A DNA stretch of 54,087 nucleotides, taken from positions 1 through 54,087 of IMG/VR virus record IMGVR_UViG_3300021368_001403. The stretch is one strand, 5' to 3'. This stretch comes from a virus. The position numbers and the translations under genes were made by a program. Under the pieces are notes generated by a model that saw only the letters and a program-made list of their open reading frames with translations, was not told the DNA's origin and did not search any database. Below are positions 1-54,087 of this stretch, piece after piece; the stretch's first letter is position 1, and each line of letters starts with the position of its first letter.

Positions 1-642
1 AGTTCCTGCTGCATTAATACTACCACCAATATCAATATCAATACCATCTGTTAGAGCAGCCTTACCAGTAATATCAACACCATATCCTGCATCAGCGATG
101 TTTGATAGTCCCGCAGCAGCAGTATCGTTTATCCAAGCACTACCATTATACGTAAGAACTTGTCCAGCAGCAGGTGTTGAGATAGTGACATCACTTAAAG
201 ATCCAATTGCAATAGCAGGAAGACTAGTCAAATATCCTGCTGTGCTATGATCTCCCCAACCATATGCTAAGTCATAATTACCAACATCTGTATCTGTAAT
301 TACATTAGTACCAAAATCAATAGCGAATCCGTTACAATCTAATACTCCTCCTAACTGTGGTGTGGTGTCATCCACCAATTCATTCATGGATCCGCCACCA
401 CTTCCACTACCATAACCTGCTTGGGAGTGGTCACCCCAACTGAAAGCAGCATCCCAGTTTTGGATTTTTTGATTAGTAACGTTTGATGCAGCGGATGATG
501 AGTATACAGGATCAGACTCTCCACCAGACGAGATACCAGACCTCCAACTTAATCCATCCCAGATCCAAGTAATGCCACCCGCTGTATAGGTAAACGACCC
601 ATCAGTTGGTTGCCCTGTTGTTGAAGGGAAATTTAATGCCAT
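1..642 (-). CDS. Tail fibre-like structural protein, C-terminus outside the window
   Basis: Reading frame from an ATG at 642 that stays open to base 1, so at least 214 residues are visible and the C-terminus lies outside. The protein starts MALNFPSTTGQPTDGSF and soon has a WIWDGLSW segment, as many cyanophage fibre-type proteins do. Two copies of a module of the form NWDxAxxWGDHSxAGY occur (NWDAAFSWGDHSQAGY and NYDLAYGWGDHSTAGY), separated by a Gly/Ser linker. The same module occurs in the 711-residue protein at 3686-5821, so both are probably fibres or baseplate appendages sharing building blocks. It follows the 220-residue gene by 24 bases, and a late-promoter-like sequence overlaps that gene's end. 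Function as a structural fibre is inferred from composition, repeats and context; I cannot name the T4 equivalent. Confidence 0.8.
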   Translation of the reverse strand, partial: MALNFPSTTGQPTDGSFTYTAGGITWIWDGLSWRSGISSGGESDPVYSSSAASNVTNQKIQNWDAAFSWGDHSQAGYGSGSGGGSMNELVDDTTPQLGGVLDCNGFAIDFGTNVITDTDVGNYDLAYGWGDHSTAGYLTSLPAIAIGSLSDVTISTPAAGQVLTYNGSAWINDTAAAGLSNIADAGYGVDITGKAALTDGIDIDIGGSINAAGT

Positions 643-666
643 CTCTAGACCAGACTATCTTCTGAT

Positions 667-1329
667 TTATTTATTATAGTAACCTCTGGGGAACTGCAAA
701 CCTCTATGTGGTCTTCTTCCTCGTAAGAATCCTCTCTCCGCAGAATGGTCTCCAGTTGTACCATCATCAAGTTCTTCTATATTGAAACTACTCGGTGCCT
801 TTGCTGTTCCTGTAGCTCTAGTGATACTAGAATATGTAACGTTTACATAATTTGTATTAGTAGTTCCAACCAGTTGATTTGTATTAAATCCCGATACTGT
901 TCCACCAGTTAACTGAGGTAAATTTATAAGAACAGAATCATTAATTTCAATAGCAAAAACTAGGACATAACTATTACTAGCAAAATCAGAATCTGTACCA
1001 CCTTCTTTTGTCCATTTAATATCAGTCAAAGAACTGACACTTACTTCATGCCAAGATCTAGTTGCTGTGTTTACATTAGAAACAGCAGTTCCATTAACAA
1101 TTAACTCTCCTCCTGCCCCACCATTTGGATATCTAGTGGCATAAATTCTAAGTTTATTAATAGAAGTTCTGAATGGATGTCCTGTTGGTATGGTAAAGGT
1201 TACTTCAGGATTTCCTGATATAAAAGTATTTAAATTATTGTCAAATATACTATCAATACTTTCACCACTGGAGATATCTCCAGTTACCATACCAGACCAA
1301 TTTGGTTCGTAAAAATTAAAATCTGCCAT
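667..1329 (-). CDS. Virion-associated beta-sandwich protein, function unknown
   Basis: A 220-residue protein starting MADFNFYEPNWSGMVTG. Residues about 20-130 (SIFDNNLNTF, then VTFTIP, INKLRIYATRYPNGGAG and a late Trp) resemble the discoidin or galactose-binding jelly-roll layout, suggesting a carbohydrate-binding module, but this is pattern recognition only. The tail is Arg/Gly-rich (RGFLRGRRPHRGLQFPRGYY), unlike the rest of the protein. Its ATG overlaps the stop of the 783-residue gene upstream (TGATG), so it is probably translationally coupled to it. Its place in a run of fibre genes suggests a virion role. No catalytic motif was seen. Confidence 0.75.
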   Translation of the reverse strand: MADFNFYEPNWSGMVTGDISSGESIDSIFDNNLNTFISGNPEVTFTIPTGHPFRTSINKLRIYATRYPNGGAGGELIVNGTAVSNVNTATRSWHEVSVSSLTDIKWTKEGGTDSDFASNSYVLVFAIEINDSVLINLPQLTGGTVSGFNTNQLVGTTNTNYVNVTYSSITRATGTAKAPSSFNIEELDDGTTGDHSAERGFLRGRRPHRGLQFPRGYYNK

Positions 1330-3680
1330 CAGGTAGTCCTAGCTAAGAATAATGTTCCTGTTGTTGTATTATTAGCAATTCCATCAAAACCAGTTTGTTG
1401 AGATTCATACGAAGCAAGAATAATCTTATACACTTCGTTTGTGTCAATAGTAACTGTATCTCCTGGTCTAAATGATATCAATCCAGGTGTTGTTGCGACT
1501 TGTAAAATTGTAAAATCATCTGGAATATAATATGGACACGGAATCATTTTCTGAGATAATGGAATAGTTTTGATTGGTTTAAACCAATCAGCATTTGAAT
1601 CTACTCCTTTGTTATTATATTTGTCATATGTACTATTTCTATAGTAAACGGAAGATGCATTTGTGTCAGATGTTTTAATATTATGAGTATAAACATCCGA
1701 CATATAATTAGCACTATTATATCCTCTCATATATCCATAGAAAGCACTTCGTGCCTGACTTTGAGTACTAACTGGTTCTTCATTTGGAGAACTTCTGCTA
1801 CTATAATAAGCATAAGTGTATCCAGGCATATAAGTTTTAATTTCAAGATCACTACCTCCATATGACTCGTAACTAACAACACCACCTAAAAATACATCAT
1901 CTAAGTCAAAAGTACCTGCACCATATCCATCACCCACACAAAGAGTAAATGTAGAATTAACTGAAACAATTCCATTAATGACAGAACAAAATTGTATTAC
2001 GAAAAAATTAGTATCTTGAGGAGCTTGTGCTCTATAAGTTCTAATTTGTAATGGGTATGATGTAGGTGTTGAGTTATTTGAAACATTCCAATAGTTAGTA
2101 GTACTCTGAGTGGGACCACTCTGACTACTTTGCCAGTCTAATCCTTGATATCCAGAGAACGCTCCAAGATTAGTACCATCAATTACGTTTGAAGCAGTTC
2201 CTGCACGATTCATCCAATCCCATCCACTACCACAACCTATGAAAAGTTTCCAATTAGTTGATGCCTCGTCTTTCAATGTAAGACAATAATATCCATATCT
2301 ATATTTTTTACTAGAATCGTTTTCTACTTTTAATACAGCAAAATTTTCATTTTTCTGGAACATAGTAGAACCAGCACCTAGAGTAGTTGTATTAATCTCT
2401 GCTATTCCATCATATGCATTACTAGAAGTTTCTGGTGTACGTACACCAAACCGAATATCTCCTGTGGTAGCATTAAATCCAACAGCTTCACCAGGAATTG
2501 TAAATACTTCCTGAGCATTCCAACCAGATCCAATAGAATGGATTGTTACATTACCCAATCTTCCATTATTGTATCCATACCTCCAAATCCTTAATTTGAG
2601 TTCTGATCTACTACCAGATGCTGGAACTGTATATTTCCAATATCCATAATATGCAGTACTGTGGTTTATAAAACCAGGAATTAAAACAATTTCTCCTTTT
2701 GCTGTAGCGGTATCTTCACTACAGTAAATATATTTTACTGTCCCATCTTCTCCAGGTTCATTTGTAAATGATGGATTTAATTCTGATGCGGGAACTGTAG
2801 GTTCCGCTTCGGTTTGAGGACGACTAGATGTATTCCAAGTTAAGTTTGCTCCTGGAACACAACTAATGTTAGTAACGTTTTGGCGATAACTAATACTAGT
2901 TTCATCTACTGGATAAGAACCATACGTAGCATCTCCATAAACAATTCTCTGATCGTTATTGAAACTATCTGTATTCATACAGGCAGTTAAATTTGTACTA
3001 TTTCCAGCAGCATTTTGAAATTCAACAGTATCACCCATATAGATGGTAATTGTGGGATTAATATAATCAGATGCTTGCTGTGCTTCTTGTGTCCAAACAT
3101 CAATAGTTGATGAACTACCAGAATTGCCATCTAAATCAATTTGCGTTCCATTATTAGCATTTGCTAAAGATGATGCTATCTGAAAACGATCTCTACTAGT
3201 TTTAATTACGTAATATAAAGTGTCAATAGTTACAGTTGTTCCTACATTGAAATTTGTATCTGTCTGACCTTTTGCATATTTAACCGCATCTCCTGTTTCA
3301 AATCCATGGCGAGTGTAGATAAATTCATCCGTTGTTGTATCAACAAATCCTGCGTAATAAGGAGCATTATTGTTAATTACTTTTTCAAGTTTATAATCTG
3401 TGCCAACTTCAGTAACTATGTACGATTGAGTTATTGCCCCACCGTAATTATAATCTGGTCCTTGGTCTCCACCATTGGCATCGTACCAGTCTGCATCAAC
3501 CGCACCATACAAATGAAAATTACCGCTTGGTGAAATGCATCCTTGAGGAACATTAGTTTGCTCTGTTCCTGCATTAAGACCTAATTGAGAAAATGCTGTC
3601 TCCAAAGCATCCATGACGTTTGCTTTGGTCCAACCTGCATTACCGTTATTTACGTCAATGATTGATGTTGCAACTGTCAT
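1329..3680 (-). CDS. Large virion structural protein, fibre or adhesin type
   Basis: A 783-residue protein rich in Asn, Thr, Ser, Tyr and Gly and low in charge, as expected for an extracellular beta-structured phage fibre. The N-terminus (MTVATSIIDVNNGNAGWTKA) reads like a short helical anchor (DALETAFSQLG) followed by beta-rich sequence. No transmembrane segment, signal peptide or enzyme motif was recognised. It starts five bases after the 711-residue fibre gene stops and runs into the 220-residue gene with overlapping stop and start, so the three are probably made together late in infection. Structural assignment rests on composition, size and context; the exact position in the particle is unknown. 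Confidence 0.75.
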   Translation of the reverse strand: MTVATSIIDVNNGNAGWTKANVMDALETAFSQLGLNAGTEQTNVPQGCISPSGNFHLYGAVDADWYDANGGDQGPDYNYGGAITQSYIVTEVGTDYKLEKVINNNAPYYAGFVDTTTDEFIYTRHGFETGDAVKYAKGQTDTNFNVGTTVTIDTLYYVIKTSRDRFQIASSLANANNGTQIDLDGNSGSSSTIDVWTQEAQQASDYINPTITIYMGDTVEFQNAAGNSTNLTACMNTDSFNNDQRIVYGDATYGSYPVDETSISYRQNVTNISCVPGANLTWNTSSRPQTEAEPTVPASELNPSFTNEPGEDGTVKYIYCSEDTATAKGEIVLIPGFINHSTAYYGYWKYTVPASGSRSELKLRIWRYGYNNGRLGNVTIHSIGSGWNAQEVFTIPGEAVGFNATTGDIRFGVRTPETSSNAYDGIAEINTTTLGAGSTMFQKNENFAVLKVENDSSKKYRYGYYCLTLKDEASTNWKLFIGCGSGWDWMNRAGTASNVIDGTNLGAFSGYQGLDWQSSQSGPTQSTTNYWNVSNNSTPTSYPLQIRTYRAQAPQDTNFFVIQFCSVINGIVSVNSTFTLCVGDGYGAGTFDLDDVFLGGVVSYESYGGSDLEIKTYMPGYTYAYYSSRSSPNEEPVSTQSQARSAFYGYMRGYNSANYMSDVYTHNIKTSDTNASSVYYRNSTYDKYNNKGVDSNADWFKPIKTIPLSQKMIPCPYYIPDDFTILQVATTPGLISFRPGDTVTIDTNEVYKIILASYESQQTGFDGIANNTTTGTLFLARTT

Positions 3681-3685
3681 GTTAA

Positions 3686-5821
3686 TTATTCTCCGATTTG
3701 TAGTGCCGTTAGAGTGACTGTGATTGGGGTAGGATTGCCACTTCTATTAGTGACGGAAAGATAAATGTTATCTGTTCTAGGATTGTCATTGTTAAATCCC
3801 ATAATACCAGGAGAGGTTAGAATAGATTCTGCTCCACTAGTTCTTACTTCAGCAATAACACCGCTGCCTGGATTAGGATCTTGACCTTCACTACGTGTTA
3901 AATCTGCATCTCTAGATGCATCATCCACATATACTCTTACCCATGCTTCAGTATCAACTGTAATTTTAAACAATGCGTAGGCTTTGTAACCTGTAATATT
4001 TAGTTCTGTGGTGTTATTATCAGCAACTGAACCTGTAGTTCCAGTAAGATCTTGAATCTGTGGTACGGTTGATCCACCTGTAGCATTGACTACACCGTTG
4101 CCATCAATAGACAATCCACTACCAATTTTAATACCACCCAGAACAGTAGCACTTGCTGTAGGTAAAACATATCCACCCGCAGCTGCAGCAATATTACCGT
4201 TAGCATCTATTGTAATAGTAGTGCCGTCTGGAATGACACCGCCTAAAGTTGATGTTGTAGCAACAGGTAATGTATATGCTGAAGGAATTGTTGGTTTATT
4301 TAAAATCTCACCGAGACCTGATGTAGCATCCCAGTCAGGTTGAACAGGTGCAGTGCTATTGATCGTAATTCTATTGTTAACACTATCCCAAGCAATATCA
4401 GTTCCGTTACTTCCTATAAATTCAATGCTATCATCATTGTTGTTAGCATCACGCAATGTTAAAATTGCATTATTACTAGTAGTGTTTGAACCAAGTAAAT
4501 CGTATGTGGTTCCTCCACCTCCACCACCTGTTACGGTTGCATCAATAGTGTTGTTGGCGTCATTATATGTGAAAGAAATTCCAGTATGAGTTCCATTAAC
4601 AAATAACTGAGACGCAGCATCTTGAGCGTCTTCTGCCGTATATGTTCCACCACTACCACCAGAAGGTGCTCTGAACGTAATTGTATTAGCATCAGTTCGT
4701 TCTACTGTTAATCCATCTGCACCAGCAAATGTGATATCATCAGTAGCACCAGCATTATCAGTCAATCTTAATATTGAATCTGCATTACCAGTAGCAGATT
4801 CTGCAGAGATAGAGTAAGTAGAATTTGTTACATCATTAGTTAATTCAATCTCATCTCCAGTTCTACTGATTGATAGTCCAGTTCCTGCGACTAAAACAAT
4901 TTGATCTGTAGTACCACCAGAATCATTAAGTCTGATTACTTTTCTTGCAGCATTTTCTGCAGTAGTGCTACCAGTATGGTCTAAAGCATTAATTGTATAT
5001 GTTAATTGCGTAGCACCCAGTAAGGTTGCAAAGTCTGATGTGGTAACATCATTTGTGGTTACTAATCTCTGACTGGTCCAACTGACACCGTTGGAATAGT
5101 ACATGGATCCAGTATCATCTGCATATGCAAAGATACTTTCTGATGTTCCTACTGGAGGGAATGCTGCTACATTAGCATGTAAAATTGATGGTGGTGTTCC
5201 TCCACCTCCACCTCCACCAAGACCACCTGCAGGAGATGCATCAACCCATTGAGCACTATCAGAATCTACCCACCAAATTTTTAGTACACCAGTATCACTC
5301 TTCCACCATAAATCACCATTAACTGGATTTGGTGGTGGAACATCTGCAGTTAATACTTTTGGACTGGTAGCAGATGCGGAGGTGGGACTAGCATCTACCC
5401 ACTGACTTGTATCTACATCAGTATAATAAATTTTTAGTACACCAGTATCACTCTTCCACCATAAATCACCATTAGAAGGTGTTGTTGGTTCTGAATCAGA
5501 AACTTCAATTGCATTACTTGTTAGATATCCAGCAGTACTATGATCACCCCAACCGTACGCAGTATCCCAATTGTTTATATTAGTTAATGCATTAATAACA
5601 AAGGTCTCTGTTGCATATCCCGATAAAGCATGGTTTCCCCAGCTATATGCTAAATCCCAGTTAGCAATTTTTTGAGATGTTATTCCTGAAGAAGGTGAAG
5701 CTCCAAATACTGGATCCGTCTCAGCTACTTGAGAAAGATTATGTAGATCAGCAGCGATTAAATTAATCTCTTGTCTTTGCTGTTCTAGACTAAATGTTTT
5801 CGCTACGTTTCTAAGAACCAT
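3686..5821 (-). CDS. Tail fibre-like protein with repeated modules
   Basis: 711 residues. The N-terminus has a TFSLEQQRQEINLIAADLHNL-like helix, an attachment-type start common in cyanophage fibres. Next come two NWDxAYxWGxHxxxGY modules (about residues 53-70 and 84-99), then two copies of NGDLWWKSDTGVLKI about 51 residues apart, encoded by a perfect 47-bp DNA repeat. Poly-glycine linkers follow (GGLGGGGGGG near 200), then repeated beta-type segments. The C-terminal part (about 600-711) looks like a globular beta domain. The start overlaps the end of the 69-residue gene by 11 bases. A structural fibre role is well supported by the repeats and neighbours; its receptor and exact location are unknown. 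Confidence 0.8.
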   Translation of the reverse strand: MVLRNVAKTFSLEQQRQEINLIAADLHNLSQVAETDPVFGASPSSGITSQKIANWDLAYSWGNHALSGYATETFVINALTNINNWDTAYGWGDHSTAGYLTSNAIEVSDSEPTTPSNGDLWWKSDTGVLKIYYTDVDTSQWVDASPTSASATSPKVLTADVPPPNPVNGDLWWKSDTGVLKIWWVDSDSAQWVDASPAGGLGGGGGGGTPPSILHANVAAFPPVGTSESIFAYADDTGSMYYSNGVSWTSQRLVTTNDVTTSDFATLLGATQLTYTINALDHTGSTTAENAARKVIRLNDSGGTTDQIVLVAGTGLSISRTGDEIELTNDVTNSTYSISAESATGNADSILRLTDNAGATDDITFAGADGLTVERTDANTITFRAPSGGSGGTYTAEDAQDAASQLFVNGTHTGISFTYNDANNTIDATVTGGGGGGTTYDLLGSNTTSNNAILTLRDANNNDDSIEFIGSNGTDIAWDSVNNRITINSTAPVQPDWDATSGLGEILNKPTIPSAYTLPVATTSTLGGVIPDGTTITIDANGNIAAAAGGYVLPTASATVLGGIKIGSGLSIDGNGVVNATGGSTVPQIQDLTGTTGSVADNNTTELNITGYKAYALFKITVDTEAWVRVYVDDASRDADLTRSEGQDPNPGSGVIAEVRTSGAESILTSPGIMGFNNDNPRTDNIYLSVTNRSGNPTPITVTLTALQIGE
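5275..5321. repeat. 47-bp direct repeat, copy 1
   Basis: Identical over 47 bases to 5428-5474, with a 153-bp offset (51 codons, in frame). Both copies encode the NGDLWWKSDTGVLKI segment of the 711-residue fibre. Perfect identity while the flanks have diverged suggests a recent duplication or ongoing gene conversion. Confidence 0.9.
5428..5474. repeat. 47-bp direct repeat, copy 2
   Basis: Second copy of the repeat at 5275-5321, in the same gene and frame. Confidence 0.9.
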
Positions 5822-6020
5822 TGGACTTCAGCAACTGGTGCAATAAGGATTTTATTTCACTGATCTCACCTTTCACAAAGTCTAATTCCTGCTCCATATT
5901 TTGAAACTTACTTCTGGACTTCTTATATTTTTCAAAAGATGATATGTCAGTATTTATGATTGCACCTGTATCAGAATCGCGATACAGGTGATCTTCGTTT
6001 TTCACTTTTATATGTTTCAT
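5811..6020 (-). CDS. Small coiled-coil protein of the baseplate/fibre operon
   Basis: 69 residues starting MKHIKVKNEDHLYRDSDTGA, with a basic middle and a C-terminal amphipathic helix (about residues 40-66, MEQELDFVKGEISEIKSLL) whose hydrophobic heptads fit a short coiled coil. From memory, proteins with this HLYRDSxTGAIINTD start recur in T4-like cyanophages without assigned function. The ATG overlaps the stop of the 2705-residue gene (TAATG) and its own end overlaps the start of the 711-residue fibre gene. It could be a structural linker or an assembly factor; nothing in the sequence decides between them. Confidence 0.8.
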   Translation of the reverse strand: MKHIKVKNEDHLYRDSDTGAIINTDISSFEKYKKSRSKFQNMEQELDFVKGEISEIKSLLHQLLKSNGS

Positions 6021-9000
6021 TAGTAAGATGCTACCGCTCTTAAATCTTGTACCTTAGGAACAAAAGCAGGATTATTAGATTTCATAACAATTTTAATAGC
6101 AAATGATGAAAATTCTGGGAGATTTTCAACACTATAAGATAGTTCTTGATACGAATCTTGCTTTTCTGAAATTCCACTAATAGAATTTTCGGATGTTGCA
6201 ATTACCTCTACATCTGGAGATCCAGTTTCATTAAAATATACCCATTCAACATCATCAAAATTCTCTTGTGAAGAAGATTTTTTGATTCTGTAAAGGACTT
6301 TAATATTTTCAATGTCAGATACATTTACTGTAGTCTTAACGTCAATGGAAGTTCCTGGATTCTGAATTGCGATTTCTTTAGTAATATACTTAGCAACACT
6401 AGAACTATTCTTGGATTGATTATCAGAGATATAATCAATACCATCTGAATATGTAATTCTAGAAATCTCAATAAAGTTGTGTTCATCACTTGGTTGATCT
6501 TGATATGATAAAATATCTCCAACTCTAAAGATATCTTCATTCTGAGCATCAACGGAAGCGTTTCTTGTAAATGCTGCAGATTCAACAATTGCACCAGTAT
6601 AGTCATCAGAAAGTGGTTGCTTATCATTAATCAAAGTCAACTCACTAGACTTTTGATTCCACAAAACAATTTTACCAGTAATTTTATTATCATATGTTTG
6701 TGCAAGAACAGATGGGTTTCTTGCTGTTACATATGTTGGTGGAACGGTTATATTAGGAATTTGGAATACAACTTTAGAAGCACCTGTAAGAGCTACGGTA
6801 GTAGTTCCAGCAAAAGTTTGATTTGAGAAAGATACTTGCTCACCAGGAGTAAATGCATTAGTAGTTTTTAACTTAACAAATACTGCAGTACCTACAACTT
6901 TAATAATCTCACCTGAAGCATTAGTTGTTGATCCAGCAATAGTTTGACCAGATTGAATTACTTCTGATGTAGTATCAATTCCAGAAACAATGAAATTATA
7001 TACAGGATAGAATTCTAGGATTTGCTTTCTTCTACCAAATCTATCTTCTGAACCAGTTGCATTCTCTACTCTATTAGTAATAGTCTTAACAGTAGCACGA
7101 GATAAATCTACAATTGGAGATAGGTGTGTTGATGAACTAGAGAAATCTAATTTATATGTTAAAGATCTATCTAGATTATTAATAATTTCATTCACTCTGG
7201 ATGCAATCATCTTTTGATTGATAAAGAATACATCTTCATTTAAAAATGTTTTTTCATATCCAGTTTGACTATATGATGTAAATGTATTAACGTTATCGTC
7301 TACAGGTGAGACATTGGTTGTTTGAATGAAACTCTTAACATCAGTAGATCCAAAAGATAAGTAAGGAACTATTGCATGTAGTTTTTCAAATTTTCTATTG
7401 TATGATGCTAGAATAGAACTTCCTCCACCAAATGAATTTGAAGAAGCTCTGCTACTAGAAACAATGTTATAGTAATCTATACCAGTATTACTTACTTGAT
7501 ATAATCTACTATTAAGTTGTGATGCAGCAACTCCACCAACATCCAAACAATTCTTGAAGAATACATATGATTTTTTATCAGAATCAAATCCATTATCAGA
7601 ATGATTTACTTTAATAATAAAGTTGTTATTTTTAAACAGACTTGAAGTAGCAGAAGTATTTGATTCTGCATTAGTTTCAATACTGTTTAGATCTAGTTTT
7701 TCATATCCCAAGTCACTATTTGTTAATAGTAAAGATGCAGTTCTGCTAGTATCAAACTCAGCACGATTTAGTTTGAACTTAACATCCTCAAACAAATCTT
7801 CTGTCCAATTATTTGTATTCTGAGATTTAAATAGAGATCCTAATGCTGGTTGAGTAGTAACAGTAGTACTAGTAGCAATATCAGTTTCACCTAATTTAGA
7901 TGCCCATATTAAATAATCAATTGAATCGGTTTCTACTACTATAGAATATTCGGTATCAGATTCTAAGTAAATTGGATAATCAAATTTAAAATTAGTTGCA
8001 ACAGTTGACTGAGTTACACCATCTTCATCAATGGCAATACCCATACGAACAGCAGGACTGTCAATTGTAATAAACGACTCAATTTCAGCTCCAGCATTAC
8101 CAGTTCCAGTACCATTAATAATAACTGCAGGGGGTTCTGTATATTCAGATCCAGAAAGTACAATTTCAGTGTGGTAAATTTTACCACCAGAAACTCTTAC
8201 AGTAGCAGTTGAATTACCACCACCTGGTAGTTGTGGACTTTCAATAGTTAGAATTGCTGAATCATAATCAGAACCAGTGTTCTTAACTCTTAGATCAGTA
8301 ACTCTTCCCGAATCTTTAGCAATTTTTAAAGTTGATGTTGTGTTATTTGTATTGTTAGATTCTGTCAAAGATGGAATTGAAAGATTTTCATCTTGAACGA
8401 ATGATTTACCATTATGATTACTTAGAACTAATGTATAAACCTGATCATTAGTTAAAGTAAATACTCCTGTTGTTGAAGGAGTAACTTCTGTATTATTCTT
8501 ATCAATTACTTTTGAAATAGGACCAGATGCATTAGATTTAGAACCAGTTACTTTTTCATCTCTAGTAATAGTTAAAGTTTCACTAGCAACTACTCTCAAA
8601 TAAGTTTCAGGACTTAGAATCTTTTGAGTTCCTGGAATAATATTTTTACCTGGTTTACCACTTTGAATATCAGTTAGATATACTCTCAATGGAATTGTAC
8701 TACTCTTCTTAGAGAAGAATAGATCTACACTGGTTACAAATACACCGCCATCAAATCCTTCTACAGTAAATGTTTGTGCTAATGGATTTGGTTTAATTGG
8801 ATTTTCAGTATTACTATCAGTAGTTTGAATTCCTTCATTTGATTTAAAGAATGCTGGTGTAGTTGATACAATAGAAGATGGATTTTCAGGGAGAAGTCCA
8901 GTTGCATAGAACTTAACTTCTGCATATGAATCAACTTCATCTTTTGGTGCATCAGTAGCACTGGATGTAAATCTGATAGTTTTTACACCAGTTGTAAATC

Positions 9001-12000
9001 TCATCTCATCTGCATCTTCGTCATATACAACAGTATTGATATCACCAGTCCATGTTGCATTTTCTCTAGGTGGAAGACCAGCTGGAACTAGAATAATACC
9101 ACTAGCATTACCATTATCATCAGTCTTAACTTGACTATTAAAAGATGATAGTGAATTACCTGCAATACCAGTATATCTGAAATCAGGATTTACCCATCTA
9201 GCAATATCTCTACCTTCCATGAAGACTGAGATATTTGTATTTGGTTTTAACCTATTGATATTAAATTTAACTACAATGCTTCTAGCAAAGAATGATAGCG
9301 AAGTAGATACCACATTACTTCCTACACCTTTAGTAGAAATACCTTTTCCGATCTCATTATTTTCTGGACTAATATTAGAAGAACTTCCAACTGAAGCAGT
9401 AGTTACAGAAGAATCTGAGATATTACTATTAACGTTTGCAAAAGAATTAATATTAAAGAATGATCTGCTAGCACCTAACCAATTAACTTTATATGAATTG
9501 TAAATGCTTGAGAATGCATCTCTCAACTCATTCTTAGCTAAGAAAATTGAATATAAATTTGTATTGTTATCATTTACCAATGGTGCTACACTAGTATCAT
9601 ACCAAGAATCTACATTAGGTCCAATAAATGCATCACCAACATATTGGAGAACAACAAATGGATTTGGATTAATAGTTTTTGTAGCAGATTCATTACCTAG
9701 TAATTTTGTTTCTGTAAATGGTAAAGTAACACGATCACCATTCTTAACATAACCAGAAATAGATCTCTGATCATTTCTTTGATTAACTTCAACTAAAGAG
9801 AATGAATCTTCTTTTGATTGAGGTCTCATTACAGACTGCTGAGTATCAATAGAGCACTTGTAATCAAGCGATCTTAAAGAACCAATCTTATGTGTCTCAA
9901 AATTGTCCACAATGAAACCGCTCTTAAATCTATTGACACCAGAAGAGTCAATGATTTGCATGTTTAATGCCTGTTGCTCTAGAACACTTAACAATGTGTA
10001 ATATTCAAGACGCTCAATACGTTTCTCCAACTTGCCAATGTCGCGCATTGTGTAACGACGATTGTCAACAGGAGTAATTCTTACATCTTTACTACTTTGA
10101 GTAAATGCAGGAACATACATGTAGTACAAAGGTACTGCATCACTGATTAGATCAGGTCTTGTTGGGTTAAGAGAAGAATTACCTTCTTTGATAATAAATT
10201 GTCCTTTCTTATCTAAGAAAAGAGCATCAATTCTATCAAGGTATTGAGTTTGAGTAAATGAGAATGTAAATTCTAAATTTGAATCTGGAGCAGGAGTACT
10301 TGTAATAACACCACCAGTTCCAGTGAAAGATCTAGTATTGGCAGCAGATAATAAAGCATTATCTTGGAAACCAGAAATAATAGAATCGTTATCTACCTTT
10401 GGTCTATAATCAAGAACGTCTTTTAAAGAAATTTTACCTAATGTTGGTGAGTTGAATGATGGAATTTCTTCTTGTCCTACACCAGCTTCATGTAGATAAG
10501 AATCAACTGTACAGAAATCTCCTTTAGTATGTTCAAAATAATCAAATGCAATTACTAATTGTCCAGCTGGAGATTCAAATCCTGGTTTTAAAACAATACG
10601 TGAAAGATCGTAAACAGTATCTCTTTGACCATCATCAAATGTAAATCTATTAGTTACATCTATTCCACTAACAAGATTTCCATTTCTGTCAACAACAGGA
10701 GGTTCTGAAGAAGAACCTTCATAAACATATCTTAGTTTGTATACATCAGCATAACTATAAACTGTAAGACTTTCAGAATCATAATCACTACCTCTGAGAG
10801 GAATTATCATATCTCCAGGAGAGTCAATAACAATTCTCTTATTGACTACTGCTGTTTTTAATCTTGGTTTTGCCTTAGTTACTTCTAAAGTAGATGTTAG
10901 TTTTAGTGTTGGATATTGACCACCAGTAGGAATAGTTCCAAAATATGTTGATGGTAGATTCAACGTAACACTACCTGAAGTTAATCCACTAGCAGAATCT
11001 GTTGAAGCTTTAATTGATACTTGATCTGCTGTGATATAAACAATATCACCTTCTACAACATCTGGAGCATCGCCAGGATCTAGAATTGTGACAAGAAAAT
11101 TACTTTCAGAGAAAGAAACGAATCTTTGTGTTCCGAATGGAAGTTGAGCTGCAAATGTAATGGCACCCGCTCCACCAACTCCAGTTGCAACAAAATCTCT
11201 TCTTAGATAATAAGCAATTTTTGAATCTTCGCTATCTGCAACAATAGAACTTACTTGACTAGAACCAGTTTTATAAAGTAATGTTCCCTGATTAAAGTTT
11301 GAAATAGAAGGACGAACCCTTACAACACTACCATTACTTACACCTTTTGGTAAAGATCTATCAAGATAAATTCTTGACTTAGAAACACCTTCTGGTTTTG
11401 TGGAGTATTGTACAATTGCTCTTACAATCGTTGAATCTTCATCAGCAAATTGAATTAAATCTCCTTGCTGAACAAACTTAGTTGCATCTCCACCAAATCC
11501 ATTACACTCAATATACTTTCTTCCTTGATCTCCACTAAAAGTGAAATCTGTAATTGATGTAACTTCTGCAAATTTTTCCTTATTAAATTCTACGTCAGAA
11601 GTAAATTTATTAGCATTTCCAGATCCATACTGACAGAAGAATGACTTAACATTTTGTGGTGTGTATGTAACTACAGAATTTCTAACAAGAATAGGTGTAA
11701 TAACAGCTGCATTTGGATTACCACCTCCAGAACCTTGAACTACTGTAATAACAGGAGGTTTTGCATATTCTTGATTAAATAATTCTCTATTAGAAACTGT
11801 GTCACTGATAATAGAACCACTAGCAATATTTAAATCTACCTTAGAAGTATCGTATTCAACTCCATCAATTCTTAACTTTGAACCGTCAACATAATTAGAA
11901 CCTCTATTGTTAACAACAAAGTGAGAAATTGTATTATCTTTTGCAACTCTAACTGAGAAGTTGTCTTCGTCTCTAATAGTTTCACCTGACTTAAAGTTAC

Positions 12001-14137
12001 CAAAGAGAGTTTTTACCATCAAAATTTTATTTGTGGTAAACATTCCATCAGATGGACCTTCTACAACTCCATAGGCACCACTTTCTAAACCATAGACATA
12101 CTTACCAGATGCAAATCTACCGTCTGCGATAATAACATCATCAAGAAGAATCTTAGTGAAGAATTGTGGGTCAAAATAAGATAACCCAAATGTCGTATTA
12201 TATACAGCACTTCCATTCTCCAATCTACCTTTAGAAATTACAGAATCAGAATCTTCATTAAATCCACTTCCTCTTTCAAGTAATGTAAAATTACTTGGTT
12301 TAGCAAGACCAATTACAGGGGTAATCGTTTCGTTATAATCAACAATTGTACCAAAAGGAGTATTACCATTAATGGCATCATTCTCAGATAAGTAAAGCTC
12401 TCTGTATTTTGATCCAGAAGATGTATCATACTCTAAGAAGTATGAATCTAGATAATCCTTTCTTCCAGTAATAGTAAGTTCAAGGAATGTTACACCTGAA
12501 CTTGTGTTTACTTCAATTCTATTAACTTTTGAAAATGCTAATGATTTTACAGAATTAACTACAGATGGTTCTCCGATATCAGTTCTAGTCTGAACAAACC
12601 ATAAAGTTCCCAAAACTGATTCAAAATTAGCATCAGATAGAGTTGAGAATGTATTTGCATAGAATGTATCAACATTGATATAAATGGTTTTAATACCAGA
12701 ATTTACATCAAAGAACTGGCCGCGGCGACTTAAAGTTTGTTTTGAATCATTATCATCTTCAGTATTGTTTAAACCAATACTTCCGTCATTAAAATTACTA
12801 CAAAGGAATACATTAGGATATGCAGTTAATTCAGAACCCTCAGCATTTAATGGAATTGTTCCAAATGTATTAGTTACTTTGTAAGTAGGAAGACCTTTAG
12901 TCTTAAGTCTGATATCGTCTCTGTTTAAAGTTTCTCTTGCTTTATTAACAGTAATATACTTTGTCTCTTTATTGACAATTTCATATCCTTTAATATATGC
13001 TTTTCCTGGTCCAATACTAGCAACTAACTTTTCTTTTGCTGATTGTAACTCAAGACCATTAACTAAACCAAATTCATCTTGACCATAAACACCTAGATTA
13101 CCACCTTCCTGATAATATTCACGAACATCTAATGAGAAATTATCAACTACATAATCTCCAGACTCATCATATGTTCTTCTTGCAAGAGTCTGCTCTAATA
13201 AGTTATAATCAGTTTGAGATACAATACTTTGTACAGATCCTAGACGAACTGCTAAAAGTTGAATAAAATTCTTATCTGTAATCTGAGATAAAGAATAATT
13301 TACTAGATTTAACTTAATCTGTAATCTATGGGCACCAGGAGCAGTATAATTATTAGACCCGATAGCATTATCATATAAAGACTCATCTTCTTCAGGAGTT
13401 GAGATGTCTTCAGTAATCTTAAAACCAATTTTTGCAGATGGTTTATTATAATAACGATCAATGACTAGTAATTGAGAATCGTTCTTAACAAAATAACCAT
13501 TGACAAAATAAATTCCTTCTTCTACTTTTACAGCAGAAGCATATCCCATAGCGGGACTTTCTAGAGATGTAGTTTCAAAAGTGTCTGGATTGGTAACTTC
13601 AATACTAGTTGGAAGAACACTTCCATCAGTTCCAACAACTAATAAAGGTGCATTAACCCCGTCTACTACTTCTAGGGTTTCACCTTGTCTAAAAGTCTCT
13701 TCGTTTCCTGCATCACCACTATTAGTATAGTTGACATATATTACATCAGAAGCAGTCTCAGACGCCGTATATGCTTCCACAACAGTTGCAACTACACCAG
13801 AGGTTAATCCTCTAAGTGTTTGATCTTTAAGACCGCTTACGTCGTATTTCTTGTATACGATTTGACCGTCTTGATTGACAGGAATTTCTGATACAGATGA
13901 TAATTTAACAAAATTAAGTTTGGTGTTTAAACCCACCTCACCAGGAATAACAAGTTCGCCTTGTTTGAAAGCGTACTTACCAAACTGTTCAATCTGATTT
14001 TGTAAAATAGATTGTAACTGAGTTAATTCCCTCGCCTGAATAGAGTACCCAGGACGGAATAAAACTTTGTAGAAATTTTTGTCCTGGTCAAAATCGTCGT
14101 AGAACGGTGCTACGTTCAGGTTAGTCTTTTGGGGCAT
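6020..14137 (-). CDS. Giant virion structural protein with N-terminal DUF4815-like domain
   Basis: 2705 residues. The N-terminus (NLNVAPFYDDFDQDKNF, then FRPGYSIQARELTQLQSI and Q-E-Q-F-G) matches what I remember of the DUF4815 family found in fibre or baseplate proteins of T4-like marine phages. The remainder is mostly beta-rich and low in charge, with recurring units of the form SGSxYxxPPxVxINGxGxG (for example near residue 2000). A helical stretch near residues 1360-1400 (RRYTMRDIGKLEKRIERLEYYTLL) probably trimerises. It lies 25 bases after gp8 and before the 69-residue gene. By position it could take the place of T4 gp9 or gp10, but I see no similarity that proves it. Being a virion protein is well supported; its exact role is inferred. 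Confidence 0.8.
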   Translation of the reverse strand: MPQKTNLNVAPFYDDFDQDKNFYKVLFRPGYSIQARELTQLQSILQNQIEQFGKYAFKQGELVIPGEVGLNTKLNFVKLSSVSEIPVNQDGQIVYKKYDVSGLKDQTLRGLTSGVVATVVEAYTASETASDVIYVNYTNSGDAGNEETFRQGETLEVVDGVNAPLLVVGTDGSVLPTSIEVTNPDTFETTSLESPAMGYASAVKVEEGIYFVNGYFVKNDSQLLVIDRYYNKPSAKIGFKITEDISTPEEDESLYDNAIGSNNYTAPGAHRLQIKLNLVNYSLSQITDKNFIQLLAVRLGSVQSIVSQTDYNLLEQTLARRTYDESGDYVVDNFSLDVREYYQEGGNLGVYGQDEFGLVNGLELQSAKEKLVASIGPGKAYIKGYEIVNKETKYITVNKARETLNRDDIRLKTKGLPTYKVTNTFGTIPLNAEGSELTAYPNVFLCSNFNDGSIGLNNTEDDNDSKQTLSRRGQFFDVNSGIKTIYINVDTFYANTFSTLSDANFESVLGTLWFVQTRTDIGEPSVVNSVKSLAFSKVNRIEVNTSSGVTFLELTITGRKDYLDSYFLEYDTSSGSKYRELYLSENDAINGNTPFGTIVDYNETITPVIGLAKPSNFTLLERGSGFNEDSDSVISKGRLENGSAVYNTTFGLSYFDPQFFTKILLDDVIIADGRFASGKYVYGLESGAYGVVEGPSDGMFTTNKILMVKTLFGNFKSGETIRDEDNFSVRVAKDNTISHFVVNNRGSNYVDGSKLRIDGVEYDTSKVDLNIASGSIISDTVSNRELFNQEYAKPPVITVVQGSGGGNPNAAVITPILVRNSVVTYTPQNVKSFFCQYGSGNANKFTSDVEFNKEKFAEVTSITDFTFSGDQGRKYIECNGFGGDATKFVQQGDLIQFADEDSTIVRAIVQYSTKPEGVSKSRIYLDRSLPKGVSNGSVVRVRPSISNFNQGTLLYKTGSSQVSSIVADSEDSKIAYYLRRDFVATGVGGAGAITFAAQLPFGTQRFVSFSESNFLVTILDPGDAPDVVEGDIVYITADQVSIKASTDSASGLTSGSVTLNLPSTYFGTIPTGGQYPTLKLTSTLEVTKAKPRLKTAVVNKRIVIDSPGDMIIPLRGSDYDSESLTVYSYADVYKLRYVYEGSSSEPPVVDRNGNLVSGIDVTNRFTFDDGQRDTVYDLSRIVLKPGFESPAGQLVIAFDYFEHTKGDFCTVDSYLHEAGVGQEEIPSFNSPTLGKISLKDVLDYRPKVDNDSIISGFQDNALLSAANTRSFTGTGGVITSTPAPDSNLEFTFSFTQTQYLDRIDALFLDKKGQFIIKEGNSSLNPTRPDLISDAVPLYYMYVPAFTQSSKDVRITPVDNRRYTMRDIGKLEKRIERLEYYTLLSVLEQQALNMQIIDSSGVNRFKSGFIVDNFETHKIGSLRSLDYKCSIDTQQSVMRPQSKEDSFSLVEVNQRNDQRSISGYVKNGDRVTLPFTETKLLGNESATKTINPNPFVVLQYVGDAFIGPNVDSWYDTSVAPLVNDNNTNLYSIFLAKNELRDAFSSIYNSYKVNWLGASRSFFNINSFANVNSNISDSSVTTASVGSSSNISPENNEIGKGISTKGVGSNVVSTSLSFFARSIVVKFNINRLKPNTNISVFMEGRDIARWVNPDFRYTGIAGNSLSSFNSQVKTDDNGNASGIILVPAGLPPRENATWTGDINTVVYDEDADEMRFTTGVKTIRFTSSATDAPKDEVDSYAEVKFYATGLLPENPSSIVSTTPAFFKSNEGIQTTDSNTENPIKPNPLAQTFTVEGFDGGVFVTSVDLFFSKKSSTIPLRVYLTDIQSGKPGKNIIPGTQKILSPETYLRVVASETLTITRDEKVTGSKSNASGPISKVIDKNNTEVTPSTTGVFTLTNDQVYTLVLSNHNGKSFVQDENLSIPSLTESNNTNNTTSTLKIAKDSGRVTDLRVKNTGSDYDSAILTIESPQLPGGGNSTATVRVSGGKIYHTEIVLSGSEYTEPPAVIINGTGTGNAGAEIESFITIDSPAVRMGIAIDEDGVTQSTVATNFKFDYPIYLESDTEYSIVVETDSIDYLIWASKLGETDIATSTTVTTQPALGSLFKSQNTNNWTEDLFEDVKFKLNRAEFDTSRTASLLLTNSDLGYEKLDLNSIETNAESNTSATSSLFKNNNFIIKVNHSDNGFDSDKKSYVFFKNCLDVGGVAASQLNSRLYQVSNTGIDYYNIVSSSRASSNSFGGGSSILASYNRKFEKLHAIVPYLSFGSTDVKSFIQTTNVSPVDDNVNTFTSYSQTGYEKTFLNEDVFFINQKMIASRVNEIINNLDRSLTYKLDFSSSSTHLSPIVDLSRATVKTITNRVENATGSEDRFGRRKQILEFYPVYNFIVSGIDTTSEVIQSGQTIAGSTTNASGEIIKVVGTAVFVKLKTTNAFTPGEQVSFSNQTFAGTTTVALTGASKVVFQIPNITVPPTYVTARNPSVLAQTYDNKITGKIVLWNQKSSELTLINDKQPLSDDYTGAIVESAAFTRNASVDAQNEDIFRVGDILSYQDQPSDEHNFIEISRITYSDGIDYISDNQSKNSSSVAKYITKEIAIQNPGTSIDVKTTVNVSDIENIKVLYRIKKSSSQENFDDVEWVYFNETGSPDVEVIATSENSISGISEKQDSYQELSYSVENLPEFSSFAIKIVMKSNNPAFVPKVQDLRAVASY

Positions 14138-14162
14138 CTCGCACGATCTCTAAATCAACTGA

Positions 14163-15929
14163 TCAGAATTCAATTACTAGTTTAATGTCCTCAATTTGAT
14201 CAGGAGCTCTAGTAATCTCTCTTCTATTCTCTATGTATACGATTTCTCCAGAGTTTGGTTCTAATTCTGGCGCTGCCATGCCACCTGTAAAGGAGATATC
14301 GGAAAGAACTGCATTTTGGGAAGTATCTACGGTTCCAGAAGCAGTGGAAGTAGAACCAACAACAGCATTTGAAGCATTAGATTCAAACGCTAAAACTTTA
14401 CCGCCATCGGTGTCAGTAGAAGCAGATTGATAATACTTTAGAATACCATTAGTAGCATCCCATGATACTACGGTTCCTTTCGCAGTTCCACCAGTTACAG
14501 TTTGAGTAATTACCTCATCTGAAACATAGTCAGCAGTAGCACCATTAATTTTTAGTACATTTGTACCACGTAGAGTACTTGCGGAAGCAAAAGTAGTAGT
14601 ACCATACTCATATGGGTCTTGAATGATACCAATGCGACGGAAATCGTTATCTACTGGGAAGTCTCCTTGACCTTCATCATAGGTAAGACGAATATTGGTC
14701 ATCACACGCTTAGAGAACAACTCATCTTCTGCATGAGAACCATGACCACCTTCTGGAGAAATAACTGCCTCAATAGATGCAGTTCCTGCAAATGCACCAG
14801 CAGCTGCAGTTAGACCAGTGTCAGTAAATACTGTTCCAGTTTGAAGAATAACGTTAGCATAAGTATAACCACTACCAGCAGCATACATTTCGGTGCCTGT
14901 AATAGTTCCAGAACCATCAGTCTCTAGTTTAACAATTGCTCCGTTACCATCTCCTTGAACAGCAGTATACAAAGTAGATGATGCAGGAAGTGCAACACCA
15001 GCATCACGAATTACTGATACATTAATGGAACCAGCAACAGCAAGTGCTTCAACTGCAGTTCTTGATGCATCACCTGAAGAGGCAATAGGCATAAAGTCAG
15101 AAGAAAGGAATGAAAGAACGTCTGCTGTAGGAAGTGTAAACATGTGCTTCCAAATATAACCAGCAGTTCCTGATGGTTCGGTATACAACCCAGTAGCAGC
15201 ATCAAATGTTCCTTGTCCAGCAGAAGGTTGTGACTTTGGTTCGTAAGTAGCGTTTTGACCAGTTGGATTTGCTGGTGATTCGCCGTTGTATAGGCATTTG
15301 AACACTTCGTAAGTAGCGTTCATTACATAAAACTTGGAATTAGATAGTGAACTAGATCCTAGTGCAGTTTCAACACCAATAGCTCCGCCACCACCTGGAG
15401 TTGGGGAGTAGTTTGGACGGTACATATCAAACTTGGGATTCAGCGCAAGGTTCCAGTTGTAACGGGGAACTACAAGGCGTGCAAATGGACCAGTGACTCT
15501 CTTGGCAGCAATCAGTTCTTCATATACAGATCTCTTCTCAGAGAAGTTGTCTAGTGGCATTGGAGGTACATCTTCCGTACCATATCTGTATACACCACTC
15601 TTAGCAGTAGCACCACTAGTTCCGCCAGTAACCGTTGTTCCAAACGCTGGAGTAGTAGTTGGTGTTGGTAAGATAGTGTTAAGCAGTACACTGTTAGAAT
15701 ATACAGCAGCAACTACGCCACTCCATCCACCACCGCTTACAGTTTCTCCAACTTGGAATGTTCCACTTACATTAAAGATTTCTAGGTAAGCATCCCACTT
15801 AGAGGATCTTCCAACGAAGAAATACATTCGGGTACGCGCTGCATCTGCATCGTTCGTACCTTCTGTTAAAGATTCTAGAAATTGCTTCGCATTGAAGATT
15901 CTAAATTTTTCTGAAATAATAGCTGCCAT
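14163..15929 (-). CDS. 8: Baseplate wedge subunit gp8
   Basis: 588 residues starting MAAIISEKFRIFNAKQFLES, followed by an N-terminal MYFFVGRSSKWD segment characteristic of cyanophage gp8-like proteins. In T4, gp8 (334 residues) is a dimeric wedge component bound to gp7 and gp10. This protein is about 1.75 times as long, with Gly/Thr-rich beta insertions such as FQVGETVSGGGWSGVV and TVTGGTAKGTVV. Its place directly after the gp25-gp6-gp7 series matches the T4 gene order. It has its own double late promoter about 40 bases upstream, so it can be made at high level independently of gp7. Assignment rests on order and the N-terminal signature; the extra domains may be surface decorations. Confidence 0.8.
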   Translation of the reverse strand: MAAIISEKFRIFNAKQFLESLTEGTNDADAARTRMYFFVGRSSKWDAYLEIFNVSGTFQVGETVSGGGWSGVVAAVYSNSVLLNTILPTPTTTPAFGTTVTGGTSGATAKSGVYRYGTEDVPPMPLDNFSEKRSVYEELIAAKRVTGPFARLVVPRYNWNLALNPKFDMYRPNYSPTPGGGGAIGVETALGSSSLSNSKFYVMNATYEVFKCLYNGESPANPTGQNATYEPKSQPSAGQGTFDAATGLYTEPSGTAGYIWKHMFTLPTADVLSFLSSDFMPIASSGDASRTAVEALAVAGSINVSVIRDAGVALPASSTLYTAVQGDGNGAIVKLETDGSGTITGTEMYAAGSGYTYANVILQTGTVFTDTGLTAAAGAFAGTASIEAVISPEGGHGSHAEDELFSKRVMTNIRLTYDEGQGDFPVDNDFRRIGIIQDPYEYGTTTFASASTLRGTNVLKINGATADYVSDEVITQTVTGGTAKGTVVSWDATNGILKYYQSASTDTDGGKVLAFESNASNAVVGSTSTASGTVDTSQNAVLSDISFTGGMAAPELEPNSGEIVYIENRREITRAPDQIEDIKLVIEF

Positions 15930-15965
15930 AGCACTAGTGCCTGTATAGTAAGACTGAATCCGAGT

Positions 15966-15983
15966 TATTTATATTTATTTATA
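15966..15983 (-). promoter_or_regulatory. Tandem T4-type late promoter before gp8
   Basis: On the minus strand two TATAAATA octamers (15983-15976 and 15973-15966) lie 10 bases apart, about 40 bases before the gp8 start codon. TATAAATA is the T4 late promoter consensus recognised by the gp55 sigma factor. A doubled copy one helical turn apart is unusual. Confidence 0.8.
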
Positions 15984-18900
15984 GGGCGTTTCTTAAGTAG
16001 TCTCCTACTGTATGCGATGAAACGGGTGACCCGTCCGCGCCTCTTGTGCAATTAAGAAAACGATCCGCCATCTTAGAGGTGTAGGAAATCTTTTCACCAC
16101 CAATCAAAATGGTTCCTGATGACGGGAATCTTGCTGTATTTGCATAGACTACCTCACCAGTAGCAAGATACGAAGGATTGCCTATATTAGGTAGATCTGA
16201 AGTATCTAGTTGAGACATATAATAGTTAATTGAGGAGTATCCTAGGTTAAATGGATACGCGGAAGAAGAAGAACCGTCAGAAGTAATTTCGTATGGTTCT
16301 AGTTCAGCAAGTTGAACTTCCGACACTGGATCACCACTTGGAGCAACAATATCTCCAAGATCCATGTATATACTATTCTCCCAATGATTAATATTATTGA
16401 AGAACGTTAAGTTCTCAAGATCTGGAGACCACATAGAGAATCCAACCTCAAGATACTCAGTTATATCAATTTCAAGTGAAACTACAATAGTATCTGATAC
16501 TAATTTAGGTTCAATAATAAGCATAATGTCCGCATCTACCTGTGTGGTAGGTCCCGCAATAGAAGAAGATCCTGCAAATGGATTGAAGAATCTATATTCA
16601 CGAGAGACATTGAACAGAGGAGCAGTATCAATACTCTTTTGAATTATTAGCGTTACATCATATCCAGATGGAATTGTTACGGAAGGATCAATAGTAACAA
16701 CTGGTAAATCAACTCCTTTGAGTTTATCAATAAATGTTGCTACAGCAACAGGAGAACTCTGACCAATTTGAGTTCCAATTCCAAGAGTATGGAATGTATC
16801 AATTTTTCTACCAGTACCTTTAATTATATCGTAAGACCTTGCAGTAACTACTCTTGGTGGTTCAGTATATCCAGATCCTTTTTTAGTTAGTACAATATCA
16901 ATAATTTGACCATTAGATACAACTACTTCCGCTCTTGCTCCTCCACCCTCTTGATTTACAGGAATGAAATGTAAAATAGGAGGAGAGTCATAACCATATG
17001 CCGTAGTTGGTTGTATAATTCCTTCATCATATAACAGTTGTAAATCCTTTTTATTCCACAATAATGCAGAAACGCTACCATTTTCAATTTCACAGGTAAC
17101 ACTAAGACCTACACCACTTACATCACCATTGTAATTAGTGGTAGTTACAGAACCAAAGAAAGTATTTGATACATCCTCTCCAGCATTATAATTTTTAGGA
17201 TTTGTGTATCTTGGTAACTCGTTAATAGTTCTAAACTCTTTCTCACCATCAATTCTAATAACATCTTTTGCATTTAAATTAGCAAGGAGACGTTTTCTTT
17301 CATAAAAAGACTCATCTGCACGTGGAGTTCCATATAACCAATTACCAGAGTTTCTTTGCATTCTATAGTCGTTATCAGAATCTCTAACAACTTCTACAGT
17401 ATTCGTAGTTCCAGATAACTCATACTCATCCGAAAAATTAGAATCTCCTGCAAAGAAAATATTACTAGCATCTACATCAGGATTATTTCCAGCTAATGTA
17501 ATAACTAAGGTTTGATCAGTTGTAGTATAGGATTTTAGATTACCAATAAACTTCTTAACATTTCCAACCTTTTGATAAGCAACTTGGAATTTATCATATG
17601 AAGTATTGAACCAAGAAACCCAATCAATAAAATTATTTGGTGATCCTGCATCACAAGTTAATTTAATTTCATTATAATAAGTATTTCTCTGGAAATCAAA
17701 TAGAGTTACAGTCTGGTCAATATCTCTACCATATAATAGTATAATTTCAATATTGTTTTCTCTAAAGATTTTTCTAGTAAATCTAATTGCAGGTCCTGTG
17801 ATTGTATAAGAAACACCATCACGCTGAAGAATACCATCTATGAATACAAAAGCAAACCTAGGATCATCAACAGTTTGAACTTTTTTATTACTAGAATTTA
17901 AAATTAGGAATGGTCCCCCAGAACCATCTAGTATACCAGACTTTTCAATTTCACATCTTAGATAGTTACCTACTCCATGTGCAAAGAATTTTTCAACTGC
18001 TAGAGGTTCCTGAACAGTTTTCGTATTCTCTCCTTGTCCCCAAATAGGAGGAGTATCAAACACAACCTTGTTTGGTACAGATGTTCTATCAATAGTGTAC
18101 GCAGGATCATGTTGCAATACACCACTTAGTGCAATAAACAGATTTTCGTTTGCTTCAGTGTCAACAGGTGTACCATCTTCATAATACAATTCAAATATTG
18201 TATTTTCTCCATTAATATAGTCTGGATATGATAGAGACGCAGTTTCTGGACCAGTAGTTAATGTTTGCCTTACATTTTCAAATAGTGAATCTAATGCAGA
18301 AGCTACTTCTTCACATTCTTTTAATTCAGTTAGTAGTAAAGGATCTGGAAGAATATTATAATTTGAATACGAAATAAACGTAGTCCAATATCCTGTAGAG
18401 TTTGCATTTTGTTCAACAGTATCTACTCTATCAGGACCACCTTCTAAAATAGATTCAATAATATCAATATAAGTTGTAATGGAACTAGCAACCTCAGCAC
18501 ATGCTGGTGATGATGAATCAATACGAATACTATCATCTGTTACATCACCCTGATTTCTCATTGCAGCAATCATTAGGTCACGCAATACCTTATGTGCATA
18601 GACTGTTTCATTAAGTTCATTCTTAATGAAATTAAGATCTCCATCAATAAAATAACTTTCAGCAAATTCTACAATTTTTCTATTGCCGCCGTACTTCAAA
18701 CTATAAACTACAGCATCAACTAATAACCCAAGATCTCTAGCACACTTTGTATCATAGTTAGTAGCAGCAAGAGCAAGATACTTTGTATTGATTGCATCAA
18801 TTGTAGATGTAATCATACTTGATTTATTTTTATGAATTAATGTTGATGCATCAAAGTAAGTACCAACATTTAATCCACTCCAAATAAACGACATATCTGC

Positions 18901-21900
18901 ATTACCAGATGGATCTGGTGTTATATCTACAGATTCATTACTTACCTGAATAGTTCTCTTATCAATGATGTCAGTAATGATAGTTCCTGCAGGGAATGCT
19001 CTTCCAGCACTTACCTTCATACCAATTGCCACATTGTCAGTATTAGATAACGTAACTTTATTAGTACCTGGAGTCCAAGATACTTGACGATCTGAGTAAT
19101 CCCAATTTCTAGCTGCCAGTTTACATAAACGTACTGCATAATCAAATGCATCAATAGTTGCCTCTAGTTCTCCAGAAATATAATCAAGAACTCCAGCATT
19201 GAAATATTTTTCAACGGCAAATAAAGTTTTCTGATTGCCACCAAATCTTAAGTCATGTTCTAATGCGTCTAATATGAGACCAATGTCACGATAACACTTT
19301 TCACTTAAATTAGTCCATGGAATTGATGTATATCTTGATTTAATATAACCTAGAGTTTCAGATTGTATAAACCTTCTATTTTGATTAATTTGATTTGCAG
19401 CGTCTATCCATGTACCAGAACGCTGGAAAATATTTTTAATCTTTTTAAGATATTTCTGATTTAGAGTGTCTGACTTAAATTGGAATCTTCTTCCATAGAA
19501 TAAAACACCAGGAACAGATTGACCATCTTTAGTAGTTGGTCCGATAGGTGGGTCAGCAAAAGTAATCTTATCGTTATTTACGGTGTATGCAATACCAGGT
19601 TCTTGTAATATACCATCAAGAGTAATTGTTAATGCCTGCTCATTATAAGGTATGATGCTATTACCATTTACATCAACAATATTGAAAACCGTTTTTCCTT
19701 GTAGATTTCCTTTATCTCCAAAATTACCATCAAAAGATTCTGTGAGATAAACTTCACCAGAAATAATTTCAGAAGTATTAAATGTTTCTTTGGATACAGA
19801 ACCAACGCCTCTTTCAACTTTCAAAGTATCCATGAGAACAATACTTTGAGTAATATTTTTCTTAGTGCTGATTACAGAGACTTTATTTACATCTGGATTC
19901 CAAACTTGTACAATACTTGTAGAAGTAAATGTACTATTACTATTCATCGCAGCATTTGATGAAGTTTCAAGTAATACCTCACCAAAAACTTTAAATCCAG
20001 CAGGATGTGTTGTTGACTTGATTAATGATCTCCAAGTATCAATAGAAGTCTTTGATTTAACCAGATATGAATAATCTTGATAATAGAATGAATCTGTGAG
20101 TCTTTGGTTTTGATCACTAACTTTTCCACTGTCAGATTGGAAATATCCTTGATTATCGTAGTAAGTAGTAATTTGAGGAGAAAACTCAGTATAACTAATA
20201 TTTTTTAAAATTGCAGTTTTATTTCTAGCAAGACCTTGAATTTCTTTATTCTTCCTAAAAACTCCAGATACTCTATCAACACTTAATCTACCAGATCTAA
20301 AAAATGTTATTCTAGCTCTTGCTACTTCTACACCATTAATCCTTTGAACGATAGTCTCTCCAATCGCAAAAGAATCGGGATCAAAATTAGATAGTGATAG
20401 AATATAGTTAGATCTAAATGTAGATGATAAAGTATCATCTCCATGGAAAGATCCGCCTGGATTAAAGACATTAACATTTCTAGGAACTCCAATGCCATCA
20501 CTATTAATAAGACACTGAACATCAGATTCTGCAATCTTAACTTCAGGAGCAGTAGTATATCCAGAACCAGAACTGATAATTTGAATACCTGTGATTTTAC
20601 CTTGATCTATAATCGCCTTTAATTTCGCATCTCCATCAACATAAACAATAGGTTTGGAATATCCACTTCCATTAGTTTTTACAGATACTCCAACAACTTC
20701 ACCATTAGAAATAGTGGATGTTGCTGTAGCTTTATTTGTTGGTATGATTCCTAATACAGAAGGAACTTTCTTATAATCATTACCAATATTGATTACCCTA
20801 ATGTCATTAATTTCTCCAACTGAGAATAATGATCGTGAAATATAATTGATTGTGCCACTTCCATCATTGGTAGCAGGTATACCAGTTTCATAAACAATAC
20901 TGTCACTTGTAATATAAAGTGCAGTCTTATCTCCCTGTAAAGGATCATTAATTACATTGATAAATGCCTCTTCAGAATTAACATTGTTTAACCTATCAAA
21001 GTAAAAATACTTTTTAAATGGAGATTCTACTTTTGTGTTATAATTGTTAGTAGCAATTCTTGGTCCAAATCCAAATTTAACATCAAGGGTATCATTTCCT
21101 CTAATTGCCTCTAATGTTTTTAGATTTAAATTCTTACTAGGTGAAAGAGCAAACTCAACATCACTCATTGATGAATGGGAACTATCAAAGATGTAGCGAT
21201 ATCCTTCTTTAATATCAATTAATTGATTTCTTGTAAAAGAGTTATTATCTAAAGAAAATTCAAAACAGCGAATAGGGTCTTCTACAGAAACAACCTCTGC
21301 AAGTCTCTGTTCTTGATCAAAAAATACTGTACTTAAATCAATTGGATTAATTGTACTAGTTGTTTGTCCATAATCATATGTAAATACAATTTTTTGTGTA
21401 TTAGGATTATAAGAAAGGATATTAGCATCTCCTACTGTAGTACCCACAGAAATAACATAACCAGCATTGTAAGATGATACCGAAGCACCATTAAAATGAT
21501 TTAATGGAACAGTTCCTCTAGATACATTAATTGATGTAGTTGAATTAACTACTCTAGAAAGAACAGTAATAATTTCATTTCCAATACGTAATTTATCACC
21601 AGGATTAATACCTACATTACTGTCAAGATTTACAACTGTCTCAGATAAAGCAAGACCAATATGATCAATATTGATCTGTACGGTAGGTGTAGTAGTATCT
21701 GTCTTACTAAGAGCTGTATCACCGATAGTTAAAATATCAAATAATTGATATCCAGTACCTTTATCAGTTAATGTAATAGATGTTACGCTACCTTCTGCTG
21801 AGACAACAACATTTGCTTTTGCTCCAGATCCAGAACCTCCAGATAACGCAATATCATTATATGTGTTAGCAGTATAATCTTCGCCACCATTTAATATACT

Positions 21901-24900
21901 AACTTTTCCAATTCCATCGTCCGTCAAAACTCTAGTGATACCAGGCGTTTTTAGGACTGCTTCTTGGTATACTCGGGATCTTACATAATATGTTGTAGTA
22001 GTTGTTGCATCATCTGGATTAATATCAATAGTAATAATATCAGTCTCAGCAACGCCATGAGCATCTGCTGTCTTTAAAATAGCAACATTATCTTTTAAAT
22101 CAAAAATAACTAGTCCTTCACTCAGTTCTATAGTTGTTAATATTTTAGATCCAGTAGTATTGATTAAATCAGAACTTCTCAAGAAGAATGTATCTGATGG
22201 AACAAAAGAACCATTAAGTACTTTGATCTTTACAGTGTTCTGTTTTGTTGTGGTTTCTAGTACTTCGCCAGATGCTACTGGAGCACCAAGACCATCTGTA
22301 AATTCTAATGTAGCCCCTTTAGTATATGAAGAGTTTTGATTCAGGAATAGACTAATAACCTTTGTACTAGAAGATAGTACATCTGTACTATTAAAAGAAC
22401 CAATTACATTACGTAAAGCAAATTTGGTAGATGAAAATACATCTCCTACAATCTGACCAGTAGCTCCAGTGTTAGATTGAGTGATTATATCACCATCAAA
22501 CAAATAAGCAGTTGTTTTTAACTCAATAAACAGAGATTTAATATCTTGTGATTCAATACTAGATACTTGTCTTCCCTTTACTGAAGAGACTTCTGCACTT
22601 GCTCCAAAACCATCAGTATCCGAATCATCAATAATTAACTCAGATCCAACAGAGAAATTACTAGTGCTACCAGTAATAGAAACAGAACTAATACTACCTC
22701 GTTTTACATCTGCAATTTTTGCTAATGCAGACTGACCATTTCTAGTAATACCAGATGTTCTAAGTCTTCTTGCAGTTTTAGGAATATCATCCTGAGAAAG
22801 TTCTGAATTGTAATTAGAATCAACTGGTAGAGAATAATAGTTATCACCTAAAATATATGGGAATACAGGATCATTCTGATTATCTAAAGTTACAAAATAT
22901 GCATAAGTTCCTTCTGGATAATCTGGTGTTACGCAATAGCGTCCATTGTTTTGATCCAGACTTCCATACTCAGCAACAAAAGTATAGTCATCAATAAATG
23001 TTCCGATAGGGTATTGACTAACTAATGGACCACCAGATCTTACATTGTTTTTACTATAACTACTAGTCATTCTCACAATGAGACTTTGAGAATCTAGTGG
23101 GTTTTGATGTCCAAAAGGACCATAGATTGGATTACCATCATATGCAAAACCAATAATAGGAGAATGATTTACTCCAGTATCACCAGATCTAATAGTTGAT
23201 GGTGCAGCATAGTATGCATACCCAGAACCACGGTTAGTTACGTAATTTGGGAAGAAATAACCATTTTCAGAATCAAGAGAAGATTCATTCTTATAAAACT
23301 TATCTTTTCTCCATTGTCTAATAGATGCGGTTCCAGTAGCACCAGATCCTACCGCAATAATGTCTACCTGTACATTTTCTTGAGAATATAGACTACCACC
23401 ATTGATTTTTTCAAATCTGTCAATAGTTCCTGCAGTAGTAACAACTGCACGATATGTTGCAAATCTACCTCTACCTGCAGAATCAGTAATTCTTACTTCT
23501 GGTGCTGAGGAATAGTACTCACCTTCATTCTCAACTACAATACTAGTAATTTCACCATTAGTAACAACTGCTCTTGCCTGAGCATTCCTACCAGACAATA
23601 TTTCTATAGTAGGAACTGCAGTGTAATTACCAGGAGTATCAATAACAACTGATTCAACTACTTGACCTGCTAGTTTAGTTCTTGCTAAATCTGAAACACC
23701 ATCAATTAACACAAATGGAGGTTTATTATAACCAGCACCTCTAGATGTAATCGCTACAGATTGTAATGCACCACTATTAACTACTTCTTCGTCTTTATAA
23801 CTTAAGAATGGAATACCATTGACAGCAACACCAATATCACGATATAATGTCTTATAGACTTCTGTAGTCTGTATAGGATGCTTTCTAATAATCTTTAATA
23901 GTTTCTGATCTTGAGCATCAGATGGAAGAGTTCCAATAGCATGTGATGGAAATCCTGATGAAGCAATGTAATATCCTTCACCATCTTCAAAGATGGCAGA
24001 AACATTAGGATTAAGGTCTGCAATTGCTGCAACGCCAGTGCTATCAACCCATCTTAGATTATTTTGAGTGTCGTTAATTCTGATATCATCTGTTAGGAAT
24101 CCAGATTCAGAAATTTCTACACTTTCACCAACATTTGAATATGGAGATTCAATAACATTCTGTAATCCATATAAAATTCCAAATACTTGTAATTTGACAT
24201 CATCAGAAGTTACTTCTAGGTTATAAGTAACAGATTCTCCTGATTGATGAGATCCCGTACCAGATCTTGTCTTAATTATAAATTGATTTACATTTTTCTC
24301 TTCAAACGTAAATGTCTCTAATCCTATAGAGAATGATCCTTTCTTTCCCCACCCCATAGTAGAGAATACATTTACTCTATCACCAACTGTCAAAGATCCA
24401 ACAATTGGACTAGTCAATACAGTTTTTAACGATTTCTCAAATGTTCCATTAACACTTTGCTCATTTAAGATAATGTCATACAATGCCTCTCCATCGTATG
24501 TACCGCTATACTTAACGTTATCTACAACAGCAGAAGCATAGTTACCTTCTACGTTTTGAACAATTCTTTTACCAATTAAATTATTTGGTTCGCCACTAAT
24601 AATCTTTACTCTTAGTGCATATGATTGAATCCAATTAGATTCAGATGATTTTAATGTAAAATCTCTTGGATATGCAATTTCTGGATTTGGATCCTCTTCA
24701 ACCAAACATTTGAATAGAAATTTGATTGAATTGTCAGTTCCCTTTGATCTGTAAAAAGAAGAGATATTCTTAATAAGAGTTCTCTTGTCTACACCTTCTT
24801 TTAAATACGCTTCTGGAAAATCTGCAAGGTATTGATCTTCAAAACTTTTGACTAATGCATACAGAAACAAATTACTGATATTCTGTACAGTTGACCCATT

Positions 24901-25332
24901 AACATGAGTAGATGACTGAGTAGTTACAAATGTACTAGATTTGTAAAGATCTCCTAATGTTGTGTTTCCACTAACACCACGACTTACTTCTAAGAATGAA
25001 GTCTCTGTTCTATTACCATAGAAACAAATTTCATCATCAATTTTGATATATCCACTTTTTGGAAATGATGCAGCGTCTACTACGTTAATAACATCTGCAT
25101 TACTGGATAGGTTGCCAGTAATAGTAGTTGACTGCTTTAATACATTTTTCTCATAAAAATCTATATCACGATATGTTTCAAGATTCGTGATAATATCAAC
25201 AGGTTGACCCTGTAACTCTAATTGCTCATAGTACTTCCTTACAAACTTACTAAAAAGTTCGTACTCTTCATTAATGAAGTCTGGTAACTGAGACTCAACT
25301 AGAAATGAGATTTTATTAGCAGTCTTAAGCAT
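15979..25332 (-). CDS. 7: Giant gp7-like baseplate wedge protein
   Basis: 3117 residues, about three times T4 gp7 (1032). The N-terminal 250 residues (NEEYELFSKFVRKYYEQLE, then FPEAYLKEGVDKRTLIKNIS and FYRSKGTDNSIKFLFK) form the wedge-type domain. A YHYH-type segment lies near residue 720 (SPIIGFAYDGNPIYGP). Beta repeats GxGYxxPPxVxI recur throughout. Two related helical units occur near residues 2015 and 2195 (CYRDIGLILDALEHDL and CARDLGLLVDAVVYSL, each followed by a GGN motif). The unit FPxSGxIxIxxExIxY appears near both the N- and C-termini. It lies three bases from gp6, in T4 order. The gp7 call comes from gene order and the N-terminus; the extra domains may bind other baseplate parts or sugars. 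Confidence 0.75.
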   Translation of the reverse strand: MLKTANKISFLVESQLPDFINEEYELFSKFVRKYYEQLELQGQPVDIITNLETYRDIDFYEKNVLKQSTTITGNLSSNADVINVVDAASFPKSGYIKIDDEICFYGNRTETSFLEVSRGVSGNTTLGDLYKSSTFVTTQSSTHVNGSTVQNISNLFLYALVKSFEDQYLADFPEAYLKEGVDKRTLIKNISSFYRSKGTDNSIKFLFKCLVEEDPNPEIAYPRDFTLKSSESNWIQSYALRVKIISGEPNNLIGKRIVQNVEGNYASAVVDNVKYSGTYDGEALYDIILNEQSVNGTFEKSLKTVLTSPIVGSLTVGDRVNVFSTMGWGKKGSFSIGLETFTFEEKNVNQFIIKTRSGTGSHQSGESVTYNLEVTSDDVKLQVFGILYGLQNVIESPYSNVGESVEISESGFLTDDIRINDTQNNLRWVDSTGVAAIADLNPNVSAIFEDGEGYYIASSGFPSHAIGTLPSDAQDQKLLKIIRKHPIQTTEVYKTLYRDIGVAVNGIPFLSYKDEEVVNSGALQSVAITSRGAGYNKPPFVLIDGVSDLARTKLAGQVVESVVIDTPGNYTAVPTIEILSGRNAQARAVVTNGEITSIVVENEGEYYSSAPEVRITDSAGRGRFATYRAVVTTAGTIDRFEKINGGSLYSQENVQVDIIAVGSGATGTASIRQWRKDKFYKNESSLDSENGYFFPNYVTNRGSGYAYYAAPSTIRSGDTGVNHSPIIGFAYDGNPIYGPFGHQNPLDSQSLIVRMTSSYSKNNVRSGGPLVSQYPIGTFIDDYTFVAEYGSLDQNNGRYCVTPDYPEGTYAYFVTLDNQNDPVFPYILGDNYYSLPVDSNYNSELSQDDIPKTARRLRTSGITRNGQSALAKIADVKRGSISSVSITGSTSNFSVGSELIIDDSDTDGFGASAEVSSVKGRQVSSIESQDIKSLFIELKTTAYLFDGDIITQSNTGATGQIVGDVFSSTKFALRNVIGSFNSTDVLSSSTKVISLFLNQNSSYTKGATLEFTDGLGAPVASGEVLETTTKQNTVKIKVLNGSFVPSDTFFLRSSDLINTTGSKILTTIELSEGLVIFDLKDNVAILKTADAHGVAETDIITIDINPDDATTTTTYYVRSRVYQEAVLKTPGITRVLTDDGIGKVSILNGGEDYTANTYNDIALSGGSGSGAKANVVVSAEGSVTSITLTDKGTGYQLFDILTIGDTALSKTDTTTPTVQINIDHIGLALSETVVNLDSNVGINPGDKLRIGNEIITVLSRVVNSTTSINVSRGTVPLNHFNGASVSSYNAGYVISVGTTVGDANILSYNPNTQKIVFTYDYGQTTSTINPIDLSTVFFDQEQRLAEVVSVEDPIRCFEFSLDNNSFTRNQLIDIKEGYRYIFDSSHSSMSDVEFALSPSKNLNLKTLEAIRGNDTLDVKFGFGPRIATNNYNTKVESPFKKYFYFDRLNNVNSEEAFINVINDPLQGDKTALYITSDSIVYETGIPATNDGSGTINYISRSLFSVGEINDIRVINIGNDYKKVPSVLGIIPTNKATATSTISNGEVVGVSVKTNGSGYSKPIVYVDGDAKLKAIIDQGKITGIQIISSGSGYTTAPEVKIAESDVQCLINSDGIGVPRNVNVFNPGGSFHGDDTLSSTFRSNYILSLSNFDPDSFAIGETIVQRINGVEVARARITFFRSGRLSVDRVSGVFRKNKEIQGLARNKTAILKNISYTEFSPQITTYYDNQGYFQSDSGKVSDQNQRLTDSFYYQDYSYLVKSKTSIDTWRSLIKSTTHPAGFKVFGEVLLETSSNAAMNSNSTFTSTSIVQVWNPDVNKVSVISTKKNITQSIVLMDTLKVERGVGSVSKETFNTSEIISGEVYLTESFDGNFGDKGNLQGKTVFNIVDVNGNSIIPYNEQALTITLDGILQEPGIAYTVNNDKITFADPPIGPTTKDGQSVPGVLFYGRRFQFKSDTLNQKYLKKIKNIFQRSGTWIDAANQINQNRRFIQSETLGYIKSRYTSIPWTNLSEKCYRDIGLILDALEHDLRFGGNQKTLFAVEKYFNAGVLDYISGELEATIDAFDYAVRLCKLAARNWDYSDRQVSWTPGTNKVTLSNTDNVAIGMKVSAGRAFPAGTIITDIIDKRTIQVSNESVDITPDPSGNADMSFIWSGLNVGTYFDASTLIHKNKSSMITSTIDAINTKYLALAATNYDTKCARDLGLLVDAVVYSLKYGGNRKIVEFAESYFIDGDLNFIKNELNETVYAHKVLRDLMIAAMRNQGDVTDDSIRIDSSSPACAEVASSITTYIDIIESILEGGPDRVDTVEQNANSTGYWTTFISYSNYNILPDPLLLTELKECEEVASALDSLFENVRQTLTTGPETASLSYPDYINGENTIFELYYEDGTPVDTEANENLFIALSGVLQHDPAYTIDRTSVPNKVVFDTPPIWGQGENTKTVQEPLAVEKFFAHGVGNYLRCEIEKSGILDGSGGPFLILNSSNKKVQTVDDPRFAFVFIDGILQRDGVSYTITGPAIRFTRKIFRENNIEIILLYGRDIDQTVTLFDFQRNTYYNEIKLTCDAGSPNNFIDWVSWFNTSYDKFQVAYQKVGNVKKFIGNLKSYTTTDQTLVITLAGNNPDVDASNIFFAGDSNFSDEYELSGTTNTVEVVRDSDNDYRMQRNSGNWLYGTPRADESFYERKRLLANLNAKDVIRIDGEKEFRTINELPRYTNPKNYNAGEDVSNTFFGSVTTTNYNGDVSGVGLSVTCEIENGSVSALLWNKKDLQLLYDEGIIQPTTAYGYDSPPILHFIPVNQEGGGARAEVVVSNGQIIDIVLTKKGSGYTEPPRVVTARSYDIIKGTGRKIDTFHTLGIGTQIGQSSPVAVATFIDKLKGVDLPVVTIDPSVTIPSGYDVTLIIQKSIDTAPLFNVSREYRFFNPFAGSSSIAGPTTQVDADIMLIIEPKLVSDTIVVSLEIDITEYLEVGFSMWSPDLENLTFFNNINHWENSIYMDLGDIVAPSGDPVSEVQLAELEPYEITSDGSSSSAYPFNLGYSSINYYMSQLDTSDLPNIGNPSYLATGEVVYANTARFPSSGTILIGGEKISYTSKMADRFLNCTRGADGSPVSSHTVGDYLRNAL

Positions 25333-25335
25333 CTA

Positions 25336-27138
25336 CTACTCTTTGTATGCTACAAATGTACTTTTTGATATATCAACATCTAGATATACCTCACGTTTTA
25401 CTTCAATATCCTTATTAGCAGGTTTAACTCTCAATTCAACTCGGTTGTCTGAGAACGATCCTTTTAAGATAGTGAAATTATATAATTTAACCTCGCCGTG
25501 CATATAATCAATATCACCAATAGAATCATTAAGGAGAATTTTTTCTCCAGTCAAGGAATCTAGTCTATATAGGACGATTTTGCCATCTCTATCCTCAAGA
25601 TACGTGGTATAATTAGGATACTCAAAGACTGTCATACCAGTAGAAGAAAGCACTGGATTATCGCAATCTTTTAAGAAAGGATTCTGATAACATACCTCAT
25701 AATAGGAAGATGCATTAATCTGTGCATAGAAATCCTTCCTTAGAGTCACTGTAGTGTTATTAGAATTGATAGAATGATCTGATCCATCAATTACACCAAT
25801 AAACTTACTATATCTAAACTTACCATTAAACTTTTCAGTTTCTGATGTTTTTAAATATTCTACAATACCAGTGGCCGCAGTGGATGCTACTTCAGTAGGA
25901 AGTTTGTTTGTCTTAGTCCCATCAAAATAAATTTTACTATCTAACTCAACATATAGAATAGATGGATCAATAAATTGAGGTTTAACTGATGCAACTGTAT
26001 ATTGTCTTAGTTGCTGAGTTAAATCAGATTTTGTTAACGCAGAAAGTGATGCTGCTTCATTTGGTTTTACTGAAATGAATACCTTACCGTATTCTGGTGG
26101 AACTTGATCCTCTCCACCAAATACAATGATATCACTAATAGATGGATATAGATTCCTAACGATTGCACTATAGTCGTTAGATGTTACTGCACGATTTTGA
26201 GATCCGTAGAACTTAGGTGCATTGTATTTAATTTTCTCAATACTCTCAATATCAGCACCACCAGATGATTTACTAACAGTTGTGACCGTACTTACATTAA
26301 ATGGTACTGTAATCGCAACATTGTTCTCATCTTCTATCCTACCATTGAATGTAAATGACTTTGCACCGTTTGATGAAGGTCCATTAGTAGAAATATAAGA
26401 GATCTCAACAATCTCACCGTTATCAGGTCTATTACCTAAAATATTGTCTCCAAAGAAAATTTCATACTGCTCATCTTCAATCTCACTGATGAAATACACA
26501 TTATCATCAGAACCAATATCAAGAACACTGTCAGCTCTCTTATATTCTTGGAATACAGAGGATCCAACGGATTGATACACATTTACTACTAGTGTATTCA
26601 AATCTGCCGAAGGATTTTCAATTTTAAAGCGTTGTGACTTAAGAGAAGTATCAAAACTAGTTCTAGTTACAACAGATGCACCTTCGTAGACTGGAATATC
26701 CGTAAATGACGCAATTTTATTAGATACTTCTACCTTAACGTCATTTTTTAAGATATAACGATATAAACTACTGTCATAATTAGTTACAAACCCTGTTCCC
26801 GCCTTTATCGTTACAGACGCGGGAGCAGTGCTAGTAAATGTTAAATTAAAACTTACTTCCGCTTTCGGTGCGGTAATTGACTTCGGTGTATACCCTAATT
26901 GCTTTGCTAACGCTACTACGTTGTCTCTAAGAGTAGCGGAGTCAAGGAACATCTCATTGACTACCATATTAGCATTGAACGCCGTGTAGTACGTGTTATA
27001 TGCTAATACATCTAAAAGTTGACTTAATGCCGACCCCTCAAAATCATAGTCAGTAAAATCCGTTTGCGCTCTCATGTAATCTTTGAGAGCAGTTTTGATT
27101 TCATTGAAATCTAAATTGTTTAACTGAGTATATGGCAT
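25336..27138 (-). CDS. 6: Baseplate wedge subunit gp6
   Basis: 600 residues, close to T4 gp6 (660). The N-terminal segment (FEGSALSQLLDVLAYNTYY, then NMVVNEMFLDSATLRDNV and LAKQLGYTPKS) is the strongly conserved signature of gp6 and related baseplate J-type proteins. T4 gp6 dimers form the inner ring of the baseplate and, with gp25 and gp53, hold the wedges together around the hub. The start overlaps the end of gp25 by one base and the gene ends three bases before gp7, so these genes are clearly one operon. No truncation is visible. Confidence 0.95.
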   Translation of the reverse strand: MPYTQLNNLDFNEIKTALKDYMRAQTDFTDYDFEGSALSQLLDVLAYNTYYTAFNANMVVNEMFLDSATLRDNVVALAKQLGYTPKSITAPKAEVSFNLTFTSTAPASVTIKAGTGFVTNYDSSLYRYILKNDVKVEVSNKIASFTDIPVYEGASVVTRTSFDTSLKSQRFKIENPSADLNTLVVNVYQSVGSSVFQEYKRADSVLDIGSDDNVYFISEIEDEQYEIFFGDNILGNRPDNGEIVEISYISTNGPSSNGAKSFTFNGRIEDENNVAITVPFNVSTVTTVSKSSGGADIESIEKIKYNAPKFYGSQNRAVTSNDYSAIVRNLYPSISDIIVFGGEDQVPPEYGKVFISVKPNEAASLSALTKSDLTQQLRQYTVASVKPQFIDPSILYVELDSKIYFDGTKTNKLPTEVASTAATGIVEYLKTSETEKFNGKFRYSKFIGVIDGSDHSINSNNTTVTLRKDFYAQINASSYYEVCYQNPFLKDCDNPVLSSTGMTVFEYPNYTTYLEDRDGKIVLYRLDSLTGEKILLNDSIGDIDYMHGEVKLYNFTILKGSFSDNRVELRVKPANKDIEVKREVYLDVDISKSTFVAYKE

Positions 27139-27533
27139 TATCTCGTCCTAGACAGGAAGAATTCTATTTGTACAGGGGGGACATCTGTTCCTCTTATTTG
27201 ATAAGTCATTTCCACATCAAAACCGTTGTCGTCATAGTTTGGAATGACAACAACGGCTTGTACTGATATTCTTGGTTCGTATTGTTTGATAGTACTACGA
27301 ATGCCCATCTTGATTTGAGCAGCAGTACCAAAGTCTAAAGGTTCAAACAAAAATGATCTAATATCCGAACCAAAGTCCGAATTGAATAGACGTTCACCCC
27401 TGTTAGTAAGAAGTAAACTGATGATAGACTGCTTAATAGCAGCATTATCCTTACTAACAACTACGTCGTCAGTAACAGGATGCTTCTTAAAGGTGATATT
27501 GACATCTCTAAACGAGAGATTAGACGTTGCCAT
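27138..27533 (-). CDS. 25: Baseplate wedge subunit gp25 (GPW/gp25 family)
   Basis: 131 residues, the same size as T4 gp25 (132). The family signature LLTNRGERLFNSDFGSDIR lies at about 41-59 and the conserved Glu-Pro-Arg triplet (YEPRISV) at 86-88. gp25 is the sheath-proximal part of the wedge that, with gp6 and gp53, makes up the conserved core of contractile tail baseplates and starts sheath assembly. The start is the ATG at 27533, about 20 bases after the oxygenase gene stops; a CTAAATAA sequence in that gap is a weak late-promoter candidate. Confidence 0.95.
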   Translation of the reverse strand: MATSNLSFRDVNITFKKHPVTDDVVVSKDNAAIKQSIISLLLTNRGERLFNSDFGSDIRSFLFEPLDFGTAAQIKMGIRSTIKQYEPRISVQAVVVIPNYDDNGFDVEMTYQIRGTDVPPVQIEFFLSRTR

Positions 27534-27555
27534 TAAGAGTTTACGGAGTCACTAG

Positions 27556-28161
27556 TTATTTAGTGGGTTCCTCATCAAAACGTATATTCCATGAAACACT
27601 AATCCTTTCTTCATCACCAATATGCGGAGTTACATAGTGAGGTAACCAACTCTGAAAAACTAAACCCTCACCTTCAGATGCTTTAAAGTTAATCGTTGGC
27701 ATTTCAAAAGCAGTACCCATAGCTCCTGCTCTAGTGTCTGGAAATGCAATTGATCCTTTGAGTTCATCGCACTCACTCGGCACCTTTACATAGTAAACAC
27801 CACTTAGACGGAAACCAGGATGACTATGGTAGTTTGAATAACTGCCTTTTCCTAGTTTTATTGCCCATGCTTCTATATGATATGGTTGTTGTTCAATATC
27901 AATACCAACAAACGCACTAGACGCTCCTAGGATCATCATACGCAGTTCTTGAGACCAATCGTAGGGTAGATCATGAAGATTACATTCAGAATGCCATCCA
28001 GTCTCTCCACCTACGGAATATCTCTTAGTATTTGGATTCTTTTTACTTTGCTCAATAACGTAGTTAGCAATTTTCCTATTCAACTTCTTAGAATTAAGAT
28101 CATTACGAAATGCTAGAAGTTGAGTAGGAAAAAACTGCTTCTTATCAATTGATAAACTCAT
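27556..28161 (-). CDS. 2OG-Fe(II) oxygenase-like protein in the baseplate operon
   Basis: 201 residues with the layout of the small putative 2OG-Fe(II) oxygenase family seen in many cyanophages. The metal-site candidates are His112 and His114 (NYHSHPGFRLSGVYYVKVP) and His175 (SWLPHYVTPH), and Arg186 (ERISVSWN) fits the 2-oxoglutarate-binding position. Such enzymes hydroxylate or demethylate protein or nucleic-acid targets using 2-oxoglutarate and oxygen; the target is unknown. The HxH in place of HxD is typical of some subfamilies. It overlaps the 71-residue gene (ATGA) and precedes gp25, so it may act on a tail or baseplate protein; that is inference. Confidence 0.75.
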   Translation of the reverse strand: MSLSIDKKQFFPTQLLAFRNDLNSKKLNRKIANYVIEQSKKNPNTKRYSVGGETGWHSECNLHDLPYDWSQELRMMILGASSAFVGIDIEQQPYHIEAWAIKLGKGSYSNYHSHPGFRLSGVYYVKVPSECDELKGSIAFPDTRAGAMGTAFEMPTINFKASEGEGLVFQSWLPHYVTPHIGDEERISVSWNIRFDEEPTK

Positions 28162-28373
28162 TCAGTCCAACGCTCCACAAAATCATCAAATCCACCTGCA
28201 CCACCACATGGTTTCTCCATACGGTCCTCAGGCATTGGGTATAGTTCTTCTTTTTTCTTATTACGATTACGCTTTGACGCCATGTTCAAATACTTGTCAC
28301 TATCAGTTTCAGTGATTAGAGTCATCCCCTCATCAATAAAACTTTGTCCTTTATCAACTCGTGAATTGCCCAT
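28158..28373 (-). CDS. Conserved small hypothetical protein
   Basis: 71 residues starting MGNSRVDKGQSFIDEG, with a basic middle (SKRNRNKKKEE) and a Gly-rich, acidic end (GGAGGFDDFVERW). The frame is open further upstream to 28436, but I chose the ATG at 28373. It lies one base after the stop of the previous gene and has a good GGAG Shine-Dalgarno sequence six bases upstream, whereas the longer start would overlap that gene by 62 bases. Its end overlaps the oxygenase start (ATGA). No known domain was recognised. Confidence 0.75.
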   Translation of the reverse strand: MGNSRVDKGQSFIDEGMTLITETDSDKYLNMASKRNRNKKKEELYPMPEDRMEKPCGGAGGFDDFVERWTE

Positions 28374-28374
28374 C

Positions 28375-28896
28375 TTAGCTCCAGTGATTGTTTGGTTGTT
28401 CCCACCAGAAGTGTAAGTCTTCCGTGTTGTCGTCATAATAATGAGTTACTAAATCGCTTTTAAATTTACTATGAATGTTTTCGCAAAGTGAAAGAGTATA
28501 GTAATTCGGAATTGCGAATTCTTCCATCACTTCTGTTATCCAAGTATAATTACCACCACGAATAACTCCTGCTTCACATAAAACAAAGTTATCCCAATCT
28601 AATACCCATTCCGAAAAATTAGCAATAAATGCTTCTTTATATTTCCCAACATCTTCATCAGGAAAAGGAACGTTTACAGATTCAACGTGAAAACACTCTC
28701 TATCCATGGATAAACCGTGACAGAGGTGCTGCGTTACTATACTTGAGTAATCAGGAGAGACACACAAGAGACATGTCTTAGAAGGATGGATATCCCAATT
28801 AGACATCTTCACTTTATATATCATCTCCTGAATCATCGCCATCTCCTTATCTTGTGAGATAAACAATAAATCTCGGAGTTTCGGCGCTCGGGTCAT
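28375..28896 (-). CDS. Hypothetical protein of the baseplate operon
   Basis: 173 residues with mixed alpha/beta character, several Trp and Cys residues and no signal peptide or membrane segment. Segments such as KTCLLCVSPDYSSIV and NFVLCEAGVIRGGNYTWI look like buried strands ending in loops, as in a Rossmann-like or phosphoribosyltransferase-like fold, but I do not recognise the family. The ATG overlaps the stop of the 48-residue gene upstream (ATGA), so coupling is likely. Placement between a PAAR-like protein and gp25 suggests a late gene, perhaps for assembly. Confidence 0.75.
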   Translation of the reverse strand: MTRAPKLRDLLFISQDKEMAMIQEMIYKVKMSNWDIHPSKTCLLCVSPDYSSIVTQHLCHGLSMDRECFHVESVNVPFPDEDVGKYKEAFIANFSEWVLDWDNFVLCEAGVIRGGNYTWITEVMEEFAIPNYYTLSLCENIHSKFKSDLVTHYYDDNTEDLHFWWEQPNNHWS

Positions 28897-29039
28897 TTGC
28901 CCTGTCCGCGATAACGCTTCTTCTTACCATTCCGAGACGTGGCAGCATACTTTGTGTGTTGCCCAGATCCCTGACGAGTTTTCTTGGGAACAGACTCAAT
29001 CATGAGTCCGCCAGAAAGTCCGACTTTGCTTCGTGCCAT
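28893..29039 (-). CDS. 48-residue basic protein
   Basis: A small gene read from the minus strand. The product starts MARSKVGLSGGLMIESVPKK and ends RNGKKKRYRGQGK, with about 13 Lys or Arg in 48 residues, so it could bind nucleic acid or an acidic partner. From memory, very similar short proteins occur at this place in other T4-like cyanophages, always without function. It starts two bases after the PAAR-like gene and its TGA overlaps the next ATG (ATGA), which supports it as a real member of the operon. Confidence 0.8.
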   Translation of the reverse strand: MARSKVGLSGGLMIESVPKKTRQGSGQHTKYAATSRNGKKKRYRGQGK

Positions 29040-29041
29040 AA

Positions 29042-29416
29042 TTAATTCGCTAAATTTGAACCTATGATTATTGTAGGATGTTGGAACGGTCCTGTCAAGG
29101 GCCTCGGTGTACCTCCTAAAACTAACTGTGCTTCGTCCCCAGTAACTGCAGGTAACCTTCCGTTGAAAAAGACAGTATTGTTAATAGTTGGTCTGATGAT
29201 CCTCTCACCTGGTTGACAAGGTGCAGGAATGAGTGGATTAATTTTCTGTCCTGCAATAGAAGCAGGTTTAGAGAGGTTATCGTAGATCTCTATAGGTTTA
29301 CCATCGGCATACACCTTAGTGGCGTATGGAGTCCCTCCTAGGGGCGCTGCAGGGTACAAACAGTTTGCATCTGTACTTGAAGTGTCTACTGTTTCTGGTC
29401 CAACGAGGTTTGGCAT
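29042..29416 (-). CDS. PAAR-like tail spike tip protein
   Basis: 124 residues, rich in Pro, Gly, Ala and Thr with very little helix. Short beta units recur (FFNGRLPAVTGDEAQLVLGG, RPLTGPFQHPTIIIGS), as in PAAR-repeat proteins that sharpen the tip of contractile tail spikes. T4 has such a protein (gp5.4) capping the gp5 spike, and this gene sits just before the gp25-gp6 series, where a spike tip would be expected. I do not see the classic Pro-Ala-Ala-Arg order clearly. The start has a purine-rich GGAAGTTAGAAG upstream. Confidence 0.6.
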   Translation of the reverse strand: MPNLVGPETVDTSSTDANCLYPAAPLGGTPYATKVYADGKPIEIYDNLSKPASIAGQKINPLIPAPCQPGERIIRPTINNTVFFNGRLPAVTGDEAQLVLGGTPRPLTGPFQHPTIIIGSNLAN

Positions 29417-29607
29417 TCTTCTAACTTCCTATAAACGTCATTCAACGTCTCCCCCAAAGTCAGATAACTCTGGGACTGGGGAGGCTTGTACATCAATTGG
29501 GGGTTCTCTAACGATGATACCCTCTGCTCCACCGTCGTCAATCTCTTGAGCAGCTCTTGGAGTTGATCGTTTAACTTCTGTATTGTCAATTGGTTGTCTT
29601 GAGTCAT
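29386..29607 (-). CDS. Possible overprinted coiled-coil protein
   Basis: A 73-residue frame that shares 170 bases with the 88-residue gene in another frame and 31 bases with the PAAR-like gene. Its product (MTQDNQLTIQKLNDQLQELL, then RLTTVEQRVSSLE) has clean heptads of a coiled coil, which is why it is listed. Against it, the third codon positions are unusually G-rich (CAG, AAG, TTG, ACG), while the competing frame has the A/T-rich third positions of this phage. It may be a genuine overprinted gene or a chance frame. Confidence 0.35.
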   Translation of the reverse strand: MTQDNQLTIQKLNDQLQELLKRLTTVEQRVSSLENPQLMYKPPQSQSYLTLGETLNDVYRKLEECQTSLDQKQ

Positions 29608-29704
29608 TGTCTAATCCTGCAAATCTTTTTGCTGCTGCGCCCTCAAACTGGTCGCAGAATGCATCAAAGTTATTCAGTATCTCTTCGTATAAATTATTCT
29701 CCAA
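29438..29704 (-). CDS. Acidic small protein of the baseplate operon
   Basis: 88 residues: a helical N-terminal third (NLYEEILNNFDAFCDQFEGA), then an acidic, Pro-rich, probably disordered tail ending ELSDFGGDVE. Codon third positions match the AT-rich habit of neighbouring genes, so this frame is preferred over the overlapping 73-residue one. It overlaps the upstream 86-residue gene by 11 bases and ends 21 bases before the PAAR-like gene. No domain was recognised; an assembly or scaffold role is possible but unproven. Confidence 0.65.
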   Translation of the reverse strand: MENNLYEEILNNFDAFCDQFEGAAAKRFAGLDNDSRQPIDNTEVKRSTPRAAQEIDDGGAEGIIVREPPIDVQASPVPELSDFGGDVE

Positions 29705-29954
29705 CGTTCAGTCTCCCAGATACTTCAGGATACTTATCTAGTGGATGTTCCCCATCAGGGAATCTCATGAGGTTCTCTACTTCAATTACCTTCGCTTCTA
29801 GACTTACAAGGCGCTCGGCAATTTCTTGGATTACATCTGCCATCTTATTGATCTGTTGCTCATGCACTGCGAGCACAAACTGGGGGTCCTTCTTCAAAGG
29901 GTCATTCAGATCACCAATGACAGTCTCTTCTGTAATCACGAGGTTTTCAGACAT
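29694..29954 (-). CDS. Small coiled-coil protein, first gene of the late baseplate operon
   Basis: 86 residues from the ATG at 29954 (MSENLVITEETVIGDLNDP); a GTG at 29984 would add ten basic residues but has no better ribosome site. The middle (INKMADVIQEIAERLVSLEA) is a strong amphipathic helix, likely a coiled coil. A GATAAATA late promoter lies about 60 bases upstream, making this the first gene of the unit that runs into gp25, gp6 and gp7. No Shine-Dalgarno sequence is evident; the leader is A-rich. Confidence 0.75.
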   Translation of the reverse strand: MSENLVITEETVIGDLNDPLKKDPQFVLAVHEQQINKMADVIQEIAERLVSLEAKVIEVENLMRFPDGEHPLDKYPEVSGRLNVGE

Positions 29955-30011
29955 AATTTTTTTGGGCGAATTTTTTAGTTTCACGGTATTTCACATAACG
30001 AATTACAATAA

Positions 30012-30019
30012 TATTTATC
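30012..30019 (-). promoter_or_regulatory. T4-type late promoter before the baseplate operon
   Basis: Minus-strand GATAAATA, the cyanophage form of the T4 late promoter, about 60 bases before the ATG at 29954. It is preceded by a terminator (30086-30111), so a new transcription unit starts here. Confidence 0.75.
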
Positions 30020-30085
30020 GGTCGTTGGGATACTTTTGTAGGTTAGGGAAGAGGTAGGAGTCCCGCTCGGCAACCCCAATATACC

Positions 30086-30111
30086 AAAAAGGGGGCAATT
30101 TAACTGCCCCC
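30086..30111 (-). terminator. Factor-independent terminator
   Basis: Minus strand reads GGGGGCA, a seven-base loop, TGCCCCC, then TTTTT. The perfect 7-bp GC-rich stem with a T run comes shortly after the stop of the 83-residue gene and separates the accessory belt from the late baseplate operon. Confidence 0.9.
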
Positions 30112-30130
30112 AGTGTTACTAACTGTGTGA

Positions 30131-30382
30131 TCAGAGATCTTCTAGCATCTCGTCAAGTTCGTCAGTGTCAATAACACCATCCATCCAACGTACGCCATCT
30201 GGTGTCATCTTCCCGAAGTTAAGTTCAAGGCGTGGGATGAGCATATCATACTCAGAATACTTCCGAGCAATGTTATACATGCACTCATCATTCTGCAACC
30301 AGAGAGCAACATTCCAAGTCTCATAGTTTGCCCAACCGTTATAGTCAGTGCGCTCAGGGATCATGGTTTGAAGTGTTTGCAT
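30131..30382 (-). CDS. Conserved cyanophage hypothetical protein
   Basis: 83 residues with the striking segment YNGWANYETWNVALWLQND at about 14-32, which I remember from many small proteins of cyanophages and some cyanobacteria (a domain of unknown function). The C-terminus is acidic (DTDELDEMLEDL). A single-gene unit: a TATAAT-type -10 element lies about 30 bases upstream and a strong terminator follows. The leader AACAACACACCACATG has no Shine-Dalgarno sequence. Function unknown; an early protein acting on the host is a guess from size and promoter. Confidence 0.85.
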   Translation of the reverse strand: MQTLQTMIPERTDYNGWANYETWNVALWLQNDECMYNIARKYSEYDMLIPRLELNFGKMTPDGVRWMDGVIDTDELDEMLEDL

Positions 30383-30408
30383 GTGGTGTGTTGTTTGTTT
30401 ACTCTTTT

Positions 30409-30414
30409 ATTATA
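30409..30414 (-). promoter_or_regulatory. -10 element for the 83-residue gene
   Basis: Minus-strand TATAAT inside CTGTATAATAAAAGAG, about 27 bases before the ATG at 30382. No clear -35 box is visible. Confidence 0.55.
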
Positions 30415-30433
30415 CAGGGAATGAGGCGCAGGT

Positions 30434-30667
30434 CTACACGAGGTGTGCCAGATGTTGATCCGTCACAGCATCTATGCTCTCGTCTTCATAGACCCTCACC
30501 CATCGGATGGGGTCGCCTGCGGTCATCTTCCAAATCATCTGATCACCCTCACCGATGACTGATTGGCAGATCTTGTATGCTGTCTCAATGTCGGCGCATT
30601 GGATCGCACCCTCAGGATCAAAGTTTGTCCAGTTGGCGGGTTGGACTGCCCAAGTGGTTTGGATCAT
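30434..30667 (-). CDS. Small hypothetical protein
   Basis: 77 residues from the ATG at 30667 (MIQTTWAVQPANWTN), seven bases after the upstream gene stops. The frame is open to 30742, but that longer start would overlap the upstream gene by 68 bases. The sequence alternates Trp-rich and acidic patches (MIWKMTAGDPIRWVRVYEDE) and looks like a small alpha/beta domain. The ADIETAYKICQ segment is probably a helix. No family recognised. G+C is higher here than in the structural genes. Confidence 0.75.
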   Translation of the reverse strand: MIQTTWAVQPANWTNFDPEGAIQCADIETAYKICQSVIGEGDQMIWKMTAGDPIRWVRVYEDESIDAVTDQHLAHLV

Positions 30668-30674
30668 GGTAGAA

Positions 30675-30902
30675 TCAGTGACGGTCAGAAATGTTCCAGA
30701 CTCCCCAGTTTTGATAACGGGGAGCGGGTAGGCGACCCTCACGGATTGCCTGCCGCTCTTGGGTTTCTCTCAGCATGTCTGCTTTGATGGATTCCATGGC
30801 GGCGAAGATCACAGGGTCGGTGCATCCTTTGGAGATGATGAACCCGTCGCGTACCTCGTAACGGTCCTGCATGTGCTTGGGGAGTTGGTCGTTTGTGTTC
30901 AT
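30675..30902 (-). CDS. Small hypothetical protein, apparently leaderless mRNA
   Basis: 75 residues from the ATG at 30902 (MNTNDQLPKHMQDRYEVRDG). An upstream ATG at 30920 in the same frame lies before the -10 element (TATAAT at 30914-30909), so it would not be transcribed from this promoter. The distance from the -10 to the chosen ATG places the transcription start at or next to the A of ATG, suggesting a leaderless message. The C-terminal part (RLPAPRYQNWGVWNISDRH) is aromatic-rich. No known domain. Confidence 0.7.
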   Translation of the reverse strand: MNTNDQLPKHMQDRYEVRDGFIISKGCTDPVIFAAMESIKADMLRETQERQAIREGRLPAPRYQNWGVWNISDRH

Positions 30903-30908
30903 GCTTTT

Positions 30909-30914
30909 ATTATA
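30909..30914 (-). promoter_or_regulatory. -10 element giving a probably leaderless transcript
   Basis: Minus-strand TATAAT in GCTCTATAATAAAAGC; its last base is six bases before the ATG at 30902, the usual -10 to +1 spacing. Confidence 0.55.
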
Positions 30915-30920
30915 GAGCAA

Positions 30921-31142
30921 TCAGGCAACAGAGCAACGGCGCATGTGCCAGTTTACCCACTGACCGACCGAGCGATCACCCGCCATCATCAGTGCTAGGA
31001 TATCACGCTTACGAGTTTTAAACGTGTACTCTGCCGAAGGAGTTTTGAACCAACGGACACGGCATGTGCCAGTGAACGGGTTGACCTTGAGAGTCCAGAC
31101 TGATTGCGAGACGCTGGGGGAGATGCAGGAAACGTTGATCAT
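30921..31142 (-). CDS. KTSC-like small protein
   Basis: 73 residues. The order of features, a strand pair (SVWTLKVNPFTGTCRVRWF), an aromatic turn (AEYTFKTRKRD), a helix, then SVGQWVNWHMRR, fits the KTSC-type small domain known from bacteria and phages, where a SxGxxxN motif follows a Y-x-F turn. Function of that family is uncertain, possibly nucleic-acid binding. Preceded by a TATAAT -10 element about 20 bases upstream; the short leader (ACACCAACAAAAAAACATG) has no Shine-Dalgarno sequence. Confidence 0.7.
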   Translation of the reverse strand: MINVSCISPSVSQSVWTLKVNPFTGTCRVRWFKTPSAEYTFKTRKRDILALMMAGDRSVGQWVNWHMRRCSVA

Positions 31143-31162
31143 GTTTTTTTGTTGGTGTCCCT

Positions 31163-31168
31163 ATTATA
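31163..31168 (-). promoter_or_regulatory. -10 element for the KTSC-like gene
   Basis: Minus-strand TATAAT in GCCCTATAATAGGG, about 20 bases before the ATG at 31142 and just after the stop of the 47-residue gene. Confidence 0.55.
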
Positions 31169-31173
31169 GGGCA

Positions 31174-31317
31174 TCACTGCCAACCCGTCGCCTCTGATGG
31201 GACAGTTTCCAAATCGGTCAGGTCCACACCTAGTTCCCCGTTCTCATCTTCTACTAGTACGCTTTCAATGTTAGGCACGTCAAAAATGTCCTGGAGCATG
31301 GTGATGATGTGGTTCAT
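31174..31317 (-). CDS. 47-residue acidic protein
   Basis: Small gene read by hand: MNHIITMLQDIFDVPNIESV, then a very acidic stretch (EDENGELGVDLTDLE). The ATG overlaps the stop of the 44-residue gene (ATGA). Acidic small phage proteins sometimes mimic DNA or block host enzymes, but nothing here proves that. It ends just before the next -10 element. Confidence 0.65.
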   Translation of the reverse strand: MNHIITMLQDIFDVPNIESVLVEDENGELGVDLTDLETVPSEATGWQ

Positions 31318-31448
31318 GATTGTGTGGTGTAGTCTATCTCAAGGACAGCAGCGCAGCAGTCATCATAACGGATGAAATCACGCCATCCCGTTGACAACTC
31401 ATCTTGCAACTGTTCTTGATACTCTGTTTCCCATTCTTCTGCAGTCAT
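31314..31448 (-). CDS. 44-residue acidic protein
   Basis: Small gene starting MTAEEWETEYQEQLQDELST, with a GAGG Shine-Dalgarno sequence seven bases before the ATG. Acidic, helical N-terminus, then WRDFIRYDDCC and a short tail. Two TATA-type sequences (TATAAC, TATACG) lie about 20-30 bases upstream. It is coupled to the 47-residue gene by ATGA. Not recognised. Confidence 0.65.
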   Translation of the reverse strand: MTAEEWETEYQEQLQDELSTGWRDFIRYDDCCAAVLEIDYTTQS

Positions 31449-31578
31449 GTTAAACCTCAGGTTGGCGTATACTAGTTATACCACCAATCAACTTTTTTGT
31501 CAACATGAAAACAAACCACGGCAAAAGTTCATCATTGCAATGCGATGGAATAGGTTTCAATTGTGTATGGGTAAGGAT

Positions 31579-31602
31579 AAAAAGAGGGGGCAATATGCCC
31601 CC
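31579..31602 (-). terminator. Factor-independent terminator
   Basis: Minus strand GGGGGCA, a three-base loop, TGCCCCC, then TCTTTTT. Perfect 7-bp stem six bases after the stop of the 107-residue gene. Confidence 0.9.
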
Positions 31603-31608
31603 GCTCAT

Positions 31609-31932
31609 TCATGCAAATATGTAACCATTCTCAAAGTCCCGAGTAACATTGTTATCGGTGATGAACCACTCAAAATTCTTCTGAAATACGCCGTCAGTGA
31701 ATCCGTTACAGAATTCGTTGATGAGTGCATTCAAACGAGATTTGGTGGTGTTGGATTGCCAACCGCCATCAAAGATCTGAAGGAAATTGTCACCTACAGT
31801 GGCAATGTGGTTGCCGTGCAGGTATACCTTAGACTCCTCAGATTCGGGGCAGTAAGTAACACTGGTGTTAGCATTGCTCCAATTCTTGTTAGTTTGGATG
31901 GCGCGGTTCATCAGTGCTTCAATCTTACGCAT
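31609..31932 (-). CDS. Conserved phage hypothetical protein
   Basis: 107 residues. The middle (SKVYLHGNHIATVGDNFLQI, then DGGWQSNTTKSRLNALINEF) is a motif I remember from small proteins of many unrelated phages, function unknown; the C-terminus has FQKNFEWFITD. The layout of beta hairpin, Gly-Gly-Trp turn and amphipathic helix suggests a compact alpha/beta fold. It forms a single-gene unit, with a TATATT -10 element about 35 bases upstream and a terminator directly after. The leader ends CACCACATG with no Shine-Dalgarno sequence. Confidence 0.85.
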   Translation of the reverse strand: MRKIEALMNRAIQTNKNWSNANTSVTYCPESEESKVYLHGNHIATVGDNFLQIFDGGWQSNTTKSRLNALINEFCNGFTDGVFQKNFEWFITDNNVTRDFENGYIFA

Positions 31933-31967
31933 GTGGTGAAAATGGGGGGTGATTTGTTGACTCTTTT

Positions 31968-31973
31968 AATATA
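31968..31973 (-). promoter_or_regulatory. -10 element for the 107-residue gene
   Basis: Minus-strand TATATT in GCCCTATATTAAAAGAGTC, about 36 bases before the ATG at 31932; one of several copies of the same promoter pattern in this region. Confidence 0.5.
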
Positions 31974-32010
31974 GGGCATGGGGGCAGCAGTTGCAACCCC
32001 CTGTGTGCCA

Positions 32011-32208
32011 CTACATCAAGTGGTTGGCGACTGCTTCCATTACGTCGCCGTATTCGCCTACTATGTTTCCGAAGTCATCACGGATGCAGGCATATGCACC
32101 ATCATGGTCCTGATGCATGTCAAAGCAGATGTCCATGGCACGATCTAGGTCGTTGGTCATCTCGGTGTCGCCAGTGGCGGGGCAGGTGATTTCGTATGTC
32201 ATGCACAT
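32011..32208 (-). CDS. Small acidic hypothetical protein
   Basis: 65 residues (MCMTYEITCPATGDTEMTND), acidic, with two helical stretches (LDRAMDICFDMHQ and GDVMEAVANHLM) around a beta hairpin. The start could be 32208 or the second ATG at 32202. A TATACT -10 element ends at 32209, so a transcript from it would begin near 32202 and could be leaderless, favouring the second ATG. The fold (T-x-E-x-x-C-P, then AYACIRDDFGNIVGEY) is not one I can name. Confidence 0.75.
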   Translation of the reverse strand: MCMTYEITCPATGDTEMTNDLDRAMDICFDMHQDHDGAYACIRDDFGNIVGEYGDVMEAVANHLM

Positions 32209-32224
32209 AGTATAACCGATGGGT

Positions 32225-32267
32225 CAAAACAAAACAGCAACCAGTGGACAGTTGTCAGACTGGTTGC
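32225..32267 (-). terminator. Long hairpin terminator
   Basis: Minus strand GCAACCAGT pairs with ACTGGTTGC (9 bp, 32267-32259 with 32245-32237). The 13-base loop can itself form a GACA/TGTC stem. A T-rich run (TGTTTTGTTTTG) follows. It lies just after the stop of the 79-residue gene. Confidence 0.8.
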
Positions 32268-32277
32268 CGCGGCCGCT

Positions 32278-32517
32278 TTAATTGTTTATAGCGAGATCCC
32301 ACATCTGGTTGAAATTATACAACCAGTTGACATGTTTCTCATCCATGTCATTAAGATCCTGCTCATCTGCTGAGACATAAGGTAAACTATGCTTAGTGCA
32401 ATAGTCCTCATAAACAATAGTGAGAAAATCAATATTGTCCATGCTGGTTACAACCTGTCCAATTCTTAGAGTGTCCATGGCACAATGTGCTTTGTATTCT
32501 GCTGGTGTCATGTTCAT
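32278..32517 (-). CDS. Small hypothetical protein
   Basis: 79 residues (MNMTPAEYKAHCAMDTLRIG), mainly helical and acidic, ending VNWLYNFNQMWDLAINN. It starts after a GGGG Shine-Dalgarno-like run, four bases after the 60-residue gene stops, so the two form a short operon ended by the hairpin terminator. No domain recognised. Confidence 0.75.
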   Translation of the reverse strand: MNMTPAEYKAHCAMDTLRIGQVVTSMDNIDFLTIVYEDYCTKHSLPYVSADEQDLNDMDEKHVNWLYNFNQMWDLAINN

Positions 32518-32520
32518 CCC

Positions 32521-32703
32521 CTAAGCAAATAGTGGGCGCATGTAGTCTTTAAACTGTTCACGTTTAAAGTTTGCTAAATGACGCATCTCATCTTCTGCTA
32601 AAATTAAATCATATCCCTCACCTCTCATCTCATCATAACATGCCTGACTAATACCTTTATCAGTGAGGTCGTATTCATGAAGTGAAATGTGTTTGAAGAA
32701 CAT
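32521..32703 (-). CDS. Small hypothetical protein
   Basis: 60 residues (MFFKHISLHEYDLTDKGISQ), helical, with several aromatic and basic residues near the end (NFKREQFKDYMRPLF). Its promoter region is enclosed in a perfect 12-bp inverted repeat (32712-32748), so this operon may be controlled by a DNA-binding protein or an RNA hairpin. No family recognised. Confidence 0.75.
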   Translation of the reverse strand: MFFKHISLHEYDLTDKGISQACYDEMRGEGYDLILAEDEMRHLANFKREQFKDYMRPLFA

Positions 32704-32711
32704 AAAAAGAA

Positions 32712-32748
32712 AATCTGAATGTACTCTTTAATAATATACATTCAGATT
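32712..32748. repeat. 12-bp inverted repeat around a promoter
   Basis: AATCTGAATGTA (32712-32723) and TACATTCAGATT (32737-32748) are perfect inverted copies with a 13-base spacer. The minus-strand -10 candidate TATATTAT (32738-32731) lies at the edge of and inside the spacer. It could be an operator or a leader hairpin for the 60/79-residue operon. Confidence 0.75.
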
Positions 32749-32775
32749 CTATTATGCAACCACTAGTGGTCCACT

Positions 32776-32934
32776 TTAATAACTGTCATAGTGTTCATCC
32801 TGTTCTCGTTTAAACTTTGCTACTTTCTTCTTTGAGTGGCGTCGGATATTCTTTACTTCATAACCAAAATCTTCAAAATCGTCTATAAACTCATCGCGGT
32901 GATCAGATGAACCGCGTGAACTCTTCTTACTCAT
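32776..32934 (-). CDS. 52-residue charged protein
   Basis: Small gene read by hand: MSKKSSRGSSDHRDEFIDDF, then NIRRHSKKKVAKFKREQDEH. It alternates an acidic segment (residues 14-22) and a basic helix (28-45). From memory, similar short proteins occur in many cyanophages. A TATAGT -10 candidate lies about 25 bases upstream. Function unknown; RNA or DNA binding is possible given the basic helix. Confidence 0.7.
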   Translation of the reverse strand: MSKKSSRGSSDHRDEFIDDFEDFGYEVKNIRRHSKKKVAKFKREQDEHYDSY

Positions 32935-32972
32935 TACTCAGATAGTGTTTACTATACTACAACAGTGGATGA

Positions 32973-33206
32973 TTATTTAGTTGGGGTGATTAGACCTTCT
33001 TTAATACTTACATTTACTAGTTTACCAATAGATTCTTCATTTTTCAGAGTATTTGACACTTTTTCGTCAAATTCTTGTACATTTTTACAATTAAACTCGT
33101 ATTCTTTGTCTAGATTGCTGTTATACACAACAAATACACTGTTTTCTTCCGATTTAAGGGAGAAAATAGCACTAGAGTCCTTGATTTCGTAGGTTTTCAC
33201 AAACAT
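32973..33206 (-). CDS. KTSC-like small protein
   Basis: 77 residues. DSSAIFSLKSEENSVFVVY, then EYEFNCKNVQEF and ESIGKLVNVSIKEG follow the KTSC-type pattern (strand pair, Y-x-F turn, helix, SxGxxxN). This makes it a distant relative of the 73-residue protein at 30921-31142. It sits after a roughly 100-base AT-rich leader starting at a TATAAT element (33320-33315); the leader contains repeated TTTTTGAGTTTTT units. Function unknown. Confidence 0.75.
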   Translation of the reverse strand: MFVKTYEIKDSSAIFSLKSEENSVFVVYNSNLDKEYEFNCKNVQEFDEKVSNTLKNEESIGKLVNVSIKEGLITPTK

Positions 33207-33314
33207 GTTAAAGATTAAAAGTTAAAAAAACTCAAAAATCTTAAATTTTGACTTTTTAAGAATTCCGAAAAACTCAAAAAAGCGAAAAAGTGAGATTTCT
33301 GTGTTCTTGAGTTT

Positions 33315-33320
33315 ATTATA
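33315..33320 (-). promoter_or_regulatory. -10 element with long leader
   Basis: Minus-strand TATAAT in CTTTATAATAAACTC, about 108 bases before the ATG at 33206. The long T-rich leader is unlike the short leaders of other belt genes. Confidence 0.5.
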
Positions 33321-33350
33321 AAGCACCTCCGAGTCATTTCCGAGGGTTTT

Positions 33351-33430
33351 TGTGCCACTAAAAGAACTGGCACACTCCTACTTGACTTTCGGTAGGTTGC
33401 GGGCTAAGGTAGCGTCTCCAGAGTACCTTA
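33351..33430 (-). other. Gene-free segment with three hairpins, possible structured RNA
   Basis: This is part of the 306-base gene-free stretch 33207-33512. In order on the minus strand there are stems TAAGGTA/TACCTTA (33430-33424 with 33411-33405), CCTAC/GTAGG (33396-33392 with 33381-33377) and TGTGCCA/TGGCACA (33374-33368 with 33357-33351). None is followed by a T run, so they are not ordinary terminators. They could be a structured leader, a small RNA or part of an origin. The rest of the stretch holds two DnaA-box-like sequences and a promoter. Confidence 0.45.
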
Positions 33431-33489
33431 ACAGATCCTTCACAGTATCTACACAGCACCTTACCCCCATTTATTTAATGTTTTTAAAG

Positions 33490-33510
33490 TTTTCCACAGG
33501 GTTTTCCACA
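33490..33510. other. Two DnaA-box-like sequences
   Basis: TTTTCCACA occurs at 33490-33498 and again at 33502-33510, same strand, 12 bases apart. Both match the bacterial DnaA-box consensus TTWTNCACA and the form favoured in cyanobacteria. They lie directly after the stop of the 76-residue gene. Candidate origin element or host-factor site. Confidence 0.45.
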
Positions 33511-33512
33511 AC

Positions 33513-33743
33513 CTACTTAAAACCCTTGGTATCACTGGCGCGGACATGTGTATTATATTGTACATTATCTTGTACTATGACATGTGATAGCATACCAGTG
33601 TGACAGCGTTGAAACCAGACTGCTCTAAGTTGTTCATAGTCATCAAACATGATAGATTTGTTGTCTTTAGTGACGAGTAGATAGTGATGTCTATCGTATG
33701 GTTTATCACTTGTTTGTTTGAATAGTTTGAGTGATGGTGTCAT
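33513..33743 (-). CDS. Small hypothetical protein
   Basis: 76 residues (MTPSLKLFKQTSDKPYDRHH, then SIMFDDYEQLRAVWFQ). The DDYEQLRAVWFQ segment is one I remember from other cyanophage small proteins. It overlaps the 86-residue gene by 38 bases, so the pair is translated from one message. The last gene of the oxygenase cluster operon before the gene-free segment. Function unknown. Confidence 0.75.
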   Translation of the reverse strand: MTPSLKLFKQTSDKPYDRHHYLLVTKDNKSIMFDDYEQLRAVWFQRCHTGMLSHVIVQDNVQYNTHVRASDTKGFK

Positions 33744-33966
33744 CGTATTGTGATTGTCTATGTCCTAGGTATTGTACATTATTGTATTGATTAATGGGCA
33801 CAACTAGTAAGCAATGATGTTGTCTATGTTTAGTATGTTGTGCTGTTTCTTCTGACATTGGTTTGGTTGATACTTCTAGTGTGAAGTATTGATCAGTAAT
33901 ACAATAGACCCAACCCTCATCATCTCTCCATTTAACTCTATCATTAACTCTAGGAGTGTATGTCAT
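33706..33966 (-). CDS. Small hypothetical protein
   Basis: 86 residues (MTYTPRVNDRVKWRDDEGWV, then YCITDQYFTLEVSTKP). The N-terminal half resembles small barrel proteins (VNDRVKW...EGWVYCI...YFTLEV), as in SH3-like or KOW-type folds. The C-terminal half is Gln/His-rich and probably flexible. It is coupled to the oxygenase-like gene upstream by an ATGA overlap. Not otherwise recognised. Confidence 0.75.
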   Translation of the reverse strand: MTYTPRVNDRVKWRDDEGWVYCITDQYFTLEVSTKPMSEETAQHTKHRQHHCLLVVPINQYNNVQYLGHRQSQYDDTITQTIQTNK

Positions 33967-34514
33967 TTAGTTGCCCCCGAGTAGAATCCATCCATTTGTA
34001 CTGTCATTCCTGGTGGTGTGAGATAGAAATTACCTGCTAGGACTAGTCTATCATCAGTTTGGCATTTGTCAACACCATGTATAGTTCCCATTGGTAGTAT
34101 AACAACAAGTCCTTCTTCTACTGGGATAGATGTATTAGATGATGGGAGAAGGAGTGGTGCTGAATTAGGTGGTGTCCTAACATAGTATACAAAAGAGTAT
34201 TGTGTTGGGATGTGATGATGTGGGAGTGAGTAATCATCTTTTGAATACTTAGCGAACCATGTTGACACAATAGTGAATGTGTGATCTAATGTGTATTGTA
34301 CATTTTGTTGAATAGTATGTGCTACCCAATCAACGATGGTATCAATAGCAGGTGATTCTACCCACCAATCAGACATATGAGTGACACGTACAGTTGATAC
34401 ATTAAATTCTTTCCAACCAATAGTATGTGCATCAGTGTACAACTGTTGATTAATAGAGAGATCAGGGTATTTGGCAGTGATCACATTGACATTTTCTTGA
34501 TGTTTAATGATCAT
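33963..34514 (-). CDS. 2OG-Fe(II) oxygenase-like protein, paralogue A
   Basis: 183 residues with a double-stranded beta-helix layout. Metal-site candidates are His99 and His101 (SLPHHHIPTQYSFVYYV) and His146 (PMGTIHGVD); Arg156 (DDRLVLAGNF) is the 2-oxoglutarate-binding candidate. The 164-residue protein at 35253-35747 has these same residues at the same numbers and shares DLSIN, WxAxYSxxD, SFVY and DDRxVLAGN, so the two are paralogues. HxH rather than HxD makes the activity less certain. The substrate is unknown. It is coupled to both neighbours by ATGA overlaps. Confidence 0.7.
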   Translation of the reverse strand: MIIKHQENVNVITAKYPDLSINQQLYTDAHTIGWKEFNVSTVRVTHMSDWWVESPAIDTIVDWVAHTIQQNVQYTLDHTFTIVSTWFAKYSKDDYSLPHHHIPTQYSFVYYVRTPPNSAPLLLPSSNTSIPVEEGLVVILPMGTIHGVDKCQTDDRLVLAGNFYLTPPGMTVQMDGFYSGATK

Positions 34515-34672
34515 CGGTGCATACGTTGAATAATGTTATCAATTTTACGTGTGAGTAGTTTATGATTCACAGTAGGGAGATCTATTTGTTCAGCACGTGC
34601 GATAGTATATGATGATGTACGTGCGAGTACAGTACGAATATACATGTATTCTTCAGGTGTAAGATGATTCAT
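34511..34672 (-). CDS. 53-residue protein between two oxygenase-like genes
   Basis: Small gene read by hand: MNHLTPEEYMYIRTVLARTS, then IDLPTVNHKLLTRKIDNIIQ. Helical throughout with a basic end. Its ATG overlaps the stop of the cupin gene (ATGA) and its TGA overlaps the next ATG, so it is firmly embedded in the operon. Not recognised; possibly a small DNA-binding or partner subunit. Confidence 0.75.
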   Translation of the reverse strand: MNHLTPEEYMYIRTVLARTSSYTIARAEQIDLPTVNHKLLTRKIDNIIQRMHR

Positions 34673-35256
34673 CGTCTGTAATGCCAGTTGTATGAGAATG
34701 TAACACGTGGACCAAACACTTGTGGTGCATGGTAGATACCACGTGGGATGTATAGACCATCACCTTCTTTCAATTGATGTATTGTACCATCTTCAAAATG
34801 ATATGATGTCATACCAATACATTGTACTAACATGATAGAATGTGGATCTTTATGTGATTTAAACACATAAGACTCCGCCATGACAGTACTATAGGTATGA
34901 AGATTACGTAATTTAAGAGCGTATGCTTCTTCACATATAGTTCTAACATGATCATTCAAATTATCTTGAGTGTGTGTCACAAATGTGGGCACAATCACTT
35001 GCCGATCAATTTGAAATGCTAGATCTGGATTTTCTGTTTCACCATCATAATCAATATGATTTTCTGTGACTAACTCATTAGGTGGAGTGAGCATGCGGAG
35101 ATAATCATTATTACGCTCTGCTTGCCATAATGGTACAATATCATTCCATGTGATGTTAGCATGATCAGGGAAATAGTTAGGAAAGTACAATACCTTATCA
35201 CCCCACTCAATTGTGGGATCATATGTATCAGGTGTGATTTCAAATTGTGCTTTCAT
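34669..35256 (-). CDS. Cupin/JmjC-like Fe(II) oxygenase candidate
   Basis: 195 residues. The C-terminal half is a cupin barrel with a candidate metal site: His135 and Asp137 or His139 (FKSHKDPHSIMLVQ) and His176 (LYIPRGIYHAPQVFGPR), with Arg184 nearby. The motif GDGLYIPRGIYHAP is typical of JmjC/cupin_8 hydroxylases that act on proteins or RNA. The N-terminal half (YFPNYFPDHANITWNDIVPL) is a probable lid or binding domain. It is coupled to the 164-residue oxygenase-like gene (ATGA). Oxygenase activity is inferred from the residues; it could be a non-enzymatic cupin. Confidence 0.65.
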   Translation of the reverse strand: MKAQFEITPDTYDPTIEWGDKVLYFPNYFPDHANITWNDIVPLWQAERNNDYLRMLTPPNELVTENHIDYDGETENPDLAFQIDRQVIVPTFVTHTQDNLNDHVRTICEEAYALKLRNLHTYSTVMAESYVFKSHKDPHSIMLVQCIGMTSYHFEDGTIHQLKEGDGLYIPRGIYHAPQVFGPRVTFSYNWHYRR

Positions 35257-35747
35257 TTAATATTACCAGCAAGTACTATTCTATCATCACAATGATTAAT
35301 TGGCACGTAATGTTCTACATTTCCAGGAAATACTACAACACGACCAGCAACTGGTTTGATTTCTTTATTTGATGTAGGAAAATAAAGTGATGATGATCCT
35401 TCAGGTGATTGTATGAAGTATACAAATGACCATGGTACAAACTTATGATCATGACAACGTGTGTTATCACCATCACTATAAGATGCATACCATGCTTCAT
35501 ACAATTCATACTTATGAACTGGTAGATCATCATGTGTAGCATGTAGTAATGAGAGCACCCACTCATAGATCTGGGTGATATTATCTGATTTGGTAGACCA
35601 AGCAGACATCTTAGCACTCACATTAGTTGCATATGAGTTCACCCACTCAATATCTTTGATCTCATCCATGAATGCATCATTGATACTGAGATCATAATAT
35701 GTGTCAATAATAATTTGATGACGTTCACGAATGAATGCTCTTTCCAT
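35253..35747 (-). CDS. 2OG-Fe(II) oxygenase-like protein, paralogue B
   Basis: 164 residues. Metal-site candidates are His99 and His101 (TRCHDHKFVPWSFVYFI) and His146 (PGNVEHYVPI), with Arg156 (DDRIVLAGN) as the 2-oxoglutarate contact. It is a clear paralogue of the 183-residue protein, with the key residues at identical positions, but lacks that protein's C-terminal extension. Duplication followed by divergence suggests two different targets. Its start overlaps the stop of the 51-residue gene (TAATG). Confidence 0.7.
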   Translation of the reverse strand: MERAFIRERHQIIIDTYYDLSINDAFMDEIKDIEWVNSYATNVSAKMSAWSTKSDNITQIYEWVLSLLHATHDDLPVHKYELYEAWYASYSDGDNTRCHDHKFVPWSFVYFIQSPEGSSSLYFPTSNKEIKPVAGRVVVFPGNVEHYVPINHCDDRIVLAGNIK

Positions 35748-35902
35748 TACTTACCTACACCATAATCAGATGCTTCACTCTCTAGTTGACGAATACGTTC
35801 ATCAATATCCATTTGCAATCGTTTGATTGCCTTTTGAGTGTCAGGAGTTTCATCCCACTCCCATGTATCACCCTTTGAATTTACAAATTGTCGTTTTGTC
35901 AT
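35747..35902 (-). CDS. 51-residue protein
   Basis: Small gene read by hand: MTKRQFVNSKGDTWEWDETP, then a helical stretch (AIKRLQMDIDERIRQLESEA) that could form a short coiled coil. TAATG overlaps join it to the genes on both sides. Function unknown. Confidence 0.75.
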   Translation of the reverse strand: MTKRQFVNSKGDTWEWDETPDTQKAIKRLQMDIDERIRQLESEASDYGVGK

Positions 35903-36054
35903 TAATACTGTTCTCCTTCTCTTGCTTTAGGGAATGAATGGACAATATCCACCATGGTTTGTATCATCTCACCATGGGGTTGGTATGTGCAAACATAGAG
36001 TAAACCTACGCCGCACAATGTGCTTGCTAGCAACCATAAACGGTGTTTCATCAT
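35902..36054 (-). CDS. 50-residue membrane-anchored or exported protein
   Basis: Small gene read by hand: MMKHRLWLLASTLCGVGLLY, then VCTYQPHGEMIQTMVDIVHS. Positive residues followed by about 17 hydrophobic ones make an N-terminal membrane anchor or signal sequence; a Cys in LASTLC could even be a lipoprotein-type site. First gene after a TATAATATG -10 element (36079-36074), so it starts the operon with the 51-residue gene and the oxygenase-like paralogue. Function unknown. Confidence 0.7.
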   Translation of the reverse strand: MMKHRLWLLASTLCGVGLLYVCTYQPHGEMIQTMVDIVHSFPKAREGEQY

Positions 36055-36073
36055 GTAGTTTGGTTACTCACAT

Positions 36074-36079
36074 ATTATA
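36074..36079 (-). promoter_or_regulatory. -10 element before the oxygenase cluster
   Basis: Minus-strand TATAAT in GGTATAATATGTG, about 20 bases before the ATG at 36054. Confidence 0.5.
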
Positions 36080-36086
36080 CCACATG

Positions 36087-36677
36087 TTACCAGTGTTCGG
36101 GGTTGGATATGCCACTTTGAATAGTGGTCGTATTTGGACTCATATCACCACGATGGAAGTTAAAGTTAATCAACACACGTCGTTCTGGCGTGGTAAATGG
36201 TGTTGCAGCATGTTGATATGATGATGGAAACTCAACAAATCTATTTGCTTTAGTTTCAATCTCCAACGGATCACCATCATTGTCCAGTACAGTACAACCA
36301 TCACTATCATGTAGATAATAAATGCCAGTCGTACATTCAAATGGTACATCAGTGTGCCATGCACGTTGTTCCATGGTATTAATATCCGTACGCCAATTAC
36401 AATTAGCGCGGATACGTACTAGTCCTGCTGGTTTAATACGTGCAATCAATGGATCAACATATCTAAATGCAGTTGTATTCACCATTGGTGTACCAACATG
36501 TAGTTCTGGTCCTCTCTTTTCAGAGTAGAATACATGTTCCATGAGTGGATATCCTCCACCATAGTTACCAATCCAGTACCATGCCATTTCATTGCCCATG
36601 ATAAAACCTTTGATAAGATTAAAATCTTCTTGTGGCATGTAATCATCAGTAATGATGACCTTACTTTCATCAATCAT
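36087..36677 (-). CDS. 2OG-Fe(II) oxygenase (prolyl-hydroxylase-like)
   Basis: 196 residues with the full motif set: His108-x-Asp110 (AWHTDVPFECTTGIYYL), His156 (FPSSYQHAATPF) and Arg166 or 167 (PERRVLINFNFH). This is the canonical HxD...H metal triad plus the 2-oxoglutarate arginine, so it is one of the two most convincing oxygenases in the window. Family members hydroxylate protein side chains or nucleic acids; the substrate here cannot be told. It overlaps the upstream 172-residue gene (ATGA) and ends just before the promoter of the next unit. Confidence 0.85.
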   Translation of the reverse strand: MIDESKVIITDDYMPQEDFNLIKGFIMGNEMAWYWIGNYGGGYPLMEHVFYSEKRGPELHVGTPMVNTTAFRYVDPLIARIKPAGLVRIRANCNWRTDINTMEQRAWHTDVPFECTTGIYYLHDSDGCTVLDNDGDPLEIETKANRFVEFPSSYQHAATPFTTPERRVLINFNFHRGDMSPNTTTIQSGISNPEHW

Positions 36678-37192
36678 CTGTTAACGTATCGTTGTATGCG
36701 TACTGAACCAGTGAGTGGATCATCCAGTGGTACACTGATGTAACACTGTAATTTATAGTCACGTGGTTTGAGTTGTTGTCTTTCAATTTGATCTACCGCG
36801 TGATCAAAACACATGTACCATGATAAGTTAAACTTACCAGTACGTGGTTCTAATCTCCACGGAAATGGGTTATGTGGAAAGAGTTCTTTCTTACTAGAGC
36901 GCGTGTGTTTAACTCCACGATCCTTGCTGTTCTGGCGAGTGGTAGACTTGACTGAGGGTTTCGCGGAACTCTTTGCCTTCGCTCTCACTTTCGTACCAGA
37001 ACTTGTCCCAGTCTTCTTCTGTTCCTTCTGTGATGTTAGTTTCTCTAGATTCTTCTTCAGATTCTTCTGAGTACTTGCGGAGCGTGATACTCTCTTCTGA
37101 GATTTCCCAGACGATTTCTGTGCCTGCTTCCCAACCGAGTTGGTTGAGGTACTCTTGCGGGAGCGTGATGTAGAGGTCTTGCGTGTTGTCAT
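36674..37192 (-). CDS. Protein with very basic N-terminus and conserved-looking C-terminal domain
   Basis: 172 residues from the ATG at 37192 (MTTRKTSTSRSRKSTSTNSV); a TTG at 37201 could add three. Residues 1 to about 100 are extremely rich in Lys, Ser, Arg and Thr and share about 284 bases with the SpoVT/AbrB-like gene in another frame. Residues about 103-172 (LFPHNPFPWRLEPRTGKFN, then WYMCFDHAVDQIERQQLK) look like a real folded domain with this phage's usual codons. The full frame may be used as is, or the C-terminal domain may be reached by a +1 frameshift from the overlapping gene. It is coupled to the oxygenase gene (ATGA). Confidence 0.6.
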   Translation of the reverse strand: MTTRKTSTSRSRKSTSTNSVGKQAQKSSGKSQKRVSRSASTQKNLKKNLEKLTSQKEQKKTGTSSGTKVRAKAKSSAKPSVKSTTRQNSKDRGVKHTRSSKKELFPHNPFPWRLEPRTGKFNLSWYMCFDHAVDQIERQQLKPRDYKLQCYISVPLDDPLTGSVRIQRYVNR

Positions 37193-37217
37193 CTCGTTCA
37201 ATCTCTAGGTACGTCAT
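36909..37217 (-). CDS. SpoVT/AbrB-like DNA-binding protein with acidic tail
   Basis: 102 residues from the ATG at 37217, which has GGAGAA about seven bases upstream; a longer start at 37298 lies deep in the previous gene. Residues about 10-50 (LYITLPQEYLNQLGWEAGTE, then ITLRKY) match the SpoVT/AbrB swapped-hairpin domain of bacterial regulators and antitoxins: strand, LPQEYLNQLGW, G-T-E, strand. The tail is very acidic (EESEEESRETNITEGTEEDW). It overlaps the metallopeptidase end by 20 bases and shares most of its length with the 172-residue frame. A role as transcriptional regulator is likely; targets unknown. Confidence 0.75.
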   Translation of the reverse strand: MTYLEIERDDNTQDLYITLPQEYLNQLGWEAGTEIVWEISEESITLRKYSEESEEESRETNITEGTEEDWDKFWYESESEGKEFRETLSQVYHSPEQQGSWS

Positions 37218-37887
37218 AACCGTTCTCCTCCAACCATTGACGTGTGAGTGGTGTGGGTTTATAATCATACCACATTTTACCACGAGCGCACGATGCAAGT
37301 GCTGCTTCTGTCATGCCTTCAGTCTTTCCTGCCCACGTTGCTTCCTTCTCCCATGGAATAGCATGAGGCATACTTTTATATGTGTCAGAAGCAATCTCTT
37401 GCCAGATCATAGGAACTTTCTCCTCATCCATGATGATAGCAATCAAACTATTATCAATGGTGCCTGCCATACAATCTTGTGCAGCATGCCATCCTTCATG
37501 TCTCATTACACTCATGAGTACATGTGGACGATGCATGAATCTCCTATTAAGATAGAAGTTGTTGCTTACAGTATGATAGACACCACGATGTCCTACTGGA
37601 AAGTATTTCTCATCAGCAAGAAATACTTTGACACCAACAGTATGGAGTGAGGTGAGCATATTATTAAACTCACGACTCACATGTGTGAATTTCTCTGGTT
37701 CCTCATATTGAGATGAAATATCCAAGAGTGAATGTACTTCTTTAACACCTTCTGTACACTCTCTAAGGAGCATACAACCCATTGCGTCAAAGGTATAATA
37801 ACCTTTTGTCAGTTTATCTTCATTAGCATCAACTGCAATGGGTGCAACTGTAAATAGCAATCCACTCAGGACTGCAGTCATCTTCAT
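37198..37887 (-). CDS. Exported zinc metallopeptidase candidate
   Basis: 229 residues from the ATG at 37887, chosen because it overlaps the stop of the 61-residue gene (ATGA) and gives a clean signal peptide (MKMTAVLSGLLFTVAPIAVD, cleavage likely after VDA). The zinc motif HEGWH lies at 130-134 (MRHEGWHAAQDCMAG). Downstream acidic residues (WQEIASDTYKSMP and EKEATW) could supply the third ligand. Four Cys residues outside the signal peptide suggest disulfides. Such an enzyme could act in the host periplasm or on cell-wall or surface proteins. The peptidase call is by motif only; the family is not one I can name. Confidence 0.65.
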   Translation of the reverse strand: MKMTAVLSGLLFTVAPIAVDANEDKLTKGYYTFDAMGCMLLRECTEGVKEVHSLLDISSQYEEPEKFTHVSREFNNMLTSLHTVGVKVFLADEKYFPVGHRGVYHTVSNNFYLNRRFMHRPHVLMSVMRHEGWHAAQDCMAGTIDNSLIAIIMDEEKVPMIWQEIASDTYKSMPHAIPWEKEATWAGKTEGMTEAALASCARGKMWYDYKPTPLTRQWLEENGYDVPRD

Positions 37888-38069
37888 TTGAAAGGACATA
37901 ACCATGTTTCGTAATCACTTTGTTCAATTCTACCATCCTTGTATAGTATGTCAAGGAAGTATTGCCAATACTTTTGCTTTGCTTCAGTATTGCCACGTAG
38001 TTCGGGATGCCAAACTTTAATCACCTTACGGCAGATCCATACTGCCTCCTTCTTTGTCAGGTATGCCAT
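37884..38069 (-). CDS. Small hypothetical protein
   Basis: 61 residues (MAYLTKKEAVWICRKVIKVW, then WQYFLDILYKDGRIEQSDYE), helical, basic at the N-terminus, several Trp. It overlaps the gene before it by 44 bases and the metallopeptidase start by ATGA. No domain recognised; its tight coupling suggests it is made with the metallopeptidase. Confidence 0.7.
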   Translation of the reverse strand: MAYLTKKEAVWICRKVIKVWHPELRGNTEAKQKYWQYFLDILYKDGRIEQSDYETWLCPFK

Positions 38070-38217
38070 AGTTGTGGATAAAATACAAAAAACTTTTAAT
38101 TGTTCTCTTGATACCTAGACTACGCTTGATCTCTAACCAGTCCTGATACTCTTCTTCAAGAGCATCAGTCAGTGCAATCTTTGCCACAAAGGGATTTGAG
38201 TTGCTTGATTTCTGCAT
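38026..38217 (-). CDS. Small hypothetical protein
   Basis: 63 residues from the ATG at 38217 (MQKSSNSNPFVAKIALTDAL); the frame is open to 38238 but the later start has a weak AGAGAAG ribosome site. Helical, with EEEYQDWLEIKRSLGIKRTI in the middle. It overlaps its neighbours by 53 and 44 bases, so less certain than others here. Not recognised. Confidence 0.6.
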   Translation of the reverse strand: MQKSSNSNPFVAKIALTDALEEEYQDWLEIKRSLGIKRTIKSFLYFIHNYGIPDKEGGSMDLP

Positions 38218-38323
38218 GAATCTTCTCTGCTTTAGCATGATCTTTATTATTCTCCGCTGTCATGTATTCCATGATCAGCAGTCTTATCTGCTCATTCAGG
38301 GGAGAGTTCTTCAAATCCGTCAT
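38165..38323 (-). CDS. 52-residue helical protein
   Basis: Small gene read by hand: MTDLKNSPLNEQIRLLIMEY, then NNKDHAKAEKIHAEIKQLKS. Strongly helical and charged, with two Cys near the end. It overlaps the 78-residue gene by 32 bases and the 63-residue gene by 53. Function unknown. Confidence 0.65.
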   Translation of the reverse strand: MTDLKNSPLNEQIRLLIMEYMTAENNKDHAKAEKIHAEIKQLKSLCGKDCTD

Positions 38324-38528
38324 GTAATTCTTGGAGTTCATCTACATTGTAGAAGTGTGTGGACTCGTTTATGTAGTTGTTTGGATCCAACCACTCAAAC
38401 CATTCATCAGCAAAACAGAGAGCATCATCAATACGATCTCCCTCCATAAGTTCACGAAAGCGAGCGACTGCCCACTCACAAATGTCATCACGTTGTTGTG
38501 AGATACGAAGAGCGTCAACGTTGTTCAT
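38292..38528 (-). CDS. Small acidic protein
   Basis: 78 residues (MNNVDALRISQQRDDICEWA, then DDALCFADEWFEWLDPNNYI), acidic and helical with several Trp. ATGA overlap with the upstream 97-residue gene. No domain recognised. Confidence 0.75.
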   Translation of the reverse strand: MNNVDALRISQQRDDICEWAVARFRELMEGDRIDDALCFADEWFEWLDPNNYINESTHFYNVDELQELHDGFEELSPE

Positions 38529-38818
38529 AGTTTGTTCAGTTCCAGTTGGTTCTTGAGGTGATCATAAGACACAAATTCTACATCCTTAGGGAGGATTTCG
38601 CAAATTGCCTTTACAAATTCTAACGTAAAATGTCCTTGATAGCGCCAGAAGCGTCTGTATTCGTCCGTCATGGGTTCAGCGTCAGTTCCTACTGGAACTG
38701 TGTACAAACCGCGTGTATGACGATTAGGGAGGGGTTTCAGCAGTGTTTTGATGTCATTGACGATCAATGGAGCGGTGTGCTGTGGTTTTGTTTTAGTGTA
38801 ACGTGATAGGTAAATCAT
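38525..38818 (-). CDS. Small hypothetical protein
   Basis: 97 residues. Basic, Pro-rich N-terminal half (KTLLKPLPNRHTRGLYTVPV) and a helical end (FTLEFVKAICEILPKDVEFV). ATGA overlaps join it to the 80-residue gene and the 78-residue gene. Not recognised. Confidence 0.75.
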   Translation of the reverse strand: MIYLSRYTKTKPQHTAPLIVNDIKTLLKPLPNRHTRGLYTVPVGTDAEPMTDEYRRFWRYQGHFTLEFVKAICEILPKDVEFVSYDHLKNQLELNKL

Positions 38819-39057
38819 TTTACAAACACCTCCTGATTGTATTCTTTTGTAAGGTCAAACGCTTGCTTAAGCAAATTGCAGATATGAATAACATATTCTG
38901 CGTCTTCTTCATCCATACCACGCTCAAAGTCAAAGTCGTAGGCACAATCCCAATCGGGAGTACCATCCATCTTTACAGGAGCGCCAAACATATAACCATC
39001 ATCTTCTATACCATAAGCATTGCCATCTGCTACAATGTAGTATGCTGGAACAGTCAT
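38815..39057 (-). CDS. Small acidic protein, first gene of its operon
   Basis: 80 residues (MTVPAYYIVADGNAYGIEDD, then YDFDFERGMDEEDAEYVIHI), very acidic. It starts an overlapping chain of genes reaching at least the metallopeptidase. A TATACA -10 candidate (39097-39092) lies about 35 bases upstream; no Shine-Dalgarno sequence is evident. Not recognised. Confidence 0.75.
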   Translation of the reverse strand: MTVPAYYIVADGNAYGIEDDGYMFGAPVKMDGTPDWDCAYDFDFERGMDEEDAEYVIHICNLLKQAFDLTKEYNQEVFVK

Positions 39058-39121
39058 GAGTTTAAAAGGGGAAAAGAGTGAACAAGTTTAGTGTATACGA
39101 GAATTATGTATTTGTCAATCA

Positions 39122-39562
39122 TCACTTGTACAGGTAACCACCTGCCCAGTCAGCATTCTCTAACACGAACTCACGCTCTTTGATGATGCGGAGATCAAAG
39201 CGAACACCCTTAGCAGGTGCTTTGAATGATGCTGCTTTATACAGTTCACCAGTCTTCTTGTCCACAAATGCATGAACACTCTCAGAACCACTAGTATCAA
39301 TCATGATGATCTTGTGGTACTTACGACCAGTGTTGATGGTGAACTTGTACAGATCTTTGCCTTCTTTGTACTCAGCAATACGGTTCTCCCAGTATTCTGT
39401 GTTGTCGCCGCTTGCAGAGAAGAAATGAGCACGGCGGATAGACTCGTTAACAAAGTTCTGCTCAAGAGAAAGGCAGAGCATCTGAGTCCACTCAAGTACA
39501 TTAGCAGCGATCTGATCACGAGCATCAGATGTTGCACAGTAGTCAGCGAAGGAAGTGGTCAT
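39122..39562 (-). CDS. Conserved phage hypothetical protein
   Basis: 146 residues, alpha/beta. N-terminal helices (SDARDQIAANVLEWTQMLCL) are followed by a beta domain (YHKIIMIDTSGSESVHAFVD, then KKTGELYKAASFKAPAKGVR). The HAFVDKKTGELYKAASFK segment is one I remember from small proteins of many cyanophages and other phages, function unknown. Single gene with a TATAAT -10 element about 25 bases upstream and a leader ending CACCACATG, without Shine-Dalgarno sequence. Confidence 0.85.
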   Translation of the reverse strand: MTTSFADYCATSDARDQIAANVLEWTQMLCLSLEQNFVNESIRRAHFFSASGDNTEYWENRIAEYKEGKDLYKFTINTGRKYHKIIMIDTSGSESVHAFVDKKTGELYKAASFKAPAKGVRFDLRIIKEREFVLENADWAGGYLYK

Positions 39563-39586
39563 GTGGTGTCTTGTGTTGATGAACTT

Positions 39587-39592
39587 ATTATA
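39587..39592 (-). promoter_or_regulatory. -10 element for the 146-residue gene
   Basis: Minus-strand TATAAT in GCCCTATAATAAGTTC, about 25 bases before the ATG at 39562, directly after the stop of the 83-residue gene. Confidence 0.55.
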
Positions 39593-39599
39593 GGGCAGA

Positions 39600-39851
39600 T
39601 CAGGCAGTGCGGATGTCGCCTTGTACCACTACGTCAGCTGGCACACGAGAGATGGTGTAGCGACGGATCTGCTGAGAGAATTGACGCCAAGCATCAACAG
39701 TCTCGTTCACAATGCGGTTGTGCTGGCGATCAGCACCTTTAGCAGTCGTACACTTGCCACACTTGCGGAAGTATACGATGGGGTGCTGCGGAGCATCAAC
39801 AGTGTCAATCTCAATCTTGTAGAAGCAGTGCTTGACGGTTTGGATGGTCAT
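39600..39851 (-). CDS. Small protein with a Cys-x2-Cys motif
   Basis: 83 residues. A Cys-x2-Cys pair (FRKCGKCTTAKGADRQHN, about 29-46) with nearby His suggests a half zinc site, and the product is basic and helical (AWRQFSQQIRRYTISRV). Its own TATATT -10 element and AAGGA ribosome site lie upstream. A nucleic-acid-binding role is plausible but unproven. Confidence 0.75.
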   Translation of the reverse strand: MTIQTVKHCFYKIEIDTVDAPQHPIVYFRKCGKCTTAKGADRQHNRIVNETVDAWRQFSQQIRRYTISRVPADVVVQGDIRTA

Positions 39852-39874
39852 GAGAGCGTTCCTTTGACCCTCTT

Positions 39875-39880
39875 AATATA
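39875..39880 (-). promoter_or_regulatory. -10 element for the 83-residue Cys-x2-Cys gene
   Basis: Minus-strand TATATT in ATGTATATTAAGAGGGTC, about 24 bases before the ATG at 39851. Confidence 0.5.
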
Positions 39881-39920
39881 CATGGTTTCCATGCCCTGTG
39901 CCACCACAGTGGTCAGTTCA

Positions 39921-40079
39921 TCAAGTGTCCTTTACTTGTAGACTAGATGCCAAGTATCGTTCAAGATAAACATCACTGATACCATGACGTGAAGCAAGTT
40001 TAAGTTCTGGTTCACATCCCCACATGATATCAAGTAAATACCTGACTTGATCAGGTGTCAATTCAAGTTTAATCTTCAT
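39921..40079 (-). CDS. 52-residue protein
   Basis: Small gene read by hand: MKIKLELTPDQVRYLLDIMW, then RHGISDVYLERYLASSLQ. Helical. TAATG overlap with the 130-residue gene. The LTPDQVRYLLDI start resembles the LTPEEYMYIRTVL start of the 53-residue protein at 34511-34672, a possible shared small family. Function unknown. Confidence 0.7.
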   Translation of the reverse strand: MKIKLELTPDQVRYLLDIMWGCEPELKLASRHGISDVYLERYLASSLQVKDT

Positions 40080-40471
40080 TACAATGAATTACCTCTTTGA
40101 AATTTGTAAATGTCTGACATGGTTACACTAGCAGCATATCCATATGATTTTGTACCATCTTCATTATTTGTTGTACTTCCAACTGATGCAGGTTTAGCAG
40201 GTTTATTCATATCATACCTTCTATTGCCTAGCATGAGATTGTACAATTCAGATGCTTTATTAAGTTCTTTCTTATGGTATTTGATTACATCTTCTACACA
40301 TGAAAGCATCTCTTCGTAACACCTACGTGCATCAACATCTGGATCTTGCAGGTAATCATCAATTGCATCCTGCATTCTTAGTTTACGTTGCTTATCATAT
40401 GTCATATCAGGTCCTAGATTAGGGCGCTCAGATGATGGTGATGACCAATAGTCTTGGATAAGATCGTTCAT
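40079..40471 (-). CDS. Hypothetical protein
   Basis: 130 residues, helical N-terminal two thirds (MQDAIDDYLQDPDVDARRCY, then EEMLSCVEDVIKYHKKELNK) and a Gly/Asn-rich, probably flexible end. Overlaps the 67-residue gene (ATGA) and the 52-residue gene (TAATG). No domain recognised. Confidence 0.75.
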   Translation of the reverse strand: MNDLIQDYWSSPSSERPNLGPDMTYDKQRKLRMQDAIDDYLQDPDVDARRCYEEMLSCVEDVIKYHKKELNKASELYNLMLGNRRYDMNKPAKPASVGSTTNNEDGTKSYGYAASVTMSDIYKFQRGNSL

Positions 40472-40671
40472 TGAAACTCTTGCTGACGACGTTGATCAAG
40501 GTAACTTAGAATATCATTGCGCCACTCCATCAATTCATGATAACATTCCTCATCATGAGCATATTGACGCAGTTCTACATCTGGTTTAAGGACGCTCTCA
40601 TAAAAAATATGGAAAGCGTCCTTCCGTTTCTGTTTTTTCAAGTCATAAATCTCGGACATAATCTCATACAT
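40468..40671 (-). CDS. Small charged helical protein
   Basis: 67 residues (MYEIMSEIYDLKKQKRKDAF, then ELMEWRNDILSYLDQRRQQE), helical, highly charged. Coupled to the 130-residue gene by ATGA; 14 bases after the 50-residue gene. Not recognised. Confidence 0.75.
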   Translation of the reverse strand: MYEIMSEIYDLKKQKRKDAFHIFYESVLKPDVELRQYAHDEECYHELMEWRNDILSYLDQRRQQEFQ

Positions 40672-40685
40672 TGTAAGGTTTTCAG

Positions 40686-40838
40686 TTAATCAGATAATTT
40701 ACTATCTCGCTTAAATGCTGGAGGATACGAAGTCTTTCCAGTTAGATGATCAACATATGTAGGTCTAGTTTTTTTAAACTCTTCTACCTTATGCCAAGGA
40801 GCATAAAGTGGTCCATCGTAGTCTTTTTTCTTACTCAT
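40686..40838 (-). CDS. 50-residue basic protein
   Basis: Small gene read by hand: MSKKKDYDGPLYAPWHKVEE, then YVDHLTGKTSYPPAFKRDSK. Basic, Pro- and Tyr-rich, few helices. Its ATG overlaps the end of the 99-residue gene by eight bases (ATGAGTAA). Function unknown. Confidence 0.7.
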   Translation of the reverse strand: MSKKKDYDGPLYAPWHKVEEFKKTRPTYVDHLTGKTSYPPAFKRDSKLSD

Positions 40839-41130
40839 AGAAGTTAGCAATCGTAGGTCTCATAGGTTTGACAATCTGCATAGCAGTGTATGGTGTTGTC
40901 TTACTTATATCTATCACCTTTCCTGCTTTCTTAGAGTTGATTGGTGAGTGATACTGTCGCTTCTTTGAGTCATAGAATCCCCAGATAGTCTTTGAAACAG
41001 CACCATCGTTGTAAACGAATTGAGCATGATTGCAACACCAAATACTATAAATGTTACGCTTGAACGATTGAACTTCATAGGTATATCCTTTGGGTGGTTG
41101 ATGAATAAAATCAGTTGGTAGTTCCATCAT
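40831..41130 (-). CDS. Hypothetical protein
   Basis: 99 residues, beta-rich and basic. The segment YTYEVQSFKRNIYSIWCCNH and then WGFYDSKKRQYHSPINSKKA suggest a small barrel with a flexible basic loop. The start overlaps the 48-residue gene by 20 bases. Not recognised. Confidence 0.75.
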   Translation of the reverse strand: MMELPTDFIHQPPKGYTYEVQSFKRNIYSIWCCNHAQFVYNDGAVSKTIWGFYDSKKRQYHSPINSKKAGKVIDISKTTPYTAMQIVKPMRPTIANFYE

Positions 41131-41257
41131 TGAGTAGTTCTAATTGTAAATGATCATCACAACAATCAGAATCATGAAGATCAATCATGTCTGTATCCAA
41201 ACTAGTGAGTTTACCAAACAACATATCAATGAAGTCGGTGTCTTCTTTAGTGAACAT
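41111..41257 (-). CDS. 48-residue acidic protein
   Basis: Small gene read by hand: MFTKEDTDFIDMLFGKLTSL, then MIDLHDSDCCDDHLQLELLN. Very acidic with a Cys-Cys pair. It lies two bases after the 80-residue gene, so it is probably translated from the same message. Function unknown. Confidence 0.65.
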   Translation of the reverse strand: MFTKEDTDFIDMLFGKLTSLDTDMIDLHDSDCCDDHLQLELLNDGTTN

Positions 41258-41259
41258 GA

Positions 41260-41502
41260 TCAGCAGTAGACAGGGGAGTAATCAGAACCAGAGTATGGTT
41301 CAAGGTTGAAGTCAGTAATCTCAGCACCATTAGCGACGTAGTTGTTTACATCATACACCATATCAGACTTGGTGCGAGTAGAGAATGAGACACAACCTTG
41401 ATACTCATTCTCAGTAGGGTGCCAGATGACACGCTTAACATAACGCTTACCAGTGCCGACAGGGAAATAATCAATCTGTGTGGCAGGGGTGAGGAGTTGC
41501 AT
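41260..41502 (-). CDS. Small beta-rich protein
   Basis: 80 residues (MQLLTPATQIDYFPVGTGKR, then YQGCVSFSTRTKSDMVYDVN), beta-rich, aromatic end (YSGSDYSPVYC). Preceded by a TATAAT -10 element about 23 bases upstream and an AAGG ribosome site; first gene of the unit reaching toward 39.9 kb. Not recognised. Confidence 0.75.
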   Translation of the reverse strand: MQLLTPATQIDYFPVGTGKRYVKRVIWHPTENEYQGCVSFSTRTKSDMVYDVNNYVANGAEITDFNLEPYSGSDYSPVYC

Positions 41503-41524
41503 TGGGTGCCTTGCTTATGGAATA

Positions 41525-41530
41525 ATTATA
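41525..41530 (-). promoter_or_regulatory. -10 element for the 80-residue gene
   Basis: Minus-strand TATAAT in GCCCTATAATTATTCC, about 23 bases before the ATG at 41502. Confidence 0.55.
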
Positions 41531-41569
41531 GGGCATTAGAGTGTGGTGCCAGAGGTCAGTGTGACAGAT

Positions 41570-42124
41570 TCACAACTGGCATGCGGACCACTTGACAATT
41601 GGCGAAACTATGTCACTCTGTAACAATGCTGCGACATTGGTGCAGATATAATCATCATTGCCACCATTTTGTCCGCCTTGTTGCACATTAAACAAGCAAT
41701 CATCGCTCTTAAGATGCTCTTCAAAGTTCTGCTTAGTGATATAAAAGATACGAATATCCTTTTCATCAGGATTAATTCCGCAGAAGATAAGACGTTCCCA
41801 ATCCTTACACACGGAAACATGATTAATAATGAACTTATCAACCACAACTCCACCCTTTTTATTGCGAGTAGCGAGCGCGAACTTGATCTCTGTGAGGATA
41901 CTATCAATCACACGATCATGTCCTGCCGTAGAAGTCTTGGCACGTTTAACTTCTGAGAGTAAAAACTCTTCCATATACTTGGACACAAAGCGTTCACCAA
42001 ACTCACCCTTTTGTTTGGGTGACATGAACACATAACCCTCAAAGGGTGTTCCAATCCAAGGATCATTCAAATTATTATTGATGTAGTCGCGGAGACTACC
42101 GTCAGCAAAAATGGAATCAAACAT
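41570..42124 (-). CDS. PD-(D/E)xK-like nuclease candidate
   Basis: 184 residues. An N-terminal helix with Glu44 (GEFGERFVSKYMEEFL) is followed by Asp70/Asp74 and Glu79-Ile-Lys81 (GHDRVIDSILTEIKFALATR), the spacing expected of the PD-(D/E)xK fold of restriction and repair nucleases. It also fits strands such as RLIFCGINPDEKDIRIFYI. No methylase gene accompanies it, so it may degrade host DNA or act in replication or repair rather than be a restriction system. Its upstream region has a strong terminator followed by a TATCAT -10 candidate. Nuclease function is inferred from the motif pattern only. Confidence 0.6.
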   Translation of the reverse strand: MFDSIFADGSLRDYINNNLNDPWIGTPFEGYVFMSPKQKGEFGERFVSKYMEEFLLSEVKRAKTSTAGHDRVIDSILTEIKFALATRNKKGGVVVDKFIINHVSVCKDWERLIFCGINPDEKDIRIFYITKQNFEEHLKSDDCLFNVQQGGQNGGNDDYICTNVAALLQSDIVSPIVKWSACQL

Positions 42125-42154
42125 GAATCAGATGTGTATGGAGTCATGATAGCA

Positions 42155-42181
42155 TGAAAAAAGGGGGTTTGCAACCCCCTT
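42155..42181 (-). terminator. Factor-independent terminator
   Basis: Minus strand AAGGGGGTT, a three-base loop, AACCCCCTT, then TTTTTT. Perfect 9-bp stem just after the stop of the 66-residue gene. Confidence 0.95.
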
Positions 42182-42186
42182 GATAA

Positions 42187-42387
42187 TTATTTACTTGTCC
42201 CAAATTCTTTTTGATAGGCAGTGACTGCATAGTCACGATACTTCTTGAAGAAAGGGATCAGGTACTCATATGCCTGATTAAGATCCTCACAGAGTTTATT
42301 CCACTCATACTGGTGGATCTGCCAACGGATCTTAATATCCTCAACGTAATCTGCACGTGACAGAAGAGTTTCGGGGCGTGATGTCAT
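42187..42387 (-). CDS. Small helical protein
   Basis: 66 residues (MTSRPETLLSRADYVEDIKI, then YLIPFFKKYRDYAVTAYQKE), almost fully helical and rich in Tyr and Trp. A CATACT -10 candidate precedes it, the leader ends AACAACCACTATG without Shine-Dalgarno sequence, and a strong terminator follows, so it is its own transcription unit. Not recognised. Confidence 0.75.
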   Translation of the reverse strand: MTSRPETLLSRADYVEDIKIRWQIHQYEWNKLCEDLNQAYEYLIPFFKKYRDYAVTAYQKEFGTSK

Positions 42388-42454
42388 AGTGGTTGTTTGA
42401 ACGACTCGTGTAGTATGGCACTGTCATAAGAGTCTGTCAAGAGGTATGTGACAC

Positions 42455-42637
42455 TTAATCAACTGGATCAATTCCTTCCAATTGAGATACAGGTACTCTA
42501 TGCTCTCCTGCAATGAGATACCAGTGCTCTCCATCCTCAAATCCTAGATATTTGAGTTCTTCCTCAGGAAAAGAGTTTTCTCTTAGCATTGCTTGCAGTT
42601 GCATATGCATAAGTTCATGATGTGTTGGTACATTCAT
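42455..42637 (-). CDS. Small hypothetical protein
   Basis: 60 residues (MNVPTHHELMHMQLQAMLRE), His- and Met-rich helix followed by a short beta part (HWYLIAGEHRVPVSQLEG). Coupled to the oxygenase upstream by ATGA, so made together with it. Function unknown. Confidence 0.75.
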   Translation of the reverse strand: MNVPTHHELMHMQLQAMLRENSFPEEELKYLGFEDGEHWYLIAGEHRVPVSQLEGIDPVD

Positions 42638-43266
42638 TTAAACATTGGTCCCCATGCCCACGCTACTAATACATTTCTAACACCACTTGTAACTGGTTTT
42701 ACTCTATGCTCCATAATTGATGGAAATATTAATATATCAACGTAATCTAAACTAATCTCTTTTGTATTGATTTTACCAGCACGAACACTTGCAAATTCAA
42801 ACTCACCACCAGTGTAATCTTCTTTATGACTGAGCATTAATGTCATTGATAATTTTCGTGTCATTAAATTGACTTTATCATCACTCATCATCATATCATT
42901 ATGCCAATCAAAATGATCATGTTCACTATAAGAAAAGCTTTCTTTAGAGCTCTCATATCTCAAATATTGAATGTTCTCAAAGAATGAGAGATCAAATTGC
43001 CAAATATCAGTAGCAGGATTTACTTCATTAAATTGAGCGAAGATGAATTTCATGACATCTTCATTCTCAATAACTGCTGCTTTACACTTTCTTTTATCGG
43101 AGAGATATGCAGACATATCCTCTTCAGGAGAGTTTGATCCAGCTACTCTAGCAGAAAAAAATTCTAAATTAGAAGATGCTAGATGACTCTCTAGATCCTC
43201 CATTAATTGTTTCGGAATGGTAGTTCTTCTAAAACTAAAGAACTGACTGTTATACTGTAGACTCAT
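42634..43266 (-). CDS. 2OG-Fe(II) oxygenase, PKHD-type
   Basis: 210 residues with His122-x-Asp124 (HFDWHNDMMM), His187 (FPSIMEHRVKPV) and Arg197 (GVRNVLVAWAWGP), the standard triad and 2-oxoglutarate arginine of prolyl-4-hydroxylase/PKHD-type enzymes (PiuC-like). The TGGEFEF strand before the second His is also typical. It should hydroxylate a protein or small-molecule substrate in the host cytoplasm; the target is unknown. A TATAAT -10 element lies about 25 bases upstream in the gap after the 118-residue gene. Confidence 0.85.
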   Translation of the reverse strand: MSLQYNSQFFSFRRTTIPKQLMEDLESHLASSNLEFFSARVAGSNSPEEDMSAYLSDKRKCKAAVIENEDVMKFIFAQFNEVNPATDIWQFDLSFFENIQYLRYESSKESFSYSEHDHFDWHNDMMMSDDKVNLMTRKLSMTLMLSHKEDYTGGEFEFASVRAGKINTKEISLDYVDILIFPSIMEHRVKPVTSGVRNVLVAWAWGPMFK

Positions 43267-43287
43267 TTCACATCAAAATGTAATTAT

Positions 43288-43293
43288 ATTATA
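43288..43293 (-). promoter_or_regulatory. -10 element for the PKHD-type oxygenase
   Basis: Minus-strand TATAAT in GATATAATATAATTAC, with a second overlapping TATAAT five bases further; about 22 bases before the ATG at 43266. Confidence 0.5.
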
Positions 43294-43650
43294 TCATGAA
43301 GCAGCAACTTTGTTTGTATATGGAATAGCTCCTGTTGGTGTTACCACATATGCTTCAACAAAGTAATCGGTATCTTCTAATTCTTTTAGCAAAGGAAACC
43401 AACTACGTGCAGTATCAATAGCAACTGTTTGTGTGTCAAATTTATAGAATGTTAATGTATTTGAGAATATCTCTTGTACTTCATCCTCATCAATGATATC
43501 ATCATCGTAGAAGTTTAAAACCTCTTGTTGTTTCTCGGATGAGAGATAGCACCAGTCAGTGTTATCAATGACTAGAATGTACTTGTTTTCTGCTTTCGCA
43601 TAGTATGAGACTAATTCATATAGTCTCTCTGGGTTCATTGATACTAACAT
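43294..43650 (-). CDS. Hypothetical protein of the fibre operon
   Basis: 118 residues, alpha/beta, acidic middle (YDDDIIDEDEVQEIFSN). The C-terminus ends GAIPYTNKVAAS. ATGA overlap with the 313-residue chaperone candidate, so probably made with it; it may be a second assembly factor. An internal ATG (fifth residue) is an alternative start. Not recognised. Confidence 0.75.
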   Translation of the reverse strand: MLVSMNPERLYELVSYYAKAENKYILVIDNTDWCYLSSEKQQEVLNFYDDDIIDEDEVQEIFSNTLTFYKFDTQTVAIDTARSWFPLLKELEDTDYFVEAYVVTPTGAIPYTNKVAAS

Positions 43651-44591
43651 CAGATTTCTCCGTTTTCAATTCTTGTTATTAAAGCTTTAATATATGCTTC
43701 TGCAGATGTATTAGGATGAGATGCACCTACCTCATCTATAGTCTTCTCTCTAAGAGTATCATCTTCATGATTCAAGTTTATAGTTTGATGCCTGAATTTT
43801 CTGACTGGTCTTACACCAGATACTTTAGAGTCTTCATCTAATATAGACTTCATTGTCATATAAAGTGCTAGTTTTTGTGCAAAACTATTGACAGCAGGAG
43901 ATGTTAGTTTCCAAAAATGAAAGTCACTGAACAAATACTCCTCATTAACACCCTGATCACCAAGTGCCTCAACATTGACTGCTGGGATATCTAATGTCTT
44001 TCTATGTAAGTATTCTTTAGGAGTAATTGGGAAGCATACATCATGTGGTAATTCTACCTGATTTTGATTGAACAATTCACGTAGATATGTTCTATACTTT
44101 TGATATAAAACTTTTTCTTCTGCTGTTATTGGTGCATCTTCTACTTGAGTCCAATCACTTTCATCTAATAAGAATTTTCTAACTAACTTCACCTTATCCC
44201 AGTTTAATGAAGCATCTGCTCTAAACTTTTGTTGAAGTGCTCTTTCGTACTCTTCCTCACCAATTTCTTTATATTCAATGAACTTCTCTGACACACTGTT
44301 GAATAAATCTTCAACTGTTGCAAGATCGTTAATTGCTTGTGGATCAAACTCGTAAGATACCCACTTACCACTGTTAGTCTTAAAGTTTCTTACATACTTA
44401 TTTCTTTGCACCAAACAGGTTTTATCCTCTTTGTATACAAATAATTCTAATCTGTCCCTAGGAGTATCCCACACAGGTGTGATAATGGGAGCAATTTCTC
44501 TCTCCCAATAATCATCATTAATAGTTTTTGAAATACCTTTATAATTAATCGTCTTATCAAAGGCATTCAAAGTCAATAAAGCTTTTGACAT
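43650..44591 (-). CDS. Fibre assembly chaperone candidate
   Basis: 313 residues. Residues about 138-174 (RKFLLDESDWTQVEDAPITA, then YQKYRTYLRELF) match the helix-DWTQ-helix signature shared by phage tail fibre assembly proteins and related tail chaperones (R-x-LL-x-x-S-DW-T-Q...D-x-P...YRxxLR). It lies 31 bases after the 1847-residue fibre, the place where T4-like phages put the gp38-type assembly factor or adhesin. A late promoter (GATAAATA) sits right before it, overlapping the fibre stop codon. The flanking regions (1-130, 190-313) are not recognised. Confidence 0.65.
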   Translation of the reverse strand: MSKALLTLNAFDKTINYKGISKTINDDYWEREIAPIITPVWDTPRDRLELFVYKEDKTCLVQRNKYVRNFKTNSGKWVSYEFDPQAINDLATVEDLFNSVSEKFIEYKEIGEEEYERALQQKFRADASLNWDKVKLVRKFLLDESDWTQVEDAPITAEEKVLYQKYRTYLRELFNQNQVELPHDVCFPITPKEYLHRKTLDIPAVNVEALGDQGVNEEYLFSDFHFWKLTSPAVNSFAQKLALYMTMKSILDEDSKVSGVRPVRKFRHQTINLNHEDDTLREKTIDEVGASHPNTSAEAYIKALITRIENGEI

Positions 44592-44615
44592 TTGGATAAT
44601 CTTGAGTGCATGAAG

Positions 44616-44623
44616 TATTTATC
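44616..44623 (-). promoter_or_regulatory. Late promoter before the chaperone candidate
   Basis: Minus-strand GATAAATA about 25 bases before the ATG at 44591; its first base overlaps the stop codon of the 1847-residue fibre gene. Confidence 0.65.
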
Positions 44624-47600
44624 TAGAATGCTTTAATCAAGTATTTTGATCTATGATACCTTGTAATCAGAGGTATAGTCTCTTGTACTCGTGCTGTAGC
44701 AGTTACAGATATTGGAGTAGATGAAGACAATTGGAATTGTCCGTCAGTAAATCTCATATTACTCTTTTCTGCAGTAACTGTTCTTCTAAGACGATCAATT
44801 CCATCATCAGGACCACAATCACCTGTATTACTAGGAAGAGTAGCATCTACTGATGGGACAAAGTTTTGCTCTATAGCAGGATTGTAGTTAAATCCAAATT
44901 GTGCTAATGCCCAGTTATCATTAGTATCTCCTGTTCCTGCAGCATCATTATCTCCCGTACCTGTAGGACGATTTTGACGAAGAATCAAATAAATTCCGTT
45001 AGCTTTAACATTATTGTTATCATCAATTGTAACTTCATAATTTGCATATCCACTTGCACTAACAGTAGGTCCAGCAACTTGTGATAATAGTGTTTCCGAG
45101 GTTGCATCAACTGAAGTTTTATAGTATACGAAGAGTCCTTCTTCAGGAGCATCACCACCATTATTATTATTTCCTTTAATAACAGTAAATGTTGCTTTAT
45201 TCACATTTGTCATGTTAAATGGTCCTAATTGTAAGAATCTACTTCCACCACCACTAAACAACACATATTTTGTTGCTTTATTTGCACTTAATGCTGATGC
45301 AGTTGGAAAATTAGTACCTGTTGAGCTAGTTACATTAACTCCTGCACTTGAAGAATGCCATATAGCACCACCAACTGTTTTTGGAGTTCCTGAGTAGTTT
45401 GGTGTATTTGATGGCCAATTGGAAACTTCATAATATCTTCCTGCTGGAGATGTAGTTCCAATTACATTGTCATCACCTTCAATTGTTTCATATACAGATA
45501 CTGTAATGGTTCCAGCACTTCCACCGTTACCACCGCCGCTGCCAGCACCACCAGCATTTCCAATTGAACAAGCAATAGCAGTAGGATCACCTGTATATTT
45601 GAAATATACTTGAGATCCTGATCCACCGCCACCACCATCTGGGTTATCAACTGGTTGGGTATAGTTAATTGTAAGACTAACATATCCATTACCACTAGAA
45701 CCAGAAGATTCAGAATAACCAGAAACATAATTACTATTCACAGCAGATCTACCTGCATAACCACCCGATCCAGAACCAGTGTTGACGTGACCAGCACCAG
45801 CTTGACCGCCTAAACCGCCATTACCACCGCCATTAGGACCAGCACCAGCACCGCCTCCACCGCCTCCACCAGCAGTACAACCAGAAGCACTACCAGCACC
45901 ACCATTAGAGAAACCAATAGAAGCTGATGCATAAAGTCCTTGTGCTGGTCCAAGACCACCGCCACCAGTCCAGCATGGGTCAGTGACAGAACCACCATTG
46001 TTTCCACCACCGTTACCGCCGCCGCCTCCACCGCCGCCAGCACCCATTAGGTTACCGACACCAGCAGAAAGTGAAGTAGCGCCACCGCCACCACCACCAG
46101 ATCCACCGTTACCCCATGCGCCGCGGCCACCAGTACCACCATTAGCTCGCCCGCCGCCTCCTGAAGTTGTAGATTCTGTCTGCGATCCACCGTAAATATT
46201 GTTTCCTTGATTACCTCTTTGACCAATTATAAAATTTAAATTTCCTACTGAAGCTATGGTTCCAGTTACTCTTCTACCAGGAGATCCAGTACCACCAGTT
46301 GTACCACAACCTGCCTGACCATTACCAGGTCCATTACCTCCACCACCACCAGATATGTCTGCATATACGCTTGTTAAAGAACCACCACTAGGAACTACAG
46401 ATGCAGGATTAAATGAATCGCTACTGCTAAAATATCTACTGGTACTGGATGATATGCTGCTGTCTTCATCACCACCAGCACCACCTGCGGCACCGCCACC
46501 TTGTCCACCACTTGTACCAGATCCAGAAGATCCATTTTCTGTTACTTCAAAACTAAATCTATCATCATTTAACAGAGCAGCAGGAATAGAATAATTTCCT
46601 CCCCCACCTGCTCCACCGCCACCGTTGCCAGAAGAACCACCTTGACCACCACCAGCAGTAATGGTATAGTTAATGCCATCAACTGTGAGAGTTGCACTTG
46701 CACTTCCACCATTACCGCCATTACCGAAGGATCCACCTCCTCCACCACCAGGAGCTAGTAAAGTTACTTCATAACCACTTACTGTACTTGAATTGTTAGG
46801 GCGTGCAGGAACACTTAATGACCCACTATTAATAGATTGTTGATATATTTCTTGCCCAAGATCTGCTTCAGATGCAATAATATCTTTACCACCAATTGTA
46901 GTAACATTATCAACAACCCAAACTTTAGGTTCGCTTTGAACTTCACTTTCTACAATATATCCACCAGCTTCTCTAATTGTTCCTCCAGAAACAGTTTGAG
47001 CACCAATAGGATTTTGAGGTTGTAATCTAACTTGATTATTAGAGAAACCATCTTCTAATACTGTATACGTACCATCAAAAGTATTTGTTAAAGCAATAGT
47101 AACGGCATCTCCAACAGCAAATCCATGATCATTAACTGTAGTAACATTAAGGAATGTACCATCACTAGTAGTAGAATCAATCGCGATTGTTGGTGGTGTT
47201 GTAATACTATAGTTGTAACATCCATCCCAAACTACTCCAGGTTGTGTACCACCCATCAATCCAACTTGTGCAACTCCAATAGAATCCAATCCGTTAGGGT
47301 GGAGCGCACCAACATCATTCCAGCCAGTCTCACTATCAAATCCAAGTGATTCACTTGTTTCCCTACTATATTCCTGCCAAGTAGTTGCAGGTACTTCAAG
47401 ATCTTGTTTTAATGTAATTGAAACATTACTTGTCCGATATTGTGGAGGGATATCAACTATTTGCTTTTTCCAGAATGCATATGCTGCATCATACTCATTG
47501 AAAGATAAACCACTACCTCCTCTAGAAGGAAGAATATCTTCTTCAACTCCATTTGGCCAAATTATTCTCAATCCTTCAGTTGGTTGGTTAGGACGTTCTC

Positions 47601-50166
47601 CACCATTACTATCATTTCCTACGATAGCAAGAACATAAAATTTAGTATAATTTGACATATCAATGGTGAATGTAACACCTCTGTCGTTTGCCAAAGTAGA
47701 TTGTGGAGATGTTCCTAAACTAGAAAATCTAATATAATTATCTTGATCTAGTCCAGGATTAGCAAATCCACCAAGTTCACCACGACCATTACCCCATTCT
47801 GTCTGCCAAGTATCATTATAATCAGTAATCGTAGACGTAAATGCTGGATCATCAACTGCCCATGTTTTATCAGGCAGAACATTTGTTTGTTTCTTTTCAC
47901 CAATACCTTCAACATTACCATAAGTAGCAATAGTTGCATTAGAAGGTCTTGATCCTTGTAATCCATGAGAGTGACCTATTGCCCCACCATCACCAGATGG
48001 ACCACCAGGAACGAACTCAAGAACAGAACCATTATAATTTGTGTATTGTGTAGTATATGTGTCTACACCTCCAAGGGTTGCAAGTGATCTCTCTAGAACA
48101 ATACTTCCTAAAATATAATGATTATGTGATGCAGGACGTGCAAAGATATAATCTTCTGTAGGTCCAACTCTATATGTTTTTTCTCCAATAGCATATGAAG
48201 TAATATCTGCTACTACATCATTATATCCAGTAGTAACAACATCACTAATTTCATAAAATTCTTGAGGAGTTTCTAATTCAGTTGTTGGAATATACCATTG
48301 CCCACCAATATCACCAACTCTCATAGTAATTCTATCACCTACCAGTGGACTACCAGATCCTTCAATACCCTCACCATATCCAATTAGTTTTCTATCTCTA
48401 TAATCAGGAACTCTAAATTCACCTAGAATGTATGGATAATCAGATAATTCATATCCTTTTCTAATTCTAATTACAGGTTGATTTGTTAAACTTCCAATAA
48501 CGATGTCTAAACTACCACCAGTGACACCAGATCCTGTTCCAGTAATATCATAGTTATCTGTATATGCTGGTGCTCTATTATAGTCTGGAATTAACTGACC
48601 AGATCCAGCAGCAAAATCCATATGAGTAATCAGAGTTTGCTGATTAGTTAGATTTGCAATAACATGTAGTCTGTACTTATGCTTTTCACCAGCAGGAGGT
48701 TGTGGACCAGAATATCCATTATTAACCCAATCAGGACCAGAACCTATTGAAGTTTGTTCTACAGTGTTAGGTAATTTCGTTGCGCCAGTTGGTAGTGGTT
48801 CATTAACACTCATTCCTGTCTTTGATGCTGGAATATTTTTGATATTCCATAATACAGATGTTTGAACTGATAAATCTTCTAAGTAAATTTCATAGGTATC
48901 TACACTAACACCAGCAGGCATTCCAAATAAATTACCCCAAGAGATCTGCATCGTATCATTACGAGCACCAGCATCTTCATATTGTTCATATCCCGTTGGA
49001 TATCCTTGCCCAGTTAAAGGATCGTAAGTGCCAGGAGCGATTGCAGGGACTGTACCATAATGAGCAATAGCAAGAGTATTAAGTGGATCTGGTGATGCTA
49101 ATATTGATGATGAACTAATACTCCATGTTACAGTTGCTCCAGGTGTTCCTGTAGTAGTATCATTAGGATCATAGTTTACAAGTACTCTATAAACATGAGT
49201 ATCAGATCTTTGTGCTAAACTTTGATAGAAAGAAGCGTATATTAATCTATATTCTTTATTTTCTTGAACTACACCTTGTGATGAAGTGTTAGCAACATCA
49301 GAAGTTGTTGCCCATACATCCACATTAGTAGCATCATTATAGATTCTAACAGCAATACCACCTGGATTTTGCAGGAAAGTTGTGCCTCCAGTTCCAGATC
49401 CATTGTTTACCAATAATGATATTGGATATGAACCAGCAGAAACATTTCCTAAATCTACTGTGTTGATTGTGCCCTCTGTAAATGAAGAACCACTACTGTA
49501 AACAGTACCGTTAAATGTTACACTACCTGCATTATCAGTTGCGTACTGAATTTTATAATTACCAGTTGTAGGAATATTAACAGTACCACCAGTCCAAGTA
49601 TGATCAATATCAAATAAAGGATCAGTAGTAGAGGGATATACAGAGTAGCTCTTCATGAACTCACTCCATAAATTGTTGTAAGGTGCTGTCGCCTTACGCC
49701 AAGTTCTAGAACCAGGAAAATCCCCTAATTGACGAAATGATAATGTTGCATTAGAAGGAATTACTCTATCATAAGTTACTGTTCCATCAGGGGCGGTTGT
49801 TTTTGTACCATAAATTTCTGCATATACATTACCACCATTTACAAAAGTTCTATGTACTGTTCCTGGTGGTCCTGATTCAGTTTGAATGATAGCATTTGCA
49901 GAAAGTCTTTCGTTACCATTAGCACCAGATCTTTGTAGATACTCGTTACCTAAACTTTCGTATAATAAAGGATAATCTTTAATAGAATATTTACTTCCAT
50001 CACAATACAAGTATCCACGATGAGAATAATGTGGATCTTGTGTTGGTAAATTATTCGTAGGGTCAGAATTACTATCTACCAGCACTGGTACAATAGCACC
50101 AATCTGAACGTATGACCCGCCTTTATCAGAATAAAAATTTGGAAGAGTAGATCTATAATTTGCCAT
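44623..50166 (-). CDS. Long tail fibre with collar domain and glycine-rich adhesin region
   Basis: 1847 residues. N-terminal tail-collar domain at about 23-75 (GAIVPVLVDS, then GYLYCDGSKYSIKDYPLLYE). A long beta-rich part follows, with a second collar-like stretch near 610-640 (PYILGEFRVPDYRDRKLIGY). Residues about 1130-1540 are strongly glycine-rich, with runs such as GGGGGGGATSL and GNGGNGGSAS, as in the polyglycine-II adhesin domains of T4-like gp38 proteins. The end is SKYLIKAF, a motif shared with the two fibres upstream. It probably binds the host surface. The chaperone candidate follows. Its start overlaps the stop of the 452-residue gene. Confidence 0.8.
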   Translation of the reverse strand: MANYRSTLPNFYSDKGGSYVQIGAIVPVLVDSNSDPTNNLPTQDPHYSHRGYLYCDGSKYSIKDYPLLYESLGNEYLQRSGANGNERLSANAIIQTESGPPGTVHRTFVNGGNVYAEIYGTKTTAPDGTVTYDRVIPSNATLSFRQLGDFPGSRTWRKATAPYNNLWSEFMKSYSVYPSTTDPLFDIDHTWTGGTVNIPTTGNYKIQYATDNAGSVTFNGTVYSSGSSFTEGTINTVDLGNVSAGSYPISLLVNNGSGTGGTTFLQNPGGIAVRIYNDATNVDVWATTSDVANTSSQGVVQENKEYRLIYASFYQSLAQRSDTHVYRVLVNYDPNDTTTGTPGATVTWSISSSSILASPDPLNTLAIAHYGTVPAIAPGTYDPLTGQGYPTGYEQYEDAGARNDTMQISWGNLFGMPAGVSVDTYEIYLEDLSVQTSVLWNIKNIPASKTGMSVNEPLPTGATKLPNTVEQTSIGSGPDWVNNGYSGPQPPAGEKHKYRLHVIANLTNQQTLITHMDFAAGSGQLIPDYNRAPAYTDNYDITGTGSGVTGGSLDIVIGSLTNQPVIRIRKGYELSDYPYILGEFRVPDYRDRKLIGYGEGIEGSGSPLVGDRITMRVGDIGGQWYIPTTELETPQEFYEISDVVTTGYNDVVADITSYAIGEKTYRVGPTEDYIFARPASHNHYILGSIVLERSLATLGGVDTYTTQYTNYNGSVLEFVPGGPSGDGGAIGHSHGLQGSRPSNATIATYGNVEGIGEKKQTNVLPDKTWAVDDPAFTSTITDYNDTWQTEWGNGRGELGGFANPGLDQDNYIRFSSLGTSPQSTLANDRGVTFTIDMSNYTKFYVLAIVGNDSNGGERPNQPTEGLRIIWPNGVEEDILPSRGGSGLSFNEYDAAYAFWKKQIVDIPPQYRTSNVSITLKQDLEVPATTWQEYSRETSESLGFDSETGWNDVGALHPNGLDSIGVAQVGLMGGTQPGVVWDGCYNYSITTPPTIAIDSTTSDGTFLNVTTVNDHGFAVGDAVTIALTNTFDGTYTVLEDGFSNNQVRLQPQNPIGAQTVSGGTIREAGGYIVESEVQSEPKVWVVDNVTTIGGKDIIASEADLGQEIYQQSINSGSLSVPARPNNSSTVSGYEVTLLAPGGGGGGSFGNGGNGGSASATLTVDGINYTITAGGGQGGSSGNGGGGAGGGGNYSIPAALLNDDRFSFEVTENGSSGSGTSGGQGGGAAGGAGGDEDSSISSSTSRYFSSSDSFNPASVVPSGGSLTSVYADISGGGGGNGPGNGQAGCGTTGGTGSPGRRVTGTIASVGNLNFIIGQRGNQGNNIYGGSQTESTTSGGGGRANGGTGGRGAWGNGGSGGGGGGATSLSAGVGNLMGAGGGGGGGGNGGGNNGGSVTDPCWTGGGGLGPAQGLYASASIGFSNGGAGSASGCTAGGGGGGGAGAGPNGGGNGGLGGQAGAGHVNTGSGSGGYAGRSAVNSNYVSGYSESSGSSGNGYVSLTINYTQPVDNPDGGGGGSGSQVYFKYTGDPTAIACSIGNAGGAGSGGGNGGSAGTITVSVYETIEGDDNVIGTTSPAGRYYEVSNWPSNTPNYSGTPKTVGGAIWHSSSAGVNVTSSTGTNFPTASALSANKATKYVLFSGGGSRFLQLGPFNMTNVNKATFTVIKGNNNNGGDAPEEGLFVYYKTSVDATSETLLSQVAGPTVSASGYANYEVTIDDNNNVKANGIYLILRQNRPTGTGDNDAAGTGDTNDNWALAQFGFNYNPAIEQNFVPSVDATLPSNTGDCGPDDGIDRLRRTVTAEKSNMRFTDGQFQLSSSTPISVTATARVQETIPLITRYHRSKYLIKAF

Positions 50167-51524
50167 CAGAACTTAATTAGGTATTCCGTTACAATGTAAG
50201 GCTGTATGTATTTATCTGCCTTTTTATCACTATTAATATCAATCACAATCTGAGAATCTAGTCCAGTATCAGCTCTTGCCGATGCTGCTCTAGTTACCAT
50301 TTTATAAGTATGTGGATCATCAGCTTCAACTGGTATTCTGTGTCTATGAATTCCTTCATCTCCAAACTCACCAGATAAAGTTGATACGTTAGCTACTGAT
50401 CCATATCCTGTAGGATAATATTCTTCATCTAGCATTGTGAATGGTAAATTTGATCCCAGTCCAGCAAAGTTGATTAATGTATCAGAATTTACGAAATCAG
50501 TATCAATACCATTTGGACAACCTATACCCAATGGACATACACAATCAACTGTCCAAGTTGGATCATAAGTTATATTACCAAATGTGGTAGTATCTCCTTC
50601 TCTGCCATTACCCACGCCACATTCAGAATTTAATCTGATATTCCATTCTTGTTGACCTACAGTTCCGCCACCAGGACAATTAGAGGTTTCAGGCCACAGA
50701 CAATATCCTTGAGTGGTAAACTGTCCGCAAGCAAACCAACATGCACCATACTGGTTAATTTCATTGGATGGTCCAAGTAGTGTAGACACATCGTTTTGTC
50801 CTGGTCCAACTCCTTCTCTAGTTTTTGCTGACGCTGTTGTTATTTGCCAGTAGCAAAGTTCTTGTCTAGTATTTGCCCACCACTGACAAACATTAAGTGA
50901 AGACATAGATCTAATAGAATTATTCTGAATTGAACCAAAATGATTTCCAGCTCTATCATATTGTCTTGCGCGACTAGTTGTGGATCTATGTAAGTGTGGT
51001 TGGAACATATTGTTTTGCACACCCGTTTCAAACGTATATGCACCCGTTTCAAGTGAAAATGATGGTTCTCCTCTTAAATCTACAGTTTGTGGTGGAATAT
51101 AAAATTCACCATTATATGTTAATGTAAATGGACTATCAATATTTTGAATTACATCTAATCCAACACCAGCTTTTATAACTTGATTACCATTAACATCAGT
51201 TACATATAGATCGTTGTAAAGACCAATATTGGCAGATGTTGTTGCCCTAATATGTTTACTTCTTAGATCAGGTATCTGAAACTCATTTGCTGCTAATGCG
51301 GTATCTGGTTTCTTATAACGACATTCATCACCAACTCCTAGTACTGCTGCTAGTAATGGATACTCAGAAGCAAATAATACACTTCCATCACATCTTAGAT
51401 AACCTGCAGGTAATAAATCTACATTATCTTTAGGTTCATTAGTAGGAAGTTGCGTAGCAAATGATATAATAGTTCCAGTAAGTGACCCTAACTTACTTCT
51501 TTCTCTATTGTAGAATACTGCCAT
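50166..51524 (-). CDS. Tail-collar fibre protein, cysteine-rich
   Basis: 452 residues. Collar domain at about 16-65 (GTIISFATQL, then GYLRCDGSVLFASEYPLLAA). Thirteen Cys residues, most in the middle and later half (NVCQWW, ELCYWQ, GACWFACGQ, DCVCPLGIGCPNG), very unusual for a phage fibre. C-terminus YIVTEYLIKF, like the neighbours. Start two bases after the 462-residue gene. A fibre or short tail fibre role is likely; the Cys may form disulfides outside the cell or bind metal. Confidence 0.8.
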   Translation of the reverse strand: MAVFYNRERSKLGSLTGTIISFATQLPTNEPKDNVDLLPAGYLRCDGSVLFASEYPLLAAVLGVGDECRYKKPDTALAANEFQIPDLRSKHIRATTSANIGLYNDLYVTDVNGNQVIKAGVGLDVIQNIDSPFTLTYNGEFYIPPQTVDLRGEPSFSLETGAYTFETGVQNNMFQPHLHRSTTSRARQYDRAGNHFGSIQNNSIRSMSSLNVCQWWANTRQELCYWQITTASAKTREGVGPGQNDVSTLLGPSNEINQYGACWFACGQFTTQGYCLWPETSNCPGGGTVGQQEWNIRLNSECGVGNGREGDTTTFGNITYDPTWTVDCVCPLGIGCPNGIDTDFVNSDTLINFAGLGSNLPFTMLDEEYYPTGYGSVANVSTLSGEFGDEGIHRHRIPVEADDPHTYKMVTRAASARADTGLDSQIVIDINSDKKADKYIQPYIVTEYLIKF

Positions 51525-51526
51525 TT

Positions 51527-52915
51527 TTAAAACGCCCTAATAATATACATTATTGTTAGTGATGGTGTATTTGGATTAACTGCAATTGTCAACGCGGTAT
51601 CAACACTAACAGGAACTGTAGTACCAGTAGAAACGTTATTAACCAATACCGTTGTTGGTATAGCAAGACTTCCACGATTCATCGTCAACTCCATTGCATC
51701 GTGAGTATGCGACTTCAATGTACTATCTAGCCAACGATCAGACTCGTGATCTAGAGTTGATGCGAATGTATCTGTAACTCCTAAAGTAATTTGTTGTTGT
51801 TCTCCTAATACAAATGGAGGATCATTGATATATGCCTGTGGCATATCCACTCCTCTATGATAATCGGGAACATCTGGAGATGGATAATAGTTTCTTCTTC
51901 CTTGATATCTTCCAGCAGGAGGAAATGCTCCTGTATGTGCTTGCGTTTGCACAAATTCTATTGACAAACCATTATCTGTATATTCATTCTCAATTTTATT
52001 TACCTTTGGTATTGTCCTAGAAGTACCAACACTCTGAGGAACAAGTGCCATATTAAATGGAATATTAATCTTTTTGTCTAATATTGGGACAGTTAATCCA
52101 CCATCATTTTCATCAAACCATGTAACATCACGTTCTCCACGTAAAAATGTATGTGGGGGAGAATTAGTACCTCTGTTTCCAATTGCCGTGACACTTTCAA
52201 TCTTACCAGCATTATCAGGTAGTCCAGTTCCTGGTTGGAATTCCATCAATGGATTAGCAAGTGGTTGTACACCTGTAAATTTATCAAACTCACTATCACT
52301 AGCTGGTCTATGTGTATGCGCTGGAGTATGGTCATTACCAAGTTTTCTTGGTAAAACATACACTGTATCAGTATAAATTGGATCTGATAATGTAATTCCA
52401 GTAATTCTACCAGCCATATTATCTGATGGTTCTACTGTAAAAGTAATATCAACATCAACATCTGGTTCTGTATCTGGTAAATCACCTTCTGTTCCATTTT
52501 TACTAATATATGTTCCCAATTCTAATAGAGCATCAGTTGGTATTCTAGCTGCTTCAATATCAACTAATGCAAGTTGATTTAAATTAGGTAATCCAAACCG
52601 ATCTACATGTTTTGATGCATCATGACGATCACTATCGGAATCTGGATTATAAGGAAAATTATTTACGATGCCAAAATTAACTCCAATAACTGATGTAGTA
52701 TCAGTTGGTTCAGGAAATGGTCCATATGTATTTCCAAGTACTTTAGCGAGCAATGGATAATCTGCAGCATTTAGTATCTGAGTAGCAGGATTACATACAA
52801 TCCAACCTCTTGGTATATTATCCCCACTTTCCCCAATCGCTGAACCACCACCCCATGGCATAATTGTGCCAATTGGGGCGATTTTCGTTGATTTAATTCT
52901 ACCGTAATTTGCCAT
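51527..52915 (-). CDS. Tail-collar fibre protein
   Basis: 462 residues. Collar domain at about 14-70 (APIGTIMPWGGG, then GWIVCNPATQILNAADYPLL). Beta-rich middle with two HTH-type histidine patches (DHTPAHTHRP, KSHTHDAME), as in T4 gp12-type fibres where such His bind metal. The end TIMYIIRAF matches the ends of the two fibres that follow. Three bases after the upstream gene. Function as a short or accessory fibre inferred from the domain. Confidence 0.8.
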   Translation of the reverse strand: MANYGRIKSTKIAPIGTIMPWGGGSAIGESGDNIPRGWIVCNPATQILNAADYPLLAKVLGNTYGPFPEPTDTTSVIGVNFGIVNNFPYNPDSDSDRHDASKHVDRFGLPNLNQLALVDIEAARIPTDALLELGTYISKNGTEGDLPDTEPDVDVDITFTVEPSDNMAGRITGITLSDPIYTDTVYVLPRKLGNDHTPAHTHRPASDSEFDKFTGVQPLANPLMEFQPGTGLPDNAGKIESVTAIGNRGTNSPPHTFLRGERDVTWFDENDGGLTVPILDKKINIPFNMALVPQSVGTSRTIPKVNKIENEYTDNGLSIEFVQTQAHTGAFPPAGRYQGRRNYYPSPDVPDYHRGVDMPQAYINDPPFVLGEQQQITLGVTDTFASTLDHESDRWLDSTLKSHTHDAMELTMNRGSLAIPTTVLVNNVSTGTTVPVSVDTALTIAVNPNTPSLTIMYIIRAF

Positions 52916-52918
52916 TTA

Positions 52919-54087
52919 TCAGACCTCCTTGAGCCACCATCCAGTTACAGAGGAAGAAACAATTGTTCCTTGTGAGTCTGTAGATCCTAGGTAGATCAAG
53001 GTAAACGCAGCGTTTGGTGTTTGTACAACTAGTTCACCAGAATTATATGGAGTGGATCCACCTAATCCAATTGTAGTTCCTGAACTATCACCTTGGACTC
53101 TAACCTGTGATCCTAATGCTCTAATGACTAGAGATGTATCGTAAGTTAGATTTCCACCAACCTCAATGATTTCAATTCTATCTCCACTTTGAGCATTCTC
53201 TGGTAAGAATAGAATCATTTCATCTTGATTAGTTACATTAACAAAGTAAGTAACATTAGATTGTAGATTCTTATCATCTGCATCAGATCCAGTAGATACA
53301 TATCTGGCATGTCTACCGCCACTAGTGGTGTAGAAATTATTAATACCAAATGCATCAATAGAATTATCTTGATTGATTACGAACCTATCAGCACCGTTGA
53401 TACCAAGATTCTGGACAGATAGTTTTGGTGTTTTTGCTGGAGCCTCTGCTGGAGATCCAACAATTTCCCAACTTTGACCAACTAAACCATTACCAAATGT
53501 ATCAATCTTAAATGATGGGTTACATGACTGTGCATTTACAACAACGTTTTCTGGACAAGTTGCTGGATAGAGAGTAATATTACCTCTTCCAATAATACCA
53601 GCATCAAAGTAGATAGATCCAGAGTGATCTGCATGTCCATCATCATTAACAACTCTCAAGATATTTGTCTTACCAACAGAATCCTTCATGACGATGTTGC
53701 CACCATACATGGAGAAGTCTTTATTAAGAACTAAATCACCATTTCTATGAGTAACGTTACCATCTTGGAGTGTTTCATCCATGACTGGTGTATGATATTT
53801 TCCTAGTAAACCTCCGTTAACAAGGTAGAACTTACCATTTGCATCAGATGCATTGGTAATTCTTACAAAGTTTGTGTAATCAAGTTTTGTTTGGACAATT
53901 TGTCCTTTATCAATAATTACAGAAACGTAAGGAACATTAGTTCCATTAACATCACGAGTTCTTTCTTCAATGTCAAGCATTGAAGAAACCATAGGATGCT
54001 TCAGGATTCTAATAACACTAGTTGTAGTTGCTGGGTAGGTTGATAGTGCATTTGCAGTTGTTCCCTCTTGACCAGGAATACATCTCA
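52919..54087 (-). CDS. Large virion structural protein, N-terminus outside the window
   Basis: The frame stays open to the right edge: 389 codons are visible and the codons before the ATG at 53992 read RCIPGQEGTTANALSTYP and onward, so that ATG is internal and the real start lies outside. The visible part is beta-rich and low in charge, with fibre-like units (HRNGDLVLNKDFSMYGGNIV, SIYFDAGIIGRGNITL). Many cyanophage giant fibres have this SIYFDAG type of repeat. It ends four bases before the 462-residue fibre gene. Structural role inferred from composition and context. Confidence 0.8.
   Translation of the reverse strand, partial: RCIPGQEGTTANALSTYPATTTSVIRILKHPMVSSMLDIEERTRDVNGTNVPYVSVIIDKGQIVQTKLDYTNFVRITNASDANGKFYLVNGGLLGKYHTPVMDETLQDGNVTHRNGDLVLNKDFSMYGGNIVMKDSVGKTNILRVVNDDGHADHSGSIYFDAGIIGRGNITLYPATCPENVVVNAQSCNPSFKIDTFGNGLVGQSWEIVGSPAEAPAKTPKLSVQNLGINGADRFVINQDNSIDAFGINNFYTTSGGRHARYVSTGSDADDKNLQSNVTYFVNVTNQDEMILFLPENAQSGDRIEIIEVGGNLTYDTSLVIRALGSQVRVQGDSSGTTIGLGGSTPYNSGELVVQTPNAAFTLIYLGSTDSQGTIVSSSVTGWWLKEV

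Follow-up and report, generated by a model that had tools for sequence, protein, structure and literature searches.

A probable pair of same-strand overlapping genes with oppositely charged products in T4-like cyanophages

In the Rz/Rz1 spanin pair of phage lambda, the second gene begins inside the first, on the same strand and in the +1 frame, and over phages two-component spanins are found in embedded, overlapped and separated forms, the second gene often being unannotated (PMC6139136). Overlapping genes also share a known composition trait, namely enrichment in C and depletion in T (PMC6195259). In cyanophages, orphan antitoxins exist, e.g. the MazE of S-CREM1 (PMC9964418). The locus analysed here is carried by an IMG/VR virus record of 54,087 bases (the whole stretch is called the window below) and comprises two minus-strand genes, A and B, for which Rz/Rz1 can be regarded as the nearest documented analogue. 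Both are phage pairs in which the second gene starts internally, on the same strand and in the +1 frame, and often escapes annotation; however, the proteins are unrelated, and B extends past the overlap to encode a folded domain. No spanin signal (a membrane segment in A or a lipobox in B) was seen when the sequences were read by eye. With type II antitoxins of the MazE/AbrB fold, A shares the PF04014 domain, but it differs from them by a long, dual-coding acidic tail and by having no toxin of a known family adjacent. As an instance of natural overprinting, the A/B pair would be unusually well sampled: B is found both overlapped and on its own, two partner domains unrelated to each other are known, and peptides encoded outside the overlap serve as controls. 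The origin of an overlapping gene and the constraint shared by its frames thus become open to direct testing.

Layout of the locus and the start of B

Gene A (36909..37217, minus strand; 102 aa) runs from an ATG at 37217 to a TAA at 36911-36909 and encodes an AbrB/MazE-like domain (residues 15-52) followed by an acidic tail; a Shine-Dalgarno-like GGAGGAG, read from the sequence, is located 7 nt 5' of its ATG (37225..37231, minus strand). Gene B (36674..37192, minus strand; 172 aa), in frame A+1, runs from an ATG at 37192, 25 nt within A, to a TGA at 36676-36674, with a further TTG at 37201, and encodes a Lys/Ser/Thr-rich arm followed by a C-terminal domain. The dual-coding overlap, delimited by the B start and the A stop, covers 284 nt or about 94 codons (36909..37192, minus strand), and the preliminary description, which had reported two open minus-strand frames over these bases, gave the coordinates correctly. 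The upstream gene (37198..37905, minus strand; 235 aa), a PHROG match to phrog_591, stops (37200-37198) after the A start has been passed and 5 nt short of the B ATG. Downstream, the ATG of a gene with a 2OG-Fe(II) oxygenase fold (36087..36677, minus strand; Pfam match) overlaps the B stop in an ATGA junction.

Judged from sequence comparison, A and B are very probably two independent, separately translated genes overlapping on the same strand. A would yield a small protein of the AbrB/MazE fold whose acidic tail is disordered, and B would be initiated at its own ATG within A, in the +1 frame, to yield a basic disordered arm and then, past the A stop, a small folded domain. Ribosomes for the B start may be delivered by the Shine-Dalgarno site of A or, alternatively, may re-initiate after the stop of the upstream gene.

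The arrangement is widely kept. An overlap of at least 50 codons is present in 76 of the 90 distinct B loci, with B in phase A+1 in all 76, the B loci being phylogenetically related and counts drawn from them not independent. In most of them the B ATG lies 7-46 nt within A: it follows the A ATG by 7 nt in 25 loci, where the sequence is ATGATTAATG or closely similar, and by 16-55 nt in the other loci with an identified A ATG. In most loci the Shine-Dalgarno match at the B ATG is weak at best; the stop of the upstream gene is often no more than ~35 nt away from the B start, a closeness that would suit coupled re-initiation. All complete overlapped loci have an open B frame with an ATG far upstream.

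As an alternative to overprinting, the preliminary description had proposed a programmed +1 frameshift at the A stop (AGT TAA A), which would fuse A to the C-terminal domain, the B arm never being translated. The frame relation (+1) is right for such an event, and the C-terminal domain indeed has no ATG in its frame from the A stop up to its WYM segment; the frame as a whole, however, possesses its own ATG at 37192, which makes a frameshift unnecessary. Among relatives the frame relation is kept but the position of the A stop is not: relative to the FP motif of the B core it varies from -52 to +32 nt (84 nt), and it is found in 36 different 7-nt contexts with no shared slippery site. In 11 loci A ends inside the B core (32 nt), so that a product shifted at this point would lack the beginning of the fold. 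Upstream of the A stop, the B frame is open from an ATG onwards and restricts the bases at the third positions of A, although a frameshift would require neither the upstream ATG nor the open frame, and some genomes have B without A. Since the conserved shift site and stop position of a frameshift product are absent, this reading is rejected, its probability being minute.

B occurs without the overlap in S-SM2, ACG-2014f, S-T4, S-SKS1 and several IMG/VR contigs, the loci without a long overlap being L036-L039, L080, L081, L092/L094 and L107/L111. Homologues whose C-terminal domain has its own start had been put forward as evidence against overprinting; they are found in a few phages, and there they point to B as an independent gene rather than to a false overlap. 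In L107 and L111 (both at 1489-1692), B has 68 residues and starts right after the phrog_591 gene, A being absent, possibly a pre-overlap or reduced state.

Selection in the two frames

Both frames are shown computationally to be conserved and under selection, with no frameshift needed. With phage codon usage, the +1 frame of the A protein at the window locus would be open with a probability of 0.027; over the 76 loci, given each A protein and the codon usage of the window, this probability has a median of 0.017 and a maximum of 0.22, and the product of the 76 values is no probability because the loci are related. Values that are not tiny, together with Glu codons that read as Lys or Arg in the +1 frame, are compatible with a reading in which A alone codes in the overlap, the open B frame arising incidentally from codon bias and a tail rich in E, S and T.

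Depletion of T at the third positions of A is better evidence. The window overlap has 9 such T against 33.6 expected (z = -7.1), a signature found nowhere else in the window. Third positions of A comprise 10.6% T and 44.5% C in the overlap vs 36.1% T and 19.6% C in flanking ORFs, and T is lower in the overlap at 66/66 loci. As position 3 of A is position 2 of B, avoidance of T in A amounts to avoidance of hydrophobic residues in B. This codon skew is confined to the overlap, and identical peptides encoded elsewhere are unskewed: A-tail motifs have T in 11/502 codons within the overlap vs 20/60 outside, the outside copies counted being those of L066, L123, L124 and L125, with the overlapped copy of L127 left out. 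In addition, a motif of the B arm, TQxxLxKNLxxL, is conserved over two unrelated classes of A, and the substitution pattern presented below rejects coding by A alone. The by-product explanation is therefore very improbable, and equally so is its companion assumption that the C-terminal domain is reached from some other start.

In 33 disjoint pairs, substitutions per codon position B1/B2/B3 are 0.123/0.145/0.197 in the overlap and 0.109/0.070/0.261 in the part where B is alone. Coding by A only is rejected (p ~1e-37), as is coding by B only (p ~6e-18), where all substitution p-values are indicative because the loci are related and where the alignment, guided by B, favours B for distant pairs. 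Nine ungapped close pairs, which are free of this alignment bias, agree with this result: substitutions at A1/A2/A3 number 42/17/41 in the overlap, and 19/9/59 in the B-only part. Weaker constraint in the disordered arm than in the folded core may explain part of the rejection of B only. The substitutions between relatives fit two coding frames. The comparison of constraint in both frames advocated in the preliminary description thus leaves neither single-frame pattern standing, and overprinting of an acidic tail by a basic arm, the first of its two explanations, gains strong support from conservation, codon choice and substitution pattern.

The two proteins, their charge and their possible functions

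A matches PF04014 (MazE/AbrB; 4.5e-7, 30.2 bits vs a curated cut-off of 24.7), which, with the GGAGGAG upstream, bears out its earlier characterization as an AbrB-like protein with an acidic tail and a good ribosome site. All 20 scanned A proteins of the AbrB class match this family (E <= 0.1), and a homologue is named 'antidote-toxin recognition MazE' in one phage record. A second class, of the MINVxxxxDGSFTIxWDENDP type, has an N-terminal domain that does not align with the AbrB-like one, and profile comparison of the two classes gives an alignment in the tails alone; the B arm overlies both classes, with its motif common to both. Modules of the acidic tail (EATxxDWEDFWYNSESEGKE, SPEATGSW) are also present in unrelated cyanophage genes, without the codon bias of the overlap (L123:732-875, L124:795-1256 and L125:798-1004), and look like shuffled linear motifs.

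The basic arm of B is present as described before, although with ~95 rather than 100 residues. AlphaFold2, run with 51 B sequences, predicts a core at residues 91-151 (36740..36922, minus strand; block means of pLDDT 88-95), in the order strand-strand-strand-helix-strand, and an arm that is disordered apart from a helix at residues 39-54 (37031..37078, minus strand), which carries the conserved TQxxLxKNLxxL motif. F105, P106 and H131 are invariant across the 51 sequences. B and its core match PHROGs 23641, 1609 and 3790, all families of unknown function, while Pfam, NCBIfam and PDB sequence searches with B gave no credible match and a PDB fold search with the core gave no match. In a library of viral protein folds (E <= 0.001), the core matches only uncharacterised cyanophage proteins, the best matches being from P-SSM7, ACG-2014c, S-CAM8 and S-SKS1.

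Histone-H1-like proteins of phages and bacteria have a long disordered tail rich in Lys, Ser, Thr and Ala beside a small domain. B resembles them in combining a tail with a small domain, a likeness of composition with no match in sequence or fold. Its composition and charge suggest that B is probably a nucleic-acid-binding protein, for which the PDB fold search returned no supporting match; the arm would bind DNA or RNA, like a small histone-like protein, and the core would give specificity or protein contacts. In S-SM2, ACG-2014f and S-T4 the core is N-terminal, with a basic C-terminal tail of +16 to +19 after it. In the loci L037, L038 and L039, relatives of the B core carry a non-homologous C-terminal basic tail in place of the N-terminal arm. 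An unrelated basic tail at the other end in three phages makes a charged tail seem needed. It seems that such tails were gained at one end of the core or the other, which suggests that their charge is under selection and would fit a role in binding nucleic acid or an acidic partner.

Net charges over the overlap are -20 for A and +24 for B in the window, and on average about -17 and +22. About 46% of the Lys and Arg residues of B are positioned over Glu of A. The genetic code itself accounts for much of this mirror: where A has the Glu codons GAA/GAG, B has AAN/AGN, most of which specify Lys, Arg or Ser. Part of the basic character of the arm thus follows automatically from its place in the +1 frame of a protein rich in Glu. 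These points bear on the reading of A and B as a toxin-antitoxin-like or charge-neutralising pair, in which the A tail binds the B arm and A acts as a MazE-like antidote, a question of function that is compatible with a real overlap. In keeping with it, the antitoxin gene would come first, A has the MazE/AbrB fold, and net charges are opposite in 76/76 overlapped loci. However, B matches no toxin family, models of toxin families and defence systems giving no credible match for B or for the upstream phrog_591 gene; moreover, the N-terminal domain of A is unrelated in many phages, B is present without A in some genomes, and the charge mirror follows from the code. Such a pair is thus unlikely. 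Overprinting of two separate genes might go further, the overlap being a travelling dual-coding cassette, acidic tail in one frame and basic arm in the other, that is shuffled between phages and has been joined, with both frames kept, to two or more N-terminal domains of A that are unrelated to each other, and its oppositely charged products interacting in the infected cell; this extension is speculative and rather doubtful.

Distribution, annotation and neighbouring genes

A nucleotide search for the B core in the phage collection gave no match, so that protein search was needed to reach its relatives. By the latter the core is found in 265-283 phage records, all of Synechococcus or Prochlorococcus phages, and in 138 IMG/VR stretches. 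The bacterial genome collection has one B locus, in the marine MAG contig TMED61, with an A motif in overlap-style codons; this contig is probably a phage contig. In the annotated records that were read, covering at least 17 Kyanoviridae genera, A is mostly annotated, and B is a gap or is annotated as a fragment. The annotation of T4-like cyanophages thus mostly lacks a gene that is conserved over at least 17 of their genera, and a bias of gene callers against overlaps is the probable reason. The PHROG families already include fragments of B, and no description of the A/B overlap in cyanophages was found in the literature searched.

The neighbouring genes have features of their own. The phrog_591 protein (37198-37905, minus strand) has no Pfam match; an apparent signal peptide and a HEGWH motif of the HExxH type suggest an exported zinc metalloprotease. 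The downstream gene (36087-36677, minus strand) matches phrog_274, which is labelled DNA endonuclease V, yet the Pfam match of the gene is 2OG-FeII_Oxy_3. The name endonuclease V is also given to a gene beside the A/B locus in some phage records, where it is probably a propagated misannotation.
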